From Melastoma dodecandrum (lineage: Eukaryota > Streptophyta > Magnoliopsida > Myrtales > Melastomataceae), in NCBI GenBank assembly GCA_029817715.1, contig JARUPY010000423.1:1-64000 (forward strand): a stretch of DNA of 64,000 nucleotides, written 5' to 3'. Positions 1 to 64,000 of the stretch are shown piece by piece. Within the stretch, counting starts at the first letter, position 1, and every line of letters starts with the position of its first letter. The notes beneath the pieces are model-generated. The model ran no database searches. It was not told where the DNA came from and saw only the letters and a program-made list of their open reading frames with translations. Both the position numbers and the translations under genes were made by a program.

Positions 1-310
1 GGAGGATGTCGAGGAAAGGGGCGTCAAGGGAAGGTGGTTGGGCCGAAGGAGTGGGGGCGTGGGGAGAAGCAGTAGCGCCAGGGGAGGGGAGTCGAGCTAA
101 GGGGCGGGGGCGGGGGCGTGGGAGGAACTCATAGGGCAATGGGTGGGAGGGAGGGGTAGGGATAAGGGAAGGAAAGGCGGGACTGAGGGGGCTCGAAGGG
201 CGTTGAGCTACTCCACTTCGCGTTGCGATATCATAAACTGAAGTTGTGGGGACCTCTAGGAGCAGGGGCGTGAGGGGTGGCGGCTGGCTGTGACGATGCT
301 GGGGGACGGA
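1..310. other. G-rich intergenic DNA with G-quadruplex-type motifs
   Basis: No gene is seen. The plus strand is strongly purine/G-rich. At about 101-121 there are four G runs separated by loops of 1, 1 and 3 bases. A second cluster of closely spaced G runs lies at about 140-166. Both match the usual G-quadruplex sequence pattern. No ORF or conserved protein motif is evident; the biological role is unknown. Confidence 0.5.
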
Positions 311-1028
311 GGGTCCTGGATATAAAACTTTGAAAACGGGTTTTAAACCGTTTTCTAAAAGTAAAAAAAAAATCAAGAAAAAGATTTTAGAATTTTTGTT
401 TTTTATTTTTTTATTTTTATTTTTTTAAAAATCAAACGGCTTTTCCCACATTTTCTTAAAAATAAAAACTGAAAATTAAAAAAATTTCATGAAACAAACA
501 AGCACATAGTGATTAGGAAGGGAATTTTTTAAAAAATAGTGCGTTTTGTTCAAGAATGAAGAGGAGAAGGTAAATGAAATGGAATGAGTAACGGAATATA
601 CATTCTCTAGCTTATTCTTAAGGCAATTCCCTTCCTATTTACTATATTTTTTCTCCCTTCTCATTCTATTATATCCGGAATTCCATTTCGGAAAACCAAA
701 CATACACTGAAAATTAAGCATATCAAGACTAACCTGACTTACAACGCGATCCTTGATTACGTTTTCATGACAATGCATTACCATCCATCGTAAAGCCGTG
801 GTCCAGTACAATGTCTTTTGTGGAATTTAAAAATGCCGCGGTAATGAATTACGACTTAAATGTATTTTCATTATTGCAGTCATCGCGATGAGCGATATTT
901 TAAAAAAATTAATTATATTACCATCATTTCTGGAACAATCCGACAAGGTATATTCTTCGGATGTCAATACATATCTTGAACTCGATGCTCCAATCACTTC
1001 ACTGGGTTCGTTTCCTTTTTGTGGGTTT
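311..1028. other. AT-rich intergenic DNA, no gene seen
   Basis: Low-complexity A/T-rich stretches occupy 330-500. No convincing coding sequence is seen on either strand. The short open frame at 961-1182 runs across the boundary of the transposable element that starts at 1039 and has no recognisable protein family. Confidence 0.5.
540..713. repeat. Possible MITE-like foldback element
   Basis: The left edge (AGTGCGTTTTGTTC...) and the reverse complement of the right edge (AGTGTATGTTTGGTTTTCC...) are roughly similar, and the interior contains GGAATGAG/CATTCC-type complementary runs. This is the look of small Harbinger- or hAT-type MITEs common in plants. No clear target-site duplication was found, so this is only a suggestion. 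Confidence 0.3.
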
Positions 1029-1038
1029 GTGTTTGTTT
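1029..1038. repeat. 10 bp target-site duplication, left side of element A
   Basis: GTGTTTGTTT, repeated exactly at 8829-8838 on the other side of element A. It is not part of the sequence shared with element B, so it is flanking host DNA duplicated on insertion. Confidence 0.85.
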
Positions 1039-1098
1039 GAGGACTGTACCAACTTACAGTGGTCCACCAAAATATTTCCTTTTTTTAACCGTTGTTCG
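1039..1098 (+). repeat. Element A left terminal inverted repeat
   Basis: Begins GAGGACTGTACC and runs through an ACAGTGG block to an ACCGTTG block near 1090. By eye it aligns at roughly 70% identity with the reverse complement of 8769-8828, and it is similar to the left end of element B. Confidence 0.8.
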
Positions 1099-1225
1099 TT
1101 TTTATTTTCCTATCTCACCGTCTCCCCCTTCTTCTTTTATGATCTTTCTAAATTTTTATCCCCAAAACTTAACCTTTTCTAATTGAGTCCTTCAAGACAA
1201 AATAGAAAAAATTATTCTTAAGCGG

Positions 1226-1237
1226 GCTCTAATACCA
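1226..1237 (-). other. tRNA-Met primer-binding site of element A (one mismatch)
   Basis: The reverse complement reads TGGTATTAGAGC. This differs by one base from TGGTATCAGAGC, the initiator-tRNA-Met primer site used by Caulimoviridae for minus-strand DNA synthesis. Element B has the perfect form at the same relative position. Confidence 0.8.
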
Positions 1238-1434
1238 ATTAAATAATACTGAAGATAAGCAAAGCAAATTAACTCCCTGAAGAGTTAAATATCAGCATGC
1301 TAGATATTCTTTAGGAATGACAGGAATCGAACTTAAGAAGATTTTCCCAATTGTCTTTGTCGTCGGCATTCCACCAACCTCAAATACTCGTTTGAGTATT
1401 TTGAACTTGCCGTAAATCTGAGATTGGACTTACC

Positions 1435-1641
1435 TTAAAGGAAATATTCCTCAAATTCATTCTGAACTAGAGTCAGTTCTTCTAATTTCTTAGAATAACT
1501 CTCTACCAGCTTAGATAACTGAGTTACTTTTGTTGATAGAATTTCTAGACGATCTACTACAGTATTGAGAAGACCGGTAGTAAAATTCTTGCCCACTCCG
1601 TGATCCAAATGGAATAATTCGGGGTTTAGACAACCAGTCAT
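1435..1641 (-). pseudogene. Small coiled-coil ORF of element A (virion-associated-protein-like)
   Basis: The ORF has an ATG start and 68 codons. It shows heptad-like spacing of L/V/I residues across its middle (VVDRLEILSTKVTQLSKLV), predicting a coiled coil. It lies between the viral TATA box and the primer-binding site, on the leader part of the predicted RNA. The element B version is longer (102 aa) and ends in a basic tail. Coiled coil plus basic tail is the layout of caulimovirid virion-associated proteins, but no sequence family could be confirmed. Here a stop truncates the basic tail. Confidence 0.5.
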
Positions 1642-1864
1642 AAGAATAACTCGTGCACTGCACCTGCCTTTTAAACTAGAAAGATCAACATAAACAATCT
1701 TAAAACAAGATGCTTATCATACCTTAGTCCAAGGGATAGCTCTGAGGGTTCACCAAACTTTTGCAACTTCTGGAAATCCAAGAGTGACTCACTTCTCAAA
1801 GTTGAGAATCCTGTGAGAGAGAGAGGTTTTTCTGTGTCATTTTGAATGCCCTTACCTTGAGGGT

Positions 1865-1873
1865 CTTATATAG
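1865..1873 (-). promoter_or_regulatory. TATA box of the pararetroviral promoter, element A
   Basis: CTATATAAG on the minus strand, conserved in element B with an identical flank. Transcription would start near 1840 and run through the coiled-coil ORF and the primer-binding site. In this linear copy it would then leave the element at its left TIR without crossing the main ORFs. Confidence 0.65.
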
Positions 1874-2194
1874 ACACTCCTCATCCAAGAACAAGGTTTA
1901 GTCTTAAAGACTTTTCCTTCAAGGTTTCGATTCGTAAATCTGACCTTAAGTTAGTTTTAATCAATTCTGATTAATTCTAACCACTCTTGATTTCTTAAGG
2001 TATCCTTGGAGAACGATCAAAGAATTTTGACTCAGAGAGATGTGAGAGAAAATTTTATATTCAGATCGCCTCCCCAAATGAGGTAGAGGGTCGTGAAATA
2101 TATACAAAAAGCTGGTGCCTATGCACTGTTTGCCAGCTCAAAAGTAAAGAATCTACTTTATCAAAAGCTTACAAAAGCTACAAAATTGTCTAAT

Positions 2195-4336
2195 CTATTT
2201 TGTACAATTTTCTTCTCTCGTCTGCATCATTGCTCTATCCTGAGAGATTCCTTCTTCGTTGGCGTTTGATGTTTCGCCAACTTCCTCAGAGAGTCCTCGA
2301 GCTCTCTCTTCATCTTGCTTAAATCGTTGGGCTAAGGATTTGTCAGTGTAGTCAGCGATTTTTCTCCAAACTTCAAAGGTGTCCGTCCGGAGGCACAATT
2401 CAGAGTTTTCTCTCTTCCAGAAGCTATCCAGAAGATCCAAAACTCTTTCCCATCCTCCTTCCCCTGCTTGTTCATCTGTATAACTGAGATAGGAACGGAG
2501 GATCATGACAGTTGTCATCCCGTCACTGAGCACATAGTATAACTCCTTGCGGGCAAATACGTGCTCCAACACATCCTTCAGAAACTCAACCTTTATGGCT
2601 TTTCTTACAGTTTTATCTTTGTAATACTTTCGCCATAAACCTCTCTGATCAAGGCCCTGTCGTTGAGGTTTTATCAGATGCCTACTCTCACTAGGATGGA
2701 TGTCCCATACTTGCATGTTGGGAATAATTACTTTCCCGAACTTTTCATGTTCTTCCTCCTCCATAGTGCTAGTAATCAATGCCGTGGCATACTCTGATCC
2801 GCATCCAAATCCGAGTATGAACTTTACCAAGTGAGGCAACGGTTCTATCTGTTCTGGTTCTGATCTATCAATCTCCAGAATGTCGACAAAACCTGCGTAC
2901 AAATATGGTAAAGCAACTCCCACCATACCTGAATTAATTCTCAGGGACGGCCACTTTTCAGATATCCAGTGTAGATACGGTTGAAGTACAGAGTTCTCCT
3001 CGAGAAAGGATTATCTCATATCCACTACTACTTTTGAAGTCTCGTAGTCTTTGACTTCGCATGGTAATATGGACATAGTCGTGGTGAGAATTTGCTGTCT
3101 ATCCCTTACGGTTTTAGACAGTTCTTCTCCATCCGAAGTCTTGTAAGATAATTTAGACTCCAGATCTTTGATGTACTCTATCGCTTTTGCTGCAAAAAAC
3201 TCAATATGACGTTGGTAATTATTTTTAATAGCACCCCTGAGTCCTTCACAGACAACAGTTGCATCCCAAGAAAGGGATCCATCTTCGAAAGAGTCCAGAT
3301 CAAAAAACCAAGATCCATCTAGATCTTCATGACCTTTGTCATTGTGAGTTTGCTCACCAGGTTCTCTAACCGAACCTCCTTCAGGAATTATTTCCTCAAG
3401 GTTCTCCTGAGTTTTAGGATTACCTTCTTCGAGTGTGCCAGGTATTTTGTAATTGAAATACTCGTCATACTCCATTTCCACCGTGTCGTCAGGATGTTCT
3501 TCCTTCCGAACAACTGGCTCTCCTATAAAGGCTTTGAACTTTGCCTCCTCCTCAGCATACTCAGTCTCCATCCGCTCATTCTTCGACTTTGTAATAAAGC
3601 CTTATAGGATTTGACAGCTTGATTTATGGAGATTTTTTGCTCTTTAGCCAGGTGATTACGGTAGTAATTGTTCCGTGGTTAACGGGTACCACCAAGGTTC
3701 TTCAACCTTTCCATCCTTTTCAGGACCAGAAGATTTAAGCTATTTGCTTTCTTCTTCTTTCTGGCTTTTTCTTGGGAATCAGCTTGAGCTTCTTCCTTCA
3801 GATCCACCATCTTCGCCTGTCCTTTAGAACTTACCTTTTTAGGATCAGCCACTCTCTCTTGAGAGTCTTTCATCACGTTTCCTTTGGAGTTGACGTTATC
3901 TTCTCCTTTAGGACCCGTCATTCCCTTCTGGGAATTTTCTCCTTGTGGAATTGGTTGTTACCTTTTCCTTAGGTTCAGCCATTCTCTTCTGAGAATCAAC
4001 TTTCGTCTTTCCTTTAGAACTAGCCGAAGCTTTCTCCTTAGGGTCGACCATCTCCTCCTGGAGATCTGTTTCTGCTTTTCTCTTGGAGTTAGCTATTACC
4101 TTCTCCTTGAGACTAGCCATACCCTTCTGGGAATTCGCAGCTTTCAGCTTATTTGGACATTCAAATGATCTATGTCCAGGTCGCTTACACTGCCAGCACA
4201 AAGCTGATTTCGTTCCAGAATTTGAACCAGTATCACTATGCTCACTATCTCTCTTATTAGGACATACCTTCTTGGAGTGTCCCTCTTGCTTGCATCCCCA
4301 GCAAATCTTCCTCTTCGCGGTTGGATCCATCTGCAA
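2195..4336 (-). pseudogene. Element A 3' ORF: double zinc knuckle, Lys-rich repeats, C-terminal helical domain
   Basis: A broken long ORF downstream of RNase H. It starts with two CCHC knuckles (CWGCKQEGHSKKVCP and CWQCKRPGHRSFECP, about 4300-4160). Next come about five copies of a Lys-rich repeat of about 23 residues with a DSQK..PKEKV..NSKGK pattern, and an acidic stretch. The end is a conserved helical region with WFFDLDSFEDGSLSWDA (about 3290) and MVGVALPYLYAGFVDILEID (about 2920). Comparison with element B shows it was once one continuous frame of roughly 700 codons; here it is cut by a one-base deletion near 3575 and by stops. Its position after the polymerase matches where caulimovirids place the transactivator/inclusion-body gene, but I see no signature of that family, so function is unassigned. 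Confidence 0.6.
3790..4165 (-). repeat. Coding tandem repeat, about 69 bp units (23-residue Lys-rich repeat)
   Basis: The translated minus strand repeats a pattern of DSQK-x3-x-PKEK-x3-NSKGK about every 23 residues. Units are degenerate. Element B carries the same array at about 12110-12480, so it predates the two insertions. Confidence 0.7.
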
Positions 4337-5230
4337 GTTCTCTAGAGAGAGAGTTAGCTATTATGTTTTTGTCTGAAGAGATATACTCGACGTCGAATTT
4401 ATAATAGCTAAACCATTCCTGCAACCTCAAAAGTCTAGTCTGCCTAACCTCTTTGAGGTTCAGACTCATAAACCTTTTTACATAGGTCGAGTCAGAGCGC
4501 ACAAGAATTTCTTTGGTGCCAAAAAGATGTAAAAGGCTTTTATTCCATTTTTTAAAGCTAATACTTCTTTTTCGTGTATCGAGTATCGGAGTTCGTACCC
4601 CTTAAAGCTACCTGACCAATACTTACAAACGGGTTCAGGCTTTCTTCCTTTAATTTTAAGGACAGCCCCTCAGAACTCGTTAGAAGCATCAATTTCCAGG
4701 ACTAACTCATCTTTGTCAGATGGTAAAGAGAGTTGAGGTAGATTTTTAACCTTTCTCTTAATCCTCTGAATAGCATGAGTATCCTCATCTTCCCATAACC
4801 AATGATTCACAGAAGATGTTTTCTTTGAAATCCTCCCTAGATCTTGGGAAAGATCCTTCACAAACTTTCTTGCATAGTTAACAAATCCACAAAATCTTTG
4901 GACTTGTTTTCTATCCTCAAGTCTGTCAGGAAAATCAACAATTTTTTCGGTAATATGGCTTTGGAATTTAATTTTTCCTTGCTCAATCTCCATACCTAAA
5001 AAATTAACTGACTCCTTAAACCATTATATCTTTCTTTCTGGTAGAATCATGCCCTCCTGTCGGAAGACATCAGTTACCTTATCTAGGTGTCTCATGTGGT
5101 CGTCTTCAGTCTGACTGTAGACTAACATATCGTCTATGTAGACCGCACTAAATTTGCGGACCTGCTTGAAAGCATTATCCATTTTGTGCTGAAAGACGCC
5201 TGGAGCATTCTTCAGGCCGAACGACATCAC
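4257..5230 (-). pseudogene. Element A reverse transcriptase (partial) and RNase H
   Basis: Minus-strand fragments show the RT palm (GLKNAPGVFQHKMDNAF and the catalytic YIDDMLVYS, about 5220-5110). They also show connection-region residues (FCGFVNYARKFVKDL, about 4890) and an RNase H start with LVLEIDAS (about 4690). A late RNase H segment has RSDSTYVKRF and LQEWFSYYKFDVEYI (about 4490-4400). These match pararetroviral polymerases. The RT fingers and motif A are absent: the protease end at about 5330 is joined almost directly to the region just before GLKNAP. The remaining reading frame is cut by several stops. The polymerase would reverse-transcribe viral pregenomic RNA in the cytoplasm; this copy cannot. 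Confidence 0.85.
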
Positions 5231-5268
5231 CAGTCATTCAAACATTCCTTGCGGAGCATTGAAGGCAG

Positions 5269-5721
5269 TTAGATAGAACCGAATCTTCTTCCATCTTGAT
5301 GGACATCCTGCACAAAAGGTAATTTTTCCTTTTGTCCCTTTAAAAAAGAATTACCAATTATGATGTCTGCCTCTAATAAAGGATGGGCCAGGATCTCTTT
5401 AATGATGAACTTTTGTCCACCAATAAAGACAGACACATTATTGGCCTGATGGCTAACAATTGTCGCCATTCCATCTACATTTACCATATGGATGGGTTTC
5501 TGCAGTGGTTTCCACCACTCATCTGGTAGAGCATTGAGTCTAGCACAACTTATGCTACACCAAGTGTCTATCAAAGTATCCAGAGAATACTCATAGTGTC
5601 CCGAAAATTTGAAAGTTAGAGCTACATATGTGCTCAAGTCTTCTTTCCTTATACTAAAATTAATATTTCTGGGTACCTCATGGGATGGTTCTATCATCCT
5701 CCAGATTTCGTCTACTGACAT
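5269..5721 (-). pseudogene. Element A pararetroviral aspartic protease
   Basis: The fragment starts with MSVDEIWRMIEPSHEVP, 9 nt after an in-frame TAG that ends the movement-protein frame. This could be the original polymerase ORF start or a decayed fusion. The active-site region reads LIDTWCSIS where functional retropepsins have DTG, so the catalytic triplet is mutated. A later ADIIIGNSFL matches the conserved hydrophobic-hydrophobic-G motif. The role in the virus is polyprotein processing. The frame then runs into residual RT sequence and stops. Confidence 0.75.
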
Positions 5722-5727
5722 AGACCT

Positions 5728-6948
5728 CTACTCGGCTATTTGCTCAATAACCTTACAGACTTCGGGAATACTGGATAGAGAGTTATCCAGATAGGTAACT
5801 CTCATCATCCGTATTAATTCTTCTCCTGGTTGATCTACCGGATCTTCATAGACTGGTAAAGATACCTGTCTATATCCTACGATTCTACCCGTATGGTGAG
5901 ACGGGCTCCTCGAATCTGTAGACCTTCGAGACATTTCTTCTATTAGTGGTGGGGCAGATGCTTCTGCTGGTCGAGAAAATTTGTCTTCTCCCACATCACT
6001 ATATCTAGAAGAAACTTCATAGGGCGTTTGAATTCTTGGCTCTCTCAGGACTGGTATCCTCACAGGCAGATGCCTGTCAGATCTATCACTACCTCTAGAC
6101 GATTCTCCCAACATTAAAGTTATCTCGTTACCTCTTTGTCGGATATTAGCCGCACTAATCGGTCTAGAGCTACTACCAGGCTCAGTCATAACCCGATTTC
6201 TTAGCCAGGTTAATTCTAGTGGATTCACCTCTCGCCTATGAAATTGTTGGTAGTTATTTTGACCTTCCTCGAACAACTCAGTAAGTCTTGAGATGTTCCT
6301 CACACCGGGACTAGTGGTATTTACCAATAGGTAAATCACCCTAGTGTGATACGCCAAAAACTTGGCTTGGGAATTCATTCTATCCATATTCATTGATTTA
6401 ATCTTTAAAGTTAATGAATTTCCCAAACAACGGTCGTTCAGGGCCATCATGAAATTTGGATGGACTTGGAACCATACAGGGCCATGTGCCAGGTTGGCCT
6501 GTATTCTTGATATCAGATGATCTCGAAACTCTTGCCATCTTTTATCGATAATAGCTGCTACCACAGGACTATCCGTTGAAAGATGGAATAGAGGAATTAG
6601 TCCTACTTGGATCAACCCAATGTGTATATAGTTATATATACCTCTCGCACGTTGCATGGTTTCCCTAATTCGTTGTACGTTGAGTAATGGGATATCTAAA
6701 GTTTCAAGTTACGTACTTGTAACTTGAGCCGTTGCTTCTGTTTGTGAGATGTCTATTATAGATCTAAAATTAAATTTTGAAACATTGTAGACCTCTCTCA
6801 CATTAACATTAGGCAACCTCCATTCCAATGCTGACTGAGATGGATCTTCGTACTGGTGGGATTTCTCCAGTACCTTATTCGATGCTTCCAACGGAACCAT
6901 CTCATCACCATCTCCATTTTGCTCTACTCTCATCATGAATAGATGCAT
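5728..6948 (-). pseudogene. Element A movement protein (30K superfamily) region
   Basis: The region contains YIHIGLIQVGLIPLF followed by the conserved D in AIIDKRWQEF, then GPVWFQVHPNFMMALND and LTLKIKSMN. This is the core of caulimovirid movement proteins, which form tubules at plasmodesmata for cell-to-cell spread. A Ser/Arg-rich tail follows (about 6190-5790). Amino-terminal sequence (about 6948-6660) is separated by a stop near 6707. In element B coat and movement regions share one frame, so they were probably one polyprotein. The frame ends at a TAG at 5728. Confidence 0.85.
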
Positions 6949-7011
6949 TTTTCAGAGATCAGAATCCTCTTCTAAGTCTGTATCGTAATTTGATACAACT
7001 TCATAGATAGA

Positions 7012-8673
7012 TTATACTTCTGAGTCTAAGTCAGAAATATCCTGCTCATCTATTGGTTCATAAGCCAGGATTTCTTCCTCATGACTCCCATTATCCAGAA
7101 ACACCATTCGGAGTCTTTCCCTCATTTGGTACTTCTGAGGACAAGTATCCGCTTTGTGGGTTTTTGATCCACAAAACCAGCAACAATTGCAATTGCTCAA
7201 CGGTTTTCCTTTCGGACACGTAGGTTCTCTGCCATGCTTTCGCTTAAAGGCATCGATCCTATCTTTATCCTTAAGGTTAGTCCGTCTCCTTACAAATCTC
7301 CTTGGTTTATAAGCAGGACCTCCTCTTTGTTTTTTCTGGAGATATCTTTTTGGCCAAACTTTCATCTTGTTGCATCCAACAAATTTTTTCTTCCTCGGAA
7401 AGTTTCTTGTTCTCGCTGATTCTCTTGGAGTATCACATCCATGTCTCCCAGGTACATATTCAATCTGAGAGCAACAGCTCTTGTTTAAGTACGGCAGCAT
7501 TTTAGCCGCTTCCTTAACCTGGAGCTCAGTACACGCTTTCCTCATTGCGTACTTAACTGCCTGAATCTTTCCTCCGAGTCCCATAACAATCTTTTTTTCA
7601 CTCAGGAGTAATTCATAGGCCTTTTGCGCAACTTTCGGCCAAGGTTCTGGAAGTTTTGCAAAAAAGGTTCCCAATATGACGTCCATATTGTAGTAATACT
7701 TCTAGAATTCACATATGTAGCTATCAAACAGACACATATTAACGATCTATAGCTTAACCAGAGCAGTCAACGATTGCTCCTTTTTCACAGTCTCAGTGGA
7801 TAAAGAAAAACCATAGAACTCCCGTTTTAATGCATCAGCGATGATTGCTAATACACCATCAACGGTCAACACTTGATCTATCTTTTCTTTGATGTCTGTA
7901 TGAGCCACCAAAGATTTCTAATATTTTTGCACAGTTCCCATGAGGGCTGCCATACAAAATTCATAAATTGATCCAAGGGATAGTATCCCAGCAGACGCAG
8001 TCATTCGAATTAGTGATAACCACTCATCTATCTTTTCAGATACGTGCTTCTCACAATCGATATCTAGAAAAGCACCAAGGGCGATTATTGGCTTGAATAC
8101 GTTATCCCTTGGAACAAACTCTTGTTTGGTTCTATGGGGGATAATCGGGCCTATAAATTTCCCTCTTCGCAGTCACCAATTCATTAAACGTTCGATTGTC
8201 TAAATGAACTGGAAGTTCATCTGCCAGCCTTAGGTCTATCGCCAACTCTCCACTTTGATAGTTCAAATTTGCATTTTGCTTTTGTGAGTCTAAAATGTAA
8301 GGAGCTACTGACTCCTTGTACATTTCTTCCACACTCTTGCCTTGATCCTGTTTGGAATTTCTTCCTCCCAGTTTCAATTTTTCGACTCGTTTTCCAGTAG
8401 TACTTTTCAGTCCAGAAGTCGCCTCGGCTTCAGGCCTTTTTAAACTTCTCTCATGCTCTAAAGAGTCTAACATCTTATTTACTATAGAACCTACTTCCCC
8501 AGCAAGGTGGTTTCGGTTCTCAAGACTTTCTGTGCTCCCTTGAATAGTTACTGAGTTAAAATATCATTTATACTCTTGCTAATTCCAAAAAGAGACATTA
8601 TAGACTCTGAAACGAACTCCAACCGTGACAGAGTTCCAAAAGGATTCCCCGAATACTTTCCTTCTCCAGCCAT
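7012..8673 (-). pseudogene. Element A coat protein region with CCHC zinc knuckle
   Basis: The likely original start is the ATG at 8673 (MAGEG...), conserved in element B. The amino-terminal part is acidic/Ser-rich. The capsid core includes WLSLIRMTASAG and GTFFAKLPEPWPKVAQKAY (about 7660). A Lys/Arg-rich segment leads to a CCWFCGSKTHKADTCP knuckle (about 7180-7140), typical of caulimovirid capsids binding genome RNA. An acidic tail ends at a stop at 7012. The frame is interrupted by several stops between 8130 and 7690. It would package the viral genome; now a relic. Confidence 0.8.
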
Positions 8674-8768
8674 TTCAAGGACCTAATTGAAACTTTTTCA
8701 AAATTTTGGGGTTTTTTCCAAAATCAGAAAGACAAAAAGAGCTAGGAGCGGCCTTTAGGTAATATTGA

Positions 8769-8828
8769 AACTCCCGACGGTAAAAGCCAAAATATTTTAA
8801 CTTTCAACAGTACTTTGGAACTATCCTC
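8769..8828 (-). repeat. Element A right terminal inverted repeat
   Basis: The reverse complement begins GAGGATAGTTCCAAAGTACT and ends near TTTTACCGTCGGGAG. It pairs with 1039-1098 in inverted orientation and is closely matched by the right end of element B (15294-15352). Confidence 0.8.
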
Positions 8829-8838
8829 GTGTTTGTTT
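8829..8838. repeat. 10 bp target-site duplication, right side of element A
   Basis: GTGTTTGTTT, an exact copy of 1029-1038. Confidence 0.85.
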
Positions 8839-9201
8839 GGCCGTCTGGGGGGACATTGACCGAGACTTCTCCTCATTCCTTGGTTTCTTTCTTTGACATT
8901 ACATTAATTTTATTACTTTATAATTTATTTTTATACTAATTATGTCTTATATTATACTAATTACGGATGAACCCCATTAATGGGTGGAGGGGGGGGGGAG
9001 GGGTACGTAAGTTTTATTCGAACCAGAAATAACCATGTTAATGATGTGTATGTTGTTACTATTTCAACACCTCACCAGTTTGTCTCTCTCTTTCCTTCCA
9101 TCTGGCATGTGTTGTTGTTGTTGTTGGGTTGGGAGGGGATGCTAAGCGAATCCATTGACTCTATATCATGTGTAAAAAGATCAGTTACTATATTTTTATA
9201 T
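8839..9201. other. 363 bp host spacer between elements A and B
   Basis: AT-rich DNA with a G homopolymer at about 8988-8998 and a (GTT) run near 9110. It has no similarity to the flanks at 960-1028 or 15363 onward and no recognisable coding sequence. This separates the two elements and argues against a head-to-tail viral concatemer. Confidence 0.6.
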
Positions 9202-9211
9202 ATGTAAGAAA
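9202..9211. repeat. 10 bp target-site duplication, left side of element B
   Basis: ATGTAAGAAA, repeated exactly at 15353-15362. It differs from the duplication around element A, so the insertions were independent events. Confidence 0.85.
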
Positions 9212-9270
9212 TAGCCTTGTTCCAAAACACAGTGGTCCCCAAAAGAAATTTGGGTTTTACCGTTGTCGGC
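9212..9270 (+). repeat. Element B left terminal inverted repeat
   Basis: Starts TAGCCTTGTTCC, with mutated outermost bases, then shows the conserved ACAGTGGTCCCC and TTTTACCGTTG blocks. It is inverted relative to 15294-15352 and similar to 1039-1098. Confidence 0.75.
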
Positions 9271-9399
9271 CTTTTATTCCTAATTTACCACTTCTTTCCA
9301 CCTTCAACTTCCCGAAATTTAATTCCCAAAATTTTATCCTTAAAAATCTACTTCTTTTAATCCTTCAAGACGTTTTAAAAGAAAAACGTTCTTAAGCGG

Positions 9400-9411
9400 G
9401 CTCTGATACCA
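9400..9411 (-). other. Perfect tRNA-Met primer-binding site of element B
   Basis: The minus strand reads TGGTATCAGAGC, all 12 bases of the caulimovirid initiator-tRNA-Met primer site. It sits about 190 bp inside the left TIR. Confidence 0.85.
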
Positions 9412-9506
9412 ATTAAAACAGACTGAAGATAAGCAAAGCAAATTAACTCCCTGAAGAGTTAAATATCAGCATGCTAGATATTCTTCAGAAATAACAGGAA
9501 TCGAAC

Positions 9507-9815
9507 TTAAGAAGATTTTCTCAGTTGTCTTTGTCGTCGGCGTTCCACCAACCTCAAATACTCGTTTGAGTATTTTGAACTTGCCGTAAATCCGATATTG
9601 GACTTACCTTCAAGGAAATATTCTTCAAATTCACTCTGAACTAGAGTCAGTTTTTCTAATTTCTTAGAATAACTCTCTACCAGCTTGGATAACTGTGTTA
9701 CTTGTACTGATAGAACTTCCAAACGATCTACTACAGTATTAAGAAGACCTGTAGTAAAATCCTTGCCCACTCCGTGATCCAAATGGAATAAGTCGGGATT
9801 TGGACAATCAATCAT
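9507..9815 (-). pseudogene. Element B small coiled-coil ORF (102 aa), intact frame
   Basis: An open frame from an ATG at 9815. Residues about 22-58 carry regularly spaced L/V residues (VVDRLEVLSVQVTQLSKLV), predicting a coiled coil, and the last 15 residues are Arg-rich (RRRQRQLRKSS). Caulimovirid virion-associated proteins have a similar coiled coil plus basic nucleic-acid-binding tail, so this is a plausible homologue, but I recognise no specific family. It lies in the leader downstream of the TATA box. The frame is intact although the element is defective. Confidence 0.55.
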
Positions 9816-10039
9816 ACGAATGACTCGTGCAATTGCACCTGTCTTTCAAAATAGAAAGATCAACATAAACAACTTAAAACAAGATGCTTATTATACCTTA
9901 CTCAGATGGGTAGCTCTAAGGGTTCACCAAGCTTCCGCAACTTCTGGGAATTCAAGAGGTACTCACTTCTCAAGACTGAGAATTCTTGTGAGGTGGAGAG
10001 GTTCTTCTGTGTCATTCTGAATGCCCTTACCTTGAGGGT

Positions 10040-10048
10040 CTTATATAG
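10040..10048 (-). promoter_or_regulatory. TATA box of element B
   Basis: CTATATAAG on the minus strand, in the same context as element A. Predicted transcripts run leftward over the coiled-coil ORF and the primer site. Confidence 0.65.
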
Positions 10049-10070
10049 ACACTCCTCATCCAAAACCAAG

Positions 10071-10278
10071 GTTTAGTCATAAAGACTTTTCCTTCAAGGT
10101 TTCGATTCGTAAATCTAACCTTAAGTTAGTTTTAATCAATTCTGATTAATTCTAACCACTCTTAATTCCTTAAGGTTTAGTCATAAAGACTTTTCCTTCA
10201 AGGTTTCGATTCGTAAATCTAACCTTAAGTTAGTTTTAATCAATTCTGATTAATTGTAACCACTCTTAATTCCTTAAG
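10071..10278 (-). repeat. 104 bp tandem duplication upstream of the element B TATA box
   Basis: Two nearly identical units (10071-10174, 10175-10278), each beginning GTTTAGTCATAAAGAC on the plus strand. Element A has one copy (from about 1907). The duplication covers about 25-230 bp upstream of the TATA box, the usual place of pararetroviral promoter elements. Confidence 0.85.
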
Positions 10279-10485
10279 GTATTGTTGTGGAGAACGATCA
10301 AAGAATTTTGACTCAGAGAGATGTGAGAGAAAATTCTCTATTCAGATCGCTTCCCTCAAATGAGGTAGAGGATTGTGAAATATATACACAGAGAAGCTGG
10401 TGCCTGTGCACTGTTTGCCAGCTTAAAAGTAAAAAGAATCTACTTTATCAAAAACTTACAAAAGCTAGCTAGACTACAAAATTGT

Positions 10486-12560
10486 CTATTCTAACTTTAT
10501 ACAATCTTCCTCTCCCTTCTGCATCATCGCTTCGTCTAGGGAGATTCCTTCTTCATTGGCTTTTGATGTTTCGCTAACTACTTCAGAGAGTCCTAGTCCT
10601 TCACAATTTTGTTGGGCTCTCTCTTCGTCTTGCTTAAATCGTTGTGCCAAGGATTTGTCGGTGTAGTCAGCGATTTTTCTCCAGACTTCGAAGGTGTCCG
10701 TCCGGAGGCACAATTCAGAGTTTTCTCTCTTCCAGAAACTATCCAGAAGATCCAAAACTCTCTCCCATCCTCGCTCCCCTGCTTGCTCATCTGCATAACT
10801 GAGATAGGAACGTAGGATCGTGATAGTTGTCATCCCGTCACTGAGCACATAGTATAACTCCTTGCTGGTAAATACGTGCTCGAACACATCCTTCAGAAAC
10901 TCAATCTTTATGGCTTTTCTTACAGTTTTATCTTCGTAATACTTTCGCCATAAACCACTCTGATCAAGGTCCTGTCGTTGAGGTTCTATCAGATGCCTAC
11001 TTTCACTAGGATGGATATCCCAAACTTGCATGTTGGGAAGAATTACTTTCCCAAACTTTTTATGTTCTTCCTCCTCCATCATAGTGCTAGTAATCAATGC
11101 CGTGACATACTTTGAACCGTAGCCTAGGCATCCGAGTATGAACTTTACCAAGTGAGGCAATGGTTCTATCTGTTCTGATTCTGATTCTATCGATCTCCAG
11201 AATATCGAAAAAACCCGCATACAAATAAGGTAAAGCAACTCCCACCATACCTGAATTAATTCTCAGAGATGGCCACTTTTCCGATATCCAGTGCATATAC
11301 GGTTGAAGTATAGAGTTCTCCTCGAGAGAGGATTCTCTCATATCCACTACTACTTTTGAAGTCTCGTAGTCTTTGATTTCGCATGGTAATATGGACATAG
11401 TCGTGGTGAGAATTTGCTGTCTATCCCTTACGGTCTTAGACAGTTCTTCTCCATCTGCAGCCTTGTAGGTCAACTTAGACTCCAGATCTTTGATATACTC
11501 TATCGCCTTTGCTGCAAAAAACTCAATCTGGCGTTGGTAATTATTTTTAATACCACACATGAGTCCTCCACAGACAACAGTGGCATCCCAAGATAGGGAT
11601 CTATCTTCGAAAGAGTCCAAATCAAAAAACCAAGATCCATCTAGATCTTAATGACCTTTGTCATCGTGAGCTTGCTCACCAGGTTCTCTAACCGAACCTC
11701 CTTCAGGAATTACTTCCTCAAGGTTCTCCTGAGTTTTAGGATTACCTTCCTCGAGTGTTCCTGGTATTTCGTAATTGAAATACTCGTCGTACTCCATTTC
11801 TGCCGTATCGTCAGGATGTTTTTCCTTTTGAACAACTGGCTCTCCTATGAAAGCTTTAAACTTAGCTTCCTTCTCAGCATACTCACTCTCCACTCGCTCT
11901 TTCTGTTCCTTCTGGCTTTGTCATAAAGCCTTGTAGGATTTAACAGCTTGGTTTATGGAGACTTTCTGCTCTTTAGCCAGGTAATTACGGCAGTAATTGA
12001 ACTGCTCCGTGGTTAACGGGTACCACCAAGGTTCTTCAACCTTTTCATCCTTCTTAGGACCAGAAGACTTAAGTTGTTTTGCTTTCTTCTCCTTTCTGGC
12101 TTTTTCTTGGGAATTAGCCTGAGCTTCTTCCTTCAGATCCGCCATATTCGCTTTTCCTTTAGAGCTTACCTCTTAAGGATCACTCACCATCTCTTGAGAG
12201 TCTTTCATCACGTTTCCTTTGGAGTTGACCTTAACTTCTCCTTTAGGACCCGTCATTCCCTTCTGGGAATTTTTCCCTGCTTTTCCTTTGGAATTGGTTA
12301 TTACCTTTTCCTTAGGTTCAACAATTCTCTTCTGAGAATCAATCTTCATCTTTCCTTTAGAGTTAGCCGAAGCTTTCTCCTTAGGATCAACCATCTCCTT
12401 CTGGAGATCTGGTTCCGCTTTTCTCTTGGAGTTGGTGATTACCTTCTCTTTGAGATTAGCCACTCCCTTATGAGAATCCGCAGCTTTCAGCTTATTTGGA
12501 CATTCGAATGATCTATGTCCAGGTCGCTTACACTGCCAGCAAAAAGCTGATTTCATTCCT
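10486..12560 (-). pseudogene. Element B 3' ORF: zinc knuckle, Lys-rich repeats, C-terminal domain
   Basis: One reading frame runs from the knuckle CWQCKRPGHRSFECP (about 12535-12490) through five degenerate 23-residue Lys-rich repeats, a WWYPLTTEQFNYC segment, an acidic region and a helical region. The last contains WFFDLDSFEDRSLSWDA and MVGVALPYLYAGFFDILEID. It is interrupted only by single stops at about 12173, 11921 and 11648 and a frameshift near 11190. The first knuckle of element A is missing because of the internal deletion, which joins this ORF in frame to the movement-protein tail. Function is unknown; the position corresponds to the caulimovirid transactivator gene. Confidence 0.6.
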
Positions 12561-13440
12561 ACAGACAAATGCCTGTCAGCTCTAAAGCTATCTCTAGGCG
12601 GTTCTCCCAACATTAAAGTAATCTCGTTACCTCTCTGTCGGATATTAGCCGCACTAATCGGTCTAGAGCTACTACCAGGCTCAGTCATAACCCAATTTCT
12701 TGGCTAGGTTAATTCTAGTGGGTTCACCTCTCGCCTATGAAATTGTTGATAATTATTATGACCTTCCTCGAACAACTCAGTAAGTCTTGGGATGTTCCTC
12801 ACACCAGGATTAGTGGTATTTATCGATCGATAAAGTACCCTAGTATGATACGCCAAAAACTTGGCCTGGGAATTCATTCTATCCATATTCATTGATTTAA
12901 TCCTTAATGTCAATTAATTTCCCAAACAACGATCGTTCAGGGCCATTATGAAATTTGGATGAACCTGAAACCACACTAGGCCATTTGCAAGGTTGGCCTG
13001 TATACCTGATATCAGCTGATCTCGAAACTCTCGCCATTTTTTATCGATCACCGCTACTACCACAGGACTATCCGCTGGAAGATGAAATAGCGGAGTTAGT
13101 CCTACTTGGATCAACCCAATGTGTATATAGTTATCTACACCTCTCGTACGTTGCATGGTTTCCCTAATGCGTTGTACGTTTAATAATGGGATATCCAAAG
13201 TCTCAAGTTCCGTGCTTGTAACTTGAACCGTTGCTTCTGTTTGTGAGATGTCTATTATAGATCTAAAATTGAATCTTGACACATTATAGACTTCCTTCAC
13301 GTTAACATTAGGCAACCTCCATTCTAGAACTAACTGGGATGGATCTTCGTACTGGTGGGATTCCTCCAGTACCTGGTGCGATGGTTCCAAATGAACCAAC
13401 GCATCACTATCTCCGTTTTGCTCTGCTCTCATTATGAACA
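12560..13440 (-). pseudogene. Element B movement protein region, truncated
   Basis: Contains the 30K-superfamily core (YIHIGLIQVGLTPLFHL, then AVIDKKWREFRDQL and FQVHPNFIMALND). It is preceded in the same frame by the coat-protein knuckle and acidic tail, with no stop between them, so coat and movement proteins were one polyprotein. A stop at about 12914 breaks the core. The carboxy tail ends at the deletion junction near 12560 and continues in frame into the zinc-knuckle ORF. Confidence 0.85.
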
Positions 13441-15197
13441 GATGCATTTTCCAGAAATCAGAATCCTCTTCTGAGTCTGTATCGTAATTTGATACAACTT
13501 CATAGATGGATTCTACTTCCGAATCTAAGTCAGAAATATCCAGCTCATCTATTGGTTCATAAGCTAGGATTTCTTCTTCATGACTCTTGTCATCCAGAAA
13601 CACCATTCGGAGCCTTTCTCTCCTTTGGTTCTTCTGAGGACAAGTATCCATTTTGTGGGTTTTTGATCTACAAAACCAGCAACAATTGCAGTTGCTCAAC
13701 GGTTTCCCTTTCGGACATTTAGGTTCTTTGCCATGCTTTCTCTTAAAGGCTTCGATCCTATCTTTATCTTTAAGGTTATTCCGTCTCCTTACAAACCTTC
13801 TTGGTAAGCAGGACTTCTCCTTTGTTGTTGTTTTTGGATGTCTCTTTTTTGCCAAACTTTCCTTTTATTGTATCCAACAAATTTTTTCTTCTTCGGAAAG
13901 TTTCTTGTTCTCATTGATTCTCCTGGAGTATCACATCCATACCTCCCAGGTACATATTCAATCTGAGAACAATAGCTCTTGTTTAGGTATGACAGCTTCT
14001 TAGCTGCCTCCTTAACCTGGAGCTCAGTACACGCTTTCCTCATTGCTTACTTAACCGCCTGAATCTTACCTCCGAGTCCCGAAAAAATTTTTTCTTCACT
14101 CAGAAGTAATTCATAAGCCTTTTGCGCAACTTCCGGCCAAGGCTCTAGAAGTCTTGCAAAAAAGGTTCCCAATATGAACTGTTGAGAAACTACGTCCAGA
14201 TTGTAATAATACTTCTGGAATTCACATACGTAGTTATCAAACAGGCACATATTACAGTCTATAGTTTAACAAGAGCAGTCAACGATTGCTCCTTTCCCAC
14301 AGTTTCAGTGGATAACGAAAAACCACGAAACTCCCGTTTCAATGCATCAGCGATGATTGCTAATACACCATCAACGGTCAGCGCTTGATCTATCTTTTCT
14401 TTGATGTCACTATGCACTACCAAAGATTTCCATTATTTTTGTATTGTTCCCATGAGGGCTGTCACACTTAATTCATAAACTGATCCAGGGGATAGTATTC
14501 CTGCAGACGCAGTCATTTGAATTAGTGATAACCACTCATCTATCTTTTCAGATACGTGCTTCTCACAATCAATATCTAGAAAAGCACCAGGGGTGATTAT
14601 AGGCTTTAATACATTATCCCTTAGAACAAACTCTTGTTTAGTTCTATGTGGATAATCGGGCCTGTAAATTTTCCTCTTCGCAGTCACTAATTTATTAAAC
14701 GTTCGATTGTCTAAATGAACTGGAATTTCCTCTGCCAGGCCTAAGGCTTTCCTTAGGTCTTTCGTCAACTCTCCACTTTGAGAGTTCAAATTTGCATTTC
14801 GCCTTCGTGAGTCTAAAATGTAAGGAGCCACTGACTCTTTATACATTTCATGGACACTCTTGCCTTGATCCTGTTTGGAATTTCTTCTTCCCAGTTTCAA
14901 TTTTTCGACTGGTTTTCCCGTAGTACTCCCCAGTCCAGAAGTCGCATCGGCTTCAGGCCTTTTTAAACTTCTTTCATGCTCTATCGAATCTAACATCTTG
15001 TTTACTATAGAACCTACTTTCCGAGCAAGATGGTTTCGGTTCTCAAGACTCTCTGTACTCCCCTGAATAGTTAACTAAGTTGAAATATTATTTATACTCT
15101 TGATAATTCCATAAGGAGACATTCTAGATTCTGAAACGAACTCCAATCGGGACGGAGTTTCAGAAGGATTTTCCGAAGATTTTCCTTCTCCAGCCAT
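13440..15197 (-). pseudogene. Element B coat protein region
   Basis: Starts at the ATG at 15197 (MAGEG...), but an in-frame TAG about 40 codons later blocks it. A long intact segment follows (14996-14433: acidic, Ser/Lys-rich, then WLSLIQMTASAG). Next come GTFFARLLEPWPEVAQKAY (about 14170), a basic region and the CCWFCRSKTHKMDTCP knuckle (about 13680). A few stops break the frame near 14440, 14260 and 14045. Family role: capsid formation and RNA binding. Confidence 0.8.
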
Positions 15198-15293
15198 TTC
15201 AAGGACTTAATTAAAAGATTTTCAAAATTTTGGGTTTTTTCTAAAAACCGAGGGAACAAAGGAAATCAGAGCAATGTTTTGGTAATTTAGAAA

Positions 15294-15352
15294 CCTCCCA
15301 CGGTAAAAACCAAATTATTTTCTTTCCCCCACTGTACTTCAGAACTATCCTC
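15294..15352 (-). repeat. Element B right terminal inverted repeat
   Basis: The reverse complement begins GAGGATAGTTCTGAAGTACA and runs to TTTTTACCGTGGGAGG. It is inverted relative to 9212-9270. Confidence 0.8.
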
Positions 15353-15362
15353 ATGTAAGAAA
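15353..15362. repeat. 10 bp target-site duplication, right side of element B
   Basis: ATGTAAGAAA, an exact copy of 9202-9211. Confidence 0.85.
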
Positions 15363-15403
15363 AGCATTTCATTAATTTCTCCGAAACACCCAAAAAGAAA
15401 ATA

Positions 15404-15422
15404 TCCCTCCCTCCCTCCCTCT
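15404..15422 (+). repeat. Pyrimidine-rich (CCCT)n tract upstream of the CDPK gene
   Basis: A short CCCT microsatellite in the predicted 5' leader. CT-rich tracts are common in plant leaders and core promoters. No clear TATA box lies between element B and the start codon. Confidence 0.5.
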
Positions 15423-15613
15423 TCTAGCGTCCTCCTCTCCGCAAACTTCCCCCTCTCTGTTTGCTTCCGTCCATCCACCCATCCCCAACCACCAACCACT
15501 GCCCTCGTCGCCGAGGAAACCTCCTCCGCAAGACTCGTGTCCCGTTTCCCGTTCCTGACCTCGAAATTGCGGAAAGACTCCATCTCTTGCTGCTGCTGTC
15601 CTCTTGGCGAGAA

Positions 15614-18621
<3,008 letters not shown>

Positions 18622-21614
18622 GCTAGCCGTATGGACGGAATAGGAAATACACTCACGGGGATGGAAGGCCTGCCCAACACAACACACTGGTAAGAACTTT
18701 TCGAGTCCGGAACTCATCTTACGAGGGGACCCCGAAAATTCCTGGGGGGATTGTCGTGGTCTGTCGGCTGCATCAAGAATGCGAGGGTTTGTGGGTTTTT
18801 CGCTCTTTCAGCTGGCATTGTTGCACCTTCTGTTTGTGAAAAAAGGAAACGTCTTCTTCTCATCAACCCCCCGACCTCCGTGTATTTTTGTATGTATGAT
18901 CGGCGATTTTTGTTGTAGGCCAGATTTTACATGTAAGAAACAGTCATTTGAAAGCTCATGCTCGTGTTGTATGATTAAAGATGAACGTTCCTAAACAGTG
19001 TTAGGAGTGGAAAAAGCCGGCGTAACTCACCGTAGTCGCAGGTAGTAAGGAAACCAAGACTTCGGACAGTAACATTGAGTTGGGGATACCTAAGGCTGCA
19101 ATCGGGCTTTTATTGTAGGAATTTTATGGGTTTTTTTACTGTCAATTTGGGCCTATTTTTGGGCCATTCTTTGGGATGGGGTTCATCTACATAAATTGGG
19201 CAGGGAGAGGATAAACAAAATAATTATAACCATTTTTAATTTCCTTCTTTTTTTTTATATATAAAAAGATCATGTACACACTTATCCTTTTCTCCTTTTC
19301 TTTTTTTGGTGTAAAATAGGGAATTATTATTCTTACCAAAGTTGCATGAAATAAATAATTGGAGTAGTTGAAGGAGAGAAGGCCCGGGGAAAGGGACGAG
19401 AGAATATCAGAATCAGATTCCACTCACTCAACTCCGAAGGAAAAGCAAAAAAAAAAAAAAAAGAAAAAAAAAAAAAAAAAAAAAAAGACAAACATCCAAA
19501 CACCCTCTCCCCCACTTTCCCAAAAAGCATCACTTTCCTTTTCTTAAAAGGATTGTTATTTTATAAAAATAAAGAAGAAGAATAAAGAAGGTCTTTCATT
19601 CCCCACCCCCTCCTCCAAGCACTAACGACAAAGCTTTTGACACTACTTTCTTCTTTTTTTCCTCCAAAATCTTGCGACTATTTTCATTTACCTTGTATAT
19701 ATTTTTAGTGATTGGATAAATAAGGAAAAAGAAATGGTGGGGATGTGGATAGAAGGCGTTGTTTTAGGTAAATGCATTAAATTTCGGACCAATTATATAT
19801 TATTATTATTATTAGTATTGTATTTCCACCCCACCCCCGAAAGCTTTCGTTTGTTGCTGTTGTTGTTGATCTGAGGATTATTCTTCATGGTAGAGAAGAT
19901 TTCTTTTATGGCGGAGTTAGGTCGGGGGCCAAATGGTTGGTTGTAAGCCGGATCCTTTCGACATAAACATTTTTATCATCTCCCAAACCCTACCACGTTC
20001 GTTTCATACTTCAACATCCATCGATCGATACGTGTAGGACGAGCCTCGGATCCCTTGCTCTGGTAACATGTTTTTTTTTGCAGACCTTGTTCGGATGGTT
20101 CCAAGAAACACTTGACTTTACAACAGAAGAGAAGGGTTTGGCTTGGGAGGGGGGGGGGGGGGTTGAGGGGCATGATGTTACGGAAAAAGTACGGGGCCGT
20201 ACGACACGATCGAGAGAAAAAGGGTGGTAAAAGACAATGTGTGTGTGTGGTACAGACAACCGACTGACCCAGTCGTAAATCCGTAGATAAAACAATTCAT
20301 CCGACATGAACGGGGTCATGTGTGTAATACAAGTTTCACTTTTGAAAACGAAAGAGGAGAGGAGGGCCACCATGTAAAAAACGGAGAGATGCTTCTCGTT
20401 CTCGTGACTAAGATCGATCCGGATATCGCGGTCCAAATCGACATCGGAGGGGCAGAGGAATTGGCAAAACACATGAGCCCGGGGAGGGGGAGATGCCTTT
20501 TGGGGAGTCTCATGTTTATCCCATAGAGAGAGAGAACATGGAAATATCGGGAAATGAAATCGACACGGAAAACCCTCGAAACAATTTCTTGCCGGGGGGG
20601 GACGACGTGTGTCGTCGGCGCCATGTGATCCCATCGTCGGACTCGGAAATAATAATATAAAGGAGAAGAAAAGTAACGTGGAGCAGCAGTCAAATCACGT
20701 GTTCGAGCATCGTCGTCGTTTATTTGCTCTCCCAAGATCGCATTAAATATTTGGCTCGAATGACGTTTTGGTACGTAGAGTTGAAAACGGCAATTATTTT
20801 CCCTCGTCGGAGACGTTCGTGGGATTTTCCAAGTCACGGTTAGAAGGGGAGGTGGGGGATGATCAATTATCAATAATGCTACAATCGAGGGTGGTTGATC
20901 AATTGGAAATTAGGTTAATGACAAATAAGAAGAAGCAGAAGCAGAAAGGCCGACACGTCAGACCCCCAAAACCACAATAAATTATTGACCAAATTATTCT
21001 ATATATCCTAACGTTTATCGATTTTTTTCGATTTAGCCCAAACTTTAAAAAATATCGCTATACCGTCAAATTAATTTTATCCTTCATTAGCCGTCATCGG
21101 GCGAAGGCTTACGTAGCACTGACCTGGCTATTAACTCTGTCGGTGCGTTAACTCTCGATATTTCCTAAATCAAAGGACGTTGAGCCATAATCAAACTCTT
21201 CATCAAATCAGACCCTCTTCGACCATTTAAAACGCGCTCAAAATATTTAAAAATTTGAGGGACTTTAAAAAATACATTTTAAAAACACATCTTTTATGAA
21301 AATTGTATTTGAAAAACGCATTTTAATAAATTAAGAGGTGCATTTTAAAGTACTATGAGGCGCATTTTAAATATTTTACATAGGACGTGACTTTTTTACA
21401 TATTAAGAGGCGAATTTTTTAAACATCAGATATAATTTTTGTAAAAGACGGACATGAAATGAGTCAACTAATTGTAGTTCCTCCGCAGATAATTTCTTAC
21501 ACAACAAATAAATGATATGAACGAGAGATTATATTGATATTTTCCTTAGACTATTTTTGATATGGTAATTTAATTAATATTTTTAATAATAATAATAATA
21601 ATAATAATAACATG
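18622..21614. other. Intergenic region between the CDPK and H+-ATPase genes
   Basis: No gene is recognised. A possible poly(A) signal ATTAAA lies at 18974 for the CDPK. Simple repeats include A-rich runs at 19446-19488, (TTA)n near 19798-19815, a G homopolymer at about 20149-20162 and (AAT)n at about 21584-21610. Open frames at 20011-20873 on the minus strand show no protein family and read like chance frames. Around 21240-21420 an imperfect phrase, GAGGCGCATTTTAAA, recurs several times. Confidence 0.5.
21584..21610 (+). repeat. (AAT)n microsatellite
   Basis: About nine AAT units immediately upstream of the candidate TATA box of the H+-ATPase gene. Confidence 0.85.
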
Positions 21615-21620
21615 TATAAA
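21615..21620 (+). promoter_or_regulatory. Candidate TATA box of the H+-ATPase gene
   Basis: TATAAA directly after an (AAT)n tract and about 650 bp before the start codon. A long leader would follow, containing a (CTT)n tract at about 21769-21793. Plasma-membrane H+-ATPase genes often have long leaders, so this is plausible but unproven. Confidence 0.45.
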
Positions 21621-21768
21621 GCGCCAGTTACAACCAATGCTTTTTCACCACCCACATCGACTACCCCCCAAGCTCTGCAGCGGCGGTTTGTGTCTCCCTC
21701 TCTGCTTAGTGCTTTGTCTTGATGTTACGGAGTTGGTGAAAGGGAGGAACTGCTTTTTTTTCTCCTAT

Positions 21769-21793
21769 TTCTTCTTCTTCTTCTTCTTCTTCC
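21769..21793 (+). repeat. (CTT)n microsatellite in the H+-ATPase leader
   Basis: About eight TTC/CTT units in the likely transcribed leader, inside a broader pyrimidine-rich region. Confidence 0.8.
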
Positions 21794-22268
21794 CCCTCTA
21801 ACTCTTACATACACACCAATCCCAACACGACATCCCACCCCATTGTTTCTAGGACCTGGGGAACGAAACCCACTTTTTCTCACCGAGCTTTCTCGCTTTC
21901 TGGCCCCTAAAGGTGTTGTCTTTTGTTGAATTCTTTGAAGGGAATCGCGATTTACTTTCCAGCCCCATCGTGGGTCCTCTTGTTTTGTCGGGAAGTTTCT
22001 TCCTTTATCGCCATTTTCTATTTGTTTGTGGGGGAATTCTCGGAGTGGAGGAGGTGGAGTCGGGCACGGGTTTTTTCTTGTTCTTGCAAAGAAGTTCTTT
22101 TTTTTTTAATCTCCGTTGGGAGTTATCTCTCTGTTATTTTTTTTAGATGTGGAGATTTTTGGTGTGACCTGTTAATTGACTGGCGTTTGACGTTTAGTTG
22201 GGGGAAATCTTAAAAGAACTGCAATTTGGACAGGGAAGGGGCTGCCAGAAAGAGAATTGCAGAGAGAG

Positions 22269-25200
22269 ATGGGGGAGAAGGGCGAAGTGTTGGAGGCAGT
22301 GCTGAAGGAAGCAGTGGATTTGGTAATAGATCTGTGCGGAGATTTAGGACATTCCGCTGTTTCTTTGTGTTTTCTTTTCTGTTTGGGTTTCTGGGTTTCA
22401 GCGTTTTTCTTGGGTTGTGTTTAATGTCATTGGGTTTTGCGTTTTGGTTTCTCAGGAGAACATTCCTATTGAGGAAGTGTTTGAGAATCTGAGATGCAGC
22501 AAGGAGGGCCTGACCACCCAGTCCGCCGAGGAGCGCCTTGCGATTTTCGGCCAGAACAAGCTCGAGGAGAAGAAGGCATGTTCATCCTGGCTTGGCCTTC
22601 GCTTTGTTTTCTGCTTTTTCCCTATGAATATGAACATCAATTGAGATTTAATGATGTTTACGACTTCTGGGGGTCTGTTTCAGGAGAGTAAGTTCTTGAA
22701 GTTCTTGGGGTTTATGTGGAATCCTCTGTCTTGGGTCATGGAAGCTGCAGCAATCATGGCCATTGCCCTGGCAAATGGAGGAGTATGCACCGTCTTTGGG
22801 ATACTCATTGCTCTAGTGCAATTTATCGGGATCATTTTGGCAGATTTTTATTAAATTTTCATTACTGTGATGTATTATCATTTGCAGGGGAAGCCTCCTG
22901 ATTGGCAGGATTTTGTCGGTATCATAACTCTCCTCTTCATTAACTCGACGATCAGCTTCATCGAGGAAAATAATGCGGGTAATGCTGCCGCTGCTTTGAT
23001 GGCTCGTCTCGCCCCCAAGGCCAAGGTCTGTTGCTGTTAATGGATCCTTGAAGTTGTAGTTATTTCGATGGGATGAATGTGCTTTAGATCTTGTTGCGGT
23101 ACTTGTCTTGCATGCTGATCTGGTCGATCTTGACTGTTGCTCAAAGGTTCTACGAGATGGAAGGTGGAGTGAGGAAGACGCAGCTGTGCTAGTCCCTGGG
23201 GATATAATCAGCATTAAACTTGGAGACATAATTCCAGCTGATGCTCGCCTTCTTGAGGGAGATCCCTTGAAAATTGACCAGGTTGGCTTTATTCTATTTT
23301 ATATTTCCTCACATGCTCATAACCTGTATCAGTCTACCAAGCCCAGGCATCTGACGATAAGATTGTGGATTAAACTCTGCAGTCTGCACTCACCGGTGAA
23401 TCTCTGCCAGTCACCAAAGGCCCTGGAGATGGTGTTTATTCAGGTTCCACATGTAAGCAAGGGGAAATTGAAGCTGTGGTTATTGCCACTGGTGTGCACA
23501 CTTTCTTTGGCAAGGCGGCACACTTGGTGGATACCACTAATCAAGTGGGACATTTCCAGAAGGCAAGCTAATTAGCAAGTTCTCCATGCCAAACTTTTTC
23601 GAATGATGTTCACATTATTCTCTTTATAAGCACTTTTGAGGTTGATTGATGTGCTGACTGGTCTGTTTGTGCTGAGCTTTATGACAGGTTTTGACTGCAA
23701 TTGGAAATTTCTGCATTTGCTCGATTGCTGTCGGGATGATAATTGAAATTATTGTCATGTATCCGATTCAACGGAGGAAATATCGCCCTGGAATCGACAA
23801 TCTTCTTGTTCTTCTCATCGGAGGAATCCCTATTGCCATGCCTACCGTTCTTTCTGTCACCATGGCCATTGGCTCTCACAGGCTATCTCAGCAGGTAACA
23901 TGAGGCACCACATGTTTTACTGGGTGTAATATTTTCAAAGAAGATAAATTGCTTTTCCATGCAACATCAGGGAGCGATCACCAAGAGAATGACAGCAATT
24001 GAAGAGATGGCTGGAATGGATGTCCTCTGCAGTGATAAGACTGGGACTCTGACGTTGAACAAGCTTACTGTTGACAAAAATCTCATCGAGGTCTCCCCGT
24101 TTGATAATTTCGTTGTGAATTTTGCTTGAAAAGTCAATGCACATTTGCTTACAGTTGACTCTCAGGTCTTTGCAAAAGGAGTGGATCCGGATACTGTTGT
24201 CCTGATGGCTGCTAGAGCATCGAGGACCGAAAACCAAGATGCCATAGATTCCGCCATAGTTGGGATGCTAGCTGATCCAAAAGAGGTATATTCATCTGGA
24301 TAGTGCTTGGTTGCAATTCCAGTATTTGTGTCATGTATCTTCCTAATATGAGTTTTTCTGCACCGAAAGGCTCGATCTGGGATTCAGGAAGTACACTTTC
24401 TTCCCTTTAACCCTACTGACAAGAGGACCGCTTTGACCTACATCGATTCCGAGGGCAGGATGCACAGAGTGAGCAAAGGTGCTCCAGAGCAGGTACCTTA
24501 ACTACAATATGTGTTTGTAACGCTTCCTTCACAGGGATGTTTTACAGATTATTACTGTGACGTGTCCAGATCCTGAACCTTGCGCACAATAAGTCGGAGA
24601 TTGAGCGTCGAGTCCATGCTGTGATTGATAAATTTGCCGAGCGTGGTCTGCGATCACTTGCAGTAGCGTATCAGGTTGATGCACATTTTCTCTTGCCATT
24701 ATAACATGGCTTTTGACTATCATAGGCTGGAGGTTGTAATAGTCGTAACTGCAAATGAATCGAACCTTTCTTGCTGTGCTAATCATTACAGGAAGTTCCA
24801 GAAGGAAGAAAGGAGAGTCCTGGAGGGCCGTGGCAGTTCATCGGTCTGATGCCACTTTTTGATCCCCCCAGGCATGACAGTGCCGAGACAATTAGGAGGG
24901 CTCTTAATCTTGGGGTTAATGTCAAAATGATCACGGGTAACAGAATCATTCTTTGTCTGAAAGCGCGATTTCAGTTACTTTGCATCCCTGAGTTTTTGCT
25001 GTTCAGCATTTCGCCGTCCGCTGATTCAGTTACTACATTGCTGGTCGTGTTTAATGGGCCATATCTCCTCTCTTATACAGGGGATCAACTTGCTATAGGC
25101 AAAGAAACTGGCCGTCGGTTGGGAATGGGCACAAACATGTACCCTTCTTCTGCTTTATTAGGTCAGAATAAGGATGAATCGATTGCTGCGCTGCCAGTTG

Positions 25201-27387
25201 ACGAGCTCATTGAAAAGGCAGATGGCTTTGCTGGTGTTTTCCCGGGTACTCACCATCATTCGGCTTGTCTAGTTTTGTTTGGTCTTTCCACCACTCTGCT
25301 ACTAGCTGAATTTTTACTTCTCGAGTGTCATTTCTCTTAGTTTGATTTACCTTTTTCCCTTATTTAGAGCATAAGTATGAGATTGTGAAGCGATTACAAG
25401 CAAGGAAACATATATGTGGCATGACGGGAGATGGTGTCAACGATGCCCCTGCCCTAAAGAAGGCTGATATTGGGATAGCTGTTGCCGATGCCACTGATGC
25501 TGCTCGTAGTGCTTCTGACATTGTGCTCACTGAGCCTGGCCTTAGTGTCATCATCAGTGCTGTCCTTACCAGTCGTGCTATCTTCCAAAGGATGAAAAAT
25601 TACACTGTATGAATTCACAGCCCCTAATTTACACTGCAGTCCAAGAATCATAAAATTTGACTTTTTAGATTTGTGTGTTTTTCAGTCCATGTATTCATCA
25701 TTCTTGTGGGTTGTCTTCTTGCAGATCTACGCAGTTTCTATTACAATTCGTATAGTGGTGAGTCTTTCTATCCAATACTAATTCAACCAATATTTACTCC
25801 TAATATCATGATTGAAATATCGAATATTTTGTTGTGGCAACAGCTTGGATTCATGTTATTGGCCCTCATATGGAAGTTTGACTTTCCACCTTTCATGGTG
25901 CTGATCATTGCTATCCTCAATGATGGTCTGTCTCTATCTCTCTTCCCCATGTTCCTTTCTTCTAGGAGGCTGCCTCTTCACTCACTCTAAGATGCGCATT
26001 CGTTTAACAACATAATTACGTGTTGATTCCTGTTGAAATCTCAGGTACCATCATGACAATTTCGAAGGATAGGGTGAAACCATCACCTCTTCCCGACAGC
26101 TGGAAGCTCGCAGAAATCTTCACTACCGGAATTATTCTCGGCAGTTACCTGGCTATGATGACGGTTATCTTCTTTTGGGCAGCCTACGAAACTAACTTCT
26201 TCCCGGTATACATCTCAATCATAGTTTTAGTTTCCAATGGGAATGTTTTTTGCTTTGCTGTATCATCTGCAGATACATCTCTTATTTATTGAGGACTATA
26301 ATGTTCTCAAGAGTAAACCGACTATGCAGGCATTTCTGTGTTTATGTTCTGTTAACTAATAACGATGTTTTTGTTTGAAAATTATGTCGATGACCTTCCA
26401 TCTGTTTACATTTGAAGAATAGATAAAAAAACCTATCTGACGTTCTAGTAACCAATGCAGAGAGTTTTTGGCGTAGCCACTCTTGAGAAGACTGCCCATG
26501 ACGACTTCCGAAAGCTTGCTTCCGCGATATACTTGCAAGTGAGTACTATCAGTCAGGCCTTGATATTTGTGACCCGATCCAGGGGTTGGTCCTACGTCGA
26601 GCGTCCCGGGTTGTTGCTCGTTGCGGCTTTTGTGATTGCTCAACTGGTGAGTTGAATAAGCTTTGTCACCTCAATTTGGTGAATTATCAGCAGGCTTTTA
26701 ATCCACCCTTTTCTTATCTGGGTAGATTGCTACTCTAATTGCGGTTTACGCGAGCTGGGGCTTTGCTGCTATCGAGGGGATTGGATGGGGTTGGGCCGGT
26801 GTCATCTGGCTTTATAACATCATCTTTTACATCCCGCTTGACTTCATCAAGTTCTTCATCCGTTATGCATTGAGTGGGAAGGCCTGGGATCTTGTTATCG
26901 AGCAGAGGGTGCGTGATTCAGAAACATTTGGATATTTGTTCCGCTTTTCTGTGGGGGAAGTTGCGTTCTATATTATATATACACTAACATGGTTCATGAT
27001 CCTGTAGATTGCATTCACGAGGCAAAAGGACTTTGGAAAAGAACAGCGCGAGCTTCAATGGGCACACGCACAAAGAACACTGCATGGGTTGCAACCACCC
27101 GACACAAAAATGTTCACCGAGCGTACTCGCTTCGCAGAACTCAATCATATTGCTGAAGAAGCTAAGAGAAGAGCCGAGATAGCGAGGTAAGAAACAGTTT
27201 TGGATGTTGGACTGAAATTCAAATGCTTTTGGTCCGAAATGGCTGCGATGTATCCCTCAATTGGTTCTTATTGTCCACTGTGCTTTGTAGGTTGAGGGAA
27301 CTGAATACCCTGAAAGGTCATGTGGAATCAGTTGTGAGACTGAAGGGACTTGACATAGAGACGATCCAGCAATCGTACACCGTCTGA
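22269..27387 (+). CDS. Plasma-membrane H+-ATPase (P3A-type proton pump, AHA4/AHA11-like)
   Basis: Twenty-one exons: 22269-22322, 22456-22575, 22684-22782, 22888-23025, 23147-23281, 23383-23562, 23688-23894, 23971-24090, 24166-24285, 24370-24492, 24570-24674, 24792-24936, 25081-25245, 25368-25606, 25725-25757, 25844-25925, 26045-26205, 26461-26646, 26726-26908, 27008-27186 and 27291-27387. They give 956 aa with phase kept throughout. Introns 2 and 6 have GC donors; the rest are GT-AG. Motifs: TGES (actuator, 186-189), CSDKTGTLT with phosphorylated D333, MITGD, and GDGVNDAP (from 591). The autoinhibitory tail ends QSYTV, whose penultimate Thr955 binds 14-3-3 after phosphorylation. It pumps protons out of the cell with ATP, energising transport. 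Length is typical and no disruption is seen. Confidence 0.96.
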
Positions 27388-27451
27388 GGAGAGCAACACG
27401 ATCTTCTGTAGCTCCGGCTCTAATCATGGCATTCTTATCTGTGCTGAGGCC

Positions 27452-27457
27452 AATAAA
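27452..27457 (+). terminator. Poly(A) signal of the H+-ATPase gene
   Basis: AATAAA 65 bp after the stop codon, followed by T/G-rich sequence. Confidence 0.6.
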
Positions 27458-27789
27458 TCTTGTGTAATTAGCAGTGTGTCAACAGTTTCTGTCGTGGTAG
27501 CTTGGGTAAGCCCCTATTCGCACCCTTGGAAAATGCCTAAAGAGGGACACCATGGCGAACGACTCTGTAAGGTTTGTCGAAGAGGCTTGAAACAACAGTA
27601 CGGCCTACTTTTGTATTAATCTTATGCAACTGTCGATTTTGATTATGCTCTCATGGTTTGTGTGATTTTTGAAAGCTAGAATAATCTTTGACCGGATGAA
27701 ATAGTGGTCCGTGGAAACAATATGATATGCTATTACATGCCAGATCGAGCGAATTCCTACTAGGTTCAAACACCGCCGTTTTCCGGATG

Positions 27790-28885
27790 CGCCATTTCTA
27801 CAACTGCGGGATCAACCAGAGTGCTGACATTGACGAGATTGCTCCTCTTCTAGGTAAACTCCCAACGTGGGCCTTGTCAAGGCTATCGTCCTCCTCCGCT
27901 CTTCAACGATGGCGGACACTAACAAGGCCAGTACGGATATGAGGAAGCCAATGACCATCCTTTGCAGGACTGTTATGCCTCCAGGCTTCCCGGTTACCCT
28001 TCTGAGAAGCGGGACACGTAGCCCGTCGTAGATTGGGAAGAAGATCGAGAGGCTCGGCATCAGGAAGACAGTGTAAGTCGCTGCGGGGATCTTAAAACCG
28101 GAACTGCCGAGACGTCTGTCAGACTGAGTCGCCTGGAAGATCGCGAACGTCTGCTGTTGCACAATGATGATGTAATAGAACATGGCTGCCGCCCAGATCG
28201 GAATGACCCGCATTTGGCACTTCACTTATTCAACTTGCTGCACACTGCACAGTCTCCATGGGTCGGCAGGTGAGCCATCTGGGTTTATTTTGTCATTTGG
28301 GGTCACGATTGCAGCCTTGTCGAGGTATGTGAATTGATCGGTGTACGGAAGCTTGGAGTTGAAGGACTGTGGCGGGATGTACTTGAAGAGAGAGTCCTGA
28401 GGCTGCTCGGGCAGTTCTAACCGGGATTTCTTCACCGCAACCACCACGACCTGTGCGATGCTCGTAACGGGACTCCCCTGAGCTTTCACCTTTACATATA
28501 TTCTCGAACCCATGAAGTAGACCGCAACCGATGTCATCATCAGTATCGCTGGGATCTCCAAACCAATCGCCCAGCTCACGTTCGATTGCACGTATACTAT
28601 GAGGGTAACTGAAACCATCTCCGCAAAGGTGAACTTGAAGAAGTACCAGTTGAAGAAGCTGTCAATGCCGCTCTTCCCAGATTTAGCATGAGGGTTAAAC
28701 TGGTCCGCTCCAAAAGCAAAGTTGCAGGGACGAACACCTGCCGCTCCTGTATTCAGGAGCCGAGCCCGGCCAACAGGAAGGCAATTTGCCCTGCTGTGGG
28801 CCCGACACAAGTGCCGCTGTTTCGGCATGCCGGCGCAGTTAACTGAATAACTTGCAAACCCTGCAGGCGGCAAAAACATCAGAAA
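27790..28885 (-). pseudogene. NPF (NRT1/PTR) transporter pseudogene, central and C-terminal part
   Basis: Minus-strand translation gives GVRPCNFAFGADQFNP, SFFNWYFFKFTFAEM, NVSWAIGLEIPA, GSRIYVKVKAQGSP, IPPQSFNSKLPYTDQF and DPWRLCSVQQVE. After a stop (GAA to TAA) it continues with VKCQMRVIPIWAAAMFYY, QSDRRLGSSGFKIPAATY and LVSAIVEERRR. These are diagnostic of NPF nitrate/peptide-type proton-coupled transporters (about 600 aa, 12 membrane spans). Frameshifts occur near 28750 and 27840, and the final transmembrane part is missing. Exon 1 is at 41100-41267, separated by an 11.8 kb Copia insertion. The second exon normally encoding GNETFEKLG is not found. Confidence 0.9.
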
Positions 28886-29025
28886 CCTTGAGCACGCGTC
28901 CTTCTCCCCAGACTCAAAAAATTCATCCCCGAGGAAGGCGGTAAACTATAACTAGTCTCACCTAATAGCTCAAGCTTTGAGGTTGAACTTTTTATACGAC
29001 ATCAGAGGTCCACTATTCAAACTCC

Positions 29026-29030
29026 CGCAC
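29026..29030. repeat. Target-site duplication, left side of Copia-1
   Basis: CGCAC, matched by CGCGC at 40852-40856 with one transition. Confidence 0.55.
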
Positions 29031-29227
29031 TGTTAGCTATTACTTAAAATACAATAATAGATAGATAATTAGACTAAATCAAAGGAAAACAATTACCATA
29101 AATAAAATATTAGCCGTTTTATTACCGTTAGTAGCAATATACCTATAAATACATGTACATCAATAATAACAAAGAGATGTACTAATTCTTTCTGCATACT
29201 CTCACATCTCCCTCATTTCTTTCTTCA
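29031..29227 (+). repeat. Copia-1 5' LTR
   Basis: 197 bp, TGTTAGCTATTAC...TTCTTTCTTCA; pairs with 40644-40851. Confidence 0.9.
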
Positions 29228-29275
29228 TGTTATCAGAGCATTCTTTAGCCTAAACAGCCAGAAAATTTCCGATCA

Positions 29276-30368
29276 ATGGGAGAAAGTACCCAGAATCCGA
29301 ATGCATCCTATATATCCTCAAGGGAAAATGAAACTTCGTCTATTTACAGCTTTGAAAGCAAATTCCCTACCCCTGTTCAACTTCCACCAGGAACCTTCTC
29401 AACTACTACAAAATTAGATGATAGGAATTATACAATATGGAGAGGAAAACTACTTACAACCATAATCGCTGGTGGATATGAAGATTTGGTGTTTTGGCAG
29501 CACTCGACTCCTCCCCAATTCCTGAAAGAAGATCAAACAACAATCAATCCTGAATATAAGTAATGGCAGAGAGTCGACAAGTCTATCATGAGCATCCTAT
29601 TCGGCTCCCTCGCCTCCGAGGCACCAACACATGTAGTAAGTTGCCAAACCGCTCATGAGGTTTGAGAAACCTTGAAGAACAGGTATCAGTCTACTTCTAC
29701 AGCAAGAATAGCTAACCTTAGAATGCAGATGCAACAACACAAAAAGGAAGGCCTCACCATGCAGCAATATCTTAGCTCCATCAAGACTTTTACAGATCAA
29801 CTCTCGGCTATAGTAGAACCTCTTAAGCAGAAAGACTATGTATGGAGCATCATACTAAAAGGGTTACCTGCAGAATATGATGCTGCCTCACAGTTATCAT
29901 CAGCCGACCAGATCAACCATCACTAGAAGAAGTGCATAATATCCTCCTTAGCTTCAACCTTCGCCTGGAAAAAAGGCAAATAGCTGAGCGGGTACTTCCA
30001 CAGATTCAACACACTACTCTCAAGCCAGAAATGCAAAAATACAACACCTCTATCTACCAACCACATCCTAGGAGCTACCCGAAACCTTTTAACACTACTA
30101 CAAGCCAACCTGGCATTCTTTGGCAGCCACCTTCTTACTTAAACACACCTAGGTGGCAAAACAGGCATTTCAAACCTAAACCAAAGTGTCAAATTTGCTT
30201 CAAACTTGGTCATGCAGCAGCAAATTGCTATCATAGGCTCAACTCTACATATAAACCCTCTTTTACCCAAAATCCACAAGCACACTACACTAACACACAT
30301 CAACCACCCACGTATCATCATACACAAACAGGTTATCATCATGTGCAGGAGAGAAATGACTCACAGTA
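29276..30368 (+). pseudogene. Copia-1 gag (broken)
   Basis: Begins MGESTQNPNASY and shows the Copia gag pattern: DDRNYTIWRGKLLTTI, LKNRYQSTS, QQYLSSIKTFTDQL and ILKGLPAEYDAA. A CCHC knuckle follows (CQICFKLGHAAANCYHR, about 30190-30235). In-frame stops at about 29561 and 29662 and a frameshift near 29925 inactivate it. The protein would form the virus-like particle. Confidence 0.85.
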
Positions 30369-30809
30369 AAAAATGACAGACAACTAGCTCCTAGCTCTGG
30401 GGCTACACATCATGTCACACCAGAAGAAGCAAATTTACAAGAAGCAACGCCATATCAAGGTACACAATCTATCTTACTAGGTAATGGTCATATAACTAAA
30501 ATTTCCAATACAGGTACACGAATTCTAGCACTCTCACCACAGTCTAAGGTAAATCTATTAAATATATTGCATACACCTCACATCAACTAACGCCTTATAA
30601 GCATTTCTAAACTCTGTTTTGACAATAATGTTATTGTAGAGTTTCATCCTAACTTCTTTTGTATAAAGGACAAGCAATCACAACAGACTCTCTACAAAGG
30701 ACCAATACAACACGGCTTGTTCAAAATCCCAATTCGACGCTTCACTTCCAGTAGTCATGGGCCAACTCCAACAATCCTATTCACCCAGCTACCTTAAGGA
30801 GATTCCCAA

Positions 30810-31673
30810 TTGTGGCATTCAAGACTAGGACACCCTAATTCAGAGGTTCTAAGGAAAATTCTATCATGTACTTTCAACTCATTCAATAACAATCTTCCAT
30901 TTTGTCATGCATGTGCTATAAGCAAACACCATAAACTACCGTTTCAAATATCAGAATCAAGAGCAACCTGTCCATTTCAGCTCATACACACAGATCTATG
31001 GGGACCCTCGCCTATTCAATCAGCCACAGGTGCGAAGTACTTTATGCTCTTAATCGATGATTATTCAAGATATACTTGGATATATTTTCTCTCCTCAAAG
31101 GATCAAGCCATCGCAACATTCTCCCATTTCCAGAAGCTGGTCAAGACACAACATAATACAAACATCAAGACGGTAAGGTCAGATTGGGGAGGAGAATTTC
31201 CCACACTGCATATTCATCTACTAAAGCAAGGCATTAGACATCAAATCTCATGCCCATATACACCTCAACAGAATGGGAGAGTTGAACGTAAGAATAGACA
31301 TGTAGTAGAGGTAGGACTTACATTACTTAATCATGCGAACAGGCCTAAAAACTATTGGCCATATGCATTTAACCACTATGTTTTTCTTATTAACATGCTG
31401 CCAGCTAAGCTTCTGCATAATAACTCACCACATCAGCTACTACTAGGGATAACACCTAACTACAAAACATTAAAAGGTTTTGGGTGCACCTGTTTTCCAT
31501 GTATAAGACCCTATAATACTCACAAATTAGAAAATAGATCTACTTCTTGTGTTTATTTAGGACAAAGTACGTATCACAAAGATCATATATGCGACAAGAA
31601 GAATGGCAGACTCTATGTTTCAAGGGATGTACTCTTCGACGAAACTACTTTCCCATTCCACAATACCAATTAA
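30810..31673 (+). pseudogene. Copia-1 integrase
   Basis: An open segment with the GAG-pre-integrase motif MWHSRLGHPN and a zinc-binding CHACAISKHHKLPF. The catalytic triad is visible: D in HTDLWGP, D in TVRSDWGGEF and E in NGRVERKNRH. A later FGCTCFPCIRPYNTHKLENR precedes the linker. It joins element cDNA to the genome. This segment is open, but the upstream protease region has stops. Confidence 0.88.
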
Positions 31674-32027
31674 GGATGAGCTCAACGCAACCAACCAAGT
31701 CAGGTAACACCAGTTCCACCTCTTCCTATTCTACAAAGTAATATCACAACCCACATTCAACAGAAAATAGCTGAACAAGAGAAGCAAGTAGAACCAATCC
31801 ACCGTAGCAGTGAAGCAGAAGACAACATATCATACACTCCAAGCATAGAGATATCATCTGCCCTACCTCCTCTTATTCTACAAGAAAACAGTGCAACACA
31901 CACTCAACCAGCGGAACAAGATTGGCAAAAGGAACCAATCCAGCATAGCAGAGAAGCAGAAGACAAGACATCACACTACTCAGAAATATTACCAGCTTTA
32001 AGGACACAACCAATAGATACTCAAGAA

Positions 32028-32864
32028 GTGACCCAACAGAGTACTCAAGTTGAACCCAATACAAGACATCACATGGTAACAAGATCCAAGGTAGGCATAT
32101 ATAAACCAAAATTTTATTATACATCCTCTATGAAGACAATAACCAGTGAGCCAACTACCCTACAAGAAGCACTACAATCACCCATATGGCGAGAAGCAAT
32201 GGATAAAGAACTTGAGGCCCTGAAAAGAAATGCCACCTGGGAGCTAGTACCAAACACGGGGGGAAAAGGAATCATTGGCAGCAAATGGGTTTTTAAGGTA
32301 AAACATAACTCAGACGGCACCTTGGAAAGATGTAAAGCACGGTTAGTTGCAAAAGGGTATCATCAAACTCAAGGGATCGACTACTCAGAGACATTCAGTC
32401 CAGTGGTGAAACATCAGACCATCCGCATCATACTTGCGTTAGCAGTCAGTCAAGGATGGCAACTACAACAGCTAGATGTCAACAATGCCTTCCTCAACGG
32501 GGATCTTACAGAAGAAGTCTTAATGGCACAACCACCAGGCTTTGAAAATTTGAAACATCCTGATTTCGTCTGCAGATTAAAGAAGTCACTATACGGATTG
32601 AAACAGAGCCCAAGGGCATGGTATCTCAAACCAAGCACTTGCCTAATTAAAAAAGGCTTCGTGAATTCCAAGGCAGATGCGTCAATGTTCTATCATAGGA
32701 CACCCACTGCACTAACAATTCTCCTTGTCTATGTAGATGACATTATTATTACAGGATCGAATAAACATCAAGTCCAAGAACTCACTACCAGTCTACATCA
32801 GCAGTTTGCCCTCAAAGACCTAGGCGAACTAGCCTACTTCTTAGGCATTCAAGTCACAAAATAA
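32028..32864 (+). pseudogene. Copia-1 reverse transcriptase
   Basis: Contains EAMDKELEALKRNATWELV, CKARLVAKGYHQTQGIDY, QLDVNNAFLNGDL, LYGLKQSPRAWY and the catalytic LLVYVDDIIITGS, the classic Copia RT series. A TAA at 32862 interrupts the frame before RNase H. Confidence 0.9.
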
Positions 32865-32867
32865 GAT

Positions 32868-33794
32868 CAAGCACTACATCTATGTCAAGAAAGGTACGTA
32901 AGGGACTTACTTGTGAAAGCAGGAATGACCGAGTGCAAGCCTGCACCAACACCAATGGCGACTACAGGACAGTTGTCTCGCTTTGATGGAGAACCATTGC
33001 TTGATCCCACACCTTACAGAAGTCTAGTAGAAGATCTACAATATTGCACCAACATAAGACCGAACATCAGCTTTGCTGTAAACAAGGCATGTCAGTTCCT
33101 ACAAAGTCCAACTACAACACACTTGCAGGCTGCCAAAAGAATACTACGGTACCTCAAAGGCACACTCACGCATGGAATCACAATAACAGGAGGTACTATT
33201 AATGAATTAATTTGCTACACTGATGCAGACTGGGCTAGTTGCCCAGATGACAGGAAAAGCACGAGCATATATTGCACATTCATAGGACCTAATCTAATAT
33301 CCTGGGTTTCTCACAAACAAAAGATTGTCTCCCGGTCCAGTACAGAAGCAGAATATAGAGCTCTAGCTGATGGCATCGCAGAAGTAACCTGGATAGAAGA
33401 ATTACTGAAGGAACTCCAGGTTAAACATCCGCCTTCAATTTACTGTGATAACCTTAGTACTATACAACTTGCAGCAAATCTCATTCTACACGCGCGTACC
33501 AAACGTGTGGAGATAGATTATCACTTCATCCGTGAGAAAGTTATGCAAGGCGCGATACATATATACCATGTCAGCTCAGAAGATCAACTTGCAGATCCAT
33601 TGACTAAAGCCCCATCAACCCAACGAGTAATAAGGTGTAGAAGCAAGCTCACAGTGCGAGGAAAGACGCATGCTAACCCAGAAAACAACAGTACCGTCTC
33701 ACCACCCAAGAAACAAGGAAATCAAAGCCCTCGCACAGCTGAAAATCAACAGAATCAAGAACCAACAATCATGCTTTCCCAAGAAGAAGATTGA
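32868..33794 (+). pseudogene. Copia-1 RNase H
   Basis: Includes RRILRYLKGTL-like AAKRILRYLKGTL, CYTDADWASCPDDRKSTS, SRSSTEAEYRAL, IYCDNLSTIQLAAN and the end motif DQLADPLTKAP. It removes RNA from the RNA:DNA hybrid. Nested Gypsy-1 begins at the very end of this frame. Confidence 0.9.
33787..33791. repeat. Target-site duplication, left side of Gypsy-1
   Basis: AAGAT, an exact copy at 39346-39350. Confidence 0.8.
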
Positions 33795-34313
33795 TATGAG
33801 GAGGAGGGACAGAGGCGAGGCGGAAAAGCGAAGAAATAAGAAGGAGTAGGAAGGATGAGGACGTTGGTAGTAGGAGCTCAGGGACATCTAGTAACAGAGG
33901 AAGGAAGGACCGAAGAAAAAGGGCGGGGGCGCGAGATCCGTCCGTTAGTAGCCGTTGGGGGAAGGGCCGTTATAGTTTAAAGGGTGGGTTGGATAATTAG
34001 TGGGGTTGTATAGCGGGTCTAGCCCAGCCTGGAAAATTAGCTGTATATAACTGATAGTGCGGCCGTCGGAGGAAGTTAGTTAGATCTCAGGTGAAGCAGA
34101 GAATGGCGTCGTGGGTGACGTTGTGAGTGGTGAGGTGGTGATTTGGAGTCGGATTTTGTGTGCTTGGGCTGCCGGGGTTTGGTTGTGGGTTGCGATTGTG
34201 GTTGGTGTGTTGTGGTTGACTGTTGTTGAATGAAACAGTAGCGATCTCTTTGCTGCAGCATTTTCTGGAATTTCTGTAGTTGCATTGTTGGGTTTTTCAT
34301 TTACCACCGATCA
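33792..34313 (+). repeat. Gypsy-1 5' LTR
   Basis: About 520 bp, TGATATGAGGAGG...CCGATCA; pairs with 38836-39345. Confidence 0.9.
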
Positions 34314-34345
34314 AGGGTATCAGAGCAGCGATCCGGTGGTAAGCT

Positions 34346-35329
34346 ATGGAAACCAGGTACGGCGAGTTAAAAAGGGACCAGGAAGCCATGAACTCGGTGT
34401 TGAATGAAATGATGCAGAGGATGGAGCTTATGACGACCCAGATGAAGGAGATGCAAACTAACACGATGTCCCAACTGACCGAGATGAAAACACAGCTAGC
34501 AGAAATGGATAGGCAGAAAGACACGGGATTGTCTTTGTTGGATAGGGGCGCGACGGAGAGGACGGTAACGAGGGAACTGGAGGTAAACAGCAGAGGACCT
34601 GTCACCTTTGTTATGCCGAAGATTGAGTTTCCCGATTTTGATGGAAACAACTTAGAAGTCTGGTTATATAAGTGTCAACGTTACTTCGAATTAGAGGGTG
34701 TGCCAGAAGATAAGAAAGTCAAGTTAGCTTCTCTTTACATGTACGGCGGGGCCTTGCAGTGGCATTATACGTTCATAAAGAATAGGAGTCCGGGAGCTCC
34801 CTTGAGCTGGGAGGAATATGCAGCAGCTCTCAACAGGAGGTTCGGGGCGGAAGTATTTGAAGATCCGATAGGCAAAATGAAGAATCTAAAGCTGGAAGGA
34901 AAATTGGATAACCTTTATTCATATATGGCTGAATTTGACGCTTGTTTGAGGAGAGTGCTGGAAAAGATAGACTTGCCAATGCAATTTCAGGTGAGCTTAT
35001 TCATCAATGGTTTGAAGGAGGAATACCGGAGCACACTGTGGCTACTTCGACCAATTGACCTGTTGAGTGCTCAAGCAAACGCCAGGATTCTAAGTCAGGA
35101 TGCACCGATCATTGAAATGGGGCAGGGAGCGAGGCCTCCACGATTTACTAACAGGGTAGCTGGGAGAGAAGCGGGAATGAGAGGAGAACCTACAGCAATC
35201 ACGCCTACCAATATGGGAAGTTTAAGGAATACCGAGCCACTTGGTAATACTGGTAGTCCAGGCAGCCCTTATAGAGGGGGAAGCAATAGGGGATTTACAG
35301 CCGGAGAAGATAATAGAAATGCTCCCTAG
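34346..35329 (+). pseudogene. Gypsy-1 gag
   Basis: The frame starts METRYGELKRDQEAMNS with a coiled-coil-like amino-terminus. The gag core has PKIEFPDFDGNNLEVWLY, KKVKLASLYMYGGALQWHY, FGAEVFEDPIGKMKNLK and LFINGLKEEYRSTLWLL. A TAG ends the frame at 35327, and a knuckle-like CFGCNEPFTRSHRC follows at 35385 in the same gene. Forms the particle. The same gag type is found in Gypsy-2 on the other strand. Confidence 0.88.
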
Positions 35330-36990
35330 GGAAGGGGACGCTTAACACAAGAAGAGATAGAAGATAGGAGATTGAAGGGATTATGCTTCGGCTGCAATGA
35401 ACCATTCACACGATCCCACAGATGTGCTAAGCGGCAATTTTTCTCTTTGATTGCAGAAGAGGGACGGGAGGAAGGAGAGGAGACTATGAATGGGGATGAC
35501 AATTGGGATAGACTAACGGGAGGGCAAGAGGACATCACGGTTAGTATGCATGCCATGAAGGGAATAGAAGGAAGAAACGGAGTTCAAACAATGAAGGTGG
35601 TGGGGCAGTTCAGAAGAAAGTTTAAACATATTAATCAACTCCGGTAGCACCCATAATTTTTTGAATTTGGGGGTGGTTAAGGGAATGAATTTGGCTGGTG
35701 TTCCTATAGCACCAGTGCAGGTAATGGTGGCTGATGGCCGAAACATCTACTGCACTAGCATGCTGAAGAGATTTGAGTGGGATTTGCAGGGACACAGTTT
35801 CGAGGCTGACTTCTATTTGATTGCATTAGGGGGATGTGAAATGGTGTTGGGGGTCAAGTGGTTAGCTGAGTTGGGCGACATAACCTGGAATTTTCAGGAG
35901 GCTATTATGTGGTTTAGTTGGAGACAGAAAGAAGTGAGGTTGGTGGGTAATGAACAAACATTAGATAGCAAGGTGTTACAGTTGACAGCAAAGGAAGGTA
36001 GATCTTGGAGAAATGCAATACCCACTTTATCTGCTGTTGGATGGAAGTACCAGCTGCAGAATTGGTTGAAAATCCATTATATTGCTATACAACAGAAGTA
36101 CAACGGGACTGGGAAGAAGTAATAGCTTCCTTTGAAGATATCTTCTAAGAACCAACAGATCTTCCCCCTTTTAGAGGGCATGAACACGTGATTCAGCTTA
36201 AGAAGGGAGTGCAAGGGGTCAATGTTAGGCCGTATCGTCATTCAGCAACACAGAAGGACGTGCTTGAGCGTATGATACAAGAATTACTAAATGCAGGGGT
36301 GATACAGCCGAGCAGGAGTTCGTTTTCCTCTCCGGTGGTCCTTGTGTAGAAGAAGGATGGATTGTGAAGGTTATGTGTTGACTATAGAGAATTGAATGCC
36401 TTGACAGTGAAGGATAAATATCCAATTCCCATCATAGAAGAGTTGCTGGATGAGTTGTTTGGGGCCACAATATTCTCGAAGATTGACTTGAGGGCAGGGT
36501 ATCATCATATTAGGATGGCTCCGCAGGATGTATACAAGACAGCCTTTCGGACACACGACGGCCACTACGAATTCCTGGTTATGCCATTCGGCCTCACCAA
36601 TGCTCCTTCAACGTTTCAAGGACTCATGAATACTATCTTTAGACCCTACCTCAGAAAATTTATTCTGGTTTTCTTCGACGACATATTGGTTTACAGCAAA
36701 ACCAGAGGAGAACATGCTAAGCATTTGCAGTTGGCCTTATCAATTCTGAGGCAGCACACCTTGTTCGCCAAAAGATCCAAATGTGCGTTCGGGAGTACAA
36801 AGATAGAATACTTGGGACACTTCATTGGTGCCGAGGGCGTCTCAACGGACCCAGCCAAGGTGAGGGCGGTTCAGGAGTGGCCTATCCCTACGACCGTGAA
36901 GCAGCTGAGAGGGTTCTTGGGTTTAAGCGGATATTATCGAAGATTCATGAGGGGATATGGCGTTATTAGCCGACCGTTGATGGTCAGCTG
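35330..36990 (+). pseudogene. Gypsy-1 protease and reverse transcriptase
   Basis: Protease region near 35632: a frameshifted LINSGSTHNFL, where the active-site D of DSG has become N. RT is recognisable by [45 protein letters not shown] and an intact FFDDILVYS (about 36673-36700). Stop codons at about 36147, 36347 and 36365 interrupt the start of RT. Family role: cDNA synthesis. Confidence 0.87.
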
Positions 36991-37013
36991 AAGCTCAGGA
37001 GGCGTTCCACCAG

Positions 37014-37583
37014 TTGAAGACCTTGTTAAGTTCAGCCCCGGTCTTGGCTCTCCCCGATGTTACTGAGACCTTCATAGTGGAAACAGATGCGTGTGAAGTG
37101 GGCATTGGTGCAGTTTTAATGCAGAAGCGCCATCCCATTGCTTATATCAGCAAGCATATTAGTCCACGGCACTTTGGTTTATCTGTCTATGAGAAAGAGC
37201 TTTATTTTATTGTTTATGTGGTGGGAAAGTGGCACCACTACTTGACGGGCAAACACTTCATCATTCAGACAGACCATCAAAGCTTAAACTACCTATTAGA
37301 ACAGAGGCTCCACATGGAGAGTCAGTTCAAGTGGCTTGCGAAGTTAATGGGCTACGACTATGAGATTATGTATAAGAAAGGAAGAGAAAACGTGGCTGCC
37401 GACGCTTTGTCTAGGATTCAAGGACCGGAGGTGTTATCCACCATCACTTCTGAGTACGCACCGACTCTGCTGGATGAGATTAAAGAGAGCTGGGTAACTG
37501 ATGCTAAATGTGCTAAGCTCATAGAAGGGTTAGAAAAGGGAGAACAGAGTCAACATACTCACTCAAAGTACCAATGGCAATAA
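37014..37583 (+). pseudogene. Gypsy-1 RNase H and tether
   Basis: VETDACEVGIGAVLMQ, YEKELYFIVYVVGKWHHYL, IIQTDHQSLNYLLEQ and KKGRENVAADALSRI are Gypsy RNase H landmarks. A small deletion before 37000 separates it from RT. Confidence 0.87.
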
Positions 37584-37589
37584 GGTTTG

Positions 37590-38800
37590 TTAAAAAGAGG
37601 ATCCAAGTTGGTGGTGGGTAATAGCCAGAGCTCAAACGGAAAATCATTAATTTATTCCACAACAGCCCAATTGGAGGTCACTCAGGGGTGTTAGCTACTT
37701 GTAAAAGAATCAAGAGTCTTTTCGTTTGGAAAGGTGTGGAGAAGGAGGTTCGAGAGTTTATCAGAGAGTGTGCCGTTTGCCTGAGATATAAATACGATAA
37801 TGCAGCTTCACCCGGATTGCTGCAACCTCTGCCAATACCCAGCGAGGTCTGGAGGGATATTTCCATGGATTTTATTGAAGGTTTACCTCTTTCGTAAGGA
37901 AAATACAGCATCCTGGTAGTGGTGGATAGGCTAAGCAAGTATGGGCATTTCTTGGCTTTGAGGCACCCCTATTTAGCTAAGGATGTAGCACGGATCTTTC
38001 TGGATAACATTTCAAGCTACATGGACTTCCGGCCACTATTGTGACAGATCGTGACACCATTTTTCTGAGCAAATTTTGGAAGGAGTTGATGACTTTACAA
38101 GGGGTAGAGCTGCCTAGAAACCTATTTAAGATGTATGGTGGGAGAGTGTCCAAAGGAGTGGGGAAGATGGTTATCATTGGCTGAATGGTGGTACAACAGC
38201 ACCTACCATTCAGCCATTCAGATGAGTCCTTTCGAAGCTCTATACGGGTGCCCGCCTCTGATACACATACCTTACCTCCCTCATGACCATGTATTGCCAT
38301 CGATAGACAGAGAGCTCAGAGACAGGGAGGGAATGATCTAATTGTTGAGGTTTCAACAGCACAGAATGAAACAACAGGCCGATAAGCATAGATCTGAACG
38401 GGAGTTCAATATCAAGGACTGGGTGCTTGTTAAGCTCCGACCCTATAGACAGCAATCGGTAGCCCGACGAAATTACCATAAGCATTCTCCCTTGTTCTAT
38501 GGGCCGTACAAGGTGATTGATCGTATCGGTAAGGTGGCATACCGGCTGGAGTTACCTCTGGGATCTACTGTCCACCCCACTTTTCATGTTTCAAAGCTGC
38601 GTCGGAGCGTTGCTGATGTATCTCGAGTTTCTGCTGCATTACCAGAGTTCTTTGAACCACAGATCAGGAAACCGATAGCCATTTTAGCTAGACGAATGGT
38701 TAAAAGAGGTAATCATGCTGTTACTAAAGTGGGAGGGGAGTTGGAGGAGGATGTAACCTGGGAATTTCTCTTTGAGTTAGAAACAAATATCCCGGCTGTA
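37590..38800 (+). pseudogene. Gypsy-1 integrase and chromodomain remnant
   Basis: Shows the HHCC-type CAVCLRYKYDNAASPG, ISMDFIEGLP and LVVVDRLSKYGHFLAL, then [15 protein letters not shown] in broken frame. Directly after [10 protein letters not shown] the sequence jumps to [21 protein letters not shown]. The stretch carrying the catalytic Glu (present in Gypsy-2 as AYHPQTDGQTEVVNR) is therefore deleted. The tail has HPTFHVSKLRRS and EEDVTWEFLFELE, a chromodomain-type end. Confidence 0.85.
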
Positions 38801-38835
38801 CACTTGAGGACAAGTGTAATCCAAGGGGGGACGCT

Positions 38836-39345
38836 TGATACGAGGAAGAGGGACAGAGGCGAGGCGGAGAAGCGAAGAAATAAGAAGGAGCAGGAAGGAT
38901 GAGGACGTTGGCAGTAGGAGTTCTGGGACATCTAGTAACAGAGGAAGGAAGGACCGAAGAAAAAGGGCGGGGGCGCGAGATTCGTCCGTTAGTAGCCGTT
39001 AGGGGAAGGGCCGTTATAGTTTAAAGGGTGGGTTGGATAATTGGTGGGCTTGTATAGCGGGTCTAGCCCAGCTTGGAAAATTAGCTGTATATAGCTGACA
39101 GTGCGGCCATCGGAGGAAGTTAGTTAGATCTCAGGTGAAGTAGAGAATGACGTCGTGGGTGGTGAGGTGGTGATTTGGAGTCGGATTTTGTGTGCTTGGG
39201 CTGTCGGGGTTTGGTTGTGGGTTGCGATTATGGTTGGTGCGTTGTGGTTGACTGTTGTTGAATGAAACAGTAGCGACCTCTTTGCCGCAGCATTTTCTGA
39301 AATTTCTGTAGTTGCGTTGTTGGGTTTCTCATTTACCACCGATCA
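38836..39345 (+). repeat. Gypsy-1 3' LTR
   Basis: Matches 33792-34313 with scattered substitutions. A G-rich polypurine tract lies at 38823-38832. Confidence 0.9.
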
Positions 39346-39350
39346 AAGAT
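39346..39350. repeat. Target-site duplication, right side of Gypsy-1
   Basis: AAGAT, as at 33787-33791. Confidence 0.8.
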
Positions 39351-39570
39351 CAACTACTTCCTACCTCGAATAATCCAGGTCAAGGACAAGAAATGCCACA
39401 TAAGAACCAAGAGCTCACAACGGGAAGAACAGATGACTGGGCAAGAACGAGCAACAAAGAAGAGCTAAACCCTAACAACGGAGTTGCACGAAGAAGACGC
39501 GAGGATTATCTGAGCTCTAACCTAATTTACAAGTGAGGGATACATCACTTAATTAAGTGGAAAAAAGTGG

Positions 39571-39578
39571 GTCAGGTC
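39571..39578. repeat. 8 bp target-site duplication of the hAT element (left)
   Basis: GTCAGGTC, copied exactly at 40527-40534. Confidence 0.85.
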
Positions 39579-40526
39579 TAGGGGTGAAAATGAGTCGAGT
39601 CGAGACCGAGTACTCCCAGGCTCGAGCTCGGCTCGATTAGGAAACTCGAGCTCGAGCTCGGCTCAAGCTCGATCGAGGTCAAATAGTTGGAGCTCGAACT
39701 CGGCTCGTTCCAATTATGGAGAGCTCGAGCTCGGCTCGAAAGGCTCGAATGTAGATCGAGTCTAAGCTTGGCTCGAAAGCTCGGCTCGAAAGCTCGAGCA
39801 CGATTTCAAAATATACATATATTGACGTTGACTTGAACTCGGCTCGGTTGGCTCGAAAACATATATAATAAAGTTCACTTCAAATCATTTGCATAGATAA
39901 TTTAAAATCACGAAACCCAATTTTTTTTTTCAAAAAAGAAAATTATAGGGAAAACACAGAATAGAAAATCATCATGAACCAACAAGCGATGAGAGGGCAT
40001 CGGATCTTCCTATTCACGTGTGCTTTGAATCATCATGCCCAAACACAATATGAGAGGGTAAGGGGGTGGGAAGCGTACCTTGACTATGACGCCTTCACTA
40101 CTTTATGTCGCTTACCCGCGGTCATAAAATTCGGCCAGCTCCTCTCCGGTACTTTTTAACGCTCGCTCCGGTCGATCCTCGCGAGACACAAAGTATGAAA
40201 AGGCCGATTATTTTCCACTTATCTAATAAAGAGAGGAGATCACCACACCAAAAGGAGAAGGAGAGAGAGGTTTTTTCTTTAGGGTTTGCTTTTACCACAT
40301 AGTGTGGGGAGGGGGAAGGAAAAAGTTTTTTAGGTAATTTTATTAATTTTTTATTAATAAATTATTTAAATTTATTATATAATATTAGGCTCGCGAGCCT
40401 TCGAGCTGATAGTGTTTCGACTCGAGCTCGGCTCGTTTCGTTAACGAACCGGAACGAACTGGCTCGAGCTCGAACCGAGCTTTGACCGAGCTAGCTCGCG
40501 AGCGGCTCGGCTCATTTTCACCCCTA
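39579..40526. mobile_element. Non-autonomous hAT element (948 bp) with GAGCTCG-rich subterminal repeats
   Basis: Termini TAGGGGTGAAAATGAG and, inverted at the right, CTCATTTTCACCCCTA. The 8 bp duplications and TAGGGGTG-type TIRs are characteristic of hAT transposons. No transposase is encoded. Both subterminal regions (39590-39810 and 40385-40515) are packed with short palindromic GAGCTCG/CTCGGCTCG motifs, which may be transposase-binding repeats. Inserted in the 3' non-coding part of Copia-1. Confidence 0.88.
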
Positions 40527-40534
40527 GTCAGGTC
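40527..40534. repeat. 8 bp target-site duplication of the hAT element (right)
   Basis: GTCAGGTC. Confidence 0.85.
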
Positions 40535-40643
40535 CATACAAAGAGAATGCCCACGGGTCATGAAGCAAGGAAGTCGATGGGCCTGAAGAAGTCTATTTGC
40601 TTGGTGAAATGACTTAAAGAGAAGGGATAAATTTACGGGGGAA

Positions 40644-40851
40644 TGTTCGCTATTACTTAAAATACAATAATAGATAGATAATTAGACTAAATCAAAGGAA
40701 AACAATTACCATAAATAAAATATTAGGAATATTCTAGCTGTTTTATTACCGTTAGTAGCAATATACCTATAAATACATGTACATCAATAATAATAAAGAG
40801 ATGCACTAATTCTTTCTGCTTACTCTCACATCTCCCTCATTTCTTTCTTCA
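40644..40851 (+). repeat. Copia-1 3' LTR
   Basis: Pairs with 29031-29227; preceded by a G-rich polypurine tract (ACGGGGGAA). Confidence 0.9.
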
Positions 40852-41099
40852 CGCGCACGCAAAAATCACTAGAATAAGGCGTGAGGCCAAAAGTGCCCAC
40901 CTAGCTTTGAACCAAGAGCCCAGAGTAAAAAATGTCGGTCTGGTTCGGCTTGAGAGGTTCGCCTGTATCCCGATCCCCTCCAACTTCTCGAATGTCTCGT
41001 AACCTACATTCGCAGATCAAACGATCCCCAGCTCAAGAGATCAGAACTCGGTGAAACATCGTGTCCGGCCGCGGGCAACGGATTGGCAGCCCAGCTCAC

Positions 41100-41267
41100 G
41101 ATGATGAAGGGCATGGCTCTCCATCCCCTGTAGTTGACCTTAGCGCCACCTCCATCTTCTTCCCCAAATGAAGCAACGGGATGTGCAGTGGCTCCATTGG
41201 CCTTGGAATCCATCCCATCCTCGGAATCACCAGGGAAGGAGCCGTTTCCCGGTTTGCTCCCCTCCAT
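41100..41267 (-). pseudogene. NPF (NRT1/PTR) transporter pseudogene, exon 1
   Basis: The ATG at 41267 gives an acidic/Gly-rich amino-terminus and then NYRGWRAMPFII, the hallmark first-helix start of NPF proteins. A GT donor (GTGAGC) follows directly at 41099, so this is a genuine first exon of 56 codons. The rest of the gene lies at 27790-28885, beyond Copia-1. The element inserted in or near intron 1. Confidence 0.85.
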
Positions 41268-41814
41268 GGTTACTGACTCCAGATGGAGCTTCTTCGTCCT
41301 GCTTCCCCGGGGACGGAACTGGGCTGGACTTGTCCGACGGTTATATATTAAAACTCCAAGTTGGATTTAGCAAGGCAGACGGAAGATGTGAAAGCAAGAC
41401 TTAAAGTTGGCCCGGGGAGGGACGACTTGGTCCTCCTCTCATCCGATTAGAATATGAGGATGGGGTGTGATTATATTAGACTAACATGCTCCCTGTGATA
41501 CATGTCCAAATGCATCTTAGTAATATAGATTCATGACACTTTTGCCTCTCAGATATTTTAAATCCTAACTAGGAATAATCGGGCCTGGAGGGACGAAAGA
41601 AAGGAAGGAGCGCACAGACCAATGATATATCCGTACATAGCTCCAAGTTGTAAACAAACTGATGGCTCGAAGCCCAGTAAAACAAACTCCTAGACTTGGT
41701 GTTATGAGTGAATGAAGAACATGTCCGGTCAATGGTTGAGTCGACGACCCGCGGCTACAGACATAATGTTCAGCAATGCGGGGATACTGAGCCAATCAGA
41801 ACATAAGGTTCTCT
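41268..41814. other. Upstream flank of the NPF pseudogene, no gene seen
   Basis: No convincing coding sequence. The short open frames at 41134-41404 and 41565-41795 have no family features. Confidence 0.45.
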
Positions 41815-42250
41815 ATATGGATTTTGGCGAATTCGACAAGCTGTTTGCAGTCAATGTCCAAGCACGCGGCATGGGCCATGGTTGAGGGGGAGGAGCATCG
41901 CGTGCATGGGTAGCGTCTTGGGGAGCAGCGCCGAGAGCAGGAGGACCGACTTAGCCAAGCATGCCGTGGTAGGGCTGGTGAAGTCCAACCAGCATGCAAC
42001 TGGGGGAGCATGGGATAAGGGTCAACTGCGTCTCAGCCGTTCTCAATTGCAATGCCACTCTTGCAACGCCTTGGGTGCTGACCCCAAGGAGGTTGAGGAG
42101 ATGTATGAGCCGCTCAGGCATTGAAAGGAAGTGTGCTGAGGGTCCGGAACGTGGCCGATGCAGTCCTTTTTTTGGCGTCAGACGACTCGCAATTCATCGC
42201 CTGGCACGACCTCGGTCGATGGAGGATACCTCGACGGTAAAGGTCATTAC
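41815..42250 (+). pseudogene. Short-chain dehydrogenase/reductase (SDR110C-like) pseudogene
   Basis: Shifting plus-strand frames give EFDKLFAVNV, GSVLGSSAES, AKHAVVGLVK, LGEHGIRVNCVS and fragments equivalent to RNVADAVLFLASDDSQFI. These are the central and carboxy landmarks of plant SDRs such as xanthoxin/secoisolariciresinol dehydrogenase relatives. The amino-terminal NAD-binding part (TGxxxGIG) is absent, frames change several times and the catalytic YxxxK is not preserved. A single-exon 3' relic. Confidence 0.8.
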
Positions 42251-42467
42251 AAAAGATGAGTAATTCTTAGAAATTACTGTTTGGAACGTCAATCTTGTTT
42301 CGGTGATTCTGCAAATTTGTGAGACTAAATCGATCGAAATAAAATATATTTAATCAAATATAGAAAAAGAAAAGGGCACAGGACCAAATGAGAGATACCA
42401 CTAACGAAATTAAACTAACTCTATCGTTCTGCCGTCGACATCCCTTGAACGTCGTCAATGGATTCGG

Positions 42468-42482
42468 AACCCTAAACCCTAA
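42468..42482 (+). promoter_or_regulatory. Telo-box upstream of the tRNase Z gene
   Basis: AACCCTAAACCCTAA, 33 bp before the tRNase Z ATG. Telo-boxes occur in 5' regions of plant genes linked to translation and cell growth, which fits a tRNA-processing gene. Confidence 0.55.
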
Positions 42483-42515
42483 TTCCCAATTCCGATTCCC
42501 CGATTGTCGATCGGA

Positions 42516-42609
42516 ATGCCGAGGAGACGAGTTCCAGGAAGAAACATTGGGAATGTCGAAAGGATGGTGATCGGGGGTTATCCGATGGAAAGGGTGTCGA
42601 TCGCGGAGC
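42516..42609 (+). pseudogene. Nuclear tRNase Z (short form), exon 1 first part
   Basis: The ATG at 42516 is in frame with MVIGGYPMERVSIAE, matching the amino-terminus of Arabidopsis TRZ1/TRZ2 (...EGYPIEGLSIGG). The exon is cut at 42609 by Gypsy-2 and resumes at 48097 with HEACVILPSLKLAFEIGRC. tRNase Z cuts the 3' trailer from tRNA precursors. Identification rests on several collinear exon fragments further right (48097-48677, 48765-48781, 63052-63915). Confidence 0.85.
42605..42609. repeat. Target-site duplication, left side of Gypsy-2
   Basis: GGAGC; the partner at 48092-48096 is GGGGC (one transition). Confidence 0.55.
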
Positions 42610-43088
42610 TGGTCCGTGTAATTCAATAACAAAATGCAGTAGAGCCGATTTGACAGCCACAGTTCAACAATCCCACACAAACAACAAGGAACAACGCAGC
42701 AATTGCTCATTCAACAGAATCAACACATGGATCGTCAATTACACCAACCTCCGATAGCCCAATCACCAGATTTACAATTCCACTCGTCACCGCCTTGGGC
42801 GCAACACCACAGCAACTCTGCTGTCTTCTAACAACTTCCACGAACTACCTAACTAACTGCTCCCCCCAACTCAGGCTATTTATCCTCACACACACACACG
42901 GCCCACATATACATGGCCTATCATCCCTAACTAATATAAACGCTGCTCCCGTTCCCCACAGCAACAATCTGGTTCCTCTTCCAAACTTCAGCAGCATAGC
43001 AGCAACATAATAGCCAACCTTCACCGCTACAGCTCCTCTGCGATTTTCACTCCATACTCCAGCTATCTTCAGCAATCTACACGCAACA
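42610..43088 (-). repeat. Gypsy-2 3' LTR
   Basis: 479 bp; matches 47611-48091 with a few percent differences. Contains a (CA)n run at about 42891-42899. Confidence 0.9.
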
Positions 43089-43099
43089 AGTTCTCCCCC

Positions 43100-43725
43100 T
43101 TTAAGAACACTTGTCCTCAAGTGTACAAGTAGGGAACTTTTTCTACAAATCATACATGAACTCTCAAGTAGCATCCGAAGTCTCCTCATGCGACCACTGT
43201 ACTAAAACCATCATAGCAGCCACCGACCTGCGTTTAACCATCTTCTTTGCCAAAATGGCAACAGGAACACGCATTTGATCGGTGCAGAAAGCTGGAAGAG
43301 TGGCAGAAACCCGTGTCATATCAGCAACAGCAGCTCGCAGTTTCGAAACGTGGAAAGTAGGATGAACAAGTGACCCCTCCGGCAACTCAAGCTTATAGGC
43401 AACCTTGCCAATTCTGTCAATTACACGATAAGGACCATAATAAAGGGGAGAAAGCTTCTGGTTAGGGCGAGCAACTACAGAAGACTGTCGATAGGTTGTA
43501 ACTTGACATAAACCAGATCCCCTATAGCAAATTCTCTTTCTGTCCGATGCACATTAGCTAGCTGCTTCATCCGATGCTGAGCCCTTGCCAAATGGAACGC
43601 AGTAATTGTAGCATAGCTTCCCTGTCCCTTAAAGTAAAGTAAGATAGATGAACAGGAGGAAAATACCCGTATAGCGCCTCGAAGGGTGTCATCCGAATTG
43701 AAGAATGAAAATTACAATTATACCA
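43100..43725 (-). pseudogene. Gypsy-2 integrase C-terminal and chromodomain region
   Basis: Fragments LVHPTFHVSKLRAAVADM and VLVQWSHEETSDATW on the minus strand; the latter is the chromodomain core that directs chromovirus integration to heterochromatin. Frameshifted relative to the integrase upstream. Confidence 0.8.
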
Positions 43726-44447
43726 CTACTCTGCAAGAGACAACCAAGAAGCCCATTTAGAGGGACAATCACCTGTCATACACCTCAAGTACGTCTCCAA
43801 ACATCGATTCACTACCTCCGTTTGGCCGTCTGTCTGAGGATGGTAAGCGGATGACCTGTGCAATTCGACACCTTGAAGGGTAAACAGCGGCTGCCAGAAT
43901 TGGCTCAAGAAAACAGTGCCCCGATCACTCACAATTGTAAGAGGCAACCCATGAAGCTTAAAAACGTTATCCATAAACGCCTGAGCCACCGTTTGAGCTG
44001 TAAACGGATGAGACCGAGCAATGAAATTAGCATACTTAGTAAGTCGGTCCACCACCACAAAAATCACCTCCTTGCCCTGCGATTTAGGTAACCCCTCCAC
44101 AAAATCCATCGAAATTTCCATCCACGCTCCATTAGGAATAGGCAAAGGCTGCAAGGAACCCGGAGAAGCCACATTCTCGGCTTGCAACGTGAACAAACAT
44201 CGCAATTCTTCACAAAAGTCCTAACATCACCAGCCAAACCCTTCCAAAAGAACAGGCTGTGAATTCTCTTCTCAGTAGCCAATATACTCGAGTGACCCCC
44301 AACAGCAGTGGAATGGAAAATTCTAATAATCTTCGAGCGTACAGCCGAATTCTTACCAACCACAATACGAGAGTTACGCTGCAAAAGACCCTGATGCCAG
44401 CGATAGTGTCGATGAACCAAATCTCTTGTCTGTAGTGAAGGTAACAT
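43726..44447 (-). pseudogene. Gypsy-2 integrase
   Basis: HHCC-type GGHSSILATEKRIHSLFFW and FVKNCDVCSRCKP. After a frameshift near 44180 come ISMDFVEGLPKSQ, VVVDRLTKYANF, LTIVSDRGTVFLSQFW and SAYHPQTDGQTEVVNRCLE, containing the three catalytic acidic residues. A stop at 43726 follows WLSLAE. Confidence 0.88.
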
Positions 44448-45067
44448 TGCAGCAAGCTGCGCATCTGTCTGCCAAGTTTCCTTAATCTCATCCAGAAGAG
44501 TAAAGTCAACAACTCAAGTCCCTGTACCCGGGAAAGGGAATCGGCCGCCACATTATCCCTTCCCTTCTTATAACAGAATTCATAGTCGTAACCCATAAGT
44601 TTCGAAAGCCATCGGAACTGACTTTCGGTATGCAAACTCTGTTCTAGGAGGAACTTAAGACTCTTGTGATCAGTCCGGATAATAAAATGGCGCCCGATCA
44701 AATAGTGATTCCATTTGCCCACCGCATAAACGATAGAATACAACTCTTTCTCATACATAGACAACGCCTGGTGCCGCACTAACAAGTGCTTACTGAGAAA
44801 TGCTATTGGATGCTCCCGCTGCATCAAAACAGCCCCAATTCCCACGTCAGACGCATCGGTCTCCAGCACGAACACTTCTGCGAAATCGGACAGAGCAAGA
44901 ACATGAGCAGAGACTAACAAATCCTTCAGCTTGACAAAAGAAGCAGTTGCTGCAGCCGACCACTGAAAATTATCCTTCTTGAGTAACTCAGTTAGAGGTC
45001 TACTAATAACACCGTAACCACGAATAAAACGACGGTAATAGCCACTCAATCCCAGGAAACCCCTCAA
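44447..45067 (-). pseudogene. Gypsy-2 RNase H
   Basis: [18 protein letters not shown] then LETDASDVGIGAVLMQ, YEKELYSIVYAVGKWNHYL, IIRTDHKSLKFLLEQ and YKKGRDNVAADSLSRV. A stop between 45068 and 45066 separates it from RT. Confidence 0.88.
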
Positions 45068-46957
45068 CTATTTGACAGGCCAATCCATCACAGCTCGAAT
45101 CTTCGAGGGATCAGTTGAGACACCCCTGTGATCGATAAAATGGCCCAAGTACTCCACCTTCTTACATCCAAAAACACATTTGGATCTTTTAGCAAACAAC
45201 GTATGCTTCCTAAGCAGGGAAAAAGTTAGCTGTAGTTGCTGCAAATGAGTTTCTCTCGAGCTACTATAAATCAGAATATTGTCAAAGAATACTAAAATGA
45301 ATTTTCTCAAATAGGGCCTGAAAATAGCATTCATAAGACTTTGGAAGGTTGCTGGGGCATTCGTTAAGCCAAATGGAATAACCAATAATTCATAGTGACC
45401 GTCGTGTGTCCGAAAGGCTGTTTTATGAATATCCTTGGGGTCCATACGAATTTGATGATAGCCGGCCCTTAGATCTATCTTGGAGAAAATGGAAGCTCCA
45501 TCCAACTCATCCAGCAACTCCTCAATAACGGGTATGGGATATTTATCCTTCACCGTTTGCTTATTCAATTCTCGATAGTCAATACACATTCGCCAAGTTC
45601 CGTCCTTCTTCTTAACCAAAACAATGGGAGATGAAAAAGAGCTTTTGCTGTCCCGGATGACCCCAGAATCCAACAGCTCTCGTACCATCCGCTCTATTAC
45701 ATCTTTTTGGGCTGCAGAATGCCTATATGGTCTCACATTGATCCCTTGGACACCCTCTTTCAACATGATCGAATGATCGTGCCCCCTGAAGGGAGGTAGC
45801 CCTGTAGGTTCCTGGAACACATCCTGAAAATCTAACAGAACCTTCTCCACCCATTTTGTATCACTCGCCTCAGCAGAACCACAACTGAATATGGAGTAAG
45901 ATGCGGAACAAACCATCCAATTGCTATTATTCGAGGTTTCGGAAGTCTGCAGACTGTCACCACTAACCATATGCAATTGAGTATCATTGCCCTGCTCACA
46001 AATGCCCTGTAACATGACAGATTCTCCCTTCCACCAAAATCTCATTGTCGACAATTTAAAGTTCCAGGTAATGTGCCCTAGCCGACTCAGCCAATGGACC
46101 CCCAAGATCATCTCACACCCCCCTAAAGCCAGCACATAGAAATCAGCGTGGAACTCCATTCCTTGGATAACCCAAGTCAAATGTGGAATCATTCGGTTAC
46201 AAAGTACGCTTCTGCCATCTGCTACCGCCACAGTTACTGGGGTAATGGGTTTTACTACAACATTAATTCCTTCGATAATTCTGGAGTCCAAGAAATTATG
46301 TGTACTCCCACTATCCACCAAAATATGCAATAATCTTCTCTTGTAATTGCCAAGAACCTTCATGGTTCTTACGCCCTCTCCTCCTATTTCACCATTGAGA
46401 GCATATAAACTGGCCCTAATATCTTCTATTTTCCTCTCCCCTACTGGTAATGATTCCCCATTATCCAAAACAGGATCCTCCCATGTTTCCACAATCAAGG
46501 AATATAACTGCTTCTTAAGGCACTTATGATTCTGGCTAAAAGGTTCGTTACAGGTGAAATACAACCCTTTTAATCTTCTTTCATCTACTTCTTCTTGAGT
46601 TAATCGTCTTCTGCCCACTGATGCAAAAACACTGACAGGAATGGTAGGACTAATCCTTGATTCAGCCGCCTTCTCAGCAACAGATCGTCCCAACTTCGAA
46701 TTGATTGACTCCCGATCCTTGTTCTCTGTGAATACACCACTCTTCCCATGCATCATTGTTTGGTTACTCCTGGCCAATCTAAAAGGCTTACTTACAGCCG
46801 TACTCGTCTCACCCGGAGGCACATCCCGACTGATTATGCGGGCATTAGTCTGCACCGTCAGCAAATCAGTTGGCTCCAATAACCATAAGGTGCTCCTGTA
46901 CTCTTCCTTAAGTCCATTAATGAATAGACTTACTTGAAAGGCCATTAGTAAGTCCAA
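45068..46957 (-). pseudogene. Gypsy-2 gag C-terminus, protease and reverse transcriptase
   Basis: A 629-codon open frame. It contains the gag end (LFINGLKEEYRSTLWLL), knuckle-like FTCNEPFSQNHKC, protease LHILVDSGSTHNFLD with DSG intact, and RT motifs ([45 protein letters not shown]). The catalytic block reads FFDNILIYS: the second Asp of FxDD is Asn, which should abolish polymerase activity although the frame is open. Confidence 0.9.
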
Positions 46958-46960
46958 TTT

Positions 46961-47560
46961 TTACAAAACTCGCCTCAAACACACATCGAACTCCTCCATA
47001 TACGCATACAAGTTATCGAACTCCCCTTCCTGCTTTAAATTTTTCATCTTACCCATTGGATCCTCAAACACTTCTTTTCCAAACCTCTTATTCAGCGCAT
47101 CCACATAATCTTTCCACTTTATCGCTGTATTACCACTCCTATTCTTCATGACCATGTAATGCCATTGGACTGCGCCTCCAAACAAATACAGGGAAGCCAA
47201 TTGTACCTTCTTGTCATTCGGCACACTCTCTAGTTCAAAGTACCGCTGACCTTTGTACAACCAATCTTCTAAGTTTGTTCCATCGAAGTCTGGAAATTCG
47301 ATTTTAGGTAAAACAAAACTATGAGAATTCCGGATTCTGCCTTCCCCACCAACTTCCATCCTCGACTCCGGAGTTACTCCTTCCGCTACAGACAAATCTG
47401 TATCCCTCAGCTTCTCAGTTCCACAAACAAATTTCTTCATCGCCTCCCATTGCGTCGACGTCTGGGCTTGTATTTCCTGCACCTGCGACACAAGAGTTTT
47501 CATCTGTTCTGCCAAACTTCTCATGACCACTCCGAACGCTTCCTGCTCCTTCCACATCTC
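46961..47560 (-). pseudogene. Gypsy-2 gag
   Basis: Coiled-coil amino-terminus, then LPKIEFPDFDGTNLEDWLY, KKVQLASLYLFGGAVQWHY and FGKEVFEDPMGKMKNLKQE. A stop at 46961 separates it from the continuing frame. Strong similarity to Gypsy-1 gag. Confidence 0.87.
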
Positions 47561-47610
47561 CTCCGACCGTGTCTCAACTATTACGACAAGGATCAACGCT
47601 CTGATACCCT

Positions 47611-48091
47611 TGGTCCGTGTAATTAGTAACAAAATGCAGTAGAGCCGATTTGACAGCCATAGTTCAACAATCCCACACAAACAATAAGGAATAACGCAAC
47701 AATTACTCATTCAACAGAATCAACACACGGATCGTCAATTACACCAACCTCCGATAGCCCAATCACCAGATTTACACTTCCACTCGTCACCGCCTTGGGC
47801 GCAACACCACAGCAACTCTGCTGTCTTCTAACAACTTCCACGAACTAACTAACTAACTGCTCCCCCCAACTCAGGCTATTTATCCTCACACACACACACA
47901 CGGCCCACATATACATGGCCTATCATCCCTAACTAATATAAATGCTGCTCCCGTTCCCCACAGCAACAATCTGCTTTCCTCTTCCAAACTTCAGCAGCAT
48001 AGCAGCAACAGAATAGCCAGCCTTCACTGCTACAGCTCCTCTGAGATCTTCACTCCATACTCCAGCTATCTTCAGCAATCTACACGCAACA
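47611..48091 (-). repeat. Gypsy-2 5' LTR
   Basis: 481 bp; pairs with 42610-43088. Confidence 0.9.
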
Positions 48092-48096
48092 GGGGC
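48092..48096. repeat. Target-site duplication, right side of Gypsy-2
   Basis: GGGGC versus GGAGC at 42605. Confidence 0.55.
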
Positions 48097-48677
48097 ACGA
48101 GGCGTGCGTTATCTTGCCGTCGTTGAAGTTGGCTTTCGAAATCGGCCGCTGCCCACAGCGTGCTTCTTGTTCTTCTCCCAAGATCACATGGATCACATCG
48201 TGAGTTACCACCAGCATTCTTAGGTTGATTCTGTGCAAGACTCATTCTCTGGGTGAAGTTTTTGTTGAGTGGACCCTGGATTTGTGTTGGACATGGAAAA
48301 TGTTAGGATCCTGTCTTTCAACTCAACGAGAGTGTGCTGTTTTTCAGTGTTGGAGTCTGTAGGCTGATGGAATTTCTAATGTATATTGTTCGTTGTAAAT
48401 AGGGAGGGGTGGCGATGTATGATGCAAGCCGTGGAGCCGTGGATTGTTTCCGTTGAAGCCCTTGACGATTGTCTTGCCAAAGTGTGTCAAGGAAGATGTG
48501 GAGATTCTTTTTGAGGTGCATCGGACGATGGATCCTTTATTTGTCTCACTTTGCTTAGTGTTGCTTTACTCTTGACCCCACAACCTATGCAATCTATGCA
48601 ATGCAGGAGAAGAGATGTTCATCAGAAGAGACTTCAAAGTCAAGGCTTTCAGAACACACCATGTCATACCAGACCAG
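48097..48677 (+). pseudogene. Nuclear tRNase Z pseudogene: rest of exon 1, exons 2 and 3
   Basis: 48097-48180 continues exon 1 (EACVILPSLKLAFEIGRC). Then, after a small deletion and frame change, it reads FLFFSQDHMDHI; the metal-binding HxHxDH has lost its first His (normally SHxHxDH). About 48403-48535 is exon 2: GGVAMYDASRG then, frameshifted, KPLTIVLPKCVKEDVEILF, matching the TRZ segment after the motif. 48607-48677 is exon 3: MFIRRDFKVKAFRTHHVIP before a GTGATT donor. Order and spacing fit the Arabidopsis TRZ1/TRZ2 proteins (about 280 aa, metallo-beta-lactamase fold). Confidence 0.87.
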
Positions 48678-48764
48678 GTGATTTTATATGCTTGCACTGC
48701 TAATGTGTATGCTCATTTACTTCTTGCTTTCAAATTACTAATCGATTATTTCCTCGTATATCAG

Positions 48765-48781
48765 GATTATATTGTGTACTC
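48765..48781 (+). pseudogene. tRNase Z pseudogene, start of exon 4
   Basis: After an AG acceptor the codons read DYIVYS, continuing the HVIPxQGYVxYS stretch of TRZ. Copia-2 cuts the exon at 48781; the exon resumes at 63052. Confidence 0.8.
48777..48781. repeat. Target-site duplication, left side of Copia-2
   Basis: TACTC; the partner at 63047-63051 is TACAC. Confidence 0.5.
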
Positions 48782-49049
48782 TGTTACACTAAGAGGGGGG
48801 GTGAATTAGTGTTAATCTTCAAATTCGGATTTTAACGCTTTTTCGTTTTACCCCGCAGCGGAAGAAAGCTTATGTTAAACGGAACCGCAAATAGGTTTCT
48901 GTACAACAGAACGTTCAAGTGTGTTCGCAATTTGTTTGATTGGACACAAGTATTTTTATAGTGGTTCAGCAAATTGCTTACATCCACTCTTCACCCAGAT
49001 ATTTGGATGGTTTCCACTCAAATGTATCTTTGTACAAATTACACAAATG

Positions 49050-49620
49050 ATTGCAACTGAAATCAGATCCAAAGGTTCTGTACAATAGAAGCTTGAGTGC
49101 AGAGCACAGACCAGAAGGTTCTGTACCGTAGAGGCTCGTTATGTAGCACAAACCCGAAGGTTCTGTACTATAGTAACTTAGGCTCAATACAGACCAGAAG
49201 GTTCTGTATCGTAGTGAGTTCGGCATAACACAGACCAGAGGGTTCTGTGTCGAAGTAACTTAGGCACAACACAGATCAGAGGATTCTTTGTCGAAGAGAC
49301 TTAGGCACAATACAGACCAGAAGGTTCTGTGTCGAAGAAGGTTTGGCACAAACACAGACTAGAAGGTTCTGTGTCGAAGAAGGTAAGCACGACACTGACC
49401 AGAAGGTTCTATGTCGAAGAAGGTTTGGCACAACATAGACCAGAAGGTTCTGTGTCGAAGAAGGTAAGCACGACACTGACCAGAAAGGTTCTGTGTCGAA
49501 GAAGGTTAGGCACAATACTGACCAGAAGGTTCTGTGTCAGACGTGTTAACCTTCTATAGCACAGATCAAGAGATTTTGTACTGTAAGCGTCAACCTTCTA
49601 TAGAACAGATCCAAGGAATT
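49050..49620. repeat. Degenerate ~41 bp tandem repeat in the Copia-2 LTR
   Basis: Units contain AGAAGGTTCTGTGTCGAAGA followed by AGG-TTAGGCACAACACAGACC-type sequence. About 12 imperfect copies, also present in the other LTR. Confidence 0.8.
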
Positions 49621-50069
49621 CTGTATCACAGAAGGTATAGCACAGACCGTCAGTTTCTGTACCAAGAATGTGTCAATCTTTAACAAAACCAAAAATGGTT
49701 CGTATTAGAAATGACTTGTGTGAGAAGCACAGATCTGAAAGATTCTGTACTAAGAGTTGTCAACCTTCTAATGAACAGACCGTGAGGGTCTGTAGCAAAA
49801 GTGACAAAGAGAATGTATGCACAGAACGTAGAGTACTGTACTACAGAGAGTTGTACAGACCGTAAGGTTCTGCACTAAGGTAGATTCAGACCTTAAGGTT
49901 CTTGCTCTACAGGAGGTTGTACAGATCCGAAGATTCTGCACTACAGGAGGTTGCACGCATTAACGTGACTAACAATGTAGCAAGTGCGCAATCCCTCAAG
50001 GAAAACGACTTCGTAGCGTACCCCACACGAGTACGTAGCAAACCCTACGCAAGCAGACAACGTTCCCTT

Positions 50070-50270
50070 TGTCTTAGGGTGGACAACGTATCCTTTGTCC
50101 TAGGATGAACAGCGTGCCCTCTGTCCTGGGGTGACAGCCTTCCTCCTGTCCTGAGGTTGAACAGCGTTCCCTCTGTTCTGGGGTGACAGCCTTCCTCCTG
50201 TCCTGAGGTGATAACCTTCCTCTTGTCCTGAGGTGACAACCTTCCTCTTGTCCTGAGGTTCCTGTACACA
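50070..50270. repeat. ~25-28 bp tandem repeat in the Copia-2 LTR
   Basis: Repeated GACAACCTTCCTCTTGTCCT plus GAGGT-type units, seven or more copies, also found at about 61690-61950. Confidence 0.8.
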
Positions 50271-51258
50271 GAGCTCCACACAACAGAAGCTGGTTAGTCC
50301 CTCACCTTCTGTGCTCCCGAGGTTCAGCCCTTCTCTCCGACCCGCTGCACGTTGATCACACGACCTCCAGCCGTGCCTCCAGCCAACGTATCCTGCAGCT
50401 TCCAGTCGAGTCCCTCGAGCCCCCGAGTCACTCTCCCAAAAGGTTTCACCAACGATGCAGCTTCCGCCGGTAGTGCTCCTCGTGTGACTAACTCGAACGA
50501 ATGAAAGAACTAAAGCTCAAGCACACGCTCTCTCTGATCAGAATGGGATGAGGGAAAAATGAATGTTCTGTATGTTATTTGTGAATGGGAGAGAGCATGG
50601 CCTTTTATACAGGCAAAGAAAATAGAATACAAAAGGTAAAAATAAAAACCTAATATGCAAAATAAGAAATTAAAAGTTAGTTTACATAATAAACAGAATG
50701 AAATACACGTGCATGCATTCAACAATGGATATGATCATATCAAAATAAAATATGGATATGATTATTTCCCTAAATAATGCAGCACAGAAGGATATCGTAG
50801 AAGGTTCTGCTTGATAGCCTTCTACAGATGGAAACAATCGAAGATTTGTTTCCATTGGGGTAAATGTTCGTTCTATCCTGATAAAGAACACACGTGAGAT
50901 TGTATCTGGACAGGTGGTGGTGATAGGTATCCAAATAACGGTCATATAGAGGTCGTAAGAGCTTACAGAAGCCTGTAGACCAACTAGTAGAACCTTTCCA
51001 TAAATAGAGATCTTATTTCCTTCTATAAGAAATATTATCTCCAATATGATTATTTGGAAACCAAATCGTGGCAATTTGATCAGATAAATATCTTAATCAT
51101 ATCTCAGCATATTTCGTAATTAAATAATTGATAACTATTCATTTAATTACAAAAATAATTCTTACAAGAAGTCCTTAATAATAGAAGCTTCTGTAGAATA
51201 GAATGTTCGACCTTCTGTAGTACAGAGGGTCCGGTTCATCATCAAAACCGTCCCAACA

Positions 51259-54200
51259 ATCTCCCCCTTTTTGATGATGACAAAACATTCATCGTTGAGG
51301 GAAATGTTTTCGCAAGAACTCCCCCTAACTCCCCCTAAATAGATGAGAGTAAGAGTCTCGCGTTTGTATAGAACCATAAGGTTTGTGTGAAACAGAGCAT
51401 AGAAGCTTCTGTTATAAAGAAGGTTATTTACCGAGCACAAAGGCTTCTGTGATTTATACAGAGCGTGGAGCTTCTGTATTTAGCCCGACAAAAATGATGG
51501 TATTTCATTTCTGCACTCCCAGCAATAGTGACTTTAAAAAGATCACGAATCGCATTCCCTGCAGAAGGTTGCAATTATGAGCTATATCAGTCTCATAGGC
51601 TTCTATATCGTAGATGGTATAGCCTTCTACGACCCATTGAGTTATAGAAAATGAAGGATTTTTCTATAACCAATACAGAGCTAGGTACTCCCCCTCAACA
51701 CAATTTTCTCCCCCTTTTTGTCACATCAAAAAGAAGTTATTTGAAGGTTGAAAAAGAAGAGTAAGTTTCTTGCAGAAGGTATGACATAGCATTCATAACC
51801 ATCATGCAGAAGGTAGTTTTTATTCTTGCAGAGGGTAGAAAACAGAAAGTTCAAAACCATCATGCAGAATATAGCGCAGAAGGTATGACAGAAAGTTCAA
51901 TACCATACTGCTGAAAGGAAATGTGTCCACGAGGTGGCACTTATTACAATCTAGTAGACCACATAAATCAGTTTTTGATCTAGCCTAGAAATGCAGAAAA
52001 GAAAAGAAACAGCAACTAAAGAGATCACTCGTCAGCAGAATCCTTTTCCAGATGCATTGCGCAGAAGCTTGTCCTGGCGTTCCACTAAGCGAATCAGGTC
52101 AGTGACCATTCGCTGAAGGACGCGGATGTCTTCCCCTAGATTGAGGAGAGCCATGTTATCCACAGGGACTTGAGCTTCAAGCAGATGATGAAGGACGTCA
52201 CCGACCAGCAGGCTTAGCAGCAGAGGGTCGAGCAGAAGATGCTTCAGCATTCTTCTTGGCCTCTAGAAGCTTATCCTCATCATCACGGCGCAGAATCCTG
52301 TGACCTCCCTTTCAGGGTCCAGGTAGAGCCCTTCCTCAACATAATGCATGCTGGCTATAATTTGTTGTCCAAAAGTGCCAACTTTCCACTTTTCTTGAAA
52401 AGTAGAAGCATCAGTAGAGACACGAGCTAATTTCAGAAGGCCGGCGATTACCTGGCCATAAGGGAGAGCTTTCCCAGCCGTATTGCAGCATCTTTTCAAG
52501 TGGGAGAACACTAGCAAACCAAGATTAAAGGGAATGCCCTTCAGGATATGAGCTATCAACGTCGCATCATTTGGAGTGATGGTGTCGATGCTTCCAGTTC
52601 TTGTTAGAAAGGCAGGAACAGAACCACTCGATGCAAGAATACGAGTTTTGAGATCCCAGCTTGGTGGACTCAAGGTACTTGGTCGCTTGGACTTTCTGTC
52701 CCAAGATGATGCTATAGGAATTCTTCTCTTTCCATGTCTGTCAGAGGATCATGCTCCATACAGCTGAACAATTGATTCACATACATGGGCAGAGAATACG
52801 CAGTGTGACCCCTTCCAATGACTGTCTTTATGAACTTGGCATGCGGACCCGGTTCATGGAACGTGATGTTCGCATAGAACTCTCTCAAAGGAGAGACAGG
52901 CAGCCTCTGGCATATGTCTCACAGAAGGTTCTCAAACCGATTCTATCCAGGAGAGGGACAATATCAAGTCCATTAGCCGCAAACCAGTTAAAATCGATCC
53001 GCTTAAAGGTGGCAATCTGCCTACCCGCAGCATCACATTTAGGCAGTTTATCATCGGCCAAAAACAGTTTCTATCTCCTTCTTAGAGACAAGAGGATTTA
53101 CCGGAAAGATAAGGCGAATCCAGGTCCTCTGTGAAGGTGTCCTCAGGAATAGGTTTCTCTGGGGACTTGGTCTTTTTTGGCAGCCATATCAATGATAGAG
53201 GTGCTGACCGTCTCGGGCTCTTTCCGTTTTCAGCCTGGTCCTAGAGGAGACTCCTCCGGGTTTCATGGCATCATGGAGATAGCTTTTTGGTAGGAGTGGT
53301 TGCATGCTTCCGAGATGGCCTTCTTGCGGCTCAAGAAGCGACTCCTTTTAGCTTGAGATCAGGGGAGACGGTTATGACAGGAGCAGAAAACCTCCTTGTC
53401 AGACTCGTCAGGCACATCCATCAGCAGGGGGGATCTCCACCTCCTCATCAGACGCGAACAATCTCAGCAGTAGGGTCGACAGGGAGTGTATCACTTGTCG
53501 CAGTAGAACCTTTGACAGAGGCCTTAGGAACAGAGCACTCAGGCCACAGAAGGCTCAGAGACAGAGGGTTCCACCGTCATGACGATTGGAGGTTCCTTCT
53601 GGGTTGTATCTTCTACGGAGACTTGGACTTTTGAGGGCCCTTCGTCTGTGGAGATGAGAGGCATGCCATCGAGAGTCTCAACGGCAGCAATGGTCTGGTC
53701 ATTTGCAGGTGAGATGGGTTTCTCCGGCGAGGAAGGGGGTGGAGTCCTGCTCGCAGATGATGCAGGCTTCTCCGATCCAGAGGCGCGAGCCTTCTTTCTT
53801 CCATGCCTTAGCCTTTTTCCCTCAAGGATTTCACTTTGGGTGGCCATGGACACAGAGAAATCGAAAGTTTTTGAGGTTAGGGCAAGAACAAGGAAGTTTC
53901 AAGGTTGAAGATGAAGTGTGAAGATGGAGAGTCACGGTTTAATGATTTTAACCACCCTCCGAATGCCTTCTTTTGGGAAGAAAATATTCTCCCGCCCAAA
54001 ATACTCATGATTTTGATTTTTCAAGATGAAAACCGTCATTTCACGAATGACATGCATCAGAATATATGGGGAATATTTGTTTCCTTTTTATAATAGGAAA
54101 TCTGACGGTTCTGCAACGCAGAGGTGGTTTCATAACCTTCTGTTGCAAGCTTCTTCAGTGTAGAAGAGTCGAATATTATGGATATTATATCCAAAATATA

Positions 54201-54500
54201 TTATTAGGATTATTAATTTCCTAATAGAAACGATATGGATCAGAACAAATATTTTTATTTGATTATGATTATATCTAAATATTTTACTGGATAATAATTG
54301 ATATCTCCAGACGTAAACTTCCAATTTAATTGGAAATTACCAAAGTTTAGATTTAAGGTATACATGTCGTTATACCTTCTATAAGATAGATGGTGAAAAT
54401 TCAAGCTTCTATTGTATAGAAAGCTAAAAATTCTAACCTTCTATTGTGAAGAGTACAAGCATGTACCTTCTGTAGAGTAGAAACAGAAGATTATAACCTT
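51259..54500 (-). pseudogene. Copia-2 extra 3' region with env-like/unknown ORF remnants
   Basis: The segment between RNase H and the 3' LTR. Minus-strand frames include a Ser/Pro-rich amino-terminal piece (53853-53539, starting MSMATQSEILEGKRLRHGRK). Another (52673-52263) has ILKGIPFNLGLLVFSHLKR and ALPYGQVIAGLLKLARV. The latter style occurs in plant-retroelement third ORFs and putative transposon proteins, including SIRE-type elements; I cannot assign a function. Between them the frame is broken many times. Motifs such as CTTCTGTAG/CTACAGAAG are scattered through the non-coding parts. Confidence 0.5.
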
Positions 54501-54533
54501 CCCGTAATGAAAGTGCACAAATAAATGTACCTT

Positions 54534-55304
54534 CTATATGGCAGAGTGTAAATGATTATACCTTCTATGATGAAGTGTACGAAAGTGTACCTTTTGTAGT
54601 AAGTTTTTGAAGTTCTTACTTAACTTATTGTCTTCTGAAAAGACATTAAAGAGATGGCAGATTCCTAATTCACTTCTGAAAAGAAAAATTTTTCTTTGTC
54701 CAAGAGGTTTAGTAAAGATATCAGCCAATTGGTTGTTCAGTGTTAATGTATTCCACACTAACAGAACCCTGTTGTACATTATCTCTCAGAAAGTGATGTC
54801 TGAGTTCGATATGCTTCGATCGAGAGTGATACACTGGATTCTTAGCTAGGCTAATAGCACTAGTATTATCACATTTGATCGGAATTTTTGTAAATGAGAG
54901 ACCGTAAGTCCTCAAAGTTGTTGTTTCATCCACAGGAGTTGTGCACAGCAGCTTGCAGCTGCTATATATTCAGCTTCTGCAGTGGAGAGGGCGACATAAG
55001 TCTGCTTCTTAGAAAATCATGAAATCAACATGTTTTCCCATGAGCTGAAAAGTACCACTTGTACTTTTTCTGTCTACCTATACTTCCTGCGAAGTCTGCA
55101 TCCGAATATCCGGTGAGATCAAAGTTTGATTTCTTTGAATACCAGATGCCAAGGTTTTACAGAACCCTGTAGATATCTAAAGATCCTTTTGACCGCAGTC
55201 ATGTGAGATTCTTTAGGTGCTGATTGAAATCCTTGCACAGAGACACACACTAAACAGTATGTCAGGTCTAGAAGCTGTAAGGTACAGAAGAGCAACCTAT
55301 ACAT
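54534..55304 (-). pseudogene. Copia-2 RNase H remnant
   Basis: VKRIFRYLQGSVKPWHLVF (about 55240), then IPIKCDNTSAISLAKNPVYH, SKHIELRHHFLRDNVQQGSV and, frameshifted, NNQLADIFTKPLGQ. Clear Copia RNase H landmarks in at least three frames. Confidence 0.85.
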
Positions 55305-55559
55305 GCCTTCTGTAGAGCTTAACTATCCACTTCTATTTTACCGTTTTCCGTCATTTCTTAGTCCGAGTGATTGAGTATTTGTACCCATTGGACAATAGAC
55401 AAAGGTTTCGTGCCTTCTAGGCCGAATTTTCTACTCTTCCTTCAGAAGCTGCTTAGTGTACTTTTCTTGATGTAAGAATGTACACCTTCTGCAGATTGCT
55501 GAATTTGCGTAAACCCAAGGAAAGAGACGTAAGTTTCTCCCATCATGCTTCCATCTCAC

Positions 55560-56300
55560 AACTCCACTTGACATGAGCCTCTGGAGAATTCATCACAGAG
55601 CGTTTTTCATTCAGTTGAGATCCAAAGATAATGTCATCGACATAGATGCTGGCACGCACAGAACAAAAATGGGGAAGAAAAATGAGAGTTAGCTTATCTG
55701 TGGATTGTGAGAAAGAGTACGTAGTATCCTACTCATTCCTCTTTATTGAAGCCCTTGTTCGACAATGTGAAGGTGCTAAAGTCCTCTCTTACCATAACTC
55801 TAGGAAGCCTGTTTAAGACCATATAAGAGCTCCTGGAGAAGTTTATATGACCATAGTTTCTGTGTTTAGCAGATCCTCGACAACCAGGAGTTGACTTACT
55901 ATAAGACCCTCTTCCCTTGATTTCTCCCATTGAGGAATGCACTTTTATACGTCCATTTTGGTAACAAACTTAAAAGTTGTTTAAAACATGCATAGGCTAA
56001 TAACAATCGTATTGTGCCTCGAGTCGAGCTAACAGGAGCTCTGTCTCATCAAGGTCCGACTATACAAACCCCCTCTTTGTGAGAAGTACCTCCTTAGCCA
56101 ACGAGTCGGGCCTTGTTCCTGCACAAATAATGCCGGACACATTTAGTTTTGTTTCCTGAAGATCCATTTATGTTCCAATGATGTGAACGATTGTCCAGGT
56201 TTAGGAACTAGATGAACCACACTTTGCTCCTTTCGAATTGAATCAAGCTCCTCTTGCAATAGCAAAGTATCCAATTCTGGATCTTTTAGAAGCTCCATAC
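55560..56300 (-). pseudogene. Copia-2 reverse transcriptase remnant
   Basis: The minus strand encodes the catalytic IYVDDIIFGS at about 55644-55618. A degraded LYGLKQ/RAW region lies near 55830-55780, followed by FTLSNKGFNKEE. Multiple stops and indels. Confidence 0.8.
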
Positions 56301-56470
56301 GAATATTCTCTTCCTTGGCTTTTTCTGTGAAAGAAAAGCCGAGTGTTTCATAGAAGGCGTTTACAGTACGTCTTGTCTGTTATGCCTCTGTTAAGAATCT
56401 CCCTATGACTTGGTCTATAGTATGCCGTCATTGATAAAAAGCAGGTGCTGCTCTAATATCACTTTGCTGA

Positions 56471-56990
56471 TTATTCTGAGAATGTTCTTTCAGAATTATC
56501 ATTCGTTTGTTTAAGGTTATTTTTAGACTCTTGAACAGAAGGTTCACCCTTTTCTTTCGTAGAGGGTGGAGTTTCTACCACGAATCTTCTGTAGGTTCTA
56601 GAGATATTAACAAAATTCATCATATGTAATTGATATGAGGAAAGGTCATTAATTTTTACATTAATAGACTCCCATCTATAGTAGAAGTTCTTTTGTTTTA
56701 GAACTCTATAAGCTTTGCTAGACAAAGAGTATCCCAAGAAAGAAGCCCTCATCTGTCTTAGCTTCCGAACTTTCCCAAATTGTCCTTAGAAGATCCTCAA
56801 GAATAAAACCTAGGACATACAAAGGAGTAGAAATAAGGATAATGTTCGATATTTCTCCGCCCTGTAATAGTTGATAGGGAAGATTTCTCAAGTATAGGGT
56901 TCTGAGTATACACCCTATTATGAATATGTTAGCATGCTGTATTAACCAGCTTCTGCCCGATAGAGTTTTCTGTGGAGCGAGAGCTCTCAC
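56471..56990 (-). pseudogene. Copia-2 integrase C-terminal remnant
   Basis: VRALAPQKTL-like start (56990), DEGFFLGILFV, then in the next frame FLGYSLSSKAYRVLKQKNFY and ESINVKINDLS. This is the conserved GIFLGYSxxSKAYRVFN...VEESINVxFxD block of Copia integrases. Confidence 0.83.
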
Positions 56991-57810
56991 ACATCTTTGG
57001 TTCTATAGCACATGTCTATTAGAGTTCTATTTTTTTCCGTTCTGCTAACTCTAAAAATTTAATAGATATAAATAAACATTCTGTTGAGGAGTAAAGGACA
57101 TAAAAAAAAAGAAGAAAAAAATTGTGATCGATACCATGATTCGTCAAAGAAAAGTAGAGAAGTCATGGTTTTCAAACTCAGTACCATGACTCCGTTCTTA
57201 TAGCTTTTACAGAAGATCCAATTTCAGTTATGTAATGTTTCTTTAGCTAGCTTAATGAAAGTTTCAAAAGTGCATCGCTTATGGTGAGTTAGAAAATTTA
57301 ACCTTAACCCACGTTTATCTAGAGTAAGTCATCACCTACAAACAAGACCAGTAAGCCTTCTAACCCGCCGAACTACTCTGAACGCTTAGATAGGTCCCGA
57401 ATAGATTCCATATGTAGAAGTTTCAAGAGGTTGAGAAGTAAAAACTTCCATTCTTGGATTTGAATGAAGATTTAGTTTTTGTTTTTCCCAAGTGAACATG
57501 CTTCACATAAGCGGTCATGCCCAAAAACGGATATTTGGTTAATCCCTTAACCAAATCCTTTTTCACAAGCTTGGATAACAATTTGAAGTTTGAAGTGTCC
57601 CAACCTTCTATGCCACATAGTGGGCTTTCATCTTTTGACTGTTTTTTCCCCCCCCCCCCCAGAAGGCAGTTTTCTGTAGTTACAGAAGCTAATTCTGAGT
57701 CAAGATTTATGTATAGATTGTTTCTCTCTTACGAGTCCCACATGAAGTGAACTTCATTATTCAGGAGTCCGGAAACACTTGTCTTGAGTCAAAAGTTATT
57801 TGTATAACCT

Positions 57811-58350
57811 TTGTCACAAAGCTGGCTAAGTGCTCAGCAAATTAAGTTTGAGTTCTGTATCCAACAGAACCTCAATCGATGTGACCATGGAGGCAGAACT
57901 TCCAATGGTACCTTTGCCAATGACGAGAGCCTTTGCTATTGTCACCCGAATTTTAACCGACCCTCCACATTGGTAGAGACATTTGAGAGAATTTGGGATG
58001 GGTCCTCCCCCCGGTTCATGGTGCCTGGAGGCATCCACTATCCAAGAATACCATTCACTTAACTTCAACAGTTTTCTATTTGAAAGCATGTATTAAGTTT
58101 TCGTTGTTGAGTTTTCTGTGTGAGTTGTTGAGGCACATTTGTGCTTCCTCATCATCAAATTCATCCAAGTTTCTGCCCAAGAAGCTATTGCTTTCTTGAA
58201 CTTGTGTTTTAGGAGAAGGTTTCTCCTTTTATTTTAAGTAACAGGAACATTCTATACTGTAATGCCCTTTCTTTTTGCGCGTTTATAACATGTGACCGAT
58301 TTTTGGGTCCATGTGATTTTGGCTTTTCTTACTAAAAAGCGCTTTTTGGA
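57811..58350 (-). pseudogene. Copia-2 gag end and protease remnant
   Basis: At 58089-57826: SEWYSWIVDASRHH (degraded protease active site, normally WYLDSGCSRHM), ALVIGKGTIG and a terminal LKLNLLS. Upstream at about 58300 a degraded zinc knuckle (VTCYKRAKRKGI) is visible. Rest of gag (58350-59780) is not recognisable. Confidence 0.7.
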
Positions 58351-59782
58351 GGCGAACCACAAAAGGCGTTTAGGCTATCATTGGAGTTCATTCAACCGAA
58401 TTCAGCTTTTTGCTTCAACATCTGAACCTTCTGTAGGTCCTTCTGATGCTCCTGAAAGCTACAGGTACTCTCTTTATATCAGGTTTGAGTGCATCTTTCC
58501 ATCTCATACTGAGATTAAGGAGCTCATCAATTGATCTAGTCCGACAGAGTAAATAAGGTCTTTAGCTTCCTCTATAGCCGTTTTCCTTGCTTCCCATGAT
58601 TTGGGTACAGTACGCAGAATCCTTTCGAACTAGTTCAGAATTATTCTGATAGGTTTTGCCCAGATGAGTTAGGGCCTCAACTAGAAGGATAAGTACACTG
58701 GACATACATCAGTTCATTCAGGGTGATTCAACAGCCTTCATAGTGAATGAATTTTTTCATATTGGTGAATTAAGGAAATTCACCTTAGTTTCACTTATCT
58801 GGTCTGATCCCGCAATATACCATGGTGACAAGATTTATCCCATAGATTTCCTTGCCCGAAGTACAAGTTGAAACTTTGACGAAATTCATCACTTTTGACA
58901 TAGGCTTTGAACATCAAATACTTTTCCGTTTTAGTGAGTCGTCCTGATCTTAAGGTATATCCCATGTAGGAAGACCTTTCTTCGATCAAATCGTTGGGTT
59001 CTCTCTGGTATAGAAAGGGGGACCATCATCTATAGAAAAAAAAAGACCATAAGTCTTCGTCAATAGCAATCGAACAAAATGCCGCTCATAACGAATTTTC
59101 CGAACAGGCAAAATTCTTACCATCGAAATATGGGGAAGATTCCCAACATGTGGTTTAAGAAAGGCACATTATAGTTTTCAGCCATGTGTTTCGATTCGTA
59201 TAGAGTATTATGCCTCTAATAGAATAGAACGTTGACGAATAGAACCTCAACAAAGAAGCAAGCTTCTGTTGGGTAGGAAGTCAGTCGTCAAGTTAACAAT
59301 CAGGCCTCCCTGTTTAAATAGAGCACGAGTGTCAATATGACAGAACCTGAGAATATGCTTTTAGGTGTCAGTTGTTGAAGTATCTCGCAAGAGCACAAGC
59401 TTCTGCAGAACAGAAACAAAATTGCCCGAAATGTGATTTTTACAGAAAGTATGCTTCTTGTAGTAATGTAACCGGTATGCTTCTACAAAGTAATGCAAAC
59501 AAATCGTTTCTTCTCACAAGAACAAGGTGCTTCTTCTGTGGAACAGAGAGTTAAATTCCTGGATAGATGCGTAAGCTTCTACAGAATAGAAACCGAAGTA
59601 ATTTTTCATCAGAGCTTAAAGCTTCTGGTGCAGTAGCGGGGTTGATTCCTGAAAGAGCGTAGGCTTCTACAGAATAGCAACGATCCACAGAGCTAAGAGC
59701 ATTCTGTGGATAAGAGTGTGTAGCTGGAAAGAATCTTTTCAAGGATTACTACAACACGCTTGTTAAGCCTCTGGTGAAGCGC

Positions 59783-59794
59783 CGCACTGATACC
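59783..59794 (-). other. Copia-2 tRNA-Met primer-binding site
   Basis: The minus strand reads TGGTATCAGTGC directly after the 5' LTR, one mismatch from the common TGGTATCAGAGC. Confidence 0.75.
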
Positions 59795-59797
59795 AAG

Positions 59798-60597
59798 TGT
59801 TTACAGCTAAGAGGGGGGTGAATTTATGTTAATACTCCCAAATTCAGATTTTAAAACGCTTTTTTTTTCGTTTTAAAACCCCGCAGCGGAAGAAAGCTTA
59901 TGTTTAAAACGAACCGAGCAAATTAGGTTTTTCTGTACAAGCAGAACTTTCAAGTGGTGTTTCGCAATTTGTTTTGATTGGACACGAGTATTTTTATAAG
60001 TGGTTCAGCAAATTTGCTTACATCCACTCTTCAGCCCAAGTATTGTAGATGGTTTCCTACTCAAATTGTATCTTTGTACAAATTACACAAATGATTGCAA
60101 CTGAAATCAGATCCAAAGGTTCTGTACAATAGACGGCTTGAGTGGCAGAGCACTAGTCCAGAAGGTTCTGATAGCCGTAGAGGCTTCGTAATGTAGCACA
60201 AACCCGAAGGTGTCTTTACTATAGTAACTGTCGGCTCAATACAGATCCAGAAGGTTCTGTATCGTAGTGAGTTTCGGCACAAACACAGACCAGAGGGTTC
60301 TGTTGTCGAAGTAACTTTAGGCACAACAGATCAGCTCAGAGATTATGTGTCGAAGAAGACTTAGGCAGACAGACACAGAACCAGAAGGTTCTGTGACGAA
60401 GAAGGGTTTGGCACAACACAGACCAGAAGGTTTTCTGTGTCGAAGACAGTGTAAGCAACGATACTGACCAGCAAGCGTTTTTTTTTTTTTTTTTTGTATT
60501 TTTTTGTTTTTGTTTTTGTTTTTTTGTTTTTTTGTTTTTTGTTTTTTGTTTTTTGTTTTTTGTTTTTGTTTTTTTGTTTTTTTGTTTTTGTTTTTTT

Positions 60598-60682
<85 letters not shown>

Positions 60683-60737
60683 TTTTTTGTTTTTTGTTTT
60701 TTTTTTTGTTTTTTTGTTTTTTTGTTTTTTGTTTTTT

Positions 60738-60813
<76 letters not shown>

Positions 60814-60940
60814 TTTTTTTGTTTTTTTGTTTTTTTGTTTTTTTGTTTTTTTGTTTTTTTGTTTTTTTGTTTTTTTGTTTTTTTGTTTTTTTGTTTTTTT
60901 GTTTTTTTGTTTTTTTGTTTTTTTGTTTTTTTTTTTTTTT

Positions 60941-60995
<55 letters not shown>

Positions 60996-63046
60996 TTTTT
61001 TTTTTTGTTTTTTTTTGTTTTTTTTTGTTTTTGTTTTTGTTTTTTTTGTTTTTTTTGTTTTTTTTTTTTTTTCTGTGTCGTAGAAGGTAAGAGCAACAAT
61101 ACTGACCATAAGGTTTGTCTGTGTCAGACCGTGTTAAACTTCTATAACACAGATCAAGAAGATTTTTGTACTGTAAGCGTCAACCCTTCTATATGAACAT
61201 ATCCAAGGATTCTGTAATCACAGAAAGGTATAGCACAGACCCTCCAGGTTCTGTAACCAAGAATTGTGGTCAATCCTTTGAACAAACCAAAATGGTTCGT
61301 ATTTAGAAATGACTTGTTTGAGAACCACAGATCTGAAAGATTCTGTACTAAAGTTGTCAACGCTTTCTAATGAAGAGACCTGTGAGGTTTCTGTAGCAAA
61401 AAAGTGGACAAAGAGAATGTTATGCAGCAGAATGTTAGAGTTCTGTACTACAGAGAGTTGTACAGACCGTAAGGTTCTGCACTAAGATAGATTCAGACCT
61501 TATAGTTCTGCTTCCTACTGGAAGGTTGTACAGATCCGAAGATTCTGCACTACAAGGAGGTTTGCACCGCGTTTAACGTGACGTAACAAGGTAGCAAGTG
61601 CGCAATCCCTCAAGGATAACGACTTCGTGGCGTACCCCACGCGAGTACGAAAGTGAACGCCTACGCAAAGCAGACATAACGTTCCCTTTGGTCTTAGGTT
61701 GGACAACGTATCCCTTTTGTCCCTAGGATGAACAAGCGTCCCCTGTCTATCCTGGGGTGACAGCCCCCTTCCTCCTGTCTTGAGGTTGAAACAGCGTTCC
61801 CGCCTCTGTTCTATGTGACAGCCTTCCTATGCCTGTCCCTAGAGTGTCAACCTTACCTCCTTGTCCCTGAGGTGACAACCTTCCTCCTTGTCCTGAGGAG
61901 ACAGCCCTTCCTCCTGTCCTGAGGTGACAACCTTCCTCTTGTTCCTGAGTTCTCCTGCACACAGAGCTCTACACCATAGAAAGCTGATTAAGTACCCCTC
62001 ACCTTCTGTGGCGCCGCCGAGGTTTCAGCCCCTCCTCTCCGACCCGCTGCACGTTGATCACACGACCTCACAGTCCGTGCCCTGCCAGCCAACTGTATCC
62101 TGCAGCTTTCCAGTCGAGTCCCTCGGAGCCCCCGAGTCCACTCTCCCCAAAAAGGTTTTCCACCAACGAATGGCAGCTTCCGCCGGATAGTGGCTCAGCG
62201 TGTGGACTAACATCAGAACGGAATGAAAGGAACTAAAGCCTGCTCAAGCACATACGCTCTCTCTGATCGCAGCAAAATGGGATGATGGAAAAAATGAAAA
62301 TGTTCTGTATGTTATTTGTGAATGGGAGAGATCATGGCCTTTGTATACACGCAAAGAAAATAGAAATACAAAAAGGGTACAAAAAATTAAAAACCTTAAT
62401 CTGCAAAATAAGAAATTAAAAGTTAGTTTACATAATAAACAGAATGAGAATACACGTGTCATGCATTCAGCTATGGATGAATGATCATATCAAAATAAAA
62501 AGTGGATATGATTACGTTTGCCTAAATCTTGCATTGCACAAGAAGTATCGCAGAAGGGTTATGCTTTGATAAGCCATCTACACGATGGAAACAATCAACG
62601 ACAAGATTTGTTTCCATTGGGGTAAAGTGTGTACGTTCCATCCTGATAAAGACACACGTGAGATTGTATCTGGACATGTGGTGGTGATAGGTATCCCCAA
62701 ATAGACGGTCATAGAAGAGGTCGTTAAGAGGCTTACAGAAGCCTGTAAGACCAACTTTAGAACCTTTACCAGTAATAGATATCTTATTGCGATCTATAAG
62801 AAAATATGTATCTCCAATATGATTATTTGCGAAACCAAAGTCGTGTGTAATTTGATCAGATAAATATCTTAAGCAAATTAAGCCATATTTCGTAATTCAA
62901 TAATATGATAACTAATTATATTAATTATCAAGAAAATAATTCCTTACAAGAAGTCCTTAATGAATAGAAGCTTCTGTAGAATAGAATGTTTCGACCTTCT
63001 GTAGTAACATAGGGTCCGTTTTTCATCATCAAAACCGTCCCAACCA
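59798..63046 (-). repeat. Copia-2 5' LTR (3.2 kb, inflated)
   Basis: Same sequence as 48782-51258 but with dozens of single-base insertions, some short deletions and a ~600 bp T/G low-complexity insertion at 60478-61072. The surplus of one-base insertions in only one LTR looks like long-read error and not evolution. Confidence 0.85.
60478..61072. repeat. T-rich low-complexity tract including a (GT7)n array
   Basis: About 595 bp of T runs with single Gs. At about 60812-60927 the spacing is a regular 8 bp (one G, seven T). It interrupts a 41 bp-type repeat unit of the LTR. The long poly-Phe and poly-Lys open frames across it are artefacts of composition. Confidence 0.95.
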
Positions 63047-63051
63047 TACAC
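63047..63051. repeat. Target-site duplication, right side of Copia-2
   Basis: TACAC versus TACTC at 48777. Confidence 0.5.
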
Positions 63052-63915
63052 AATAAGGGAGCAACCGAAGTAAAGAGTATATTGGTCTTCCTGTAATTAA
63101 AATGCGGGATTTGAAATTATCCCTGGGTGGAGTGTGCACGACTACTATACCTTAAGAGCACATGAAATAATTTCTTCTTTTCAGGATGCTGTGCTGTGGT
63201 TGCTTGGTTAACTTAAGTATTCACCTGTGGCTGTATTTCTTGTGGAGCTTTCTCGTGACCCCACCATTAGGGAAATAATTGGGTATATCATTCATACAGA
63301 ATAGCTGAAATATAAAAGAATTGCACTTTCCGAGTCCTAACATGTTAAGTATTGTTTGTCTGGTATAAGCTAATTTGTATAAAATTTATAACATTTTGTA
63401 ATTCATTGACCAGCTTGGAGTAAAACGATTATTCACAGCGTTTTTGAATGGGTTTAGTTGATTTTCTGTCTTTATCAGTTGCAATAGTTAAATTCTTTGT
63501 GTCCATACTGGACCGTGAATTTCAAGGGAAATTTTAATGCATGCAGATCACGTACGCCACCGTTTCACCTGAAGTAGCCTTTACTGAGAGACACCACTTC
63601 AAAATTTCATATTTGATAAAGATAAGTGCCAATGTGCTGAAATAGGTATGGCATTCATTTGGAAGTCTTTCGACAACTCAATCCATCATGTAATGTCGAG
63701 ATAAAAGTACCCTTCCAGTGTGTGATGAAATAGTTTTAAATGGTTCTCCTTCTCTGACCGTGCAAGATAGTGGCTTTGTCATCTGATTGTCCCTCTTTGC
63801 CCCATAACCCTGATTATCACGGTCTCATTTTTGCATGCCGTAAGAGTACCTTCATTGATTGATAAGGTTAGCGACAGAACATGCAACAAGAATACGGTCC
63901 TCACTCATATCTTGT
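63052..63915 (+). pseudogene. tRNase Z pseudogene: rest of exon 4, exons 5 and 6 (continues past the window)
   Basis: 63052-about 63140 resumes exon 4 with EYIGLPVIKMRDLKLSLGGV, collinear with TRZ EYIGLxGNEIKNLKVSGVEI, with one extra base near 63080. 63547-63648 is exon 5: ITYATVSPEVAFT, then a one-base shift inside the normally conserved TGDTTSDF motif. About 63838-63915 is exon 6: STFID, then shifted pieces equivalent to VSVEHAREYGHTH. The repeated one-base changes may be decay or sequencing error. The C-terminal His-containing end would lie beyond the window. Confidence 0.82.
63141..63546 (+). other. tRNase Z intron 4
   Basis: Non-coding, AT-rich DNA between recognised exons; nothing else seen. 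Confidence 0.5.
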
Positions 63916-64000
63916 TCCATAAATGCGATTATTTAGCCTAGTCCCTGTTTTGTAATAGCTTATAAAAAAAAATTTCCTTTTTTTTTAATAGGTTGTGATT

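What the first reader, a model, noticed from the sequence alone, without database searches (positions are those of the whole stretch)
1039..15352. Pararetroviral genomes packaged as TIR transposons with 10 bp target-site duplications
Both caulimovirid-like copies end at the same points, in imperfect inverted repeats of about 55 bp (GAGGATAGTTCC... outermost). Each is flanked by its own perfect 10 bp direct repeat (GTGTTTGTTT at 1029/8829; ATGTAAGAAA at 9202/15353). Caulimoviridae lack integrase and are known to integrate by illegitimate recombination, with variable ends and no regular duplication. TIRs with 9-11 bp duplications are typical of Mutator-like elements. The simplest reading is that a viral genome was captured by, or evolved, transposase-recognised ends and spread as a DNA transposon. 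I know of no described element of this type but cannot search the literature.
Basis: partly seen in the sequence, partly recalled or inferred. Interest (0 to 1): 0.93.

Follow-up and report, generated by a model that had tools for sequence, protein, structure and literature searches.

The report
Plant virus genomes with transposon ends
In this plant genome, copies of a reverse-transcribing plant virus do not end raggedly as expected but sit between fixed inverted repeats and small duplicated target sites, the signature of cut-and-paste transposons, which suggests that a virus thought to have no integration machinery has been using a transposon's.

Summary
Copies 1039-8828 and 9212-15352 are caulimovirid genomes (MP, protease, RT, RNase H, tRNA-Met primer site) bounded by inverted repeats and perfect 10-bp duplications. 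Of 35 non-duplicate element pairs read in the 373-Mb assembly, 21 have a perfect 10-bp duplication, 4 match at 9 of 10, 1 has 11 bp, 9 are unclear; the only matches between different elements are alleles or duplicates. A second viral sublineage, with open frames of about 1740 codons, has different terminal repeats at the same place in the viral genome and 9-bp duplications (4 of 5 perfect). Copies differ mainly at synonymous sites, as expected of a replicating, selected virus, though that control is mixed. The 16-bp core of the second terminus also occurs in a third form, including eight short (722-1078 bp) inverted pairs too small for the virus. Best reading: a pararetrovirus lineage carrying Mutator-like (MULE) termini, inserted by a MULE transposase supplied in trans. 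The enzyme is inferred: no element ORF scanned resembles a transposase, and 39 sampled MURA loci show no matching terminus. The passages I read describe caulimovirid integration as passive or speculative. Host: probably Melastomataceae.

The parts
1029..1038 (.). 10-bp target-site duplication, left of copy 1 (GTGTTTGTTT)
   Evidence: sequence
1039..1112 (+). left terminal inverted repeat of copy 1 (viral 3' side)
   Evidence: local alignment 0-74 against right end, above all 200 shuffles
1226..1237 (-). tRNA-Met primer-binding-site-like TGGTATTAGAGC (one base from TGGTATCAGAGC), 187 bp from the left end
   Evidence: sequence; TGGTATCAGAGC in L158, L160, L168
1435..1713 (-). small ORF near the primer site, also readable in L158; perhaps a virion-associated protein (role recalled, not tested)
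   Evidence: no Pfam match above cut-off
2195..3601 (-). ORF4, unknown protein, in two pieces separated by one in-frame stop at 3011-3013; unbroken in L147
   Evidence: L147 ORF4 is 84% identical to a Melastoma candidum protein
3908..4357 (-). two CCHC zinc knuckles after RNase H
   Evidence: PF00098
4257..4669 (-). RNase H pieces
   Evidence: PF17917/PF17919 for 4478-4669; the 4257-4601 piece has no Pfam match
4670..5233 (-). reverse transcriptase C-terminal pieces (N-terminal part not found in copy 1)
   Evidence: PF00078 in 5024-5233; PF17919 below cut-off in 4670-5023
5269..5727 (-). caulimovirid aspartic protease
   Evidence: PF02160
5728..6951 (-). 30K movement protein region
   Evidence: PF01107 E 6.8e-19 in the 5728-6708 piece; the 6709-6951 piece has no Pfam match
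7012..8673 (-). coat-protein region with CCHC box, in several frames; first ATG at 8673
   Evidence: PF22909 weak (19.7 bits, cut-off 27) in 7012-7701; Melastoma protein P0003 39.9 bits
8756..8828 (-). right terminal inverted repeat of copy 1 (viral 5' side)
8829..8838 (.). 10-bp target-site duplication, right of copy 1
9202..9211 (.). 10-bp target-site duplication, left of copy 2 (ATGTAAGAAA)
9212..15352 (-). copy 2, same element, lacking the stretch that corresponds to copy 1 about 4217-6061 (RNase H, RT, protease, part of MP); inverted repeats at both ends
15353..15362 (.). 10-bp target-site duplication, right of copy 2

Best explanation
A Wendovirus-like caulimovirid lineage whose DNA carries Mutator-like terminal inverted repeats in the non-coding gap between the primer-binding site and the first ORF. 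In a circular viral genome (inferred) the two repeats would lie back to back. A MULE transposase supplied by the host's abundant MULEs (inferred) recognises them and inserts the whole genome, opened at that point, into chromosomal DNA with a 10-bp or, in the second sublineage, 9-bp duplication. Between insertions the lineage kept replicating under selection on coat, movement and ORF4 proteins, presumably as a virus. Shown: fixed ends, TIRs, 9/10-bp duplications, excess of synonymous differences between copies, two TIR types at one viral position, a 16-bp TIR core also present in short paired places. Inferred: the enzyme, the circular donor, excision back to an episome.
For: Fixed ends and duplications. 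TIR significance. 7 of 8 otherwise unpaired TIR ends have viral sequence inside. Six copies found through the MP gene all have the termini at the expected offset: 9-bp duplications perfect in 4 and 8/9 in a poly-T site in 1, a 10-bp duplication at 9/10 in 1. Second TIR core 1093 matches against 18 control. Third form of that core 168 against 0, with 8 inverted pairs of 722-1078 bp among the first 100 of 168 places. dN/dS medians 0.11-0.24 in six ORF pieces (which included some allele and duplicate loci); pooled 0.18 over 91 of 91 pairs of 14 loci; 0.38 after preserving the mutation spectrum in 14 neighbouring pairs, 0 of 60 randomisations reaching the observed synonymous share. MURA-like sequences abundant: 1241 candidates, the 150 scored over the cut-off. 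15 of 123 scored MP copies lie in reported open frames of 1718-1752 codons with no stop in the match.
Against: No MURA gene among the copy ORFs scanned. No TIR-like sequence of the first type (up to 5 mismatches) in 30 MURA loci of about 3.3 kb, and none of the second type beyond one 2-mismatch hit in 39 MURA loci. A script looking for TIR plus duplication in 8 MURA loci of 6.2 kb found none, so the genome's own MULE ends were not defined. 9 of 35 pairs show no clear duplication. No empty allele for two sites tested. No exact end-to-end junction. The dN/dS control is mixed: the C272b/C469 duplicate and one end of the window alleles fit neutrality, but the other duplicate or allele comparisons also show a synonymous excess (pooled 0.54, 0 of 100 randomisations), perhaps because they carry internal tracts from other copies. 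The interior of the short pairs was not read, and one viral copy (C588) has a 3' end only 2 bases from their core.
Confidence: 0.68

Rival explanations
1. Capture and hitch-hiking: a MULE once captured a viral genome, and the composite then spread only as a non-autonomous DNA transposon, its viral genes being dead cargo (Pack-MULE-like).
For: TIRs and duplications; a 2.5-kb internally deleted copy with a perfect 10-bp duplication (L145); copy 2 internally deleted yet with both ends; part of the dN/dS control is not neutral, which weakens the selection argument.
Against: Synonymous excess between different insertions; long open frames; duplications much less diverged than copies (21 of 35 perfect although median dS between copies is 0.40-0.60); two different TIR types at one viral position.
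Confidence: 0.14
2. Self-encoded integration: the virus itself encodes an unrecognised integrase or transposase (ORF4 is the main candidate of unknown function) acting on its own ends.
For: ORF4 is conserved (median dN/dS 0.16 and 0.22 in its two pieces) and unknown; the precise ends occur in both sublineages; an integrase-like core has been claimed for one caulimovirid, PVCV (PMC10741241, passage seen).
Against: No Pfam match above cut-off and no PDB match for ORF4; the model is uninformative (pLDDT 34); an ORF4 is described for wendoviruses (PMC9794742 section 10) in a paper that does not use the words inverted repeat or TSD; the short pairs share a TIR core without room for viral genes, though a viral enzyme could act on those in trans.
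Confidence: 0.14
3. Ordinary endogenous caulimovirids inserted by double-strand-break repair, with chance end similarity.
For: It is a widely held route for the family (PMC10377300 section 3.1).
Against: 24 of 40 perfect 10-bp duplications in register; the only cross-pair matches, 6 of 1560, are allele or duplicate pairs; (TA)n flank (TATATATA within 60 bp) in 1 of 21.
Confidence: 0.01

Closest known systems
Wendovirus (proposed endogenous caulimovirid genus; PMC9794742, section 10 and passages read)
   Same: Gene order coat zinc finger - MP - protease - RT - RNase H - ORF4 of unknown function
   Different: 'inverted repeat' and 'TSD' do not occur in that text; two proteases described, one found here; RT phylogeny not done here
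Mutator-like elements (MULEs)
   Same: TIRs of roughly 40-110 bp, 9-11 bp target duplications, an internally deleted derivative, genome rich in MURA
   Different: No MURA-type gene among the ORFs examined; cargo is a nearly complete viral gene set that looks selected
Teratorn (herpesvirus fused with a piggyBac transposon in medaka; PMC5601938, abstract and section list seen)
   Same: A virus genome moving between transposon termini
   Different: [quoted passage not shown] here the virus reverse-transcribes, the termini are MULE-like and no transposase gene was found
Pack-MULEs
   Same: Sequence carried between MULE termini
   Different: Pack-MULEs carry host gene fragments (recalled); here the cargo is a virus, in several diverged lineages

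Membership tests
Caulimoviridae (endogenous caulimovirid) | 30K movement protein | tested here: met
   PF01107 E 6.8e-19 (copy 1), 3.1e-13 (copy 2)
Caulimoviridae (endogenous caulimovirid) | A3 aspartic protease, RT, RNase H | tested here: met
   PF02160, PF00078, PF17917
Caulimoviridae (endogenous caulimovirid) | caulimovirid coat domain | tested here: inconclusive
   PF22909 19.7 bits below cut-off 27 in the window piece; 39.9 bits in the Melastoma protein P0003
Caulimoviridae (endogenous caulimovirid) | tRNA-Met primer site | tested here: met
   window 1226-1237 (one mismatch); TGGTATCAGAGC in L158, L160, L168
Caulimoviridae (endogenous caulimovirid) | episomal virions | not testable with these tools
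   genome sequence only
Wendovirus | gene order with a conserved unknown ORF4 | tested here: met
   against section 10 of PMC9794742; coat gene identified weakly
Wendovirus | two aspartic protease domains | tested here: inconclusive
   one found by Pfam in copy 1, whose RT N-terminal region is not found
Wendovirus | RT clade | not tested
   no reference RT sequences at hand
Mutator-like element | terminal inverted repeats | tested here: met
   36 of 40 (first set) and 5 of 5 further elements above all 200 shuffles
Mutator-like element | 9-11 bp target duplication (range as in PMC4334395) | tested here: met
Mutator-like element | encodes MURA or shares termini with a MURA-encoding element | tested here: inconclusive
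   no transposase match among the copy ORFs scanned; no shared TIR in 39 sampled MURA loci; ends of those MULEs not defined
LTR retrotransposon integrase product | 4-6 bp duplication (range as in PMC12440569) and LTRs | tested here: not met
   9-11 bp duplications, inverted terminal repeats

The most novel reading that the evidence does not exclude
A plant pararetrovirus lineage with a regular, transposase-dependent proviral stage: circular viral DNA is inserted, and perhaps excised again, by a host MULE transposase acting on back-to-back viral TIRs, and the virus has replaced its termini at least once to follow a different transposase, changing from 10-bp to 9-bp duplications or the reverse.
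Probability: 0.4. Interest if true: 0.95.

Novelty: new variant of a known kind. Interest (0 to 1): 0.88.

Why it matters
A review calls the mechanism of caulimovirid integration speculative (PMC10377300, section 3.1), and a 2026 paper treats it as passive filling of DNA breaks without an obligatory proviral stage (PMC13308828, passages). Here the elements read carry the signature of one kind of enzymatic reaction, and hundreds of matches to their termini exist in one genome, so the question of how these viruses enter genomes becomes directly testable in one species. It would be a reverse-transcribing virus that gained a proviral stage from a DNA transposon, a plant counterpart of the herpesvirus-piggyBac fusion Teratorn.

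Tried and rejected
Rejected: chance TIRs; chance duplications; LTR-type integrase (duplications of 9-11 bp); one dead captured virus (kept as a rival). Led nowhere: ORF4 structure (pLDDT 34) and PDB profile; exact end-to-end junction of the first TIR type (0 matches); empty alleles for two young insertions (only the two flanks found); viral contig scan with MP (none); TIR search in MURA loci. A first attempt to find the ends of C588 failed because the script dropped repeats of two letters; one search found them, in an A-rich site. Alignment profiles were wrong for four pairs because of orientation and were redone. Termini at the expected offset were listed for 34 of 123 MP copies, both ends for 16 (shifted control mean 0.19, maximum 3). 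The end lists were partial (searches list only the first places of 127 and 1093), so the 89 without a listed end are not a count of copies without ends: 4 of those 89 were examined directly and all 4 have termini; the other 85 were not examined. Besides the eight short inverted pairs, the first 100 places hold two inverted pairs of 16-17 kb and close pairs in other orientations; most places are unpaired.
Full report
What is there. Copy 1 (1039-8828) and copy 2 (9212-15352) lie 383 bp apart in the same orientation, viral genes on the minus strand. Pfam finds the movement protein, A3 protease, RT, RNase H and zinc knuckles of a caulimovirid, with the order coat region - MP - protease - RT - RNase H - zinc knuckles - ORF4, then a small ORF and a tRNA-Met primer-like site 187 bp from the left end. 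The first ATG of the coat region lies 155 bp inside the right end. The coat match is below Pfam's cut-off in the window piece but above it in the Melastoma candidum protein P0003. The N-terminal part of RT was not found in copy 1; copy 2 lacks RNase H, RT, protease and part of MP.

Ends and duplications. The genome was searched with 200-bp ends of both copies; many hits run to the last base or the last few. I read both ends of 40 elements, the two window copies included: 24 have a perfect 10-bp repeat in exact register and C260b a perfect 11-bp one. Five pairs are alleles or duplicates. Of the other 35, 21 are perfect, 4 match at 9 of 10 (C469, C120, C263, and C124 after moving its end by 2 bp), C260b has 11 bp, and 9 are unclear (C274a with 7 of 10, C501 with 6, C129, C272d, C130, C601b, C117, C274c, C272e). 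Left and right ends of different elements match in 6 of 1560 combinations, all of them allele or duplicate pairs. TIRs align over about 40-100 bp at 60-71% identity in the 36 of 40 that exceed all 200 dinucleotide shuffles. A 24-base TIR pattern with up to 2 mismatches gives 127 matches against 3 for the reversed pattern. Of 8 TIR ends not yet paired, 7 have viral sequence inside; L138 shares only about 160 bp with other element ends. L145 is a 2.5-kb internally deleted copy with both ends and a perfect 10-bp duplication. In 22 perfect 10-bp sites the middle positions are rich in A/T, and (TA)n flanks, reported for other endogenous caulimovirids (PMC10377300), occur in 1 of 21.

Second sublineage. 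A search with the MP piece gave 1148 candidates, of which 123 were scored; 15 lie in reported open frames of 1718-1752 codons with no stop in the match. I read both ends of six copies found through MP, five of them picked for their long frames. All six have TIRs between the primer site and the first ORF. One (C409) has the GAGG type with 9 of 10 bases of a 10-bp duplication. Five have a different TIR (GGGCACTTTATCAAATATATCC... / GGCTTAATTATCCAATATATCC... or variants of it) and 9-bp duplications, perfect in four and 8 of 9 in a poly-T site in the fifth. Four of the five were scored for inverted similarity: about 100 bp, above all 200 shuffles. Four measured elements are 8667-8764 bp long. The core TTATCMAATATATCCY with one mismatch has 1093 matches against 18. 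A third form of this core, not the form of either viral end read here (though C588's 3' end is two bases away), has 168 exact matches against 0. Among the first 100 listed places are eight inverted pairs spanning 722-1078 bp, too short for the viral genes. I read them as non-autonomous elements with related termini; this is inference, and deleted viral copies are not excluded.

Selection and timing. Between copies dN/dS (NG86) has medians of 0.11-0.24 in six ORF pieces (some allele and duplicate loci included) and 0.18 pooled over 91 of 91 pairs of 14 loci. Because mutation bias can mimic this, I reassigned the observed changes to random sites of the same base and context: the corrected ratio is 0.38, and 0 of 60 randomisations reach the observed synonymous share (14 neighbouring pairs only). 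The control is not clean. Of seven duplicate or allele comparisons, three fit neutrality (both ends of C272b/C469, 0.89 and 2.66; W1 against L010, 0.86). Four do not (L145/L146 0.39, L016/L017 0.62, L023/L024 0.49, W1 against L002 0.18), and the pool gives 0.54 with 0 of 100 randomisations reaching it. Profiles suggest why: C589/C34 and the window alleles are 97-100% identical in flanks and element ends but carry internal tracts that fall to 85-94%, as gene conversion between copies or an assembly artefact would give. Independent of this, 21 of 35 duplications are perfect while copies differ at synonymous sites by medians of 0.40-0.60; had the copies diverged in place, several mismatches per duplication would be expected. 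Most divergence therefore seems to predate insertion, at least for those with clear duplications.

Mechanism. Duplications of 9-11 bp with TIRs fit MULEs (range as quoted in PMC4334395, passage seen) and not LTR integrases. MURA-like sequences are abundant (1241 candidates; the 150 scored are over the cut-off). None of the copy ORFs scanned resembles a transposase, so I place the enzyme in the host; that is inferred. Against it, 39 sampled MURA loci show no matching TIR beyond one 2-mismatch hit, and no MULE ends could be defined in 8 longer ones. ORF4 remains a possible viral candidate: no Pfam match above cut-off, no PDB match, model uninformative.

Literature. Searches for caulimovirid, Caulimoviridae or pararetrovirus together with Mutator, Mutator-like, Pack-MULE, terminal inverted repeat, target site duplication or transposase listed no paper whose title or shown start of abstract describes such ends; most listed papers were not opened. 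[quoted passage not shown] it says that very few members such as PVCV have an integrase domain), PMC5766536, PMC11556137, PMC11359110, PMC11939994, PMC12440569 and PMC4334395 (passages), PMC5601938 (abstract). Most subscription papers are not held, so this is not proof of novelty. The host is probably of Melastomataceae: all three ORF4 relatives and the best of two MP relatives come from Melastoma candidum.

Verdict. The interpretation needs one change: not one captured virus spread as a transposon, but more likely a virus lineage that repeatedly used transposon-type integration. The precedent of Teratorn (PMC5601938) makes it a new variant of the kind 'virus with transposon ends'; for reverse-transcribing viruses with a cut-and-paste transposon's ends I know of no case.

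Noticed in passing
C589/C34 (L023, L024, L016, L017), window 1039-8828 against C493, 9212-12000 against C493: Alleles or duplicates of one insertion are 97-100% identical in flanks and element ends but have internal tracts that fall to 85-94%: gene conversion between copies, or an assembly/polishing artefact.
   Followed up: partly
window 20985-21050: A solo stretch resembles the second sublineage's TIR (local score 43; 300 shuffles of it against L163 reach 37 at most); no partner end found in the window.
   Followed up: partly
L138 (C117:1895301): A GAGG-type TIR end sharing only about 160 bp with other element ends; its flank resembles that of L139, and a MURA match lies about 2.8 kb outside the end.
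   Followed up: partly
window 15353-15614: Copy 2 ends about 260 bp upstream of the ATG of a protein-kinase-like ORF (PF00069 26.3 bits, below cut-off 31.7); looks like a calcium-dependent kinase N-terminus (recalled).
   Followed up: partly
L145 and L146: Same left flank, but identity falls from 98-100% to about 78% along the element and then ends, so one of them looks recombinant.
   Followed up: partly
L159, L161, L163 termini: The second TIR type seems built of about four degenerate units of roughly 28 bp (..TATCC..AA..TTT..), which may be an array of protein-binding sites (read by eye).
   Followed up: no
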